Assembly (NCBI GenBank): GCA_003024785.1 | Contig: PUQB01000004.1 | Coordinates: 744,001 to 808,000, forward strand | Length of the DNA: 64,000 nucleotides | Direction of reading: 5' to 3' | Origin: Selaginella tamariscina | Taxonomy: Eukaryota; Streptophyta; Lycopodiopsida; Selaginellales; Selaginellaceae | Notes under the pieces: generated by a model | Told to the model about the DNA's origin: nothing | What the model saw: only the letters and a program-made list of their open reading frames with translations | The model's database searches: none | Shown: positions 1 through 64,000 of the stretch, one piece after another | Position numbering within the stretch: the stretch's first letter is position 1 | Layout: each line of letters opens with the position of its first letter | Position numbers and translations under genes: made by a program

Positions 1-1643
1 TAATCCTGCTACTCAATATCATACTTACAAGAATATTGAACCAACTCAAAGAACACCATCAAACCTTGAGATAGAACTAATAACTAACCCAAGAAATACA
101 ATCAAACTTTGAGTTAAGAATAGTTCTATTCTTCGATATTTCAAAGAACTGAAGATAGCTACTTGATAAGTTCTCTGAGTGCCCACATTTTTTACCATGA
201 TGCCAAGTCAAGAAACCGTCTTTTGAATAATCGTATTCGACTCTAAAATGAAATGATATTGGAAACCAATACCAACTTTTAATTCTTATCGAATACCAAT
301 TCTCTGAGGAGGTACATGCACTTAAACCTCCAATGGAAATCCGATTGTTACTGGCTCATTGATAGTTCCTAACATAAGTTATCAAACTTAACAAGTTTCC
401 TTTATTAGTCGATAACCAAAGTGGAGAATCCCAAATCATGCTCTTTAAATTAAGGAATCACCCTTGTTCAAGAGCTTATCCCCACATTGCAAATAACGTT
501 ACAAATTTTCAAGATTAAAGAATTAACAATGAAAATGCACAAGTGTGCGCCGAATGCCTTCACTATGCAAGTCCTTCATTACTCAATAAACTAAAAATGT
601 AAACGTATGTTTCCAACATTACTCTTTCTAGTAGATCATGCCATCTACCCAAAAGCTGCCTTGATAGCGATGCAACATTAAATCCATCTACTGCCAAAAT
701 CTATTATTTTATTTCATTTTTATGATCCCATATGAGATAACTTCATAGTCAAGTTAGCTGAGCTAGATAACTTGAATATAAAGTGCGCGCTTACAACCAA
801 TTAAGGTTTCAAGTTATACTTTATTCAAATTAGGTGACTTGAACTTAGTAAACTATTCTACCTAATGCTACTTGTAACTAGCATCATCAAAATATTACGA
901 ACATCAGACAATACTTTGATTACATTAAATATAAGAACCAACAGCTTAACATATTCATCATATGTTAATATTCTGTTGTATTACAAGTTCAACACTATAG
1001 TCTGCTTCTAGAGTTATATTCTTGGAAACATGCACTATAATGAGAGCTTATTTTACACTTTATATCAAAATGTAGTGTTCATTCTTATGTTTGAATATGC
1101 CCCTTCTTTTGAAGTCAAAAACACACATTTGAACATAAGTCTTTCCCCATTTGAACACTATTGTTGGACCCATTATTGAATCTTGACCTGAGCCAAAACT
1201 CAATAGACACTATCTATTTCGAAATCATGTGTTATCCCAAATTCAAACACTTTAAAGAAAAAGAAAAATTTTCAATAATGTGTAAACTTAGCATATCACA
1301 TGATCCACTTCACAAGACTTAGTTTATAAGCCAGAACAAACTAATTCACCATGTCTTATGGAAGTGTCTGGTAAATTAACCTAAACATCCATAAGGTAAA
1401 GTAACCTGACATACAACTTGGAAGTTGACTTCCAAGTGCTACCTTCCAAGTCCATAACCCACATCCACTTACCAAGCAGATGTCCTTTGAAGAGTTATAG
1501 ATCTCAGGACCAACTCTCTACACAGAATTCAGACGTTAGTCAGAAGTGATAAAGTACTTCAAAATTTAGAACTAACTAAATCTTCAAACACACTACAATT
1601 TAGGCAGTCCTACTGACCGCAAAGAATAAGCTCCGAGACCAAT
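1..1643 (-). mobile_element. LARD-like element I, internal region (partial, 5' half)
   Basis: AT-rich sequence with no gag, pol or other recognisable coding region. It matches 16251-18240 in the same orientation and 47562 to about 49350 in inverted orientation almost throughout, so it is a conserved non-coding internal domain. The 5' LTR lies immediately to its right and the primer site is at the junction. The element therefore reads leftward and its 3' half and 3' LTR are outside the window. Small ORFs differ between copies and are not called. Confidence 0.8.
1630..1641 (-). other. tRNA primer-binding site of LARD-like element I
   Basis: On the minus strand the LTR end CTAACA is followed by AT and then TGGTCTCGGAGC. 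This matches the plant initiator-Met tRNA primer site TGGTATCAGAGC at 10 of 12 positions, with the usual two-base gap after the LTR. The same site is present in the complete copy at 47564-47575. It fixes element orientation and identifies the adjoining repeat as a 5' LTR. Confidence 0.7.
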
Positions 1644-3311
1644 TGTTAGAGTTTTAACTCGAAGGGCCAACACGTGGCTGCCAAGTGGCCATTCGGCGTC
1701 ATCACCCTGTGTGAGCAACACTAAGTCTTTCAAGATAACCTTAAGAGTCTGACTCAGAGGCCCAATTAGGCAAAAGACTTAGAGTCCTACCCTAAGTCGC
1801 CTATAATGACCATCCTCTAAACCTTATAAGATAACCTGAGTAGACTTTAGAATCCTGTCCCAGTAGACCTAAACAGGCTCATGCCCTAACCCCACAAAGG
1901 AGATGTGTCTCACACATACCCCCGTGATAGAGCTAGGGCATCGTTACTTACCCCTTGAGGAATCACCCTCATCCGGGAGTACAATCCCTTTAGGGCGACA
2001 AGGGGTACCCTGAACCACGACTAACCCCTAAGGGTTTGAGTGGCCAAGTCATACCCTAGACCTAGGACTAGTACTTAGTGAAAACACGAGTGTGTGCCGT
2101 AGGCGGACACGAGTGTTCTGCTAAGCAAACTCCCTAAGGCTAGGTTTAGATAACCCTAAGTACATGACCTTGCGAGTGCCTCATGAAAGGGCTCATGCTA
2201 TCAAGCTTAGGTTGTTCAACCCTTGGATTCCAAGGAGAACACTCTTTTAGCCAAGTGTGTTAACGCTATTAGACCTAACCTCCCTCGAGTCGATGCCCAA
2301 GGCTTAGCACCCTATTGCTTGCACAAGCATGCTTGTTGTCAGAGTATCCAACCCCTTGGCGACAAACCCATGACACAACCCCAAAGGGCGCATTGTATCG
2401 CGTGACATCTAGCATAGTGTCACATTTCCATGTGACACTGCCTTCCATGATGTGGGCTATCATGCCATAGCCCTTACATTCAAGAGTTGCACCAAGTGCC
2501 ACAAACGTGGCTCCTAAATGCCAATTCTAGAACCCCTTAATGATCCCTCAAGAATTAGGTAACGTGAACCTGTCAAACAAGATTCCACACCCATAGTTGG
2601 ACAAGGACACAAATGTGCCTTGCTTGGCTATGAGTGCTACACCTAGCTTGATGTGAAGGAGGAGGCTGGAGGCAAGCCTCAACCTCTGCCTCTTGGAACA
2701 TGCATTCTGACAAGACCTCCCAAGCATGGATTCGCCAATGTTAAGGGTGTGCGACCTTGAAGGTGGGACATACCCTTGTCATCTGGAAGTTAGGGCGGCA
2801 CAACAGAGGGTTGTGCCTTGACGACACAAGCTAGAGCTTGCACCGGGAGAAGAGTAACAAGCTCAGTCATGAACCCATGAACCCTCACTCCTACATACAC
2901 TTTATTTATGTGACAGAGCCCCCCCCCCCGTTTTCCTGTTTACTTAAGTGGGCTGGCACAGAATCTCATTCCCAGAGGGAATATACTTGGTGAGTTATCC
3001 ATCGATTGTTAGACCCTAACATGTCAAACCTAGGGATATTTCTAAACATATCTGACATGCCGAACTCACCGAAACTAACCATTAACCTAAACGTGACACA
3101 GAAAACCAGGGTAAGAGTTTTCTAGAAGGTAAGTTCTAGCTTCGCCTAGAGTTTTCTGCAAATATCTAATAACACCCAACCGGACCATTACTAGATACCC
3201 AAGTGCACTAAGCGGGCCTGTTTCCTATTACATCTAGAGTTTATCAACATAGTACAGTAGGTAATAATAGTCAACGTCCAAAGTAAAAAGGGAGTCGTAA
3301 AAATTATGACA
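1644..3311 (-). mobile_element. LTR A: 5' LTR of LARD-like element I
   Basis: A repeat of about 1.67 kb. Read on the minus strand it starts near TGTCATAATTTTTACGA and ends CTCTAACA. It is full length against the solo LTR at 14564-16245. It contains the family hairpin with CAGTGTCACAT arms, a poly-G tract and a CATAAATAAGG-type TATA-like box. Its outer edge interrupts a methylase-like exon at 3312; the matching TSD would lie beyond the left window edge. An ORF of about 75 codons at 2275-2502 recurs in other LTR copies but diverges downstream and is not called a gene. Confidence 0.85.
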
Positions 3312-3690
3312 ATACATGCCTTTAGCATGGTTCTTGTGTTGGTGGTGAAGTCAACGACCACACCGTCCTCTAGAACAAAGGGCTCCATGTAATATTAGGT
3401 CTGATAGATAACAATTCCATCTTGCTCTTCTCTAGAATGGTTGGGATGAGGTTCATGTTTGTGTCATAGTACTCTTCCAACCTTTGCTAGTTGCTTGTTA
3501 AGTTGATAGTCCTTAAATTCATACACATATTATGAGAAAGTCATGACCTGTAATGAACAAGGGATGAATGAAGAAGCAATAACAAATAACGCTAAAATGT
3601 TTAAAAACTTACCTTTTGTCCATTTTCCATGAATCCATGTTGCACATGAATGTTCCATAATCATGAAGTTAAAAATTGTTTGATGACATT
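3312..3690 (-). pseudogene. DNA methylase-like gene fragment (C-terminal motif I region)
   Basis: Inverted copy of 36830-37230. On the minus strand a GT-AG intron (about 3535-3610) separates an exon ending at WKMDKR from one containing YQLNKQLAKV and a tract like EYYDTNMNLIPTILEKSKM. A third stretch begins MEPFVLEDGVVVDF, followed by TTNTRTMLKA. This last part resembles the C-terminal motif X/motif I segment of beta-class N4/N6 DNA methyltransferases (hydrophobic strand, D-x-F, Gly/Thr-rich loop, then an Ala/Cys helix). The glycines of FxGxG are not preserved. A frameshift is needed between the second and third stretches, and LTR A truncates the gene. Identity is inferred from motif layout. 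Confidence 0.4.
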
Positions 3691-5046
3691 ACCACAGTCA
3701 GATTACCAACCAGTCACAACAAATTAAAATATGTGACTTTTATTAAAAAAATGTCAAGTGGCTGACATGTGAATCATTATGTGCAAAAGTTGCATTGGCA
3801 AAGTGGTTTTTTCTGAATGTGTATAGGGTTTTTTTAGCTTACATGATTTTTTAATCTGTTTTTTGATAGGGTTTAAATGTATGTATTTTTGCAAACAAAA
3901 CTCACATACAAAACTAAAAAAACCAAATGTGACTTTTGCATGCGATCATTCACATGTTAACCATTAGTTCTTTTTCATGGTTTTGTATACAACTTTTTCA
4001 TTTAGTATTTTATTTCTCAAATCTTTTTTCAATCATAAATTTGTTAAAAGTTATATTTAGAGTTTTTTTATGCGATCTTTTACATTTTATATGACTTTTG
4101 TATATGTGTACATGTCTGATTTTATTACTTAACTTTTTGATATGATTTATTATATGTTTTTGATATGTGATTTTAAGACGTGGTTTCAATGTAATTTTCA
4201 TCGAACTTTTGGTATTATTTTGAATATGGTTTTGAGATAGTTTTTTATATGTTTAATGATATAATTTTAAGAAGCGTTTATGAAAGTGATTTTTTATATT
4301 CTCAAAATACAAAAAAGTTATTATAAAAACTTATTTATTAAGCACAATTAACGAATTCCAAACATTCTTCTCCTAAGCTTTTAATGTCACTTTAAGTAAA
4401 CTATGTTCTAACGATGAGTTAAGAACATGTAACAAAGCCTGTTGGGTTTTTATAATTACTTTAAAATTTTGTGCAACAATAGTTTTTAAGATTCAACAAG
4501 TTTAGAATTTTTTCAATAAGCACTGTTGCATGAGCTTATGCTCATCGTTGACATTCTTAAAATCATTTATCTGTGGAGATGCATTTGGCACACATAGTTA
4601 TTAGATAACTCTCAGTACTTTAACATTTATTCAAGAATGTAAAAATATATATTTTACCTTTATCAAGAGCCTTTTTGTTCCTTTCTTTTATAATTCTCTT
4701 CTTTTTCTTTTGAATGTTTGTTAATGCTCCTCATGCGGTGTTGGTGTTCATCTTCATTTTGCTTTTCTCAAATGTGTTCCAAGAGAAGTTGTAGAGGACT
4801 TAAAGGTTCCACATAATCATTCTCTAGTTCCAATAATTACATACCAAATCAAGAAATTATAATAAAATCATTCAAAAACTCTTATTTCAATGTCTTTATT
4901 CATTTCCACTTTTATGTCATCATCATCATTATCATACATGTTCTCCTTTGAAATTAAAATTTTATAACACATTTCAAGCCAACACATTGTCATTTGCATA
5001 AAGATAAGAGAAGGAAGTTAATATAAATGAACATGTATTAAGATTG
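3691..5046. repeat. AT-rich non-coding part of the methylase-family repeat, inverted copy of 54.43-55.70 kb
   Basis: From about 3976 to 5046 this reads as the reverse complement of about 54432-55695, with high similarity and one deletion of roughly 180 bp near 4615. The homology stops exactly at the LTR that begins at 5047, which marks where LARD-like element II inserted. From 3691 to 3975 I see no match within the window and no coding sequence. ORFs here are AT-driven. Confidence 0.7.
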
Positions 5047-6076
5047 TGTTAGAGTTTTAACCCGAAGGGCCAACACGTGGCTGTCAAGTGGCCATCCGGT
5101 GTCATCACCTTGTGTGAGCAACACTAAGTCTTCTAAGGTAACCCTAAGAGTTTGACTCAGAGGCCCAATTAGGCAAAAGATTTAAAGTCCTACCCTAAGT
5201 GCCCTATAATGACCATCCCTTGAACCCTAGAGGATAACCCAAGTAGACTTTAGGATCCTGTCTCAGTATACCTAAACAGGCTCATGCCCTAACCCCACAA
5301 AGGAGATGTGTTTCACACATACCCCCATGATAGAGCTAAGGCATTGTCACTTACCCCTTGAGGAATCACCCTCATCCGGGAGTACAACCCCTTTAGGGCG
5401 ACAAGGGGTACCCTGAACCATGTCTAACCCCTAAGGGTTTGAGTGGCCAAGTCATACCCTAGACCTAGGGCTAGTACTTAGTGAAAACACGAGTGTGTGC
5501 TGTAGGCGGACACGAGTGTTCTACTAAGCAAACTCCCTAAGGCTAGGTTTGGATAACCCTAAGTACATTACCTTGCAAGTGTCTCATGAAAGGGCTCATG
5601 CTATCAAGCTTAGGTTGTTCAACCCTTAGAATCCAAGGGGAACACTCTCCTAGCTAAGTGTGCCAAAGCACACCTAGTTACGAGACCTAACCTCCCTTGA
5701 GCGGATGCCCAAGGCTTAGCACCCTAGTGCGAGCATAAGCATACATGTTTGCTAAAGTATCCAACCCCTTGGTGACAAGCCCATGACACAACCCCAAAGG
5801 GCGTGCCTCAGGTGTTGTATCGTGTGATGTCTAGCCCAGTGTCACATCTCCATGTGACACTGCCTTCCATGATGTGGGCTATCATGCCATAACCCTTAGA
5901 TTCAAGAGTTGCACCAAGTGTCACAAATGTGGCTCTTAAATGCCAACTCTAGAATCCCTCAATTATCCCTCATGACTCAGTAAGGAAACCCTGTCAATCA
6001 AGAACCCATGACCACAGTTGAACAAGGACACAAACGTGCCCTGCTTAACTGTGAGTGTTGCTCTTAGCTTGACGTG

Positions 6077-6081
6077 GAGGA
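6077..6081. repeat. TSD (left) of chromovirus, GAGGA
   Basis: GAGGA directly abuts the element and is repeated at 12043-12047. The uninterrupted target is visible in LTR D near 40060. Confidence 0.9.
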
Positions 6082-6542
6082 TGTCAAGCCACAATTCATG
6101 AGTAAGGAGGCTTGACTTAAGAGTAGGACAAAGACTAGGAACAAGACAGGAGCAGGACAGGAACTAGGAACAAGACAAAGAGAGAACAGGAAGCAAGGAA
6201 CAAGACAAGAACAAGACAAGATTGATCGTAGAAAGACTGGTGTTGATAGTAACTAATTGTACAACAATTAGGTCGGAGCTTTTATACTCACAACTCCAAG
6301 CTAATCTGGTCATGAGTCTAATATGGTCATGAGCTAAAAATAATGACCCTTATCCTCTAGGCATATCTTGTAGTATATCCTATAGGCATATCCTGTAGGA
6401 ATATCCTGTAGGTATATCTTGCAGGCATATCCTGTAGGTATATCCTATAGGCATATCCTGCAGGCATATCCTATAGGTATATCCTATAGGCATATCCTGT
6501 AACCCGTATCCTGTATCCGGCATCCGGTATCGGGTCGTGACA
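6082..6542 (-). mobile_element. Chromovirus 3' LTR
   Basis: Matches 11563-12042. A TATA box (TATAAAAG on the minus strand) lies at 6279-6286. The block at about 6356-6500 is a tandem array of ATATCCTGTAGG-like 11-13-mers, in U3 upstream of the TATA box. Internal sequence begins right after the final TGACA, with a purine-rich tract on the minus strand. Confidence 0.9.
6356..6500. repeat. TCCTGTA-type tandem repeat in U3 of the 3' LTR
   Basis: About a dozen imperfect copies of a short unit such as GGCATATCCTGTA. The same array is at 11836-12000 in the other LTR, so it predates insertion. Its U3 position suggests a regulatory or binding-site array (inference). Confidence 0.8.
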
Positions 6543-6557
6543 ACACCTCCTTTAAGG
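6543..6557 (-). other. Polypurine tract of chromovirus
   Basis: On the minus strand TTAAAGGAGGTGT ends directly at the 3' LTR, the expected position for second-strand priming. This confirms minus orientation. Confidence 0.7.
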
Positions 6558-6599
6558 ACGAGTTTCACGAGTCTTGGGACCTGGTTTAACAGGATAATG

Positions 6600-8150
6600 C
6601 TAATGGAAAACAATAACTTTGGAAGAAACATGGAGTAAGTTGGATGCAGGTTCCCAAGTGCGATCAGTAAGCAAATAACCTTTCCAATCCACCAAGTATT
6701 GAAGTTGACGGCGATGAAGACGAGAATCAAGGATGGCTGCAACTTCGTACTCAGGTTCACCGTCAATGACCATAGGAGGGGGAGGAGAAGAAGCACGACC
6801 AGGAAGAGAAGAAGGATGATACGGCTCTAACAAAGAGGTGTGAAACACAAGATGAAGTTTTACCGTAGATGGTAACTCAAGTTGGAAAGCTACAGGATTG
6901 ACCTTAGTCGCAATCTTGTAAGGGCCCAATCATTGAAAATCCAACTTAAAAGAAGGCCTATTGGTGCGAATATGCTGACGAAGAAGCCACATGAGATCAC
7001 CAATCTTGTATGTAGGTGCTGGTTGACAATGAGCATCAGCATGACGCTTGTACCGTTCTTGTGCCTATTAAAGATGAACCCGGAGATCCTCATGTACCTG
7101 ACAAAGATGCTGGAGACGATCCTATACTACAGGAGCGGAAAAAGGAGAAGCAGAAGGAGCAAAGTCAAAACGTGGATGGTAGCCTGTAAGAGCAAAAAAG
7201 GTGTCTGGCCTATAGATGCGTGAACGGAGTTGTTGTAGGCAAACTCCGCCATTAGAAGAAGGTCCAACCAGTTGTCCTGTTGGTAACTGATGAAGCAGCA
7301 AAGATATTGCTTCAAGGTTTGAATCGTGCGTTCTGACTACCCATCAGTTTGTGGATGGTATCCTGAAGAAAGGTCCGCTTTAACTTGTAGACTCCGGAGA
7401 AGTTCTCGCCAAAACTTGGACATGAATTGTGGGCCTCGATCAAAAACAATGCTCTTAGGAAGACCATGGTGTCGGAATACTTCGCGGATCACCAACTCAG
7501 CAGTTGTCTGGCTGTAGTAGTCTTGTGACATGGTAGGAAATGAACCTGTTTGTGAAACGGTCAACCACCACAAGAACTGCATCAAATCCACGAGAAGGAG
7601 GAAGATCTGTGAGGAAATCCATAGAAATGATCTCCAAGGAGCAGAAGGAACAGAAGAGGACGAAGAAGACCAAAGGGCATGTGACGAGGCATCTTTGACC
7701 TATTGCAGGTGTCACAACTCTGTACAAACTTGTCCACAAAACCTCGCAACGCAGGCCACTAATAATTGCGAGTCACCAACTCAATTGTCTTGGCCACACC
7801 ACAATGTCCTTTAGCCGGGGTATCATGACAATCTTGTACCACACAGTCCTGCAAACACCAACAGGAACGTACAGGAGACCTTCCCGTACAGGAGTTCATC
7901 TTGTATGGCAAACAACTTGTAGTCTGTACGGGAACTGGAGGAAGAGGAACTTGCGATGTCAGGACTAATGTGTGAAAACACATTCTTGCCAAGTCGTCTA
8001 TAGCCAACTGCAAATGGATGTCCTGTAGGAGTGTGGAATCTGCTGGAGCCTGATGAACTTGTAGTGCTAAGCCGAAGTCGATCAGGACCCAACAACACTT
8101 GCTTTTGACAGTCATATGCAGGATCGCCGGGGTCGGCAAGGTAAGAGCGC
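6600..8150 (-). pseudogene. Chromovirus integrase with C-terminal chromodomain
   Basis: From higher to lower coordinates: an HHCC-type zinc-binding part near 7700-7810 (GHCGVAKTIELV and a C-x-x-C pair); the catalytic core at 7497-7739 (MDFLTDLP) and 7337-7591 (IVFDRGPQF and GYHPQTDG); the region after the catalytic Glu at 7127-7315 ([15 protein letters not shown]); then VAFQLELP and a chromodomain at about 6620-6755 with EYEVAAILDSR, YLVDWKGY and TWEP. Chromodomains of this family direct integration toward particular chromatin. The segments sit in different frames, so several indels have inactivated it. Confidence 0.9.
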
Positions 8151-9476
8151 CTAGACAATGCATCCGCCTTGCCATTTCGAAAACCAGGCATGTAGATGAT
8201 GACGAAATCAAAAAGTGATAGGAACTCTGCCCACCTAGCCTATCGCCGACTGAGAACTCGAGCCGTTTGAAAATACTCCAGGTTCTTGTGATCCGTAAGA
8301 ACTTGTACAGGATGCGCAGCACCTTCCAGAAATGCCGCCACTCCTCGAACGAATCCACAATGGCCTTGAGTTCCTTGTCATGAATCTCGTAATTGATCTC
8401 CCGAAAGGAACTTACGAGAGTGAAAAGCTACAGGATGAAGCAACTTGTCTTCTCCAACTTGTGATAGAACAGATCCTACTGCAAAATCCGAGGCATCTGC
8501 TTCAACGAAGAAGGGACGAGAAGGATCAGGATGTGCTAAAATCGGAGCTGTCGTGAAGGCGTCCTTGAGTGTTGTGAATGCATGTTCCGCCTTGTCGGAC
8601 CAAGAGAACACTCCTGTGCGCTTGGTGAGTTCCGTGAGTGGAAGTACACGCTTGGAGAAGTCCTGTATGAAACGCCTGTAGAAGTTTGCAAAGCCAAGGA
8701 AACATTGTATGTCTCGTACAGACTTGGGCCTCTCTCCACTCGCAATAGTCTTCACCTTGTGCATGTCCATGGAAACGCCAGCAGGAGAGACGATGTAGCC
8801 CAAGAACTCCACAGTATCCCTGTCGAAGAAACACTTCTCCAACTTCGCATATAGGCCATGCTCGCGAAGCCTCTGTAGGACTAGTCGTACATGCTTGTCA
8901 TGAGCTGCCTGGTCCTTGGAGAAAATCAAAATGTCATCGAGGTAGATTACCACAAACTGGTCCAAGAAGTCACGAAAGATGTCGTTCACCATGTGTTGGA
9001 ACACGGTTGGGGCATTGGTAAGTCCGAAAGGCATCACCGTGTACTCAAAGTGTCCATACCTTGTATGAAAGGCAGTCTTCACTCATCGCCTGGACGAATC
9101 CGTACAAGATTGTAAGCCCCTCGTAAGTCGATCTTCAAGAACACCTTTGCTCCTTGCAGCCGATTGAGATGTTTTGAGATCAATGGCAACGGGTACCGGT
9201 TCTGAATGGTGACTTGATTCAAACCTTTGTAGTCCACAACCAAACGTAAACTTCCATCTTTCTTCTTGACAAAGAAGATAGGTGCTCCTGCAGGGGACTT
9301 TGAGTGACGAATGAAGCCGGATGCCAAGTTTTCCTCGATGTACTGACGAAGAACCTCCAATTCTGTAGGTGACAGTGCATAAATCGGTCCGAACGGTGGA
9401 GTCTTTCCTTCCACAAGATCGATAGGACAGTCGTAGGACCTGTGAACAGGAAGAACTGCAGCCTTGTGCTTGTCAA
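8151..9476 (-). pseudogene. Chromovirus reverse transcriptase and RNase H
   Basis: RT palm blocks are clear: [41 protein letters not shown], then [14 protein letters not shown] and the catalytic [10 protein letters not shown]. RNase H follows with FFVEADASDFAVG and, near 8180, MPGFRNGKADALSRR. A single-base deletion near 9080 removes the Trp codon between GDE and KTAFHT and splits RT in two. Another frameshift near 8370 separates RNase H. It would have copied element RNA in cytoplasmic particles. Confidence 0.95.
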
Positions 9477-9479
9477 AAA

Positions 9480-10063
9480 CGTCTGAAAGGAGTGATACTT
9501 GGATGGCAGGGAAGGAGGAGAAGAAAGAACAGGAGAAGGAGATTGAAAAACAGGGGAGTCAGATACAGGAAAGGTAAAGAGGACGTAGGAGTTACTTGGA
9601 AGGCAAAAAGATGAAAAGGAGCAGGATCAGTGGCAAGTTCATGCATGGTAGTGGTAAGAACTCAGAGAGAAGGAGGGAGTGTGATTGAAAAAGAGGAAGG
9701 ATCTTGGGGGTGGAATAGAAAAGAGTAATGAAAAGAGGCAGGATTGGGAGAAACATGTGTGGATGTTGACAAGTGTACAGGATTGGAAGAATCCTGTACA
9801 GAAGTCCGTGGATGTACAGGAGTGAGGAGAACTTGTGAGTGTGCTAACGAATCAATAAGAGGTGGATCCTGTTGAGGAGGAACCTTCGACACTGATACAG
9901 GATTGGAAGAACCCTGTACAGGAATCCGCAAACTTACAGGAGTGGAGAGAGCCTGCGGATGTGCTGAGGAACTGACATGAGGTGAATCCTGTCGAGGAGG
10001 AGTCTTCAACACTGATACAGGAACAGGCACGGTCAATCCTGTAGCTTGTACTGCCTCAGACAC
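9480..10063 (-). pseudogene. Chromovirus protease-RT linker, Ser/Pro-rich with duplicated segment
   Basis: The translation at 9662-10063 is rich in Ser, Pro and Val. It contains two consecutive copies of a segment of about 41 residues (PVSVLKTPP... then PVSVSKVPP...), visible as a DNA repeat of about 120 bp over 9770-10030. No domain is recognisable. It lies between protease and RT, where chromoviruses often have a variable linker. Confidence 0.6.
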
Positions 10064-10497
10064 TAAGGATGTATCCTACACAGGAAGGTACAGGATTGAT
10101 CCTGGTTGCCGAGAGGAAAACGTGAGCGTCCTAGACCTCCAGTCGATCTGAGGATTTGCAACAACGAACCATGGCATGCCCAAAATGATGGGAGTCTTGT
10201 CATTGTGAATTGGATGAAGTCAAGTGACACAGATGCAGAGAGAGGTTTGGTAGCATGGGTAACTGCGCCAGAAGCAATCAGACGACCATCGGCCACCTCT
10301 ACAGGAACTGCACGCTTCAACTTCACCACCGAAATGCCATGTTGAGTTGCAAAAGTGTCATCCATGAAGCATGCATTTGCACCAGTGTCTAACAGGGCAA
10401 ACTCCTTGAGCTCTCGATTATTGAGATGAATGTGTACAGGAAACTTGAGTGATGGAATGGTATGAGCAGCACCAATGGAGCCTGCACCTACGTCCAA
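10063..10497 (-). pseudogene. Chromovirus aspartic protease
   Basis: Contains FALLDTGANACFMDDTF, the DTGA active-site motif of retropepsins, followed by VEVADGRLIASG. It processes the Gag-Pol polyprotein in this family. The frame differs from the downstream RT. It overlaps the end of the gag reading frame by a few codons, as expected of neighbouring Gag-Pol segments after frameshift. Confidence 0.85.
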
Positions 10498-11472
10498 CTT
10501 CTGCTCCTAGACGAAGTGAACATTGAAGTTTTCCACTGAACTTCAGCTTCAACTTCACGCGTCTTGAACTTCCTGGCTTTAATAGGACATTCCGCCACCT
10601 TGTGTCCTGCTTCACCACAATACAAACATAGATTCTCACTGCGGCGACGTTGCTTCTCAGCAGCGGAAAGTGAGCCACGCTTGTATTTCTCAACCTCCAT
10701 AGGAACTACTCCAGAAGGTGTCGCAAGATGTACCACAGCTGCAGGATTGGTTTGCAGGAACTGCTACGGGATTTTTCTGACACGCTCGAACAAGCGGTTG
10801 TCGCAAGAACGGCCTGTTGCATGATCTCCGCTAATGTTTGGGCATCCGGTAACGTAAGGAGAAGGTCCTTCACGTCATCCCTCAACCCAAAACGGAAGTG
10901 TTCAATCAATGTGTCTCGTCCCATGGAATGTTCGTGCAAAGTTGCTGAAATTCGGATGCATAGACGGAAGCTGGTCGAGATCCTTGTGTGAGCTTTCGTA
11001 ACTTCGTGCATGCGAACGGTACTTATCGGGATCTCCAAAGCAAGCTTCAAAGGCAGCCACGAAACCTTCAAAGTCTTCCATCAATGGGTCGTCACGCTCC
11101 AGCAAAGGGGCAACCCAAGCCCGTGGAGATCAACTAGTAGGGATGCCAAAAGGCCAACCTTTTATGCATCAGTCAAGTAGCGCGGTTGCATGCGGATCAA
11201 AAGCCTAATTGATTCAGGAACTTGGAAATTGGCACGATTGCCATTGAACTTTTCTGGCATGTGATCTTCGGCTTCGAAGAAGTGTTCGATGGAGAGAAAA
11301 CCACAGATGCTTGAGAGAGAGCCTGCGCAACAGCCTTGGAGGATGCATCAGCAATTGCATGCACCACGTTGGTGGAACCTTGCAGATCTGTGACCACTTG
11401 GCACAAAGTGGCCAGCTCATAAAGCAATATTTGGTGCTCGCATTGAAATTGCTCAAAATTGGCCATGATCTA
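10488..11472 (-). pseudogene. Chromovirus gag with CCHC zinc knuckle
   Basis: The N terminus starts MANFEQFQCEHQILLYELA near 11466. Capsid-like sequence is at 10902-11105 (FVAAFEACFGDPDKY) and continues in another frame (LIEHFRFGLRDDVKDLLLTL). A nucleocapsid knuckle CLYCGEAGHKVAEC follows near 10640. This is the usual Ty3/gypsy gag order. Two frame changes disrupt it. Confidence 0.85.
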
Positions 11473-11562
11473 TGAAAGAAAAAAGGAGGAAAACGAAGGA
11501 GAAGAATCAAGAAAAAAAAGTAGCTGAAAATCGAAAAGTTATGAAAGCAGTTACTATCAAAC

Positions 11563-12042
11563 TGTCAAGCCATGATCCAGAGTAAGGATGCTTGACTCAG
11601 GAGCAGGACAAAGACTAGAAATAAGACAGGAGCAGGACAGGAACTAGGAACAAGACAAGGAGAGAAAGGAAGCAATGAACAAGACAAGACAAGACAAGAT
11701 TAATTGTAGAAAGACTAGTGTTATAGTAACTGATTGTACAACAATTAGTCGGAGCTTTTATACTCACAACTCCAAGCTAATCTGGTCATGAGTCTAATCT
11801 GGTCATGAACTAAAAATAGTGACCCTTATCCTCTAGGCATATCCTATAGTATATCCTGTAGGCATATCCTGTAGGTATATCTATAAGATATCCTGTAGGA
11901 ATATCCTGTAGGTATATCCTATAGGAATATCCTGCAGGCATATCCTATAGGTATATCCTATAGGCATATCCTGTAGGTATATCCTATAGGCATATCCTGT
12001 AACCCGTATCCTGTATCCTGCATCCTGTATCGGGTCGTGACA
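11563..12042 (-). mobile_element. Chromovirus 5' LTR
   Basis: Partner of the LTR at 6082-6542. The TATA box on the minus strand is at 11755-11762 and the tandem U3 array at 11836-12000. On the minus strand the LTR ends GGCTTGACA, followed by GTTTGATAGTAACTGC. I could not assign that primer site to a tRNA. Confidence 0.9.
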
Positions 12043-12047
12043 GAGGA
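12043..12047. repeat. TSD (right) of chromovirus, GAGGA
   Basis: Right copy of the 5-bp duplication. The LTR B sequence resumes immediately after it. Confidence 0.9.
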
Positions 12048-12661
12048 GGAGGCTGGAGACAAGTCTCAACCTCTACCTCTTGGAACGTGCATTCCCACAA
12101 GACCTCCCAGGCATGGATTCGCCAACATTAAGGGTAAGCTATCCCAAAGGTGAGATGTACCCTTGTCATTTGGAAGTTAGGGCGGCACAATAGAGGGTTG
12201 TGCCTTGACGACACAAGCTAGAGCTTGCACCAGGAGAAAAGTAACGAGCTCAGTCATGAACCTAGGAACCCTCACTCCTACATACTCTACCTTATTTATG
12301 TGACGAAGCCCCCCCTCTCTTCCTGTATGTGTAAGTGGGCTGGCACGGAATGCCAGCCCCTTAGTTAATGAGATGAGTTAGGGTTAGGTAAACCCTAGGG
12401 GTGTTCCTAACCTTATTTAACATGCCAAACTCATCTTAATTAGGACGTCAAAATTGGGGGTGGGTTTTCTAGAAGGTAAGTGCTACCTTCGCTTAGAGTT
12501 TCTCACGACATCTAAAGATAGCCGGCCGGACTACTCTTAAACACCTAAGTGCACTAAGCGGGGTTGTTTCTCACTATATCTAGGGTTCATCAACATAGTA
12601 TAGTAGGTAATAACAATCAACCTCCAAAGTAAAGGGTCGAGTTATAGTAAAAACTATGACA

Positions 12662-12680
12662 CACTCTCCGCCTTTGAAAA
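12662..12680 (-). other. Polypurine tract of LARD-like element II
   Basis: On the minus strand CAAAGGCGGAGAGTG abuts the TGTCATAG start of LTR B. The equivalent tract AAAGGCGGGGAGTG precedes the 3' LTR at 51411. This is a canonical Ty3/gypsy-style priming tract. Confidence 0.85.
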
Positions 12681-14558
12681 TGTCAACGTCCTCGTTGACG
12701 ACTAACTCCAAGACTAGTGTTAAAAAAACTAACTAAAACTAACATATCACTCTATGCGGAGTCAGCTAAACACATAAGTTGTATTACCCCCCTTGCATTA
12801 TGCGAAACCAAGTACTTAAGAACCGTCATTTACTAAGTCGTAAACCTAGCTACCGGAGGCACCACCTGTGACATGAAGTCACTTGGAGACCTTTTGCACG
12901 TCTGCAAAGTCTATCACCCGATGCACACAACACAGTGGTTAATTTCTTTACTTAAATAGAATTTATATTGGAGGCCTCTAGTTAATGTTGTTGCCGGCCC
13001 CTTGGTTAACAAGAAATAAAGGCTTGCTTTATTTTTTAATATTAAACACTATTGACGACTTCTATCATCTAGCACACAACAAGTAGTTTGAGTTAATCTC
13101 AAATGCTTGACCAAACGCCTTTGTGTTTCTTTTGATTTCCCAATGCTTCCACATTTCCACATGTTACGGTATTATAGCCTCACATTTTTGTATCCCTCGG
13201 TGTTTCTCATTACCCCTTTACATAAGGATCTGCTACTATACCTATCCCTTGTTTGTATATAGCTACGCTAGACTAAGTATGAGAGTTTTATCAGAATCAA
13301 GCTCTTTTCTGATACAAGAGTACTATTCGTAAACCCTGTTCTTTGTAAACATGTCGATCTGGCCAGAGGCGATCATAGAGGCGCGTGGCTATACACATAT
13401 TTATAACAAGGTCATGCCAACCTGCTAACTGCTATCCACTTGGTGTGTTATTAATATAAATTTATTCCCGATAAGAATCAAATTCAGTTAAATCCACAAC
13501 AAAGCGTGATAGCATTTCCATTCGTCTTTTGCAATCAAACTGTACTCTTTAATAACACCGACTAGTTTAGGGAACAGATAAGCTAACATATCATTTGTAC
13601 AAACCAATGTGGAAACTAGGAAATTCAACCCATCTTTAAGATAATACATGTCTTAATTGACATATTTATTGTACTCATTCTCCAAAGAGCACAACATACT
13701 AAATGCCATTCCATAATTCCTAACTCTCATCTCACTAAGTTTTAAAAATACCAAATTTCAAAACTTAGTTTTCACGATAAGAGTCTCCCTGAACTTAGAA
13801 TATTGCACGTCTTCATAACATTATATTTATGTCTAGCTCTCAAACTGATTATGTAAATATTTCTCAATAATGTACTGAAGTATAGCATTTTCACTAATTG
13901 GAGCAATTAGTGTTTTGATAAACATCTTTTTAAACTAATCCTTATTCTATAAACAGTTGCAATTTCAATATTGATACTCTCGAATGGATAATGATCGTTT
14001 TATCCTAAGCTTATCAATTAGTTGTTATTCTAACGGATATAAACTTACAATCATATCAATTTATTGAAATGTTACAACTATAATATAGACATAGTCTTAG
14101 TTTACATGAACCAAACTTCAGTTTTGAAACGGAAATATAATGTCACAACAGTATTTCAAGAAACTTTGTTCAAAAACTAAGAGGAATCGTGAACTAGTGT
14201 CTAGTTCATCTAACTAATTTAGTAAGATATTAACTTCCACATAAATGTTATCGTAACACTAAAATGTCATACTAACTTCATGTTTCATTTATATCCCATA
14301 ATTCAGCAGATCTCCCCAAACATGAATAAGATATTTAGTTTAGTACGTCGAACTAGAATATACTATTCATTCTAGACATTTAGCAATTATCAGAGTGCTC
14401 CTCAAGCAATGTATTGAGAAACTCCTCATTTCTGAACTAACTTAAAAACACGTTTCAAGTTACAACACTAAGGTATTGCCTTACCAAAGTGTAGGACACA
14501 GATCTGCTTGAGTCTTTATATTTTATAATTATGGCCACCCAAGTTTCGATATTGAGCG
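12681..14558 (-). mobile_element. LARD-like element II, internal region, 3' half
   Basis: AT-rich sequence matching about 49350-51400 in inverted orientation. No polymerase, gag or integrase motif is visible on either strand. An antisense reading frame (13123-13332) has a relative in the other copy (50604-51076 minus). That can follow from copy relationship alone and is not called a gene. Confidence 0.85.
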
Positions 14559-14563
14559 CTACA
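14559..14563. repeat. TSD (left) of solo LTR C, CTACA
   Basis: CTACA abuts the LTR start and recurs at 16246-16250. The surrounding sequence rejoins into the internal region seen intact near 49340. Confidence 0.9.
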
Positions 14564-16245
14564 TGTCATAGTTTTTACTATGACTCCTCTTTACTTTGGA
14601 CGTTGACTGTTGTTACCTACTGTACTATGTTGATAATCCCTAGGTGTAAAAGAAACAGGCCCGCTTAGTGCACTTGGATATCTAATGATGGTTCGGCCGG
14701 GTGTCATTAGGTATTTGCAAGAAACTCTGGGCTAAGCTAGCACTTCCATCTAGAAAACTCTTACCTTGGTTTTTCATGTCCCGGTTGGGTTAATGGCTAG
14801 TTCTGGTGAGTTCGGCATGTCGAATATGCTTAGAAAACCCTAGGTTTGACAGGTTAGGGTTTAGGGGTCGATGGATAACTCACCAAGTATATTTCCTCTA
14901 GGAATGAGATTTCAGTGCTAGCCCACTTATGTAAACAGGAAAACAGGGGGGGCCTCTGTCACATAAATAAGGTAGTATGTAGTGGGAGAGCTCCTGGGTT
15001 CATGACTGAGTTCGTTGCTCTTCTGCCGGTGCAAGCTCTAGCTTGTGTCGTTAAGGCACAACCCTCTATTGTGCCGCCCTAACTTCCAGATGCCAGGGGT
15101 ACGTCCCACTTTTGGGGTAGCCTACCCTTAACGTTGGCGAATCCATGCCTGGGAGGTCTTGTCGGAATGCACGTTCCAAGAGGTAGAGGTTGAGGCTTGT
15201 CTCCAGCCTCCTCCTCCACGTCAAGCTAAGAGCAACACTCACAGCTAACTAGGGCATGTTCGTGTCTTTGTCCAATTGTGGTTGTGGGTTCTTGATTGAC
15301 AAGGGTTTCCTTATTGGGTCTTGAGGGATAATTGAGGGTTCTAGAGTTGGCATTTAGGAGCCACGCTTGTGGCACTTGGTGCAACTCTCGAATCTAAGGG
15401 CTATGGCATGATATCCCACATCGGGGAAGGCAGTGTCACATGGAGATGTGACACTGGGCTAAACGTCACATGTGCAACGCCTAAGGCACGCCCCTTGGGG
15501 TTATGTCATGGGCTTGTCACCAAGGGGTTGGATACCTCTTTGGCACACTTGGCTAGGGGTGTTCTCCTTGGAATTCAAGGGTTGAACAACCTAAGTGTGT
15601 TAGCAGGAGCCCTTTCGTGTGGCACTCGCAAGGTCATGTGCTTAGGGTTATCCCAAACCTAGCCTTAGGGAGTTTGCTTAGCAGAAACTCGTGTCCGCCT
15701 ACGGCGCACACTCATGTCCTCACTAAGTACTAGCCCTAGGTCTAGGGTATAACTTAGCCACACAAACCCTTAGGGGTTAGTCGTGGTTTAGGGTACCCCT
15801 TGTCGCCCTAAAGGGGTTGTACTTCCGGATGAGGGTGATTCCTCAAGAGGTAAGTGACGATGCTTAGCTCTATCCAGGGGTATGTGTGGAACACACATCT
15901 CCTTGATGGGGGTTAGGGCATGAGCATGTCTAGGTCTTCTAGGGCTAAACCCTAAGTCAACTAGGGTTATCCCTCAAGGGTTTTGAGGGTAGACACTCTA
16001 GGGAGACTTAGGCTAAACCCTAAGTCAACTAGGGTTATCCCTCAAGGGTTTTGGGGGCAGACATTCTAGGGAGACTTAGGCTAAACCCTAAGTCACCTGT
16101 CCACTTGGGCATTAGAGTCTAACCCTAGGGATCGTTGGGGTTGTTCTAGGAAACTTAGCGTTGCTCACACAGGGTGATGACGCCGAATGGCCACCTGGCA
16201 GCCACGTGTTGCCACGTGTTGGCCTTTTGGGTTAAAACTCTGACA
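14564..16245 (+). mobile_element. Solo LTR C of the LARD-like family
   Basis: A 1682-bp LTR from TGTCATAG to CTCTGACA with a perfect 5-bp TSD and no internal region, so it is a product of LTR-LTR recombination. It lies in the internal region of a relative, in opposite orientation. It shows all family landmarks: a terminal hairpin, a G-tract followed by CATAAATAAGG (14962-14972), a perfect CAGTGTCACAT/ATGTGACACTG hairpin (15430-15455) and ATCCCACATCGG just before that hairpin. A tandem duplication of about 85 bp lies at 15935-16095. Confidence 0.95.
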
Positions 16246-16250
16246 CTACA
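16246..16250. repeat. TSD (right) of solo LTR C, CTACA
   Basis: Right copy of the duplication. Confidence 0.9.
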
Positions 16251-18240
16251 AACTCAATATTGAGGAGATATCATACCATACTTTAACAAGTCATTTATAA
16301 CCAATCTTGAAAAGATTGTCACAAATACTTCCAAAGTCTAGAATATAAATATTTTAACAAATGAGGTGATAGGAAACTTCATATTCTCATATCGGATATT
16401 GGACCATACGCTAGGAACCATGAATTATCATCAAGAAGGGCCACCAACTTCTTGAGTTAATAAAAAAACTCGATATCGTACTTTCACAAATGTTAAAGTA
16501 AACTCAAGGAACATCATCAGACCTTGAAATAGAACCAACAACTAACCCAAGGAATACAATCAAATCTTGAGTCAAGAATAATTCTATTTTTTAATATTCC
16601 GAAGGATTGAAAAATAGAACCATGAACTATGATCATCAAGAAGGAACACCAACTTCTTGAGTTAATCAAAAAACTTAATATCGTACTTTCACAAATGTTA
16701 AAGTAAACTCAAGGAACACCATCAGACCTTGAGATAAAACTGACAACTAATCTTAAGGAATACAATCGAACCTTGAGTCAAGAATAGTTTTATTTTTCAA
16801 TATTCCAAAGGATTGAAGATACATACTTTATTTGTTCTTTAAGTGCCCATATTTGCGACTATGATGCAGAGTCAAGAAACCATCTTTTGAATAATCATAT
16901 TCGACTCTAAAATGAAATCGATATTGAAAACCAATACCAATTTTTAGGAGGTACATGCACTTAAACCTCCAATGGAAATCCAAATGTTACTAACTCATTG
17001 ATAGTTCCCAACATAAGTTATCAAACTTAGTAAGTTTCCTTACTTAGTCGATAACCAAAGTGGAGAATCCCAAATCATACTCTTCTTAACTAAGGAATTA
17101 TCCTTGTTCAAGAGCTTATCCCCACATTACAAACAACGTTATAGATTTCAATATTAAAGAGTTAACAATGAAAATGCACAAGTGTGCGCCGAACGCCCTC
17201 ACTATGCAAGTCCTTCATTACTCAGTAAACTGAAAAATGTAAATGTATGTTTTCAACATTTTTTTTGTTTCTGATAGATCATAACATCTATCCCAAAACT
17301 GTATTGATAAGAAAACGGAATCTGTAAACTATTATCCGAAGTCTCTCTCTCATGATCCCATATGAGATACAACTTCAAACGAGTTAACTAAGTTAGCCAA
17401 CTTGAATACAAAGTGCGCTCTTACAACTAACTACGGTTTCACGTTATACTTTATTCAAATCAAGTTACTTGAACTTAGTAAACTATTTCACCTAATGTTT
17501 CTTGTAATTAGCATCATCAAAATATTGCGAACATTGAACAATACTTTGATGACAATCGATCTTCGAACCAACTGCTTAACATATTCATTTTATTTTAATA
17601 TATAACACTCCATTGTATTATAAGTTCATCACCATCTGCTTCTGGAGTTACACTCTTAGAAACATACACTATAATGAGAGCTTATTTTACACTTTATGTC
17701 AAAATGTAGTGTTCATTCTCATGTTTGAATATGCCCTTCTCCCGAAGTCAAAGAACACATTTAACATAAACCTTTCCCTATTTGAACACTACTATCGAAC
17801 CTAATATTGAATCTTGCCCTAAGCCAAAACTCAATGGACACTATCTGTTTTCAAATCATGTGTTATCCCAAATTTAAGCACCTTTAAAGAAAAAGAAATT
17901 TTTTCAATAATGTGTAGACTTAGGATATCATAAGACCCACCTCACAAGACTTAGTTTGTAAGTCAAAACAAACTAACATGCCATGTCTTGTAGAAGTATA
18001 TGGTAAAGTAACCTAGACAACCATAAGGTAAAATAACCTGGCATACAACTTGGGAATTGACTTCCAGTGTTACCTTTAACATTTGAGTCCATAACCCACA
18101 CACATTTATAAAGTAGGTGTACTCTGAAGAGTTATAGATCTCACCACGCAGAATTCAGACATTAGGCAAGTACTTCAAGAATTTAGAACTAACTAAACCT
18201 TAAAACACAACACACTTTAAATAGTCCTACTGACCGTAGA
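16251..18240 (-). mobile_element. LARD-like element II, internal region, 5' half
   Basis: Continues the internal region interrupted by solo LTR C. It matches 1-1643 in the same orientation and 47562-49340 inverted. It contains a local duplication of about 125 bp near 16490-16740. No coding sequence is recognisable. Confidence 0.85.
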
Positions 18241-19200
18241 GAATGGCTTTGGCCATTCGGCGTCATCACCTTGTGTGACTCAATGGCCCATATCACGTAC
18301 TTCAAGAATTTAGAACTAACTAAACCCTAAAACACACCACACTTTAAATAGTCCTATTGATCGTAGACAATGGCTCTGGCGGCGTCATCACCCTGTGTGA
18401 CTCAAAGGCCCAATTAGGCAAAAGACATAGAGTCTTACCCTTAGTCCCCTAGAGGATAACTCAAGTAGACTAACTTTAGAGTCCTACCATCCCCTGAACC
18501 CTAGAGGATAACCCAAGTAGACTGACTTTAGAGTCCTATCATCCTCTAAACCCTAGAGGATAACCCAAGTAGCAGAAGACTTAGAGTCCTACCATCCCCT
18601 GAACCCTAGTGGGTTAACCCTAGAGGATAACCCAAGTAGTAGAAGACTTAGAATCCTACCATCCCCTGAACCCTAGAGGATAACCCAAGTAGCAGAAGAC
18701 TTAGAGTCCTACCATCCCTGAACCCTAGAGGATAACCCAAATAGCAAAAGAGTCCTACCATCTCTTGAACCCTAGAGGATAATCCAAGTAGCAGAAGACT
18801 TAGAGTCCTACCATCCCCTGAACCCTAGAATCCCCTGAACCCTAGAGGATAACCCAAGTAGCAGAAGAGTCCTACCATCCCCTGAGTCCTAGAGGATAAC
18901 CCAAGTAGCAGAAGACTTAGAGTCCTACCATCCCTGAACCCTAGAGGATAACCCAAGTAGATGGACTTTAGAGATAACCCAAGTAGCATAAGACTAGTCC
19001 TACCATCCCCTAAACCCTAGAGGATAACCCAAGTAGACGGACTTTAGAGGATAACCCAAGAGGATAACCCAAGTAGACGGACTTTAGAGGATAACCCAAG
19101 TAGCAGAAGACTAGTCCTACCATCCCTTGAACCCTAGAGGATAACCCAAGTAGACGGACTTTAAACTTTAAAGTCCTACCATCCCTTGACTTTAGAGTCT
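18241..19200 (-). repeat. LTR-derived minisatellite replacing the 5' LTR of LARD-like element II
   Basis: The first part duplicates the internal/LTR junction and fragments of the LTR end (GGCGTCATCACC). From about 18410 onward a unit of about 50 bp (core AGAGGATAACCCAAGTAGCA then GACTTAGAGTCCTACCATC) repeats roughly fourteen times with length variants. The unit is recognisable in intact LTRs, for example 5205-5255, so the array arose by amplification inside the LTR. The rest of the LTR and its TSD are gone. Confidence 0.85.
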
Positions 19201-19214
19201 TCGAGTTAATTTTT

Positions 19215-19290
19215 TGCCTTTCACAAGACTTGAACCTGAGACCTTTCTGCTAACACACATATGTATTAGCCAACTTGTCCGTATGATCCT
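19215..19290 (-). repeat. tRNA-derived (SINE-head-like) sequence
   Basis: On the minus strand AGTTGGCTAATAC resembles an RNA polymerase III A box/D arm. GGTTCAAGTCTT about 35 bases later resembles a B box/T arm. This spacing is typical of tRNA-derived SINE heads. The cloverleaf does not close and no tail or TSD is clear, so it may be a SINE remnant or a tRNA pseudogene. Confidence 0.4.
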
Positions 19291-19292
19291 AA

Positions 19293-19545
19293 ATGCTAAA
19301 TTACACCATCAACAGCAAGGCGTATATTCATACGCATGTTCTAGACCAGTTGTGGACCACACAATTCTCAGGACCTCAGATATATAAACAGGGTTATAGT
19401 TCTAGGTTCTCAGAATCATTCAGCACCAATCTTCGGCCTTGTGTTTCATTTTGTATTCATTTCTTTCTTGAATACAATCTCCTCCTTTCATCTCAAAGGT
19501 TTCGCCTTGTTTTAAAGGTTTTGTCCTTTGCACAAGGTCGTGACA
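19293..19545 (+). mobile_element. Partial 5' LTR of gypsy element 2
   Basis: A TATA box TATATAAA at 19381-19388 is followed by a transcribed-leader-like stretch, and the LTR ends GGTCGTGACA at 19545. The next bases GTTTGAATG resemble the equivalent position in the chromovirus. The 5' edge cannot be fixed because no second LTR is present. A pure T tract of about 20 bases lies at 19611-19632, downstream in the leader. Confidence 0.6.
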
Positions 19546-19658
19546 GTTTGAATGATTCTGAGGTAATGACAAGCTTCTGCTCCCGCTTGTCATCGATCCC
19601 ATTTTCTTTCTTTTTTTTTTTTTTTTTTTTTCCATTCGATTTTCTTCTTCGACTCATC

Positions 19659-20424
19659 ATGTCCGAGCATGCTCTTCATGAGCAAGTTGCTGCCCTTTAG
19701 CAGCAAATTAAATAACTACACCTGGAGAATGATCAACTCCGACAGCGTGCGAATTCTCCATAGCCGAAGATCAGCATGCCCGAAAAGTTCGATGGTACTC
19801 GATCGAAGTTCTAAGGTTTTCTTAATCAAGTTTGTCTGTGGATCGTGATGCAGCCGAGGTGCTACAACATAGAACCTATTAAGGTTGGATTGATCGGGTC
19901 GCTGCTTTTTGGTTCTGCTCTTTCGTGGTTCTCAGCTTGCTGGAGAACAATGATTCGATCCTTGGGAATTTTGAGGAGTTTATGGAATGGTTCACAGCGA
20001 TGTTCAGTGACATGGATCGTGAGAGTGCTGCCATCACCAAACTTTGCCAGCTTCACCAAGGGGTATGTCGGTAGCAGAGTACGCGTCGAAGTTCCAACTC
20101 CTTGCTTGTGATGTCACCTGGGGAGATTGTGCTCTCAAGGAGGTTTTTAGGTCTGGGTTGCAGGACGAGATCAAAGACATGTTGCTGAATTTTGTTATTT
20201 AGGAAACCCTCACCAGCATGATAGAGTTGGCAATCCGTTGTGACAATTGATTGATCGAGTAGAAACAAGAACGTCGCATCCTTCTTTCTTCCCGGTGCCG
20301 TCACGTCAAGGCAAGCTTTTACCAACCGAATGCCAGAAGCGGATTCAGTACAAGCTTTGTTGTACTGTGGAGACCCATACCACAAGTTGGAGAATTGTCA
20401 TCGATGTCCAAAGTAAGTTTGTGA
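19659..20424 (+). pseudogene. Gypsy element 2 gag
   Basis: Starts MSEHALHEQVAAL, then a stop (cttTAG) and continuing frames containing MPEKFDGTRSKF and LIGSLLFGSALSWF. Further on are AEYASKFQLLACDVTW and a knuckle LYCGDPYHKLENC in which the first Cys is replaced by Leu. Several stops and frameshifts are present. This is typical gypsy gag content. Confidence 0.8.
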
Positions 20425-20429
20425 AGTGG
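20425..20429. repeat. TSD (left) of gypsy element 3, AGTGG
   Basis: AGTGG precedes the TGGTTGACGG start of element 3 and is repeated at 30581-30585. Confidence 0.9.
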
Positions 20430-21108
20430 TGGTTGACGGTGGTCAGACACCGTCAAATGGCCAGCTGGCATGGATGAGTGATGGGACGAAGCGCCGGATA
20501 AGGAAGGTACCACAGGTACGAACTGATGGCGATAGATGTCAGGCGGCGGCGTAACTAGGCGTAGATCCGATCGTCCGGACCAACTACCCAGGGTACGTAG
20601 GATAGCACGCATGAGAGAGGCACATAAATGTGACAGACAGGACTCTGTCACAAGGCAGCAGACCAGTAGGAAGGCGCCACATGTACCTAGGGTTTAGCAT
20701 TAGGTAACCCACTATATAAGCAGGAAGGCTGGTAGTGGGTTGGGGTCTTTTTGGGAGTCAAGTATGCGTCTTGTATCTTGCTCCTCTGTCGAAGATAGTT
20801 TTGTACTCAGACAAGCAATATAATATATCCATACTCCTTCTATTCACCTTACAAGTGAGGATTCCCTACTTGTCCCACTCCTAGGCTGAGCAACGCTCTC
20901 TGCCAAACCACCATAGTAAAACTCCCCTACCCTGTACACGGACCCTTGCGGCGTCTGGGTAGAGGCCATCCAACACCTCCACCACTTTCGAGGTAAGATA
21001 GGCTTGCCAGTTCGGACCCCCGAAGTTGGACGCTCTCCACAGCGTCCTGGCGACCATTGAAGCTTCCTGAGAAGCACCACATTTGGCCTGCGGAGTCCCT
21101 GACGACCA
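20430..21108 (+). mobile_element. Gypsy element 3, 5' LTR
   Basis: A 679-bp LTR with TGGTTG at the start and CGACCA at the end, closely matching 29900-30580. The first bases form a hairpin, GACGGTG paired with CACCGTC. A TATA box TATATAAG lies at 20713-20720. The primer site after the LTR (starting TTTGTGGTAACC) was not assigned to a tRNA. Confidence 0.95.
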
Positions 21109-22286
21109 TTTGTGGTAACCATGGAGGGATAGTACACACGGATGGAGTTCACTGTAGCAAGCAGAGTTGCGGCCCGAAGGAGAGCCGGGATTAACTCGTT
21201 TGAACAAATAAAGATCGACGAGCAACGGCTGGCCAGGAGGATGCGACGGGCCGGCTGAGGGAGGTTGATGGAAGGCGGCGAGGCACCTCAGTTGTCGCAA
21301 TCAGCCCTTGCCTCACCTACCCGAGGGAACAACGTAAATACCGCATGACCAAATCTTTGAGCAGCGGTAGATCCGGCACACCAGCAATAGAGGCGGTCGC
21401 ACGCCACCAACGACGAAGAAGGATATGAAGAAACCGCAGCATGTCCGGACGTCAGTCTAGAATGGGATGGATGGCAGGACGATGGAAGCCCTTCACCTCT
21501 CGACGTAGGCAAAAGTGACGGCCACGATGAGCCCCCACACCAAAGAGCAGAACCCGTGTTCGATGAGTACCCCTGAAGGAGAAAACCCCACACTAAACAA
21601 CCCTAGGAAAGGGCAGGCTTGCGACGGAGGCAGGAATCTCAAGGGGGAAAGCAACACGGATAGCGACGGGGGGTGTGAGCCGGAAGTTCAGCATGGCCAG
21701 CGCCACGATGGACATAAGGTAGGAAACCCAGGGTTGCCGTCACCCACCAGGGTGACACAGGGGGCCCGTGGCTGCCCGGAAAGAGGGGAGGAAGAGCCTC
21801 ATCCGGAAGGCCCCCGTAGGGAGGGGCATTGATTGCCAATAAGGCAACCTCTACACCAAGAGTTCAGCCAATCAGATGATGCAACAGGCTAGGGTGGTTA
21901 CTAGGATGAGAACCCAAGGCTTCGAAAGGCTGGGGTACACATGGGATGACCACTTGCACGAAGGCGACTGGACGTCGACGAATTAACGAATTGGGAGGTA
22001 CCAGAAAGAGGGGCCGCATAGTGGCCACTTTGGACAAGGGACAAGAAGGTTTCGTCCAAGGGCAGGAGAGATTCGCCCGAGCAACCAGTATCGCACTGGC
22101 CCCACAAGGGAAATCCACCAGGGCACATGGAAGAGCCGCAATCATCACCAGACGAGGGGATACCGTCTCAGGCGAGGAGGATTTGCCCCATCGATCACGA
22201 CTATCTATACATCGTGGGGGGATTTCGCACATGATCCTACAAAACCACTCATTGGATGAGGGAATACCGTCCAGCCGAGGTAAGCC
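21109..22286 (+). other. Gypsy element 3 leader region
   Basis: About 1.2 kb between the 5' LTR and recognisable gag. It is GC-rich and holds overlapping ORFs on both strands (for example 21515-21832) without any domain I recognise. Long leaders occur in several plant gypsy lineages, so this is treated as non-coding leader. Confidence 0.5.
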
Positions 22287-23740
22287 GTGCCACCAGGCGT
22301 CAGGTTGGTCCCGCGGAGGGGGCCCCGAGGGACAGCCGAGAGAAGCCCATCCTCGTCACCCACCCTCAACGGGAGCGTAGGGCCACGAGGAAGGAGAAAG
22401 GTACCCGCAGAATACCAGGACGTGGACTACACCATGTCCGAAGCGGAGGGTCCGGATCCGAGCACTTCTCAGGCACAACGGGCTGCCATGGGAACTGACC
22501 CAATTACCTTACTAGCCCGCGCGCTCAATCGGATGCAGAAGAGCACTGTAACAGTGCCCTTACCCGCGTTCCGTGGAGCAAATGGGGAAGACGCAGACCA
22601 ACACGTACACAAGTTCGAACAGGTGTGCGAACTTCGAAGTGTAATCGACAATCACAAGAAGCTGAGTGCCTTCACATGCACTCTGGACAAGAAGGCACAT
22701 GCCTGGTGGATGCGATTCCACGAGGCAAACAAAGGAGCTCGCTAATGAGCTAAAAGAGTGAAGAGGAGGTGATCCACAAGCTAACGAGCTTGAAACAGAA
22801 AGCGGGAGAGTCGATCAACGAATACACGATCCACATGCTGGGGTACATCGCCCGACTAAGAGACGCCCTAGTTGACCTGACGAAGAAAATGTGGTACTGA
22901 AAAGGACTATGGCCGGAGATCTACAAGTGGATAGGCTTAGATGACAACCAGACATTCGACAAACTACTTCGGTACGCCAAGAAGGCTGAGAAGCGGGAAG
23001 CCGAAAGACAATATGAGAGGGAAGCACAGCACAAATTAGACACCGGGGGGGCCAATGACACCACCACGGACGAGGACCTCTCAGAAGTTCCCAATCTGGC
23101 CTGGAAGGAGAGACGGAGGGGGGCCAGGGAGCACGAGCAATCACAATGAAGGGAGACCTACAAAGCGGTCACAAGGTAGGAGGACCTAGTGATGGCTCTT
23201 GCTCAGTTAGGATACACAGTGCGTAGGGATAGATATTGCAAAGTATGTAATGTCCATGGATCCCACAACACAGATGATTGTTACCAGCTAACCAAGCTCC
23301 TAAGCAGCACACCACCCCAGACCAGCGCCTGGGTTGTTGAGCGACAGGAGGCGGATCACCTGGAGGACCAACGGTATGGGGGCCGCAATGGTGGCCAACA
23401 CCGCCGTAGATCGTGGTCAGGAGACCACAACCAGAGGTTGCGCTCCTGGGAGCGACAACAAAACCGACCAAGGTATGACGACAGAAACAAACGGTCGGAA
23501 CGTCGGGAGTTGATATGCACGATGTGCAGTGAACACCATCCACTGTACCGATGCCCCTGGATCGCAATGCTCAAACCCATGTTGGAAGCACATGTACCAA
23601 AGGCCACAGGGGTGGCCGAGGGACTAGCCCCGGCCATAGCAACACTAGGTCCCACACCACAGGTCCACCATGTAGAGATGTCACCCCCCGAGTTGCAATG
23701 CGGGGCAATCACGAGGTCACAAGCCCAACAGATGAGATGA
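22287..23740 (+). pseudogene. Gypsy element 3 gag
   Basis: Capsid-like sequence includes VPLPAFRGANGEDADQHV and DKKAHAWWMRFHEANKG, followed by a frame break near 22740. It continues with QKAGESINEYTIHMLGYIA and RYAKKAEKREAERQY. Two Cys/His knuckles follow, CKVCNVHGSHNTDDC and CTMCSEHHPLYRC, flanked by Arg/Gln-rich sequence. The stops at about 22898 and 23148 break the frame. It is a structural and RNA-packaging protein in this family. Confidence 0.8.
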
Positions 23741-23749
23741 CCAGTTGAC

Positions 23750-24897
23750 TTGGAGGAGGAAGACAACGGGGAGTCTAGCGAGGAGGAAGTGGCAACCGAA
23801 CTTGGGAAACCAGGTCAGTGGGAGCAAAGACGCGCTAAGGTGGAAGCGACTGCAAAACAGGTGAGACTGGCACAGGGCGCAAAGGCCAGGGGCACGATGG
23901 GGATGCATGAGGCCCTCGTTGGGAAGGTGCGAGAAACCCAAGTGTCAGTAACCTTAGGAGAACTGCTACGGTTATCCCCAGGGCTTTATGAAGTCCTCAC
24001 CAGGGAACTGCACGGGCCCACAGTCGCGGCCCCAAGGGTTGCAACAACAGCGGTAGACTTTGTGGACAATGTACCGGCCCTACCCATCCAAGTGGCAGGC
24101 CGCACAGTCCACAACGTGATCATAAATGGGGGATCAGGTGTAAATATCATGTCCACAGAACTCCATCAACAATTGGGATGCCACCCCTGGAGCCCTCACC
24201 CTTCCTCATACGTATGGCAAACCAAGCCAAGGTGGCCCCTAAGGGAATCATGAGGGAGGTAAGCATTAAGATCTAGAGCATCAAGTTGCTGATAAACGTG
24301 GTTGTCCTTGACATGCACGCAAAAGGAGGGTTCGACTTACTCCTGGGCCGGCCATGGCCCCGGGGCACAAGGGTACAACACGATTGGGAGAAGCAGTAGA
24401 TTCGGTTTCCTGTCAAGGAGGGGGTCATATCCGTTACTGCAAAACAAGTCCCGGCACCACCATCGTAATCCCGACCCCAAGAATACCATCTCCCAGACTG
24501 GGGAGAGGGACTAGATGATGAGGAAGAAGTGGTCATCCTAGCATGTTTGCTAGAGCTATTCGTCATAGGAGAGGTGGATCCTCGATAGGAAGTACGGGAG
24601 TCGGCTGCCACGTACCTAATGACTCAGCTAGAAACCGGAGCAGACACTCAAGAAGCTCAAATCCCGAGGTGGCTTGTTCTGTGGAAAGAAATGCGGAGTG
24701 TAGCCCCATCGGCCCAGGAAGAGTACCGTAGCAAGCCAATGTATGGGTGGAACATGACTCCCGAAGCAGTGGTCAAGCAGGTCAACATAGGCACCAACGA
24801 AGACCCCCGACTAGTAAATGTTAATGCTCACATCGGAGAAAAGCTAGGAGAGCAAATTACCGACTATCTCCGTAGATACAGGGAAGTATTCGCCTAG
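23750..24897 (+). pseudogene. Gypsy element 3 protease region
   Basis: Contains FVDNVPALPIQVAGRTVHN followed by IINGGSGVNIMS near 24120. This corresponds to the I-D-G-G-S-G-V-N protease active site of this lineage, but the catalytic Asp is Asn, so the protease would be inactive. Sequence after 24250 shifts frame. The stretch at 24619-24897 (VNVNAHIGEKLGEQITDYL, then RRYREVFA) is the usual lead-in to RT. Confidence 0.75.
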
Positions 24898-24929
24898 ACC
24901 TACCACTACCTAAGGGGAACCGCCGGAGT

Positions 24930-26490
24930 TATGCCAGCACCGAATTAAACTAAAACTCGACACCCGACCCAGCCGACAACAACACTACCGCATCAACCCA
25001 AACTATGCCCAAAAAGCTAAACAGGAGATTGACAAGATCTACCCCATCAAAAACCCAGAATGGCTGTCACCAATTGTGATCATACCAAATAAGGACGGCC
25101 GGCTGAGGATCTGCATAGAATACCAATGGCTGAATGCCGTCACGGAGAAGGACCCGTTCCCCATCCCATTCACAGAGGCCATCCTAGAAGATGTAGCAGG
25201 CCATGAGATGTACTTGTTCATGGACGACTTCAATGGATACAACCAGATGACGATCGCAGTGGAAGACCAAGCCAAAACTACATTCATCACGGACTGGGGA
25301 GCTTACGCCTTCAGAGTTATGATGTTCGGACTCTGCAACGCTCTAGCCACGTTTCAGAGGTTGGTCCAGCGGGTATTCCCGGACAACCTCACAGATTTTG
25401 CCTAGGCATTCCTAGACGACTTCACAGCTTATGGACCAGCGGAAGACCATGTGACACGCCTGGAATGGGTGTTCCGACGCTGCCAGGAATATGGGATATC
25501 TCTTAACCCCTCAAAGTGCGTATTTGGCATGACTGTGGGGAAGTTACTAGGGCACATCGTTTCCAGGTAGGGCATTACAATGGACCCAAGTTTAGTGCGA
25601 GCACTAGCCGAAATGCCACCTCCACAGAACGTCACGGAACTTTGAAGATTCCTGGGGAAAGCAGGGTTCTACCGCAAGTTTATCCAGAAGTATGCCGATA
25701 GGGCCCAACCAATGACTGAATTACTCACCAAGGAGGCACCGTATGAATGGACCGCCCACCGACAGGCGGCCTTCGAAGACATAAAGTGCCAATTGGTGGT
25801 AGCGCCCATCTTCATCCCACAAGATTGGAACCGACAGTTCCACCTACAAATGGATGGCTCAAGCATAGCGGCGGGTGCGGTCATGTACTAGGAGGATGAC
25901 GGAGGATGTTCCGACCCATAGTGTATGGAAGTCGACTCATGACGCCGGCTGAACGCAACTACTCGGCGACCGACAAAGAATGCCTAGTAGTCATCTACGG
26001 GGTATCCAAGTTTTGCCACTACCTTCTGGGCAACTACTTCATACTGATCGTAGATCACCACGCTCTGCTGTACCTCGTGAACAAACCGCAACTCACTGGG
26101 CGACTGGTTCGGTGGATACTCCTCTTGCAGGAGTTCGAGTTTACCATAGTCCATAAAGCAGGTAAGCTGCACATATCACCAGACCTCCTCTCCTGGATAA
26201 CGAGTGGCGAACTAGCAAAAGCTGCCGACTTGCTCAACATACCAGACGCTGACCTTTTCGGGACAACTGTTGAACAAGGCACATTACCACAAACCACCAA
26301 GCCAAGGATTGGCCCGGACGTCCCAGAGTGGCAACAACCAATACGGCACTACCTCACCAACGGGTTAAATGGCCTCTTCGGCACATCGGTGACACATAGA
26401 CAGAGCCTTGCCCGAAGGTGCTTACCATTCCAGTTGATCGAGGATCAGCTATATGAGCGAGGGAGGGATGACATACTCCGGAGATGCCCA
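24930..26490 (+). pseudogene. Gypsy element 3 reverse transcriptase and RNase H
   Basis: RT blocks include PNKDGRLRICIEYQWLNAV, KDPFPIPF, EMYLFMDDFNGYNQM and a FLDDFTAYG catalytic block after a stop. Later blocks are GISLNPSKCVFGM and, after another stop, RFLGKAGFYRKFI. RNase H follows with TDKECLVVIYGVSKF and FTIVHKAGKLHISPDLLS. In-frame stops lie near 25403, 25570, 25643, 25890 and 25919. Several occupy positions where relatives have Gln or Arg. Confidence 0.9.
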
Positions 26491-27620
26491 CTAACCTAGG
26501 AAATTTCTGAGATTGTCGAGGCAGCTCACGCAGGACCGGGGGCAAGACACTTCGGGGAAGACAAGATGGCCAGGAAGATCCTACAAACCAGACTTTGGTG
26601 GCCAACAATCTTCCAGGACGCCACCAAGGTAGCAAAGAGTTGTACCGATTATCAACGAATAGACGAACCCACGACAGGCCAAGGCATGGAGTACCACCCC
26701 TCGGCAAGAATGGTGTCATTTGAGAAGTGGGGCCTGGACTTCGTAGGGCCTATCAACCCAAGGGCCCACACAACAACTCTAGGTACATTGTAGTGGCAAC
26801 GGACTATGCCACAAAATGGGTAAAAGCAAAGGCACTCAAGGAGGCAACGGCAGGACAGACAACGAGGTTCATATACAAACATTCTGACACAGTTCGGTTG
26901 CCCACTGGAGCTGGTGTCAGACTAGGGGAGCCACTTCATCAACGAGACTATCTGAGAATTGGTCAACGCATTTGTCATCAAGCATCGCACGTCAACAGCC
27001 TATTATCCACAGGGAAATGGACAGGCTGAGTCCACAAACAAGGTACTGGTCACCATCTTGAGGAAGCTTTGCCACATGGAACCCAGGCGATGGGAAGAAA
27101 TGCTACCATCAGTGTTATGGGCGTACTGAACAACATTCAAAACCGCAACGGGAACAACACCCTTCTAGCTGGCCTATGGTCTAGAGGCTATCATGCCATG
27201 GGAGTTCACCATACCCAGCTTATGGGCAAGCCTGGACCATAGGATCACGGACGAACTAGCGGTTGCATAGAAAAGACTGGAACAGCTGGAACAACTAGAC
27301 AAAGTACGATTCCTAGCATAGTTGACGAGAGAAAACCAACAACAACAGACCAAACAAGCTAGGGACATGAAAAAGAAACTCCGAGAATATAAGCTAGGAT
27401 AGTGGGTATGGTGGTTTAAGAAACCATAAGCAGTCCGGAAAGGCAAGTTCCGGCCAGGATGGAAAGGACCATATGAGGTGCTAAAAACCTTCAACAATGG
27501 CATGATTCTACTGGGGGCCAATGGGCAGCCGTTACAATAGAAGGTTAACGGCAACCACCTCAAGCCATACATTCACCTGACAAGAACCCCCTCGGGAGAA
27601 ATGAGAGAGAGAGGTAAATC
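26491..27620 (+). pseudogene. Gypsy element 3 integrase
   Basis: The zinc-binding part has HAGPGARHFGEDKMARKI and SCTDYQR, where the second Cys of the CxxC pair is Tyr. The catalytic core contains WGLDFVGPINP, YIVVATDYATKWVKA and ASHVNSLLSTGKWTG in a shifted frame. The tail has WEEMLPSVLWAY, then a stop, and KFRPGWKGPYEVLKTF. No chromodomain follows. At least eight stops or frameshifts are visible. Confidence 0.85.
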
Positions 27621-27979
27621 CCACGAGCCTTCAGGGCGAAGGCATGGCCGGAGTAGCAACGTTAAGAACCGAGGGAAGGGACACTCAACAGGAGAGTGGG
27701 GACCCCAATCCCACACAAGTGGCCAGCTCACAAGGGCACATGGTTCATGAGAGTGTGGACCACACGCGTGAGCATGTAAAACGGGGCAATAATGGCAGGT
27801 GGCACCATTAATGCCCTGATTATGGCATGTAGAAGGACGCGCCAGGTGTATCCAGCAAGGTAGGCTGCCACGTAGGCACCATCTTCGGAAGGATAACAGG
27901 GGTGAGCCAAGGCACGCTCACTTTTCACATGAAAGATCGACCATTCCCCAGCATCATAATGATGGAGTGGACCACGCAG

Positions 27980-29850
27980 AACAAGCTGGTGACCATCCAA
28001 CACATCCGAGTGTGATACGAGGGCCAGGATAGGATCGTGGAGGTTGTGGCTCCCAGGTTCTCTAGATTTTAGGAGTTGATTAGCAGACCCAACGTTCAGA
28101 GGGTGCGAAAGCAGATGCGATTACTTGGGCTTTTCGAGGCCCCGTGGGGAGAAGTGGAGAAGCCTGGATTTGCAATGCGGGCCAGCCATTTCATCCAGAC
28201 GGTACAGCTGGAGACAAGGAAGACCAAGTGAGAGGAGCTACGATTCAGATTGGGCGGCTTTGCGGGCTTCTGTATCAATCTCAATCAGCTGGCCGCCATG
28301 TTCTGCCTACTAGAGAGTGGCACACTCTTGGAAGACCTGGGGGAACCCAAACGCCAGTGGTTCCCCACCAACCAGGATGAAACCGCAATGTCCAGACTCT
28401 CCATACAGGAAGGGGACGACGTGGACGAGTTCTTGGCACTTACAGTGTTTATGTTCACCGGAAGAATAGAGAGGCGTGTCGCCACACAGCTGGCAAGCGC
28501 CCTCTACAGTGCCCGGGAAGGAGTTGCTGTGGACTGAGTAGACTGCCTCAGGCACTACATGATCCCGGCCCTGACTCGCGGCATCAACGGGATCCGGAAG
28601 GGAACCGGACAAAGACTCACGACGGCGGGCCACCTCAACGTGATGATCGCCTGGGTCATCAGCTGAAGTCCGACTCCCCTACCGGAGTAGTTCTACTCGA
28701 ACACCATCGGGGAATCGGGGGCAAGAGAACAGGCAATCCCAGCCAAACCGAAAAAGGGAAATAGCCAGACACACCAAAGTCTTCATGGAAATGTGCGAGA
28801 GAAGATTCCCCTGCGGAGCAAGCCAGGGGAAGAGGACCGCGGGGAAAGGAGCGAAGGGCCTCCACCATGGTGTCCCACCGACAGTTCCCGGAGCAGAGGC
28901 CCCACCAATCCAAGGGCCGCCGAACACAGGGGAGTGTTCCGCCAGCCCCTCGCAGGCCAACGAAGTGGATAGCGAGGAAGACACAGGTAACATGCTGAAG
29001 GGAACATACAAATATTTCAACGCAAAGGGGCTATGGACCTCTACAGTGCATATGGAGCTGTCCAAGGCCTTCAATCAAATCCAAAAGTCCGTAGCGGTGT
29101 ACAATGATTTGGATCTCCCGGGAGTAACCACAAAACACGACGCAATAATACAGGAGCTCACGGACAGCTACTGAACTGCTCAAAAGGAGGCCCGGGAGTA
29201 CTCAGACCAGCTTTTCAAAGGAGTCCACCTATGGGAGATCGCAAAAGCCAGGAGGAAGCCAGCAGAGGAGACGTGTCAACAGTTGACCGACAGCTTGGAT
29301 CAACTTCAGATCAAGTACGACCACATCCAAAAGCTCCACAACCAACTAGGACGAGAATTTGAGCAAGTCACAGCGTAGAAGGAGCGACAAGTTTTTGAGC
29401 TCGGCTCCACACTTGAACAACGCAAGGCAGAGCTCATCCGGGTTCACCAAGAGCTGGCCGCGGCCAAAGAAGAGCTGCACCGAGCCACCAACTAGCTCTA
29501 AGTCATCCCCACATCCTCCTCGGAGAGACCCACGCCCGAGTCATATGGAGCTCTAGTAACCGTCTCCCCAGTCACTGAGCGCCGACCGATCAAAGATCCG
29601 TAGGACTCAACACGGACCATCAAGGAGCTAGAGGTACACACCTAGCTATAGGCTCAACTCCTCGCAGCAAGGGAACAGGAACTGCAATACTCTCGAGAAC
29701 GAACTCAGGACCTGGAGGGTCAACTCAAGCAGGTTCAGGAGCAACAAGCAAGGTCCGAGGAGTGTGATCGCGCTACGGGAGGCGACCATCACCACGCTAG
29801 CCTCAACGGAGAATGAAATTGCCATGTACCGAAAGCTCTAAGGGGTGGGT
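27980..29850 (+). pseudogene. Extra post-integrase coding region of gypsy element 3 (unknown product)
   Basis: Two parts. First, a globular-looking stretch (about 28080-28660) containing MRLLGLFEAPWGEVEKPGF, GFAGFCINLNQLAAMFCLL, GDDVDEFLALTVFMFTGRI and RHYMIPALTRGINGIRKG. Second, from about 29080, a Glu/Gln/Lys-rich segment with heptad character (LDQLQIKYDHIQKLHNQL, KAELIRVHQELAAAKEEL, LEGQLKQVQEQQARSEE), likely a coiled coil. Stops interrupt both. The position corresponds to env-like or additional ORFs of Athila/Tat-type elements. I recognise no specific family. Confidence 0.55.
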
Positions 29851-29899
29851 GTCTAGAGCACATGGCCCAAGGACGTGCCAACAAATAAGTCCGGGCATC

Positions 29900-30580
29900 T
29901 AGTTGACGGTGGTCAAACATCGTCAAATGGCTAGCTAGCGCAGACGAGTGATGGGACAAAGCGCCGGATAAGGAAGGTACCGCAGGTACGAACTGATGGC
30001 GACAGATGTCAAGCAGCGGTGTAACCAGGCGTAGATCCGATCATCTGGACTAACTACCCAGGGTACACAGGACAGCATGCGTGAGAGAGGCGCATAAATG
30101 TGACAGATAGGACTCAGTCACAAGGCGGCAGACCAGTAGGAAGGCGCCACTTGTACCTAGGGTCTAGCGTTAGGTAACCCACTATATAAGCAGGAAGGCT
30201 GGTAGTGGGTCGGGGTCTTTTTGGGAGTCAAGTCTGCGTCTTGTATCTTGCTCCTCTGTCGGAGATAGTTTGTACTCAGACAGGCAATATATATATCCAT
30301 ACTCCTTCTATTCACCTTACAAGCGAGGATTCCCCACTTGTCCCACTCCTAGGCTGAGCAACGCTCTCTGCCAAATCACCATAGTAAAACTCCCCTACCC
30401 TGTACACGGACTCTCGTGGCATCTGAGTAGAGGCCATCCAACACCTTCCACCACTTTCGAGGTAAGGCCGGCTTGCCGGTTCGGACCCCCGGAGTTGGAC
30501 GCTCTCCACAGCGTCTTGGCAACCACTGAAGCTTCCTAAGAAGCACCACATCATTTGGCCTACGGAGTCCCCGACAACCA
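29900..30580 (+). mobile_element. Gypsy element 3, 3' LTR
   Basis: A 681-bp partner of the 5' LTR ending CGACAACCA. The first dinucleotide is TA instead of TG, a later point change. The TATA box TATATAAG is at 30183-30190. A purine-rich AAGGGGTGGGTG lies about 50 bp upstream, not adjacent, so the polypurine tract is uncertain. Confidence 0.95.
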
Positions 30581-30585
30581 AGTGG
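30581..30585. repeat. TSD (right) of gypsy element 3, AGTGG
   Basis: Right copy of the 5-bp duplication. Element 2 coding sequence resumes directly after it. Confidence 0.9.
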
Positions 30586-30948
30586 CCCTTGTTGTGCTGC
30601 CAGGAAACAAGAAGATTTAGCCTGAATAGGAGCCGTCCAGCTGGATTGTCGTGGAACAACTCACAAGGCTCTTCACTCAAAACATCTTCCCTTCCTCATC
30701 TTGAATCCATTCCATCCACGAAGGTGTGCAAGCCGTTTCATGTTCTGGTGCAGCTGAAGACACCAGAGGTAGAGTTTTCTGGTAAAGCTTTGGTGGATAG
30801 CGAAGCAAACACAAATTACATCGACAAGAATTTTGTTATTAAGCATGGGATTCGTCTACATCCTTTGAAGACTCCTTGTTTTGTACAGGTCATTGATGAA
30901 CGAGATATCAAATCTGGAGCAGTAATAAATGACACCAAAGTTTGTTGA
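30586..30948 (+). pseudogene. Gypsy element 2 protease
   Basis: Contains ALVDSEANTNYIDKNFV, corresponding to the DSGA active site with Gly replaced by Glu. FVQVIDERDIKSGAVINDT follows. It is homologous to the chromovirus protease at 10063-10497. A stop at 30946-30948 breaks the frame, and following sequence includes DSTIILGLPWIELVNPGW, the protease C-terminal part. Confidence 0.8.
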
Positions 30949-31204
30949 GGTCGTTGCTTGCAGTGTTGTGTGCAACATCTCCTTTAGTGTTGTTTCTATT
31001 CCGGACTCTACGATTATCCTTGGTTTGCCATGGATCGAGTTAGTGAATCCTGGTTGGAGAGAACGTTTCATGAATAGTTTCCCAGCTGTTTCAACTCCGG
31101 CCACACTCTTTGATTCCAATCCTGTTTCAGTTCCTCCTCCGCTTCAAGTCTCGCATATCACCTTGAAGCAGTTCAAGAAAAATAGCTAACATGACCCAGC
31201 GTCC

Positions 31205-32470
31205 GTGTTCGCGATCACAATCTATCCTTGCTCTGTTAAGGATGTTTTTGTTCCTGTTCCTCTTGCCTTATCAAAGCAATATGTTGATTTTGCAGACGTC
31301 TTCAACAAAAAGAAAGCTTTTGCCTTGCCACTGCACCATGAGTACGACTGTCCTATCGATCTCGTTGAGGGTAAGCAACCATCCTTCGGTCCCATCTACA
31401 GTCTCTCACCAACAGAGTTGGAGATATTGAGAATCTTGTCACCGAATTTATCCATCATTCGCGATCACCGGCTGGTGCCCCAGTATTCTTTGTTTCCAAA
31501 AAGGATGGAAGTCTCCGGCTCGTGGTGAACTACCGTTCCATTCCAAACAAGTATCCTCTCCCGCTCGTTTTCGACATGCTTGAGCGTCTTTCTGGTGCCC
31601 AATATTTCACAAAGATCGATTTAAGAGGAGCATACAATCTCATCCAAATCCAAGAAGGGGACGAGTGGAAAACAGCATTATGTACATGCTACAAACATTT
31701 TGAGTACGTAGTAATGCCGTTTGGCCTGACAAATGCACCTACTGTTTTTCAAACATGGCTAACGATATTTTCTGAGACTTCTTAGATTTGTTTGTCATCA
31801 TGTACCTAGATGACATCCTGATATTTTCCAAGACTCGAGAAGAACACGAACAGCATGTATGGTTAGTCTTGGAGAAGCTTCGAAAGCACCACATGTTTGC
31901 CAAGTTGAAAAAGTGCTATTTCAGTCAGTAGTCTGTCGAGTTCCTGGGGTACATCGTTTCAGCTGAAGGTGTTCACATGAATCCTGCAAAAGTCTGGACT
32001 GTATTGGAGTGGGAGAGACCATTAAATGTTCATGACGTTCGATGTTTCCTCGGGTTTGCAAACTTCTATCGACGTTTCATTCGGGATTTCTCCAAGATTG
32101 CATTGCCATTGACGAAGTTGACTGACAAGGATGCTGCATTTGTCTGGTCCTCTGAGGCTGAAAAGGCGTTCGAGTTACTAAAGAAGGCATTCACCTCGGC
32201 ACCTGTTCTTATCCATCCTGACCCTGCGAAGCCATATTTCGTGGAAGCTGATACCTTTGACTTCACTATTGGTGAAGTGTTGTCCCAGGAAGGTCCAGAT
32301 CATCTTCTCCATCCCATTGCTTTCCATTCCCGTAAGTTCACTACACATGAGATCAACTACAATATTTACAATAAGAGCTGCTGGCGATCGTCGATGCCTT
32401 TGAGGAGTGGTGCAGATTCCTTGAAGGTTCCCGCATGTGGTTAAGGTGTATTGTGATCACAAATGCACGT
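31205..32470 (+). pseudogene. Gypsy element 2 reverse transcriptase and RNase H (truncated)
   Basis: Blocks in order: [16 protein letters not shown], then a frame change, [31 protein letters not shown], another shift, [46 protein letters not shown] and FVEADTFDFTIGEVLSQ. An in-frame TAG precedes SVEFLGY where a Gln is expected. The sequence fades near 32465 just after a CDHK-like motif, and no integrase follows. Confidence 0.9.
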
Positions 32471-32479
32471 TGTAACTAA

Positions 32480-33090
32480 AATGGGCATGATACATGAAAA
32501 TGAGAATATAAAATAAATTGCTAATTAATACTTAAGTTTTAATTATTAATTAATTATTTAATTAATATATAATTAAGCCTTAAATATTAATTAATTAAAA
32601 ATTAATCCTTCAATAACCTTACTTAGTAAGGAATATTCCTAAAATATCTTAGAATATTCATATTCTTCTTCTAAAAATAGTTTACAATAATTAAAAATAC
32701 TATCAAACATAATTACAAATGAAATCATTTCCTTATCAACATGTTAATTTATTTATAAATACTTTCTCCTTAACCATACAGAAAATCTCTCATTTTGTCT
32801 AAATCATCACTCTCTGGATTAATCGAATCATTTTGGTCAATATCTTGATGTTGTTGCCACCACTAACACTCTCACGAATGCAATTGGAGTTGCCATCCTT
32901 GTTAATACATAAGATGTGATAAGACCAGGTTGCATAAAGGCTCATCTAAAAAATGACGTTCCTTAAGAATAATATTAAAAGCGCCCGGTTGCTCTCTTCA
33001 TTTTATAAAATTTAAAATCACGAGAAAGAAAAGCTTCAGGAAATGTTTATATGGTGGATATTCACAAAAGTTTTTGAGATTCTTCTTTCT
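32480..33090. other. AT-rich spacer
   Basis: No coding sequence recognised. The first 300 bases are strongly AT-rich with TTAATTAA-type runs. The latter part may hold exon remnants of the FCP1-like pseudogene, for example a minus-strand stretch SELLGYVPRKKNLKNF near 33060-33110. Confidence 0.5.
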
Positions 33091-33760
33091 AGGCACGTAT
33101 CCAAGTAGTTCACTAGCTCATCCATGATATTGGTATCAAATATGGATCGAAAGTGATTGATGAATACAAGCAATGTTTTGGTTGAGCATAGCCTTCTGAG
33201 GAGAGTCGTCTACCACTAAGATATGTGCGTTCTTCATTATCCTTAAGCGATTGATCTCCCTATCCCAATTATCTTTCATTCTTGAAGAAGTATGGCTTGC
33301 TTTCCTTTCTTATATTGTGAAATTCGAGAGGTTTATAACATATTTGCTGGTCAAAAATCCAATTTTACGAATCACCTCTTCTGCAACATACAATGTTTCT
33401 TAAGCAAATTCAACACGGTGTCAAGTTATGAATCTGCATGCATGACCAAATCCCCACAAGTGCACCCATCTCCTTAAGCTTTTGAAAGAGATGGTCCAAC
33501 CCGACGAAAAATATATCATATCGAAATTTACCATGACAAGGAATGAAATCTCCTTGTTTGATTTCTTTTTTTTATCCTCGGGCCTTTGTCATGAAGCAGA
33601 ACACCATTGACACCAACAACAATATGCCATGGTAACATAGTGGGTAGCGTTGCCTCTTGAATACTTTGCAACTCACTTGTTTGCTCCCTTTCACATTTAT
33701 ATTGACACTATATTGTTGCCTATCCCTTTATCATTTAATTGTACATCATCCTTACAAGAT
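33091..33760 (-). pseudogene. FCP1/NIF-like (HAD-family) phosphatase pseudogene
   Basis: Minus-strand segments spread over several frames follow the FCP1-homology order. VVGVNGVLLHDKGP is the position of the first catalytic motif, with Asn/Gly as in plant atypical members. ALVGIWSCMQIHNLTP and LNLLKKHCMLQKR follow. Then come FDQQICYKPLEF, KPYFFKN and MKDNWDREINRLRIMKNAH, and ILVVDDSPQKAMLNQN, the hallmark DDSPxK block. Frameshifts and stops separate the blocks. Family members dephosphorylate phosphoproteins such as the RNA polymerase II tail. It lies directly downstream of the ParB/methylase-like pseudogene on the same strand. Confidence 0.7.
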
Positions 33761-34160
33761 TCAGATATTGCAGGCTGAAAAATGATTTCGGAATGAAGCC
33801 AATAGAAATGGTGATGAAAAAACTGAAGTGGCCCCATGGTAAGATGTTTTGAGCTGCATTATTATCCATTTCCTGCATGAACTCTGTCATTCTGACATGT
33901 GGCACAAGAAATTTTCACCAAACCTCTCTTACCTCATTTAATGCTGAAAATCCATGTTCTCAATTGTTTCATTACATCTGCAAAATGATAGTTAGCTGAC
34001 CTTATAATTATCAAGGTATATTATTTACCTTGTTAATGTGTGACCCATGTTTGAATAAAAGCTTCATTAATCCTTGAGAATTTATTTTTGTACAAATATA
34101 AAAAATATACAAAAATGCCTTATGTTACACTCATTTATAATATTCGTCACTCTAAGAACT
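33761..34160. other. Non-coding spacer or introns between pseudogene segments
   Basis: AT-rich with scattered short frames. A minus-strand splice donor is likely at about 34183 (exon ending LLRLTQK, then GTAATA), so part of this may be intron. No further feature seen. Confidence 0.4.
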
Positions 34161-36830
34161 CATTAACAATTCTTCTTCGTATTACCTTCTGAGTGAGGCG
34201 AAGAAGGTTAGCCACTTGGTAATGTTCATGATCTTCCATCTTCTGTTGATGTTTCCATGGGTAATGGAGTATGTGAATGTTCTGTACTCCTCGAGATAAC
34301 TTCCGATCTAATATCTGATTGAAGTCGTCTTCAGACTCCGATTTGAACCAGATTTGTCTTCAGAGCTATCGCACTTCTCAGGAGGGAACTTTCCCAAATA
34401 CTCCTGTATGGGTTTGTTGGGTAGTCAGTTGAGAACCTCTCTATCCACTTGTTCAGGTCCTCAACCATGGTCTTATCATTTTCAATGGCAAACACACATG
34501 TATCCCAAGGTAACACTCCTTCAAGACAGACCCCTAGTGCAGTAGTCAAAAACCCATGCATCACTGTGAGGACCCCTGATCAAGTTGACGATGCTCCGTG
34601 CAGCTGACTTGTGATGTTTGGATAACGTACATTGCCAAATACGTCCCTCTCAGCTATCGGTGTATCAGGATGGAGGTTCAGGCCCGTTGAGTGCAAACAG
34701 ATGCCTGCCAGTCATTTGGAAAGTTTGAAATTGTTTGGCGGATTCCTAACAACCAAGTGAACAACTGTATCAATGCACTTGGGATCAGCATCGTTCATAT
34801 AAAATCCTATCCAACGATGTCGATTCTTCTTGGCAAAGATGAAGGCAAAAGTATCGGTGACATGAGCAAGAATCAAGAAATAAATACCTGAAAGTATTAG
34901 TTAAGAGTGCAAGCATGAATTCAATAATAAATACCTCTGTACATGCTTGCACGGCTAAGTTTCTCCACCAAATCCTCTAGTGCCCTATCTGTCGAAGGAT
35001 TTTTTGACACCCCCGATCCATCATGAACAATTGAAACGGTTTCCTACAAGCAGTGATGTTACTTCATAAAGTCTCCGAATCTAACAAAAACATCTGTAGG
35101 GCTTGTCGTGATTTGTAGCATCCTCCTTTATAAGGTTCAACTCGGTTCTCTATTGAAGGACTGCCATAAGAGAAGGCGTCATCGCAATGTTCTCCTTTTT
35201 GGCGTTGGCGTGCAATAGATTCTTGCCTAGATCTTCCGATTGGTTCACCCATTGGACAAGCATATCATCGTTTGTCACATGCAAATATTTGCTGACCTCT
35301 TCATATGTTGAGGCCGAGGTCCAACCCAGTTTCTGGCAATGTATTCCCAACCACTCCTTGAAGTGCCTGACCATCTTCAACTCTATTGCCTTGACATGAA
35401 AAGGAGAGGTGAGGCTGCTGTTGTTAATCTGTAGTTTGTCATCAATCACCAAATCAGCCAAGACTTCCATCTCCTCCATCGTTGTTCTATTTAAAGGCTT
35501 CAACCATGTGAGCTTGAAATCGTTGTCTACATCCTTTGTAGATTGAACAGACTTAGCTTTCGGCGTCTTACTGAGTTTCTTTGTAGACTTCTCTAAGGGT
35601 TCCCCTTCACTTGTCTGCTTCTTCTTCAGTGTTCCTTTTGCAAAGGATTCCATTATCCCCAACCATTTGGCAAAGATCTATCCTCAGGGCAAGAAATCAA
35701 CATCATCAAAAAGGATGTTTCCTTCCCGCCCACCTGGGTAAAATCAACTGCTGTAATTTCTTCAACTCTATAAAAAAAAGAGACAGATTAATATACTGGC
35801 AAGATAAATCCCACCAAGACAATTTACTTACCCAGTAGTTGGACATTGTTCTTTCCCTGCAATAGCTCTTTATGGTTGCTCAAGAGTTTCCCACACGAAT
35901 CGCGTGTGTTTGAACTTCTCCCATATTTTGCTATTATAGTGGTTGGTGTCGGCAGCATCCCATTTCGCCAATAACTTATGGTACTGCTCGATTGTGAGAT
36001 TCGGCTTAGCTAAAAATGCTAATCTTTTTGTCAGCTTCTCACGGGTATACTCATAAAGTTTTGTTGCCATCGTTCCTTTATTGTGTTCATTGAGAAGTCA
36101 TTGGGTTACTGTTATTGTGTGCTGGCCATTAATAATGTAGTACTTAATTGATTTTCTATTCTCCGTCTGAATCTTCGTGATTTGTTTTGGTGTTGTCACC
36201 CACACTTTCTCAGCACCTTTCTTTCTTTCATAGTATGGGCACAAAATAGCATTATGTGGAACGGTGTAAGACTTGTTGTCCTTCATTTTCTCCATGAGCT
36301 TAGCTACACATTCCTAGTTGAGTGGCATGTAATTAAAGTTTGAGTTAACGCTGCAATACTTAACCCTACACTCGTAAATCCTATTATCCAACATCATTTT
36401 CTTGTGGCTTATTGCAGCATGGAATGCCACAGGTGCAGCTGACAAAACGACAGATGATTTTCTTTTACGATCCGAATCAACATGTGTGATTCCCAACTAC
36501 AACTGTTCTAATGTTCTCGGCACACTCTTCCAGATCCTGAAGATTCCTAAGCAAATTGAATGTGATCTGTAAAGAACCTAGGACCGAGCCACCCTCTCAA
36601 TCTCCCTAATGATGTCGCTGTATTCTTCTTCAATAAGAAGAAGGACAATTGCTCCACTTGTGGATGTTTTGTATTGTGAAGCAATATCTGCTGAGAATAC
36701 ACCTACTCAATGAGTATGGAGATTTTCAAAATAGACATCTAATTGGATCCCCTCCATAGATGGGCTTTCGTTGAGTTGAAGAAGAACTCCATGGTCAACA
36801 TCACTAGTGAACACGTGAACGACATTAAAA
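34161..36830 (-). pseudogene. ParB-like / DNA-methylase-like gene, broken copy
   Basis: Reads right to left and matches 62170-64000 inverted at roughly 85-90% by eye. N-terminal part near 36700: EGIQLDVYFENLHTH-like. ParB/sulfiredoxin-like segment 35870-36440: VKYCSVNSNFNYMPLN, VAKLMEKMKDNKSYTVPHNA, then KYYIINGQHTITVTQ, resembling the R-P-L, helix and G-x-H-R-x-x-A layout. One intron (about 35770-35850) and then a basic linker ending KGTLKKKQTSEGEP and a helical region. The distal part has ALEDLVEKLSRASMYR, an intron, YFLILAHVTDTFAFIFAKK and CVFAIENDKTMVEDLNKW, which look like methylase strands. Stops at about 35153 and 34700 and frameshifts make it non-functional. Domain names are inference from motif layout. 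Confidence 0.5.
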
Positions 36831-37330
36831 CAATTTTTAACTTCATGATTATGGAACATTCATGTGCAACATGGATTCATGGAAAATGGACAAAAGGTAA
36901 GTTTTTAAACATTTTAGCATTATTTGTTATTGCTTCTTCATTCACCCCTCGTTCATTGCAGGTCATGACTTTCTCATAATATGTGTATGAATTTAAGGAC
37001 TATCAACTCAACGAGAGACTAGCAGAGGTTGGAAGAGTACTATGACACAAACATGGACCTCATCCCAAATGTTCTAGAGAAGAGCAAGATGGAATTGTTA
37101 TCTATTAGACCTAATATTATTTAGAGTGTAAAGAGTGCTATGTTCGTTTTATGTAGTTGCTCATGGAGCCCTTTGTTCTAGAGGACGGTGTGGTCGTTGA
37201 CTTCACCACCAACACAAGAAGCATACTAAAGGCATGAATGATGCTCGATAGATTTGTTTGCTACATTGAAAGGAATATAACTTATCACAAAGAATTTGTG
37301 AGAATCTGTCACAAATTTTAGCAGGTAAAC
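36830..37330 (+). pseudogene. DNA methylase-like fragment in opposite orientation
   Basis: Inverted relative of 3312-3690. An exon ends at 36896 with GGACAAAAG followed by GTAAGT, and the next begins after TTGCAG at 36961. Downstream lies MEPFVLEDGVVVDFTTNT, then RSILKA, and after one stop MMLDRFVCYIERNITYHKE. The strand-loop-helix followed by an acidic IER motif is the pattern of motif I and its neighbour in beta-class DNA methylases. The fragment abuts the minus-strand ParB-like copy head to head at about 36830, so one of the two was inverted. Confidence 0.45.
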
Positions 37331-37666
37331 TGCATGAATCTTGACATCTCATTGTTTATTTACTATTGATTTAGAATAAATGTTCTCTTCACTAATTTTA
37401 AATCGTTATCCAAATTTTGAAGAAACTAGCAGTGGTAAGTGTTTATGTGAAAGATCATGTAATGTTGGAGCTAATTCTCCCTACAAAAATTTTAAATTCT
37501 TGAAGCTTTAGTGCATCATTATTTTGTTAATCCACCCATAACTAAATACAAGACAATTTGTCGATGAACCCACTGTTTTCTTAATTTAGAAGCAACAAAA
37601 TCTAATTAGAGGATGAACTATATGAATGCCTTTTTATTTAAGTAAAGTTCTATAGTATGCAGTTCA
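37331..37666. other. Spacer before hAT element
   Basis: AT-rich, with a possible splice acceptor at about 37423 (TTTTGAAG). Nothing else recognised. Confidence 0.4.
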
Positions 37667-37674
37667 TTTAGAAC
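37667..37674. repeat. TSD (left) of hAT element, TTTAGAAC
   Basis: Perfect 8-bp duplication shared with 42108-42115, the length expected for hAT. Confidence 0.9.
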
Positions 37675-38076
37675 CATAGTTATGAACACGGTCAGGATCC
37701 CAACCGTGGTTGTTGGGATCACAACTTGTGTTCGTAACACCAAGTTAGGATTAGGGCACACGCAACAATGTTTTCTAGGGCTTGTTGAATCTGATGAGTT
37801 CATCTTCATTCTGTGGGATTCTATAGATCTCATGTTGTTCATAAGTGACAAATTGATGCCATACGGATATGAGCAAAAGGAACTGTGGTGCGGCTCCAAT
37901 CAAGGCGGCATTTTGCAAAGCCAGCATTTTGTTTAATATTCAACGGATTTGAACCGGAGAAGACCCTCAATTTTGGTGAGTTTGTTTAGACAAATCTGAA
38001 TGCGGTTCATTGTAGCTTTGGCATCACTATCCTCTGACTCCATCCATACGCAACAATCTATTTCGACTCCATCTCC

Positions 38077-38908
38077 TTGATCTTGCTCGCTGCCACTACC
38101 ACTTCCAATTCTGGTGGTGTAGCAGCCACCTCCGCCGCTCCATTTGCCGCGGATTGGAGGAGAGGTGCTTCATCTGCCTTACTACTACCAAGCATGGTGC
38201 AGCAATCTAGCATACTACAGGGGCGAAAGCATCCTTCTTCACGGTGGTGGGACGAGGTAAATGTGCTTGAGAGCAAGGGGCATGGCCACAAACTGTGTTC
38301 ATGCAAATATTGCACAATGGTGAACAAGCTCAGTGGCGTTGATCGTGTGCGAGCTCATCTATTGGGAGATGGCCCAAGTAGCAAGGATATTGTGAATTGC
38401 CCCCTTATCTCAGGTAACAAGAAGGCGGAGCTAGTTAACATGCAAAAGGTTATTGACTCTAAAAAAGGCACAAGGGGGAAAAACGGTCGAATGTAGAACT
38501 TTCAGTCCCATTGGTATCATCCCATGCAAGTGGAAGTGGCTGCCTTTCCTCGTTGTTTAGCAACCAGAGCCAAGTTCATATTGTAGATTCGATGGATCCA
38601 GAGCATAAGAGTTGAGTTGATGTGGCGATTGGAAGGTTTTTTGGAATGAACACATTCCATTTGTGAAGGCTCGATCCCCTTACTTCCTCAACATGATTCA
38701 AGAAGTTGCCAGGCATGGTGTGCCTTATGCACCACCAAAATATGATGATCTTCAGGAGAAGCTTCTATTGAAAGAGAAAGGATTCATTGATGTTGAGATG
38801 GTGTCCCTGAGGAAGCAGTGGGAACAAAGGGGCGTAACCATATGCGCAGATGGGTGGGCAGATAGGAGGAATCGGCATATCATGGGGCTTGTGGCATATA
38901 GTCAAGGA
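38077..38908 (+). pseudogene. hAT transposase, N-terminal part (BED finger and start of DUF659)
   Basis: The first frame, 38077-38496, has RWWDEVNVLESKGHGHKLC with CSCKYC, RVRAHLLG and IVNCP, the BED zinc-finger pattern. The second, 38663-38908, has NMIQEVARHGVPYAPPKYDD, VSLRKQWEQRGVTICADGWA and DRRNRHIMGLVAYSQG, the DUF659 region of plant BED-hATs. A stop and frameshift around 38494-38660 separate them. It is cut at 38908 by an inversion breakpoint. Confidence 0.9.
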
Positions 38909-39845
38909 TGGTGCAACTCTTAAATCTAAGGGCTATGGCATGATAGCCCATATCATGGAAGGCAATGTCACATAGAAATGTGACATTGGGCTAAACGTCA
39001 CGCGATACAAAGCCCAAGGCATGCCCTTTGGGGTTGTGTCATGGGTTTGTCGCTAAGGGGTTGGATACTCTAGCCAACAGGCATGCTTGTGCTTGCACTA
39101 GGGTGCTAAGCCTTGGGCATCTACTCAAGGGAGGTTAGGTTGTGCTTTGGCACACTTGGCTAGGGGAGTGTTCTCCTTGGAATTCAGGGGTTGAACAAAC
39201 CTAAGCTCATTAGCAAAAGCCCTTTCGTAAGGTACTCGCAAGGTCATGTATTTAGGGTTATCCAAACCTAGCCTTAGGGAGTTTACTTAGCAAAACACTC
39301 ATGTCCGCCTACGGTGAACACTCGTGTCCTCACTAAGTACTAGCCCTAGGTCTAGGGTATGACTTGGCCACTCAAACCCTTAGGGGTTAGTCAAGGTTCA
39401 GGGTACCCCTTGTTGCCTTAAAGGGGTTGTACTTCCGGATAAGGGTGATTCCTCAAGGGGTAAGTGACGATGCCTTGACTCTATCATGAGGGTATGTGTG
39501 AGACACATCTCCTTTGTGGGTTAGGGCATGAGCTTGTCTAGGTCTACTGGGACAGGATTCTAAAGTTTACTCGGGTTACCCTCTAGGGTTCAAGGGATGG
39601 TCATTCTAGGGGACTTAGGGTAGGACTCTAAGTCTTCTACCTAATTGGGCCTCTAGGGTTCAGGGGATGGTCATTCTAGGGACTTAGGGTAGGACTTTAA
39701 GTCTTTTGCCTAATTGGGCCCCAGAGTCAGACTCTTAGGGTTATCTTGGAAGACTTATCGTTGCTCACACAAGGTGATGACGCCGAATGGCCACTTGGCA
39801 ACCACGTGTTGCCACGTGTTGGCCCTTTGGGTTAAAACTCTAACA

Positions 39846-39850
39846 CAAAG
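39846..39850. repeat. TSD of solo LTR D, inverted copy (CAAAG)
   Basis: Reverse complement of CTTTG at 40725-40729. It directly follows the LTR end inside the inverted segment. Confidence 0.85.
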
Positions 39851-39916
39851 TATTCTTAGCTATTTTTCCTATTGAAGAAATATCAATAGCCTTTAGAAAA
39901 GCTACTCGAGTACCAC
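39851..39916 (-). pseudogene. hAT transposase exon segment, inverted
   Basis: On the minus strand this reads VAFLKAIDISSIGKIAKNT then Leu, a core DUF659 block. It continues in frame into HCWEEGISIVGAENVVMVV at 40730 once the LTR is removed. Its opposite orientation shows that the inversion breakpoint lay in hAT DNA at 38908. Confidence 0.9.
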
Positions 39917-40724
39917 ATATGTGGCTCCTAAATGCCAACTCTAGAATCCCTCAATGAACCCTCAGGAACCAGGTAACGTGAACCTGTCAAACAAGATCCC
40001 ACGCCCACAATTGGACAAGGACACGGGTGTGCCTTGCTTGGCCGTGAGTGCTACACCTAGCTTGACGTGGAGGAGGAGGCTGGAGACAAGCCTCAACCTC
40101 TGCCTCTTGGAACGTGCATTCCGACAAGACCTCCCAGGCATGGATTAACCAACATTAAGGGTAAGCTACCCCGAAGGTGGGACGTACCCCTGGCATCTGG
40201 AAGTTAGGGCAGCACAACAGAGGGTTGTGCCTTAATGACACAAGCTAGAGCTTGCACCGGGAGAAGAGTAACGAGCTCAGTCATGAACCCAGGAACCCTC
40301 ACTCCTATATACTACTTTATTTATGTGACAAAGCCCCCCCTGTTTTCCTGTTTACATAAGTGGGCTAGCACTGAAATCTCATTCCCAAGGGAATATACTT
40401 GATGAGTTATCCATCGACCCCTAAACCCTAACTTGTCAAACCTAGGGGTATTTTTAAACATATCCGACATGCCGAACTCACCGAAACTGACCATTAACCC
40501 AATCGGGACATGAAAAACGAGGGTAAGAATTTTCTAGAAGGTAAGTGCTACCTTCGCTTAGAGTTTCTCGCGATATCTAAGGACAGCCGGCTGGACTACC
40601 CCTAAACACCTAAGTGCACTAAGCAGGGCTGTTTCTCACTACATCTAGGGCTTGTCAACATAGTATAATAGGTAACAACAGTTAACGTCCAAAGTAAAGA
40701 GGAGTCATAGTAAAAACTATGACA

Positions 40725-40729
40725 CTTTG
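40725..40729. repeat. TSD (right) of solo LTR D, CTTTG
   Basis: CTTTG abuts the LTR. Its partner is inverted at 39846-39850. Confidence 0.85.
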
Positions 40730-41940
40730 CATTGCTGGGAAGAAGGCATTAGCATTGTGGGTGCAGAGAACGTTGTCATGGTTGTAACAGATGGGGAAAA
40801 TGCGAACAGAGCAGCAACAACAATTCTAAAATAGAGGTACCCAAAGATTCAATGGGCAGCATGTTTTGCCCATTGCTTAAACAATGCCTTGAAAGACTTT
40901 GGTGAACTTCCATGGATGGTAACACTTCTGGAGCGAGGAAAGGCTTTGGTGAGCTTCATCAAGAACCACTCTCATATGGTGGCACTGTTGGTGGAGTTTA
41001 CTCACAAACGAATGCTGTGCTATTGTGATACGAGGTTTGGTTACAACTTAATTATGATGGAAAGGCTGGTGGAGCTCCGGGAAGCTCTACAACAGATGTT
41101 CGTATGCCTTGCATACAAAGCAAGGCCTAAGTCGAAGATGAGAGCAGGTAGAGACAATTATGAAACTGTTTTTGATGACCATTTTTGGAAACAGGTTAAG
41201 GACATGTTAGAGGTGTCCAAGGATGTTATGCTGCTACTTCATCTTGTGGATGGTGATATACCTGCAATTGAAAAAATATATGAGTGTATGAACAAGCTGG
41301 ATGCAAGTTTAGAGGAAGGACAGTCGGATTATGACAAGTACATGGAACTTCATCAGATCATGTCTAACCGGTGGCATGAGTATCACTTGCTCATGCACTC
41401 GGTGGCATATATGCTGGACCCCAAGTTTCAAGAGCATGAAAAGCATGCCAACAGAGAAGTCATAAAGGATTGGAATGCTTATTTGTCGGCCATGTTTACA
41501 TCTAGTGAGAGGGACATGATACAGGATGAGCTAAGAGGATAGGAGCCATTTTCAAATCGATTGATGCTAAGGATGATCGCACTAGGAAGGGAGCTGTACG
41601 TTGGTGGGAAGACTATGGTTATGAAATTCCAACTCTTCAGAAGTTGGCCATTCAAGTTCTAAGTTAGGCATGCTCGTCATCCTCGGTGGAGAGACTGTTT
41701 AGCACTTTCGAGCATGTGTCTTCAAAGAAGAGGAACAGACTTATTGTGGACAGGACAACATATCTGGTTTTGTGGCTTGTAATAGTAGGTTGTTAACCTG
41801 CAAAAATGACTGTAACTATGACAAGTTTGTGAGCTACAAAGTACTAGCTACAGTTCCTCATCTGGCAGACGAGCTTGAGTCAGGAGAGGAAGAGGAAGAT
41901 GGAGACAATGTCGAAGATTGTGAGGTTGAGGATGTTTGAG
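40730..41940 (+). pseudogene. hAT transposase, catalytic and C-terminal dimerisation region
   Basis: Starts in the DUF659 tail with VVMVVTDGENANRAA and then a TAG stop near 40830. The long frame 40889-41542 contains MLCYCDTRFGYNLIMMERLV, DDHFWKQVKDMLEVSK and AYMLDPKFQEHEKHA. After another stop and shift comes the hATC dimerisation block: VRWWEDYGYEIPTLQKLAI, then TAG, then ACSSSSVERLFSTFEHVSSK and KRNRLI. It matches plant BED-hAT transposases end to end. Several stops replace likely Gln codons. Confidence 0.9.
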
Positions 41941-42107
41941 TAGTTTATATAATAAAAAGTAGCATATTCCTAGAATTAAAACTAGAATATTCTTAGAATA
42001 TTCACTAGAATATTCGTGAGCCATCGTGAGCTGTGATCGTGTTCTGTGGTCGGGTTCCTGAAATCTAAGGCTCGTGTTCGTGTTTCGTGTTTGTGTTTGT
42101 AACTATG

Positions 42108-42115
42108 TTTAGAAC
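42108..42115. repeat. TSD (right) of hAT element, TTTAGAAC
   Basis: Right copy of the 8-bp duplication. Confidence 0.9.
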
Positions 42116-43300
42116 TAATATTGTTGCTCACATTCGCATTAGTGCCTCCACATGTAACATATAGAGCACTTGTTCTCGACGAAATGAGTTGATTTATGCA
42201 TATGGAGACTTGCAAGTAGGGACCCATCCTATGATCTGCATGTCTTTAACATGATGAAATCCTTGGGCAAAAGTCTGGTGTAATTGATAAGTGTTATCAA
42301 ACCTTCCTCTATGCTCAGGCCCTTGCTACTGTCCCAGTGTAGTTCCACTCGCCACAGATTTCTCCCTTCCTTTTCAACATGGAATGGTTGTTGATCCACG
42401 ATGTAATGGACTATATGGACTACGTGTTATTCACATTTAAGACATTGTTAATAAATACATTATTCACATATAATACTTACGAGATGCAAGTTTTCGTGCA
42501 TGAATCCATCTTCATTAATAAACATTAAAAGTGCACCTTTCCTGATTCTTGCTTCTAAACTTTTTAATTTTAAAGAATGTTAATGTGGACGCCATCCATT
42601 TGAGATGGGTAAGGGTTTTATTGATATTATATATTTTTATTTAAATTGACATTTATGTTAGCTCATATTTTCAAAACCGAACCAAGTGACAACATTGAGA
42701 GGTCCACATTGCATATGGCAATGACATTTAATATTTTACATCAGAAAATAACATTTACATCTACACTTGATTTAACTTAATCACCTCTATATATTCACAA
42801 TTGGATAATTTTGTGTGTTTCAAGAATGAGAACGAAGCAATCTCTAGGCTAGATGAAGTGAAAGACGAACATCTCACCAAGTTCTATGCCTATTATATTA
42901 AAAACACTAGTGTCCCACTCAACCCCATATGGTAAGTCTTTCTTCATCATGTTCAAGCATACTCTCCTGCTACTCCCGAATAGGCCAACAATCTCGGATG
43001 ATCAACCAATCATGTGTTGCATAGTAAAAGAAACCATATTGTGAAGCACTTACACTTACATTGCACACTTACCAAGTGAGGATGTTCAATTGAGTATGTC
43101 AGCCCATTTTCAATAAAAACCAAAGAGGCCAGAATGTACTGCTTTGGATTATATGAACCTACTTGCTATTCCTTGAGTTCACGACAAACATTGTGATGTT
43201 TAAGATTGAATTTGCCGTCATTGTTGACTTTCATTAACTCACCTCTCAACTCCCATTCAAAAGCTAGGAGTCCTAAGGAATATTCACAATTCTATCTTAC
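42116..43300. other. Unassigned AT-rich region
   Basis: No gene recognised. A short plus-strand stretch near 42835-42930 reads like coding sequence (NEAISRLDEVKDEHLTKFYA) but has no family I can name. No TSD or terminal repeat seen. Confidence 0.5.
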
Positions 43301-43402
43301 CATAAGAAAATCACATAAAAAAATGTTACACTTTATATGAAAATCACATAGGAAAATGTTACACTTTATAAGAAAATCACATAAGAAAATGTTACACTTT
43401 CA
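43301..43402. repeat. 33-bp tandem repeat, three copies
   Basis: The unit AAAATCACATARGAAAATGT followed by TACACTTTA recurs with a 33-base step (TCACATA at 43311, 43344 and 43377). Confidence 0.85.
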
Positions 43403-43700
43403 ATGTCCTTGGGTGCCAAGAAACATTAAATAACATAATAATAATATAATATGATATATAATGTGCTGTGATAAAAATTAGAATTTAACAAGCACAAAAC
43501 AAATATTTATATTTAACTTCTCTAAAATAAATAAATTTAAATTTATCAAAAAATTAATAAGCTGCATTGTCAGTTGCCTTCATTCACGGGAACATGATTG
43601 GGCAATATAGTTTTATGAGTAGTAATAGTTTTTGAATTTATATTGATTTACTTTTACTTAACTTAAATTAAGTTATTTATAATTTCTTTAATTGCTGTCT
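43403..43700. other. AT-rich spacer downstream of the transporter fragment
   Basis: AT-rich with no ORF. It may contain the former 3' UTR of the minus-strand transporter. Confidence 0.4.
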
Positions 43701-44262
43701 TTAAATGTTTGCAAATACATGATAAGTGTCAAAATCTAAGGCAATGGATCTGATCGACGAAATTGTGGCAATCAATATCATAAAAGTAAACAAAACTACG
43801 TTGAAGTAGTGCCAAATTACTTGGAGTGAGGACAGGTCCTTGGCCCTCAGTTTGAGGTACATGTGGTTGGGAAATACAAAGGTGAGTGGTATGGTGTTGG
43901 TTGCACCTGTCAAGCTCGAAAAATCACCTATGAAGGGAAGGAAAGCTGCTAGAAAAGTAGCAGCAATGTAGTAGAAGCCACGTCTCACTAACCTGACCGT
44001 CGAATTGTGAAGTGACCATGGAGACTTGCCAACAATTCTGAACTTTGTGTCCAAAAATTCATAGATTGGAAATGAATAAGCCTGTGTCAGCTAGCTACTT
44101 CAGTTTTTTTTTTTTTCCTATGGTAACAAACCTGGTTGCAGATGAGCATTTGGACAAATACAGCAAGGTTGGCTACTGCCAGAGCTGCTTTTGAGCCATT
44201 GACATCGTTGAGTATGTAGGACGAGACTTGAGAACCATATGCCCAGTAGCCAGCCATCGTAA
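43701..44262 (-). pseudogene. Amino-acid transporter (AAAP family, LHT-like), 5'-truncated
   Basis: The upstream exon (44132-44262) encodes MAGYWAYGSQVSSYILNDVN then GSKAALAVANLAVFVQMLIC. A 50-base GT-AG intron (44082-44131) containing an A tract follows. The last exon (43701-44081) encodes SFPIYEFLDTKFRI, FLAAFLPFIGDFSSLTGAT and hydrophobic segments typical of the last transmembrane helices. Splicing is in frame and the region is open to its stop. Family members move amino acids with protons across the plasma membrane and have about 400-500 residues; only about 165 remain. The 5' part is replaced by gypsy integrase sequence at 44244-44262. Confidence 0.8.
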
Positions 44263-44968
44263 CATTGTCACCAGGTTTGGGTGTCCATTAGAGATAATAA
44301 TAGACCAGGATTCTCATTTTTGTAATGAAGTGGTGGAGCTTCTTCTTTCTTAATTGTCCATCACACAACGACAATTAACAAGTTATTACCCTCAAACTAA
44401 TGGACTGGTGGAACGAATGAATGGAGTGTTGTGCAATATATTAGCTAAGCTTGCGGTGGATCATAAGAAGGATTAGGACAAGTGGTTACCGGCAACACTT
44501 TGGGCTTTTAAGACAACACACAATGTTGCTACCATGTACACACCATTTCAATTAGTTTATGGTATAGAAGCAATACTCCCAATTCAGCTAGAGATACCAA
44601 GCTTGCGTCTAGCATTGAGGCATGGGCTTGGAGATGATGAGGACTTACAAGCAAGGCTGGTTTAGCTGGAGAGCATGGATGAATCATGAAGACAAGTTTT
44701 GTAATTTATAGAGGCAATGCAGCAAAAGTGAAAGGCCAAATTCAATAAAAAAGGTTCAAGAATAACCAGTACATGTGAGTGATTTAGTGATGTGATATGA
44801 TAATCGATTGAATAAAACTTTCTCAAAGAAGTTCTTATCAAGATGGGATGAACCTTTCATCATTATGAAGGCTTATAAGAATGGTCATATCTTTTAGCAA
44901 ACTTGAATGAAGAACAACATGTCAACCGGGTTAATAGTTACATGTTGAAGCACTTTCATGTTTGGCAG
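44244..44968 (+). pseudogene. Ty3/gypsy integrase fragment
   Basis: Begins mid-core with RNIVTRFGCPLEIIIDQDSH and continues to SYYPQTNGLVERMNGVL, the region around the catalytic Glu. WLPATLWAFKTTHNVATM, YTPFQLVYGIEAILPIQLEI and a C-terminal part ending YMLKHFHVW follow. Stops are scattered (near 44350, 44475, 44665, 44690). N-terminal pol is absent; the sequence starts at the transporter junction. Confidence 0.85.
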
Positions 44969-45826
44969 TAGCTACCAATTTTCAAACAACCGCATCGCAT
45001 GGCAATGCGTGCTGTTTGGGTGGGATTTATGTCACAAGAAAATTTAGACCATCACCTTGGTAGCCCCTGGTATGTATGTAGTGGACTAGTTTTCTTCTCG
45101 TATTTATATGTTTTTATTTCACTTTACTATTCCCGTTCTTTATCTTTTTATGCATGGTCAAACTAATCAACATTATTATGTCAATGTATATAGTTAATGC
45201 TTGTTTTGAACATGCACATTTTCTTTATTTTTTCCATGCACCTTCCTTGTCACCTTCTAAGTCAAAGTCAAGTCACCTTCTTTCATAACCCCCCACCATT
45301 TATGGGTCAAGTCAACCTTCTTTTATATTTATGGGTTAAACCCACCTTCTTCCATAACCCCCTATCATTATTCTTATGTAACCCCCATCTTACACCCTCT
45401 CTTACATCCCTACCCTACATGCATTCTTTATATTATTTTGGGTATATAAGGAACCAAGGCTCAAAAGTTTGAGACATATATATAGGGATATAAAGGAGAG
45501 ATATATAAATAGATAAATTGTCTGAAGTGTTTTCTTTCTTTTCTTACTTTGTAAATAGGTGTGATAAGATTATATTGTTTTGTGTGTGCTTTTATGATGA
45601 AATATAAAAATTAATTAGTGTACCTTTTTGTGATGAGTTTCATCTCGGGTTTTCCTTTTTTATTTCTTTTCTTTTCTTTTCTTCATGTGTGTGATCATTA
45701 GCAAAGACTATTACGATGCGCTATCGCTAAAGCCATTAAGTTCCAAACATACAAGTCCCCGAGTGATTTTCCTTCGACAATGTCTATGCACTTACTTAAA
45801 GTCAAAGATAGTGACAGTCTATTGCC
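44969..45826 (+). mobile_element. Gypsy 3' region/LTR following the integrase fragment
   Basis: Follows integrase directly. It holds pyrimidine-rich direct repeats (TCAAGTCACCTTCTTTCATA-like, 45245-45380) and a TATA box GGTATATAAGG at 45441-45451, with transcript-like sequence beyond. This fits a 3' LTR, but no second LTR is present to fix its ends. The LARD-like element inserted at 45827-45831, so the LTR may continue at 53462. Confidence 0.5.
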
Positions 45827-45831
45827 ATCAC
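45827..45831. repeat. TSD (left) of LARD-like element III, ATCAC
   Basis: ATCAC is duplicated at 53457-53461. Confidence 0.9.
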
Positions 45832-47561
45832 TATCATAGTTTTTACTATGACTCGACCTACTTTAGAGGTTGATTGTTGTTACCTACTATACTGTTGACG
45901 GACCCTATATATAGTGAGAAACAGCCCTACTTAATTTAGGGGTAGTCTAGCCGGTTGTTCTTAAACATTGCGAAAAACTCTAAGCAAAGGTAGCACTTAC
46001 CTTCTAGAAAACCCACCCCCGATTTTGACATCCTAATTAAGATGAGTTTGACATGTTAAATAAGGGTTGACCTAACCCTAGGGTTGCCCTAACCCATGCC
46101 CTAAAATCCCCACCCCCCTTGGGTAGGGTTTAGGGGTAGGGGTTAGTGTGCAAACTCATCTCATTAACTAAGGGGCTGGCATTCTGTGCCAGCCCACTTA
46201 CACATACAGGAAAAGAGGGGGGAGTCCGTCACATAAATAAGGTAAAGTATGTAGGAGTGAGGGTTCATGATTGAGCTCATTACTCTTTTCCTAGTGCAAG
46301 CTCTAACTTGTGTCATCAAGGCACAACCCTCTGTTGTGCCGCCCTAACTTCTAGATGATAGGGGTACGTCCCACCTTCGGGGTAGCTTACCCTTAACGTT
46401 GGCGAATTCATGCCTAGGAGGTCTTGTCGAGATGCACGTTCCAAGAGGCAGAGGTTGAGGCTTGTCTCCAACCTCCTCCTCCACATCAAGCTAGGTGTAG
46501 CACTCATGGCCAAGCAAGGCACATCCGTGTCCTTGACCAAATTGTGGGTGTGGGATCTTGTTTGACAGGTTCACATTACCAGTTCCTGAGGGTTCACTAA
46601 AGGGTTCTAAAGTTGGCATTTAGGAGCCACGTTTGTGACACTTGGTGCATCTCTTGAATCTAAGGGCTATGGCATGATAGCTCACATCGGAAAAGGCAGT
46701 GTCACATGGAGATGTGACACTAGGCTAAACATCACACGGTACAACGCCCAAGGCATGCCCTTTGGGGTTATGTCATGGGCTTGTCGCCAAGGGGTTGGAT
46801 ACTCTAACAAACATGCATGCTTGTGCTCGTGCTAGGGTGCTAAGCCTTGGGCATTTGCTCAAGGGAGGTTAGGTCTCGTAACCAGGTGTGCTTAGGCACA
46901 CTTGGCTAGGGGAGTGTCCTCTTTGGAATCCAGGGGTTGAACAACTTAAGCTTATTAGCAGGAGCCTTTTTGTAAAGCACTTGCAAAGTCATGTACTTAG
47001 GGTTTTCCAAACCTAGCCTTAGGGAGTTTGCTTAGTAGAACACTCGTGTCAGCCTCACACTCATGTCCTCACTAAGTACTAGCCCTAGGTCTAGGGTATG
47101 ACTTGGCCACCCAAACCCGCGTGTGCGTGTGGAGATTGTTCCTACGTTCTCTTATGTTGTCTTAGAAAGGAACTTCGCTATGAAGGATGTGATTAGGGTA
47201 CCCCTTGTCACCCTAAAGGGGTTGTACTCTCGGATGAGGGTGATTCCTCAAGGGGTAAGTGACAATGTCTTAGCTCTATCATGGGGTATGTGTGAGACAC
47301 ATCTCCTTTGTGGGGTTAGGGCATGAGCCTGTCTAGGTCTACTGGAACATGATCCTAAAGTCTACTCAGGTTATCCTCTAGGGTTCAGGGGATGGTCATT
47401 CAGGGTGGGACTCTAAGTCTTTTGCTTAATTGGGCCCCTGAGTCAGACTCTTAGGGTTATTTTGGAAGACTTAGCGTTGCTCATATAGGGTGATGATGCC
47501 GAATGGCCACTTGGCAGCCACGTGTTGCCACGTGTTAGCCCTTTGGGTTAAAACTCTGAGA
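45832..47561 (+). mobile_element. LARD-like element III, 5' LTR
   Basis: Begins TATCATAG (TG changed to TA) and ends CTCTGAGA. It carries the TCATAGT/ACTATGA terminal hairpin, a G tract followed by CATAAATAAGG near 46230, and the CAGTGTCACAT hairpin near 46695-46720. A patch of about 85 bp (47117-47205) differs from all other copies and looks like a replaced segment. Confidence 0.95.
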
Positions 47562-47563
47562 AT

Positions 47564-47575
47564 TGGTATTGGAGC
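47564..47575 (+). other. Primer-binding site of LARD-like element III
   Basis: TGGTATTGGAGC lies two bases after the LTR and matches TGGTATCAGAGC (initiator-Met tRNA) at 10 of 12 positions. Confidence 0.8.
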
Positions 47576-50500
47576 TATTCTCTACTGTCAGTAGGACTGC
47601 CTAAATTGTGTGGTGTGTTTTAGGGTTTAGTTAGTTCTAAATTCTTGAAATACTTTATCACTTTCGGTTAACGTCTGAGTTTTATATGAAGAGATGGTCC
47701 TGAGATCTATAACTCTTTAGAGTACACCTACTCCATAAGTGAGTGTGGGTTATGGACTCCAATGTTGAAGGTAGTAGTTGGAAGGTAACTTCCAAGTTGT
47801 AGGCCAGGTTACTTTACCTTATGGATGTTTATGTTACTTTACCATATACTTCCACAAGACGTGGCATGTTAATTTGTTCTGGCTTACAAACTAAGTCTTG
47901 TGAAGTGGATCATGTGATATGCTAAGTTTACACATTATTGAAAATTTTGACACATGATTTGAAAACAAACAGTGTTCATTGAGTTTTGGCTTAGGTCAAG
48001 ATTTAATATTGGGTTCGGCAATAGTGTTCAAATGGGGAAAGGCTTATGTTAAATGTGCGTCTTTGACTTTAGGAGAAGGGGCATATTCAAACATAAGTTT
48101 TGACATAAAAGTGTAAAATTAGCTCTCATTATAGTGCATGTTTTCGAGAGTGTAACTCCAGAAGTAGACTATGGTGATGAACTTATAATACAATGAAATG
48201 GCAGATATTAACATATAATGAATATGTTAAGCAGTTGATTCAAAGATCCAATGCAATCAAAGTACTGTCTGATGTTCACAATATTTTGATGACGCTAGCT
48301 ACAAGTAACATTAGGTAAAATAGTTTACTAAGTTCAAGTTAACTTGAAACTTTAGTTGGTTGTAAGCGTGCACTTTGTATTCAAGTTAGCTAGCTCAATT
48401 AACTTGATTATGAATTTATCTCATGTAGGATCATAAGAATGAGATAGAATAATAGATTTTGGTAGTAGACGGATTTAATGTTGCATCCCTATCAATGCAG
48501 CTTTTGGGATAGATGACAAGATCTACTAGAAAGAGTAATGTTGGAAATGTACGTTTACATTTTCAGTTTACTGAGTAATGAAGGACTTGCATAGTGAAGA
48601 CGTTTAGTGCACACTTGTGCATTTTCATTGTTAATTCTTTAATCTTGAAAATTTGTAACGTTGTTTACAATGTGGGGATAAGCTTTTGAACAAGGGTGAT
48701 TCCTTGATTAAAAAGAGCATGATTTGAGATTCTTCACTTTGTTTATCAAATAAGTAAGGAAACTTCCTAAGTTTGATAACTTATGTTGAGAACTACTAAT
48801 GAACTAATAACAGTCGGATTTTCATTGAAGGTTTAAGTGCATGTACCTCCTCAAAGAGTCAGTATTCGATGAGGATTAGAAATTGGTATTGTTTTTCAAT
48901 AACGATTCCATTTTAGAGTCAAATACAATTGATCAAAAGACAGTTTCTTGACTTTGCATCATGGTCGCAAATGTGGGCAATCAGAGAACTTATAAAGTAT
49001 GTATCTTCAATCCTTCGGAATATTGAAAAATAGAACTATTCTTGACTCAAGGTTTGATTATATTCCTTGGATTAATTGTTAGTTTTATTTCAAGATTTAA
49101 TGGTGTTCCTTGAGTTGGTTCAATATTCTTATAAGTATGATATTAAGTAGCGAGATTAGCTCAAGAAGATGGTGTCCCATCTTGTTGATCATAGTTCATG
49201 GTTCTTAGCGCATGGTCCAATATTCGGTACAAAAATATGAGGTTTCTTATCACTTCATTCATTGAGATATTCATATCTTGGTCTTTTAAGATTAATTATA
49301 AATGACTTGTCAAAGTATAGTATGGTATCTCTTGAATATTAAGTTTGGAGCGCTCAATATTAAGACTTGGTTATGATTATATGAAGTGGCCATGATCATA
49401 AAATATAAAGACTCAAGCGGATTTGAGTCTGACACTTTGGTAAGGCAGTGTAATAACTTGAAATATGTTTTCAAGTTAATTGAAAAATGAGGAGTTTCTC
49501 AATACATTACTTGAGGAGCAATGTGGTACTTTGATGATTACTAGGTGTCTACAATGAATAATGGATCTTAGTTCGATGTACTAAACTAAATATTTTATTT
49601 ATGTTTGGGGAGATCTATTGAATTATAAGATATAACTAAAACATGAAATTAGTATGACATTTTAGTGTTATGATAACATTTATGTGGAGGTTGATATCTC
49701 ACTAAATGAGTTAGATAAACCAGACACTAGTTCATGATTCCTCTTAGTCTCTGAACAAAGTTCCTCGGAATACTATCATAACATTATATTTCCATCTCAA
49801 AACTGAAGTTCGGTTTATATGCCTTGTATAGTTCCCATGGGATTGTTTTAACTCATACACACATTTACATAGACTGATCACATGATACTTTGAAGTTTTC
49901 ACCCTTTATAATTGGTATAACTTAGGAAAACTAAAACCATGTCTATATTATAGTTGTAGCATTTCGATAAATTAATACAATTGTAAGTTTATATCTGCTA
50001 GTATAACAACTGGTTGGTAAGCTTAGGATTTGAATGTTAAAATGATCATTATTCATTCAAGAATATCAATATCAAAATTATAATTATTTATGGATTAGGG
50101 ATTAGGTTGAACTTGCTTGTCAAAAGCACTAATTGCTTGAATTAGTGGAAATGCTATATTTTGGTATAATGTTTGGGAACATTTATTTAATTAGTTTGAG
50201 AGTTGGAAATAAATATAATGTTACAGCGGCATGAAGTATTACGAGTTTAGGGAAACTCTTATCGTGAAAACTAAGTTTTAAAATTTGGTATTTTTAAACT
50301 TAGTGAGATAAAGAGTTAGGAAGTATTGAACGGCATCTAGTATGATGTGCTCTTTGGGGAATGAGTACAATAAGAGTGATAATTAAGAGATGTGTTATGT
50401 AAAGGTTGTCGATTGAGGCACTAGAGATGGGTTAAATTTCCTGGTTTCCACATTGGTTTGTAAGAAAGGTATGTTAGCTTATTTGGTCCCTGAACCGGTT

Positions 50501-51396
50501 GGTGTTATGAAAAAGTACAAAGTCAGTTGTGAAAAAGTGAATATTAGTGCTATTACACTTGGTAATAGATTTGACATGAATTTAATTCTCATTGGGAATG
50601 AAGTTATGTTGACACATCAAATGGATGGGCTAATTTCAAGTTGGCATGACCTTGTTGTATACATGTGTACAGCCATGCACCTCTGCGATTGCCTCTGGCC
50701 AGATTGACATGTCTACAAAGAATAAGGTTTTGAGAGAAGTACTCTAGCATCGGAAAAGAGCTTGATTCCAATAAAAGTCTCATACCTAGTCTGACATAAC
50801 TATATATTAATGGGGATAGGTATAGTAGCAGACCCTTATGTAAAGGGGTAATGAGAAACACCGAGGGATGCAGAAATGTGAAGCTATAATATCGTGACAT
50901 ATGGAAATGTGGAACCATTGGGAAATCAAAGAAACGAGAAGGCGTTTGGTTAAGCACTTAAGATGGATGTCAAAGTGCTTTTTGTGTGCTAAGACAACAG
51001 GGTCGTCAACAGTGTTTGATATTAAAGAATAAAACAAGCCTTTATTTCTTGTTAACCAAGGGGCCGGCAACAACACTAACTAGAGGCCTCCAATATAAAT
51101 TCTAATTAAGTAAAGAAATTAACCATTGTGTTGTGTGCGTCAGGTGACAAACTTTGCAAACGTGCAAAAGGTCTCTAGGTGACTTCATGTTGCAAGTGGT
51201 GCGTCCGGCAGTTGGGTTTACGACTCAGTGAACAACGGTTCTGAAGTACTTGGTTTCACGTAATGCAAGGGGGGTAATACAACTTATGTGAACTTTTAGC
51301 TGACTCCACATAGAGTGATATGTTAGTTTTGGTTAGTTTTTTTTCTAACATTATCTAGTCTTGGAGTTAGACGTCAACGAGGACGTTGACATTTTC
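47576..51396 (+). mobile_element. LARD-like element III, internal region (non-coding)
   Basis: Conserved with the internal regions of elements I and II along its whole length, yet without any gag, protease, RT or integrase motif. The longest plus-strand ORF (50453-50707, 84 codons) has no recognisable domain and is not intact in the other copy. Confidence 0.85.
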
Positions 51397-51410
51397 AAAG
51401 GCGGGGAGTG
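51397..51410 (+). other. Polypurine tract of LARD-like element III
   Basis: AAAGGCGGGGAGTG directly precedes the TGTCATAG start of the 3' LTR. Confidence 0.9.
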
Positions 51411-53456
51411 TGTCATAGTTTTTATTATGACTCAACCTACTTTGGAGGTTGATTGTTGTTACCTACTGTACTATGTTGACGGACCCTATATGTAGTGAGA
51501 AACATCCCCACTTAGTGCACTTAGGTGTTTAGGGGTCCGGCCGACTGTCCTTAAACATTGTGAGAAACTCTAAGCGAAGGTAGCACTTACCTTTTAGAAA
51601 ACCCACCCCCGATTTTGACGTCTTAATTAAGATGAGTTTGACATGTTAAATAAGGGTTGACTTAACCCTAGGGTTGCCCTAACCCACGCCCTAAAACCCC
51701 CACCCCCCTTGGGTAGGGTTTAGGGGTAGGGGTTAGTGTGCAAACTCATCTCATTAACTAAGGGCTAGCATTCCGTGCCAGCCCACTTACACATACAGGA
51801 AAAGAGGGGGGAGGGGGGGCTCCATCACATAAATAAGATAGAGTATGTAGGAGTGAGGGTTCCTAGGTTCATGACTGAGCTCGTTACTCTTCTCCTGGTG
51901 CAAGCTCTAGCTTGTGTCGTCAAGGCACAACCCTCTGCTGTGTCGCCCTAACTTCCAGATGATAGGGGTACGTCCCACCTTCGAGGTAGCTTACCCTTAA
52001 CATTGACGAATCCATACTTGGGAGGTCTCATCGAGATGCACGTTCCAAGAGGCAGAGGTTGAGGCTTGTCTCCAGCCTCCTCCTCCACATCAAGCTAGGT
52101 GTAGCACTCATGGCCAAGCAAGGCACATCCGTGTCCTTGACCAAACTGTGGGTGTGGGATCTTGTTTGACAGGTTCACATTACCAGTTCTTAAGGGTTCA
52201 CTAAGGGGTTATAGAGTTGGCATTTAGGAGCCACGTTTGTGACACTTGGTGCATCTCTTGAATCTAAGGGCTATGGCATGATAGCTCACATCGGAAAAGG
52301 CAGTGTCACATGGAGATGTGACACTGGGCTAAACGTCACACAGTACAACGCCCAAGGCATGCCCTTTGGGGTTATGTCATGGGCTTGTCGCCAAGGGGTT
52401 GGATACTCTAACAAATAGGCATGCTTGTGCTCGCGCTAGGGTGCTAAGCCTTGGGCATTTGCTCAAGGGAGGTTAGGTCTCGTAACCAAGTGTGCTTATG
52501 CACACTTGGTTAGGGGAGTGTCCTCCTTGGAATCCAGGGGTTGAACAACTTAAGCTTCTTAGCAGGAGCCTTTTCGTGAAGCACTCGCAAGGTCATGTAC
52601 TTAGGGTTGAGACACTTGCAAAATAGGGCCCCCCTGTTAGGACATACATAAAAATTGAGGGGAAATTAATATTTCTCTTAATTTCAAAAGGTTTCCCAAG
52701 GGTTTTTGGGTATAATTTTTTTAATTTTTCAATTAACATGCACTAAAACCCATCCACATATGCATTTAAATAAGAAAAACATATTAATTCAAAAATGCAT
52801 TGACCCTAAAGAAATTTACATTTTAATTCACAAGGAAATTTAATTTTTAATTTTCCTTCCTATGTCATAACAAAAATACATGCTAAATCCCTCTTAAAAA
52901 GTATTGGAATTAAGGGGAGGCCCCATTGTGCAAACTAGCCTTAGGGTTTTTCAAACCTAGCCTTAGGGAGTTTGCTTAGTAGAACACTCGTGTCAGCCTA
53001 CGGCGCACACTCGTGTCCTTACTAAATACTAGCCCTAGGTCTAGGGTATGACTTGGCTACCCAAACCCTTAGGGGTTAGTCGTGGTTCAGGGTACCCCTT
53101 GTCGCCCTAAAGGGGTTGTACTCACGGATGAGGGTGATTCCTTAATGGGTAAGTGACGATGCCTTAGCTCTGTCACGGGGGTATGTGTGAGACACATCTC
53201 CTTTGTGGGGTTAGGGCATGAGCCTATTTAGGTCTACTGGGACATGATCCTAAAATCTACTCGGGTTATCCTTTAGGGTTCAGGGGATGGTCATTCTAAA
53301 GGACTTAGGGTAGGACTCTAAGTCTTTTGCCTAATTGGTCCCATGAGTCAGACTCTTAGGGTTATCTTGGAAGACTTAGCGTTGCTCACACAAGGTGATG
53401 ATGCCGAATGGCCACTTGATAGCCACGTGTTGGCCCTTTGGGTTAAAACTCTGACA
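51411..53456 (+). mobile_element. LARD-like element III, 3' LTR with MITE
   Basis: TGTCATAG to CTCTGACA. It is about 1.7 kb after subtracting the 331-bp MITE and its TSD. It is very similar to the 5' LTR, including an insert of about 100 bp (51677-51740) that copies A and C lack. This supports both LTRs belonging to one element. Confidence 0.95.
52609..52939. mobile_element. Mutator-like MITE (331 bp)
   Basis: Flanked by a 9-bp TSD CTTAGGGTT (52600-52608 and 52940-52948). The empty site is visible in the 5' LTR near 46996. Terminal inverted repeats share TTGCAAAATAGGGCC on the left and TTGCACAATGGGGCC as the complement of the right end. The 9-bp TSD indicates a MULE-type transposase. It is AT-rich and non-coding, and absent from other LTR copies, so it is the youngest insertion in this element. 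Confidence 0.85.
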
Positions 53457-53461
53457 ATCAC
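53457..53461. repeat. TSD (right) of LARD-like element III, ATCAC
   Basis: Right copy of the duplication. Confidence 0.9.
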
Positions 53462-54431
53462 AATGACTAAAGGACTTGTTACAGTACTATATATATAGTC
53501 ACTCCAATTAAATACTTGTTGTAAGTTCACATATTTATAAACTTTGACAATACATTTATTATGTTTTGTATATATAAATGTATTAATGTGTATATATATA
53601 TATGATTTATCTATTTATATTTATAAGTTTTATTTATATTATATATATATGCAAATGTATATAATATAACTTTGTCAGTGGTTTAGGGCAAAGGTTTGCT
53701 CTGCAAGAGTTTGTGCTCCATAACTAAGGTTTATACATACTTATTTGCAGCCTCTCTTTACTGTCTAAGAGCAACAATTTTAGCTTCATAACTAGGGTTT
53801 GCATAGCTCCATCCACGGTTGTCTTCATTTTGTCTAAAGGTAACGATTTCAATAAGAATAGCAAGGGTTTGCACAACTCCATTCATAACCTCAATCACCA
53901 TTCTATCTGAGCAACAACATTTCCCTGTGCACCTTTAGACATACTTTAATAGCATATCTTTGTCTTTCATAGATGTTAGTGAAATAACAATAAAGAAGTT
54001 CAAGGATTTCTCCTCAGTACAATTAATTACTTTTTTGGACGAGTGATTAGCAAGAAGGGCAAGTGAGGGCTTAAAAAACTTCTTTGAACGACTAATAAAA
54101 GAGAACATTGGAGGTGAAGGCACTCTTTTGTGTATAAATACACAATCTTCTCTCTCTCTAATCACACAAACATACACACACAAACAAATACACAATCTTC
54201 TCTCTCACACACAAATGCATGCAAACAACACACAAATTTTTTTCTCTTTCTAATCACACACACAAGCAAACACAAGATTTTATCTCTCTCTTACACTCTC
54301 TCATGCACACACACACAATCTCCCTCTCTCTCTCACACACACACAAACATAAATGTATGCAAACACATATCTTCTATCTCTCTATGTCGTTACACACATA
54401 CAAACATAAATACATGCTCCTCTTTATAGTT
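53462..54431. other. AT-rich region ending in CT/CA-rich tandem DNA
   Basis: Probably continues the interrupted gypsy LTR at first. From about 53690 three loosely similar GGGTTTGC-containing blocks are visible. From 54145 to 54420 the sequence is CT/CA-rich with an ACACACAAACATA and TCTCTCTCT pattern repeated about every 60-70 bases. ORFs there are low-complexity artefacts. Confidence 0.5.
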
Positions 54432-55700
54432 AACACAATCTTAATACATGCTCATTTATATTAACTTCTTCCTCTTATCTTTATGCAAATGACAATGTGC
54501 TAGCTTGAAATGTGTTATAAAAATTTAATTTCAAAGAAGAACATATATGATAATGATGATGATGACATAAAAGTGGAAATGAATAAAGACATTGAAATAA
54601 GAGTTTTTGAATGATTTTATTATAAATTTCTTAATTTGGTATGTAATTATTGGAACCATATAATGATTATGTGGAACCTTTAAGTCCTCTCCAACTTCTT
54701 TTGGAACACATTTGAGAAAAGCAAAATGAAGATGAACACCAACACCGGATGAGGAGCATTAACAAACATTCGAAAAGAAAAAGAAGAGAATTATAAAAGA
54801 AAGGACCAAAAAGGCTCTTGATAAAGGTAAAATATATATTTTTACATTCTTGAATAAATATTGTTTAATAGATGTGTCATATAAATAAGTTGAAGAACAT
54901 GCAGCTAGTCAAGAAAGAAGAACTAAACATGGTCATGATGAAAGTATATATATATGTTTTCATATGCTCACATAAATATACACATTTAAGAATGCATATA
55001 TGTAAATATGTTTTACACGCAATCATTATATATATATATAAGTCCTGAGAGTTATCTTATATAACTATGTGTGCCAAATGCATCTCCACAGATAAATGAA
55101 ATCACTTTTGATTTTAAGGATGTCAACGATGAGCATAAGCAATTTCATGCAATAGTGCTTATTTAAAAAATTCTAAACTTGTTGAATCTTAAAAACTATT
55201 GTTGCATAAAATTTTAAAGTAACTTGAAAACCCAACAAGCTTTGTTACATGTTCTTAATTCATCTTTAGAACATGGTTTATTTAAAGTGACATTAAAAGC
55301 TTAGGAGAAGAATGTTTGGAATTCATTAATTGTGCTTAAGAAATAAGTTTTTATAATAACTTTTTGTATTTTGAGAATATAAAAAATCACTTTCATAAAC
55401 GCTTCTTAAAATTATATCATTAAACATATAAAAAACTATCTCAAAACCAGATTCAAAATAATACCAAAAGTTTAATGAAAATTTACATTGAAAACCATGT
55501 CTTAAAATCACATATCAAAAACATATAAAATCATATTAGAAAGTTAAGTAATAAAATTAGACATGTACACATATACAAAAGTCATATAAAATGTAAAAGA
55601 TCACATAAAAAACTCTAAATATAATTTTTAACAAATTTATGATTGAAAAAAGATTTGAGAAATAAAATACTAGATCAAAAAGTCATATACAAAACCATGA
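54432..55700. repeat. AT-rich non-coding part of the methylase-family repeat, inverted copy of 3976-5046
   Basis: Near-complete inverted match to the left locus, including about 180 bp (54870-55050) missing there. It retains the empty site of LARD-like element II: ATTAAGATTG is followed by uninterrupted sequence. No coding sequence. It continues into the minus-strand gene at 55750. Confidence 0.75.
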
Positions 55701-55749
55701 AATCCAACCCAAAATATGTTGAACCATCTTGCCGTCTTAATTCAGATGT

Positions 55750-56226
55750 TCACCACCTCATGAGGGATCTAGGATGCAATGTGCCATTAAGTGAAACCTC
55801 TGTCACAACTACACCTACGAAGTTGGACCCTAGTTTCTCTTCTGACACTGTTTCCATTGGATTTATAGCTATGATGATGCCTCTCCCAACTTTGATCTTA
55901 TGAAGAAAGAGAATCACCTCATCCATCATAGTAAACAAGCCATCATCTGGTGAACTCGTACTACTATTTGTTTGTGACTCTACATATTCTATGTCAGCCT
56001 TAACTTCATCCAAATTCCACAATATAGGAGAAACCTCCTCAAATTCCATTCCCGGAACCTCAACATGCTTGCAAATGGTGTTCACCCATATGTACACACA
56101 AGATCTTTGGGCAATATTATGACATGATGCATTATCATCTCGAACTTCCACAGTTCCAGTGCCAACTATCTCATTATTCCGAAGAAGACATACTTTATCT
56201 CCAGTATTATACATATTGTCCTGCAC
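55750..56226 (-). CDS. Small-domain protein of the methylase/ParB-like family (hypothetical)
   Basis: An open exon of about 158 codons whose upstream edge is a splice acceptor (TTTATGTGCAG), so earlier exons lie toward 56300. The N-terminal 60 residues, NTGDKVCLLRNNEIVGTGTV then EVRDD...YIWVNTICKHVEV, look like a small beta domain. They resemble the equivalent part at 61863 and, loosely, the short repeats of plant Ptta/En/Spm-associated proteins. An acidic region, PILWNLDEVKADIEYVESQT, and a conserved tail, DEVILFLHKIKVGRGIIIAI, follow. The frame is intact, unlike most others here. It is transcribed away from the palindrome array at 56365. Function unknown. Confidence 0.5.
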   Translation of the reverse strand: MQDNMYNTGDKVCLLRNNEIVGTGTVEVRDDNASCHNIAQRSCVYIWVNTICKHVEVPGMEFEEVSPILWNLDEVKADIEYVESQTNSSTSSPDDGLFTMMDEVILFLHKIKVGRGIIIAINPMETVSEEKLGSNFVGVVVTEVSLNGTLHPRSLMRW

Positions 56227-56364
56227 ATAAATAATTGTGTTATTTATGATATCTGTTTATGCAATATTTCTAAGAAATCAGAACTGCGGTTGCTTAATAA
56301 GATGCATGTGCAATAATACATAATTATGTATAGAGATAATATCTCATGCTTTATTAATACAACT

Positions 56365-57262
56365 GATGGGCGGGATTAATCCTGCCCACGACTCCCTCCG
56401 ACGAGGAACGATGGGCGGCATTAATCCCGCCGCCGACTGTACCCCTTCGGAGTGAGCCGGCGGGATTAATCCCACCGACGAAGCTATCCCTTCAGAGAGA
56501 GTCGGCGGATTAATCCCGCCGACGACTCTACCCCATCGGAGAGAGTCGGTGGGATTAATCCCGCCGCCAATTCCCTCCCGTGAGGAAGAATCGGCGGGAT
56601 TAATTCTGCCGCTAGATCTTCCTCATTAGAGAGAGGCGGCGGGATTAATCTCGCTACGGACTCCCTCCAACGAGGAAGAAGCGGCGGGATTAATCCCGCC
56701 CCGGATCTTCCTTGTTGGAGAGGCGGTGGGATTAATCCCGCCGTGGACTCCCTCCGACGAGGAAGTACTGGCGGGATTAATCCCGCCGCCGAATTTTCCT
56801 CGTCAGAGAGAGGCAGTGGGATTAATCCCACCGCAAATCCCTCCAATGAGGAAGAAGGGGCGGGATTAATCCCGCCCACAACTTTGACGACGGGGAATAG
56901 GCGGCGGGATTAATCCCGCCCATAACTCTTTCTGAAGCTATGATTTCAAAGAGATCTCGGGATGAATCCTGCCCATAAATATTTAAAACAGGGAAGTGGT
57001 GGTGAGATTAATCCCGCCACCCCTTCTCTGCCTCCTAAAATGGTTGGCGAGATTAATCCCGTAAATAACTTTTTTAATAAATTCAAGTAACTCTTTATTA
57101 GTTGAGAGAGTTATCGGCGGATTAATCCCGCTCTTTTTAAGAGGCGGAGAAGCATTGCCCAACTAATTCTGCCATAGCTATCAAAGAGATGGTGGCGGGA
57201 TTAATCCCGCCACCTCTTCGAAAAGGCGAAAAAAAATGGCCGGATTAATCCCGCCGCCCCGG
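56365..57262. repeat. Palindrome array 1 (core GGCGGGATTAATCCCGCC)
   Basis: About nineteen copies or near-copies of an 18-bp perfect palindrome, spaced roughly every 45 bp in the first 550 bp and wider after. Some copies extend to 24 bp (GGTGGCGGGATTAATCCCGCCACC near 57190). Spacers alternate between CTCCCTCCGACGAGGAAG-like and TCTTCCTCNTTAGAGAGAGG-like sequences. It lies upstream of the minus-strand gene at 55750-56226. ORFs across it are artefacts of the repeat. Confidence 0.9.
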
Positions 57263-57888
57263 CTAACCGAGAATATTAAGTTAAAAGTATATTTAAACGG
57301 GATAAATCCCTAACAGAATATATTGTAATCCTAATGCATTCCTAAATCCCTAAATTCTAAAATTTAAGAGAGAATGTAAGAGAGTGAATCTTTATAAATA
57401 TATCTAAATTTGTTTATAATACTTACTTGTAAACAGCACTGAAGGCGGTGCTTTCTATAAACAATAGCGCACCCAATTTAATGTCGCTCCTGAGCTGATC
57501 ACTAAGAAGAAAAAAGAAAATCTGAAGAGTGAAAAATAAAAAATGAAGAAACCCTTGCCGAAGAAAGAACCAGATCTGAATTTGAGTGGGAAATTAAATG
57601 CATTTTCAAATTTACATGTCAGAGATAATACTTATGTCAGAAATTCGAAATTTTTGAAATAACAAAAAAGAAAATTTAAGATGAGTTGAAACAAATAACC
57701 GACAGTCTGACATATATACTCTCCAATTCCAATGAGTGTTTTAAAATTGCATTTAATGTCATTCAAGTGATTCAAGCTGTTTAATATTACGAAATTTTTG
57801 TAATTATTCTACATTCTTAATATTCAAGTATATATTATTAAGTTTATATTATATATATATACACTAATACAATAAATAAATTGATATT
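57263..57888. other. Spacer after array 1
   Basis: AT-rich, with a half-degenerate CGGGATAAATCCC at 57299-57311. No gene seen. Confidence 0.5.
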
Positions 57889-58620
57889 ATTATGTATCAT
57901 TTAAAATATATTCATAGTCTTTATTATTATTATTTTCTTAATTACTCGAGTAATTAATTTACATTTCCTACTATTAATGGGATATTCTTTATTATTTTCT
58001 TAATATTCAAAGAATATTCCAATATTAAACCTGATTATCATAATTAAATTAGTCTTATTCTTAATTATCTCAGTAATTATTCTACATTTGTATATATTAA
58101 TGGGATTTTCTCAATTAATTTGTTATTATTTCAAGAATATTCCTATGTTAAACCTTATTATCAATATTAAATTAATATATATTATTAAAACTATATATGA
58201 CTATATATTAAATAAAATGATGTATTATTATGTATAATTTAAAATATGTTCATAGTGTGTATATTAAATCATTTTCTTAATTACTTGAGTAATTAATCTT
58301 CTTTATATTAATGGATATTCTTTATTATTTTCTTATTATTCCAAGAATATTTCAATATTAAACATGATTATCATAATTAATTTAGTTAATTATTTCAGTA
58401 CTTGATCTACATTTGTATATATTAATGGGATTTTCTCAATTAATTTCTTATTATTTCAAGAATATTCTAATGTTAAACCTTATTATCAATATTAAATTAA
58501 TATATATTATTAAAACTATATATGGCTATATATTAGATAAAATCATATTATTATGTATAATTTAAAATATGTTCATAGTGTGTATATTAATATTATTTTC
58601 TTAATTATTCGATGTTTGTT
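57889..58620. repeat. AT-rich tandem repeat, period about 325 bp, 2.2 copies
   Basis: TTAATGGGATTTTCTCAATT and its surroundings recur with a step of about 325 bases (TGGGATTTTC at 58101 and 58426). Flanks match from ATTATGTAT(C/A)ATTTAAAAT onward. Confidence 0.8.
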
Positions 58621-59600
58621 TTGCACATATATATAAACACAATCATAAATTTATATATACACGTGCACACGCATTAGAAGCACTTACAGAGACACATATG
58701 CACACACATGCACATTGCCCTAAACCAAACTTGAGAAATTATATGTTGCTTCTTTATTGAAAAACATCATGTTCAACGCATGTATGATCTATATGTACTC
58801 AGTCTTGTGTATGTAACACATTGAATTTACACATGTAATATATATGTATGTTGTGTGTATACACGTGTGTATGTATATATGTGTACTAATATATGCAATG
58901 TGTACGATTTTCATTTGTTAACACTCTCTCTCTTCTCTCATACATACACAGTGTCACCATGCATAATCCCTTTCTCATATATACACACCATGCATGATCC
59001 ATAATATGTACTAATGTTACAATATTATGATATGTATAATGTATATCTGTGTATAATATGTGTACTATAATATATGCAATGCGTACAAAATTAATTTTTA
59101 ACACTCACTCCTCTCATACATAAACACCATGCATGATCCATCCTAACCCTAAACCCTATGTAACTTTACACATGTAATATGTATGTATGTCTGTGTGTAT
59201 ACACGTGTGTATGTATATGTGTGTACTAATATATGCAATGTGTATGAATTTAATTTGTTAACACTCTTTCTTTCTTCTCTCATTACATACACACCATGCA
59301 TGATCCATATATTATGTACTGTCTCTCTTCTCCAACATACACACCCATGCATGATCCATAATATGTATTGTCTCTCTTCTCTCATAATACACACCATGCA
59401 TGATCATGTACTCTCTCTCTAATATTAATATGTACTAATATATATGTATGTCTATGTGTATAATACTATGTGTGTATATATGTATCGCTGCACGTGAAAC
59501 TTTAACACTCTCATGGACACACACATGTTAAACCCCTGCATGATTTTTATTCTTGGGGTGTATGTGATACACCCACGCACACGCACACGCTGATAATATA
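58621..59600. repeat. Degenerate tandem region (CATGCATGATCC / TATACACGTGTGTATG units)
   Basis: The segment TATACACGTGTGTATGTATA through AATATATGCAATGTGTA to TTGTTAACACTCTCTC occurs near 58855 and 59195, with a shortened version near 59040. ACACCATGCATGATCC recurs at least five times. Low complexity; no gene. Confidence 0.75.
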
Positions 59601-59780
59601 ATGAAAGAATATTGTTTAGGGCGAATCTATAGTTTATTCTTTTTAGGGTTTAAGTATATTCTTAGAAGGAATATTCATTAGGGTTAATATATATTCTATT
59701 CCTTTTAGGGTTTAGGTATATTCCTAGGGTTTCAAGAAGTAAGGCGGCGGAGGCGGCGACTGTAGATCAGATCTCTCTCT
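59601..59780. other. Unassigned segment with duplicated TTTTAGGGTTTA blocks
   Basis: Two direct copies of a stretch of about 60 bp with TTTTAGGGTTTA and GTATATTC, followed by a short GC-rich AAGGCGGCGGAGGCGGCGAC. The AGGGTTT elements recall plant telo-boxes in promoters, but no coding sequence follows. Confidence 0.35.
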
Positions 59781-59923
59781 CTCTTCTCTCACACGCACAC
59801 TCCTGAGTTTATTTATTTATTTTTATTCACATATATATTTATATATGTGTGTATCTTAATAATATAATTTAGATCTCTATCTCTTGCACACACACGCACA
59901 CTCGTATACATATACACACACAG

Positions 59924-59971
<48 letters not shown>

Positions 59972-60239
59972 CTGTGTGCGTTTGTGTTTGTGTATCTGTA
60001 TAATTTTATTAATTTATTAATTTTATCTCTTGCCACACATGCACACTCCTATTTATCTGTATGATTTTATTTGTTTCGCTCACACACGCATACTCACGAT
60101 ATACATACACCACACACACACCACACACATATATATATATATACCTATATACATATAATATACATACATATATTATGTGTACCAGTATTTGTATAATTCT
60201 ATTTATTTATCTATCTCTCGCACACACACGCACACTCCT

Positions 60240-60292
<53 letters not shown>

Positions 60293-60575
60293 TATATATG
60301 TGTGTGTGTGTGTGTATCTGTATAATTATATTGATTTTTAATTGTATCTCTCACACACACACGCACACTCCTATATATACATATACATAAATATACATAT
60401 ATATGTGTGTGCGAGTGTGTGTATCTGTATAATCTAATTTATTTAGCACACACATACGATATACATACATATACATATGTGTGTGTGTATCAGTATAATT
60501 TTATTTGATTTGTCTATCTCTGGCACACACACGCACTCTCCTACACACACATATACATATAGATATATATGTGTG
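59781..60575. repeat. Higher-order microsatellite: CA, TA and TG tracts in units of about 110-130 bp
   Basis: A compound unit (TGTGTATCTGTATAATTTTA, then TTTATCTCTCTC, then CACACACACGCACACTCCTA, then TA and CA runs) repeats about six times. The longest pure CA run is at 59928-59960. Translations are artefacts. Confidence 0.85.
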
Positions 60576-60579
60576 TAGC

Positions 60580-61440
60580 GGTGAGATTAATCCCGCCGCT
60601 ATATGGTTAGACCCTTGATGGCGGGATTAATCCCGCCGCCCCTTCAAGCAGGCTATTCGGTTAGCCTCATGATGGTGGGATTAATCCCGCCACCATTTTA
60701 AGCAGATTATTCGGTTAGCCTTATGAGCGGCGAGATTAATCCCGCCGCCCATGAGGCTAACCAAAGAGCGGCGGGATTAATCCCGCCGGCCATGACCTAC
60801 GTGTTGGGCCTAGGTAGCGGGATTAATCCCGCCGCTACATGCCCTGTGCGGAATCGGCGGGATTATCCCGCCGCCAATGGCTGTGAAGGGCCTAGGGGCG
60901 GGATTAATCCGCCGATTCCCGCAGGCATGGCGGGCGGGATTAATCCGCCGCCATGGCCTGCTGGGCCTAGGCGGCGGGATTAATCCCGGATTCCGCACAG
61001 GGAATTGGCGTCCGGCGGATTAATCCCGCCGCATAGGGACCGAGTGAAGGCCCTGGCGGGATTAATCCCGCCGAGCCTTCAATGCCTGTTGGAGGAATGA
61101 ATCCCGCCACCCTTCCTTTTTCTCCATTGGTGAGTCGGACCAATCCCAAACGTTTCTGTCTGAGACGTAGAAGGTTTACAACATACCAATGGAGGACTGG
61201 AAGGGTGGCGAATTCATTTAACCATCCCTTACATGGTGGGCGAGATTAATCCCGCCCCTTTCTGGAGTCACTGAAGGGGTGTGCCAAATAAATCCTGCCC
61301 AGTTCTCTCTGAGACCGAGAAGGGTGGCAAGATTAATTCCGCACTCCCGTTCAAGGCCTCCAGAAAGGTGGCGAGATTAATCCCGCCCACTCTTTCAGGA
61401 GGCATTGAAGGGGTGGCGAGATTAATCCCGCCGCACCTTC
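60580..61440. repeat. Palindrome array 2 (core GGCGGGATTAATCCCGCC)
   Basis: About nineteen copies or near-copies of the same core as array 1, at about 40-50 bp steps, but with unrelated spacers (for example AGGCTATTCGGTTAGCCTCA and TTCCGCACAGGGAATTGGCG). Conservation is confined to the palindrome. The array lies upstream of the plus-strand gene starting at 61775, mirroring array 1 and its divergent gene. Confidence 0.9.
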
Positions 61441-61546
61441 CATGTGAATATATATGTGTATTAGTATATATAAGTTGCATATCTCATTTTATTTACTTTT
61501 ATCATCTTATCATAATATTTCGAGTAAAAGCTAGGAATCTATGTAA

Positions 61547-61633
61547 AACTGTCCAGAGCTCACATTTGTGGTGGTTCTAAAACGAAATGTTATCTTTCTT
61601 TTGCACTAGCACAAATGTGAGCTTTGGACAGTT
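61547..61633. repeat. Near-perfect 24-bp inverted repeat (foldback)
   Basis: The left arm AACTGTCCAGAGCTCACATT continues with TGTG. The right arm is its reverse complement with one mismatch, which would be G-U in RNA. The loop is 39 bases. Its size and pairing suit a small-RNA precursor or a tiny foldback element. It lies between array 2 and the first exon at 61775. Confidence 0.7.
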
Positions 61634-61774
61634 AATTCCGTCACTTCTCTCTGTGTATTATTTTTGTATATTCGGGTTTATACAAGTGTGTGTGCGTTTT
61701 TATATGATTTGTATTCATAGTGTATTATTTTGCAGAAGGACGATTTAATTAAACAAGGAGATCGAGTCATTAGT

Positions 61775-64000
61775 ATGGAGTCGTCGTCAAATTCTGGGTA
61801 AGAATTAAAATAAAATCTGTTATACTCGGATATGTGCTTGAACTAATCATTTTTGTATTCAGATGTGGAATTGAGGTGACATTAAAGACGAGAGCAGGAG
61901 AAGAGATGGGCAGGGGGATTCTGGAATCAACTTGGCCATATTTCAAACTAAACGGGAAGCGCATTGGAACCATGGTTGCTGTCAAACTAACCTCTGTCAC
62001 ATCGCATGGACAAGCAAAACAATGGAAAGTGGGTGCTAGTCAAGCATCCGAAAGCATGCTGAACCCAGATTGACGATGCTCGACACATATGCCTTGTTCC
62101 ATCCAATGTCACGTTCTCGGATCCAGAGGTCCAGTTACAACATTAATTTCGGGTGGTTTTGTCGACTTGTGGATAATGACGTTCACGTGTTCACTAATGA
62201 TGTTGACCTTGGAGTTCTTCTTCAACTCAACGAAAGCCCATCTATGGAGGGGATCCATCTGGATGTCTACTTCGAAGATCTTCAGACTCATCGAGTAGGT
62301 GTATTTCAGGAGATATTGCTTCACAATACAAAAATCACAAGTGGAGCAATCGTCCCTCTTCACATTGAAGAAGAACACAGCGACATCATAAGGAGATTGA
62401 GAGGGTGGCTTGGTCTCAGGTTCTTTACAGATCACGTTCAATTTGCTTAGCAAATTTCGGGAGCTGGAAGAGTGTGCCGAGAACATTAGAACAGCATCAA
62501 TCGGGGATCACACATGTTGATTCGGATCGTAGAAGAAAATCTTGTCGTTTTGTCAGCATCCCATGCTGCAATAAGCCACAAGGAAATGATGTTGGATGAT
62601 AGGATTTACAGTGTAGGGTTAAGTATTGCAGCGTCAACCCAAACTTCAATTACAGGCCACTCAACCAGGAACGTGTAGCTGAGCTCATGGAGAAGATGAA
62701 GGACGACAATTCTTACACCGTTCCACATAATGCTGTTTTGTGCACACTACGAGAGAAACAAAGGCGCTGACAAAGTGTGGATCACAACACCGGAACAAAT
62801 GAGGAAGATTCAGACGGAGAATAGAAAATCAGTTCAAGTACTACATCATTAGTGGCCAGCACACAATAACGGCAGCCCAACGACTTCTCGACGAACACAA
62901 CAAAGGAACGATGGCAACAAAACTTTCGAGCATACCCGTGAGAAGCTGACAAAAAGATCGGCGTTTTTAGCGAAGCCGAATCTCACAATCGAGCAGTACC
63001 ATAAGTTATCGGCGGAATGGGACGCTGCAGACACCAACCACTACAACAGCAAAATATGGGAGAAGTTCAAACACACGCGAGCCGTGTGGGAATCTCTTCA
63101 GCGACCACAAAGAGCTACCGCAGGGAATACACAATCTGCGGACTCGGGTAAGCAAATTGTTTGGGCGGGATTTATCTCGCCGGTATATTAATCTGCTTTT
63201 TTTCTCAGAGAGTTGAAGAAATTGTAGCAGTTGATTTTGCCCAGGTGGGCGGGAAGGAAACATCCTTTTTGATGATGTTGATTTCTTGTCCCGAGATAGG
63301 ATCTTTGCCAAATGGTTGGGGATTATGGAATCCTTTGCAAAAGGAACACTGAAGAAGAAGCAGACAAGTGAAGGGAGCCCTCAGAGAAGTCTGCAAAGAA
63401 ACCCAGTAAGACGCCGAAGGCTAAGTCTGTTCAATCTATAAAGGATGTAGACAACGATTTCAAGCTCACATGGTTGAAGCCTTTAAATGGAACAACGATG
63501 GAGGAGATGGAAGTCTTGGCTGATTTGGTGATTGATGGCAAATTACAAATTAACAACAGCAGCCCACCTCTCCTTTTCATCTCAAGGCAATGGAGTTGAA
63601 GACGGTCAGGCACTTCAAGGAGTGGTTGGGAATACACTGCCACAAACTGGGTTGGACCTCGGCTTCAACATACGAAGAGGTCAGCAAATATTTGCATGTG
63701 ACAACGATGATATGCTTGTCGAATGGGTGAATCAATCGGAAGATCTGGGCAAGAATCTATTGCACGCCAACGCCAAAAAGGAGAACATTGCGATGACGCC
63801 TTCTCTTATGGCAGTCCTTCAGCAGCGGAGAACCGAGTTGAACCTTATAAAGGAGGATGCTACGAATCACGACAAGCCCTACAGATGTTTGTTGTTGGAT
63901 TCGGAGACTTTATGGGGTACCATCACTGCTTGTAGGAAACCGTTTCAATTGTTCGTGATGGATCGGCGGGTGTCAAAAAATCCTTCGACAGACAGGACAC
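61775..64000 (+). pseudogene. ParB-like / DNA-methylase-like family gene, right copy (runs off window)
   Basis: Exon 1 starts MESSSNSG and ends at 61797 with a GTAAGA donor. The acceptor TTGTATTCAG at 61862 leads into CGIEVTLKTRAGEEMGRGIL and NGKRIGTMVAVKLTSVT, a small-domain segment like that at 56.2 kb. A region with LNESPSMEGIHLDVYFEDLQ follows (about 62225-62290). The ParB-like segment (62585-63140) is in broken frames with FKYYIISGQHTITAAQRLL and FLAKPNLTIEQYHKLSAEWD. An intron at 63147-63209 holds one GGGCGGGATTTATCTCGCC. RIFAKWLGIMESFAKGTLKK and NLIKEDATNHDKPYRCLLL come after it. It matches 34.9-36.8 kb inverted. Stops near 62072 and frameshifts around 62300-62700 and 63380 suggest a pseudogene. 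Confidence 0.55.

Follow-up and report, generated by a model that had tools for sequence, protein, structure and literature searches.

Dyad-site arrays upstream of two divergent genes in a large DUF7869-encoding DNA transposon of Selaginella tamariscina

Arrays and genes in the window

The window, a 64,000-nucleotide stretch of the Selaginella tamariscina genome, contains two clusters of an 18-bp dyad, GGCGGGATTAATCCCGCC, each beside one of two divergent genes, A and B, which point outward from the centre of the element described below. With at most 3 mismatches, the window has 33 matches to GGCGGGATTAATCCCGCC, of which 32 are inside the two arrays and the other is at 63164; 100 dinucleotide shuffles give an expectation of 0.02. 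The two palindrome clusters reported in the initial annotation are thus real. Array 1 (56369..57255, no strand assigned) has 19 dyad sites with a modal step of 45 bp. Array 2 (60580..61432, no strand assigned) has 17 sites and one more, GGCGGGATTATCCCGCC at 60856-60872, which by eye lacks 1 bp. The counts of 19 and 17 come from a looser model than the scan with at most 3 mismatches. About nineteen copies per cluster at a regular 40-50 bp step had been described. Spacing is mostly 44-45 bp in array 1 and mostly 36-55 bp in array 2; each array also has three longer gaps.

The edge of array 1 is 156 bp from the start codon of gene A, and that of array 2 is 343 bp from the start codon of gene B, in agreement with the annotated location upstream of two divergent genes. 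Across copies of the element, the distance to gene A is 154-156 bp in eight of nine measurable copies and the distance to gene B is 336-345 bp in all eight. The central spacer between the arrays (57256..60579, no strand assigned) is rich in AT and in microsatellites. This region is ~86% identical between the two subfamilies of the element, and the genes are 96.5-98.9% identical.

Only the first ~170 codons of gene A are present (55698..56214, minus strand; start codon at 56214-56212). Homology to other copies ends at 55698, indicating that the window copy is truncated. The 5' part of gene B occupies 61775..64000 on the plus strand and is frame-shifted in this copy; its homology extends past the window as far as 65858, the start of another copy. 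Exon 1 of gene B is at ~61775-61797 and exon 2 begins at ~61863, with splice sites placed by eye. The lone site outside the arrays, GGCGGGATTTATCTCGCC (63164..63181, plus strand), is within a short intron of gene B whose ends were also placed by eye. In the 5' leader of gene B, a long-stem hairpin (61547..61633, plus strand; MFE -48.9, z -10.1) is located between array 2 and the start codon.

A dispersed DNA transposon family encoding DUF7869

Arrays 1 and 2 sit in a single truncated member of a DNA transposon family that is dispersed in the genome. Two complete copies are 14,753 and 14,815 bp long; complete copies other than C1 and C726 were hand-picked from the TIR list. The ends are ATGCAAGTTGTAACTAAAATGGGCATG and ATGCACGTTGTAACTAAAGTGGGCATG, starting with ATGCA, and the 27-bp TIR pattern was found 4,064 times in the genome and 0 times in the reversed control. 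At 16 insertions, for nine of which the pairing of ends was assumed from spacing, the target duplication was 4 bp and exact in eight, 5 bp in one, 3 bp in one, and absent in six. For C84 and C80 the duplication was identified by eye, and the single ends L045 and L046 were left out. In the C84 copy, 3.8 kb and 5.2 kb separate the arrays from the termini. The copy number in one genome is estimated at more than a thousand.

The genome (300.7 Mb) contains 37,819 occurrences of GGGATTAATCCC, against 91 in the reversed control. Among the listed exact 12-mers in C1:1-1,809,779, all 100 of 100 are inside spans of the DUF7869-transposon family, which supports the proposed linkage of the clusters to this gene family; the spans were set by homology, with all 10 kb of C1_125 included. 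The site-by-site linkage covers C1:1-1.81 Mb, and elsewhere in the genome sites were only counted.

Gene A matches DUF7869 (Pfam, E 1e-26). Its first part shows a weak match to PF03017 (TNP1; E 0.0037), below the cut-off, and TNP2 is not listed among the Pfam matches of gene A. Above the Pfam cut-off, the only matches are DUF7869 in gene A and NIF in the gene B region. Pfam gave no recognised DNA-binding domain in the long exon of gene B, no TET/JBP domain was recognised in the scanned proteins of the element, and protein searches found no relatives. A methyltransferase-like stretch of gene B seen only by eye, WVFDYCTRGSVLKEC, gave nothing in the Pfam scan and is not claimed. The DUF7869 frames sit within an element bearing TIRs and target duplications, and the product of gene A is probably the transposase. 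No mention of DUF7869 was found in the literature searched; it now gains a mobile-element context with defined ends. The best-scoring 105 of 6,983 candidates for the 392-residue exon of gene A are 99-100% identical and stop-free, as are the best-scoring 150 of 5,191 candidates for a 223-residue exon piece of gene B. The family looks recently active.

Conservation of the dyad and its centre

The spacers had been described as free and completely different between the clusters. This description was not confirmed: within an array, neighbouring spacers are related in both direct and reverse-complement orientation, and arrays 1 and 2 have 74 bp in common, inverted and 80% identical. Between the two subfamilies, the dyad core differs by 3.3-6.0% and the spacers by 13.0-22.4%, in six of six comparisons, a contrast that disappears with a 22-bp shift of the mask. 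As the copies share ancestry and are not independent, p values for the core/spacer divergence and for the centre dinucleotide are descriptive. Homogenisation of the arrays could account for part of the lower divergence of the core. The same half-site is kept in both arrays and in both subfamilies. A symmetric core that is kept while spacers drift is as expected for the sites of a dimeric protein.

The other support offered for dimeric-protein sites, symmetric substitution in the two arms, was not found. In 54 non-redundant sites drawn from 336, arm positions 4-9 agree in 244 of 324 cells, no more than by chance (mean of the shuffles 242.9; at least 244 in 824 of 2000). Symmetric co-substitution had a z of 4.2 in 263 redundant sites. 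The signal is lost in the non-redundant sites, and the redundant-set result is therefore read as pseudo-replication. Reading C-to-T changes as methylation decay was dropped for the same reason. Arm symmetry at chance level is one of the two outcomes that the initial annotation had named as refuting its reading, but two half-sites varying independently need no symmetric co-substitution. At arm positions 10-12 of the same 54 sites, 73 of 162 cells agree (shuffled mean 62.3; 67 of 2000 shuffles reach 73), which weakly supports an extension of the dyad past 18 bp.

Sites upstream of gene B were found in eight of ten diverged relatives, a sample biased toward array-bearing loci because the query included ~270 bp upstream with sites. 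This set consists of nine loci picked from 40 scored of 357 candidates and the old relative itself. The eight loci have 2-10 sites each, against a mean of 0.05-0.12 and a maximum of 2 in shuffles; C953, with only 2 sites, does no better than the top shuffle. Because C562 and C1276 are almost identical copies, the independent loci with arrays number seven. No array was found in the other two relatives (C73 and C758). Among the steps between sites at the eight loci, 12 of 29 are 43-47 bp. The centre of the site is lineage-specific. It is TA in 268 of 311 sites from eight young copies, while the 37 sites from diverged loci have AA in 18, TT in 18, AT in one and TA in none.

Possible functions of the arrays

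Transposon-encoded, sequence-specific anti-silencing is best documented in the VANDAL elements of Arabidopsis. For the arrays described here, we give about an even chance to a comparable role: they would be cis-regulatory and filled by a dimeric, most likely element-encoded protein that keeps both promoters active or unsilenced. Each array would act as tandem half-site pairs (GGCGGGAT/ATCCCGCC) at ~45-bp steps, its edge set at a fixed distance upstream of each start codon. The occupant would be a dimeric DNA-binding protein, most probably A or B, although a host factor could instead bind the dyad. The occupied array would then maintain both promoters as VANC does on VANDAL elements, with an effect on expression rather than on transposition.

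As described in the available parts of PMC5735166 and PMC10398659, VANDAL elements carry tandem short motifs in their own noncoding regions, which evolve rapidly among related elements, and the motif is family-specific. Similarly, the DUF7869 transposon has tandem arrays in noncoding DNA beside its genes, diverging faster than the genes. In contrast to VANDAL, no MULE-type transposase (VANA) was found here, the sole transposase-like domain in Pfam being DUF7869, and the target duplication is 4 bp where exact. The VANC21 motif, in the source text available, is the 9-base YAGTATTAY, whereas here 18-bp dyads recur at ~45-bp steps.

The arrays may instead be captured host transcription-factor sites driving both genes, which we consider unlikely. 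GGCGGGA resembles the plant E2F core, and the arrays are promoter-proximal; AATCCCGCC, however, differs from the E2F consensus at the second T. A fixed host factor does not predict a centre that depends on lineage (TA vs AA/TT). Plant MITEs and Helitrons have amplified E2F sites in large numbers, according to the available part of PMC12595863, but here the dyads are in 14.8-kb gene-bearing elements.

It is likewise unlikely that the arrays serve transposition, an element-encoded accessory protein coating them, folding the element and helping the transposase to pair the ends. Multi-site arrays do flank the centre, and array edges and TIRs are conserved. The model is TNPA of CACTA elements, whose many subterminal binding sites are repeats that differ from one family to another; in soybean Tgmt*, the repeats can form palindromes, the right border having 24 repeats and 12 palindromes (both from the available part of PMC2613891). 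Dense repeats together with encoded proteins recall CACTA/En-Spm (TNPA/TNP1), as does the sub-threshold PF03017 match of gene A. However, the ends are ATGCA rather than CACTA, the duplication is 4 bp where exact rather than 3 bp, and the arrays are internal, several kilobases from the termini and adjoining the start codons; the annotated alternative of CACTA/En-Spm subterminal sites is therefore rejected. The lone site in the gene B intron also fits poorly with a transposition role.

A mere minisatellite carried by the element, its palindrome persisting through homogenisation by unequal exchange and by template switching at palindromic sequences, is improbable. Array length does differ among copies, from 11 to 25 sites per array (at most 3 mismatches), and spacers are related even in inverted orientation. 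Homogenisation should nevertheless affect 18-mer and spacer alike, but only the spacer changes readily; the half-site is common to two arrays and both subfamilies, and it recurs in diverged relatives, as does a 43-47-bp step in 12 of 29 cases.

The parS-like cluster suggested initially, loaded by a ParB-like clamp domain of gene B, is very improbable: by eye, the stretch RPLNQERVAELMEKM...YYIISGQHTITAAQRLL resembles the N-domain of ParB/Srx, and the helix/strand order is compatible in an unreliable predicted model (mean pLDDT 39.8; 31.1 for the long exon of gene A), but Pfam gave no ParBc match for six forms of the segment (L021:7580-8209, L011:9045-9524, L048:683-1513, L006:6741-7325, L011:9177-9485 and L060:142-1578), solved structures gave no match for one form and two weak unrelated matches (E above 1) for another, and for one form each there was no phage match and no support from NCBIfam or PHROGs.

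If the arrays are indeed sites of an element-encoded regulator, the family may tentatively be seen as an undescribed class of large DUF7869 transposons with its own self-recognition and anti-silencing, unrelated to the VANC protein and transposase. The ~45-bp-phased dyad arrays before each gene would be its cis code, and a change of the centre from AA/TT to TA would have given subfamilies a private code. The fungal TET/JBP-dioxygenase transposons likewise carry an additional gene thought to counter silencing, but no TET/JBP domain was recognised in the DUF7869 transposon, and the available part of PMC12730594 describes no site arrays for the fungal elements. The DUF7869 family looks like an independent case of sequence-specific anti-silencing with an unrelated transposase, and its natural subfamilies with different site centres make coevolution of the binding protein and the array directly testable.

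Palindrome arrays in the window and across the genome

The 18-bp palindrome GGCGGGATTAATCCCGCC matches the 64-kb window (C726:744001-808000) 33 times with up to three mismatches, against 0.02 expected. When the centre (the middle two bases) is left free, array 1 has 19 sites (56369-57255) and array 2 has 17 (60580-61432); an additional array 2 site, with one base missing, lies at 60856. These counts bear out the two clusters of the initial annotation. The arrays precede genes A and B, respectively, the divergent genes of one dispersed DNA transposon. The copy in the window is a remnant: it ends at 55698 on the A side, and on the B side a second copy in the opposite orientation breaks it at 65858.

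In the genome (300.7 Mb, 1,391 contigs), the 12-mer GGGATTAATCCC shows 37,819 matches versus 91 for the reversed word, and GGCGGGATNNATCCCGCC shows 28,776 versus 0 for its control. Among 100 listed matches of GGCGGGATNNATCCCGCC, TA fills the two free positions in 93, AA in 4, and TT in 3. The 100 exact 12-mers listed, all from C1:1-1,809,779, were inspected site by site, the remaining genome sites being counts. Every one falls within spans homologous to the transposon, one diverged relative included, and the proposed tie between clusters and gene family holds for these sites.

Copy-to-copy comparison revealed sharp boundaries: the A end reads ATGCAAGTTGTAACTAAAATGGGCATG, and the B end reads ATGCACGTTGTAACTAAAGTGGGCATG. 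The end pattern, with up to two mismatches, is found 2,081 and 1,983 times, against 0 and 0 for the reversed control. Among 16 insertions with both ends read, target duplications are exactly 4 bp in eight, 5 bp in one, 3 bp in one, and absent in six. The copies on contigs C84 (14,753 bp) and C80 (14,815 bp) both have 4-bp duplications, and such a copy carries 26-27 exact 12-mers. Dividing 37,819 by this number, or halving the 4,064 ends, gives an estimate of ~1,400-2,000 element equivalents, of which many would be truncated.

More copies are present on the same contig beyond the window (65859-94000 in window coordinates; stretches L020-L022): the copy tail-to-tail with the window copy, starting at 65858, a nearly complete copy (72491-85628), and a copy from 87581 with one site left at the array 1 position. 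Another remnant in the window (32463-36827, minus strand) belongs to this family too: it retains the B half at ~90-91% identity and has a B end of its own at 32463. The scan of 45 open frames in the window also identified retrotransposon frames (reverse transcriptase, RNase H, integrase, chromodomain), a pair of DUF659 frames, and a frame for an amino-acid transporter. On C1:895000-934999 (L013-L016), identical flanks of two copies suggest a segmental duplication including the transposon.

Structure of the element and position of the arrays

In the C84 copy, counted from the A end, gene A runs leftward from ~3627 to 511, array 1 occupies 3782-4517, and array 2 occupies 8013-9582. The 3.5-kb centre between the arrays is AT-rich and microsatellite-rich. 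Gene B runs rightward from 9926. Gene A has two open frames (660 and 392 codons) matching DUF7869 (PF25273; E 2.8e-12 and 1e-26), and it is considered to encode a putative transposase; no mention of DUF7869 was found in the literature searched. The long exon of gene B, a 478-codon open frame in the C391 copy, has zero Pfam matches. No relatives of A or B were found among the proteins searched.

The distal end of gene B has a NIF-phosphatase-like segment (PF03031, E 5.1e-12). The first motif of NIF/FCP1-type phosphatases is usually DxDx. In the 3'-terminal frame of gene B (L008:2477-3544, minus strand) this motif is DVNG, and the frame thus may be inactive or host-captured. A single isolated site lies within a gene B intron, recognized by eye; the AA-centred site at 35798, in the second window remnant, is probably its equivalent. 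The 5' leader of gene B contains a long-stem hairpin (window 61547-61633; MFE -48.9 kcal/mol, z -10.1), whose sequence was found in 11 of 14 copies searched, the other three having no readable B start.

Eleven copies were examined for distances to start codons, and those without a readable start were set aside. The first array 1 site is 154-156 bp from the A start codon in eight of nine measurable copies; the ninth, with a single array 1 site remaining, shows 183 bp. The last array 2 site is 336-345 bp from the B start codon in 8/8 copies. Given these near-fixed distances, the arrays are promoter-proximal, not subterminal.

Conservation of sites and half-sites

C84 was set against three members of the other subfamily. 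In array 1, the sites show 12/270, 14/234, and 7/211 differing positions, against 101/456, 91/407, and 68/367 for the spacers; in array 2, the values are 16/339, 11/240, and 17/342 for sites and 79/584, 57/438, and 87/604 for spacers. With a control mask displaced 22 bp into the spacers, five of the six comparisons show no difference (p 0.087-1); in the sixth, the displaced mask is more variable than the rest (p 0.015). Between subfamilies, identity is 97.1-98.9% for gene A, 96.5-96.9% for gene B, 83.6-87.0% for array 1, 85.8-86.0% for the centre, and 89.0-90.0% for array 2. The half-site AATCCCGCC is identical across both arrays and both subfamilies. Selection on the sites is likely rather than proved, because gene conversion within arrays could contribute to their low divergence.

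Arm co-variation is apparent with all 263 sites. It is gone in 54 sites with unrelated flanks, where arm agreement is 244/324 against 242.9 in shuffles, and the symmetric co-substitution originally proposed is not upheld. Only the outer positions 10-12 lean to agreement (73/162 against 62.3; 67 of 2000 shuffles). Each half-site looks conserved on its own, consistent with two protein subunits that read one half-site apiece.

Diverged relatives and candidate binding proteins

A relative at C1:1,781 kb, with gene B ~80% identical, has TA-centred sites upstream. A second, older relative, located around C1:1,819 kb, shows 45-67% amino-acid identity in matched pieces; as a DNA query it yielded 92 matches (40 of 357 candidates scored). 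Upstream stretches were read at ten loci, the old relative and nine chosen from these matches. Eight have 2-10 sites each, 37 in total (shuffles: mean 0.05-0.12, maximum 2), a proportion biased by site-bearing upstream sequence in the query, which leaves the difference in centres unaffected. C73 and C758 have just one weak TA-centred site each. In the eight loci, 12 of 29 steps are 43-47 bp, and the centres are AA 18, TT 18, AT 1, and TA 0, versus TA 268, TT 20, AA 12, and other 11 (n=311) in the same scan of eight young copies. This comparison indicates that the array and half-site are old and the centre is lineage-specific.

An element-encoded dimeric protein would fill the arrays and control both divergent promoters, and the occupancy would most likely serve to hold them active against silencing. 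A host factor such as E2F is a real rival as array binder, although the lineage-specific centre weakens it. For the element-encoded protein, the closest worked example is VANC, which, according to PMC5735166 and PMC10398659, binds short motifs arranged in the noncoding regions of VANDAL elements as tandem repeats that diverge rapidly. The likeness would lie in the mode of action; the transposase here is different, and the element is therefore not classed as a VANDAL member. The CACTA/En-Spm-type transposase sites considered in the initial annotation were rejected, as three defining features failed. Its ParB-like segment and parS-like cluster were abandoned, the resemblance being by eye and supported by neither profile nor model.

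An 82-bp segment of gene B in the old relative (L019 ~8566-8647) aligns to the opposite strand of several relatives, which may reflect a small local inversion.
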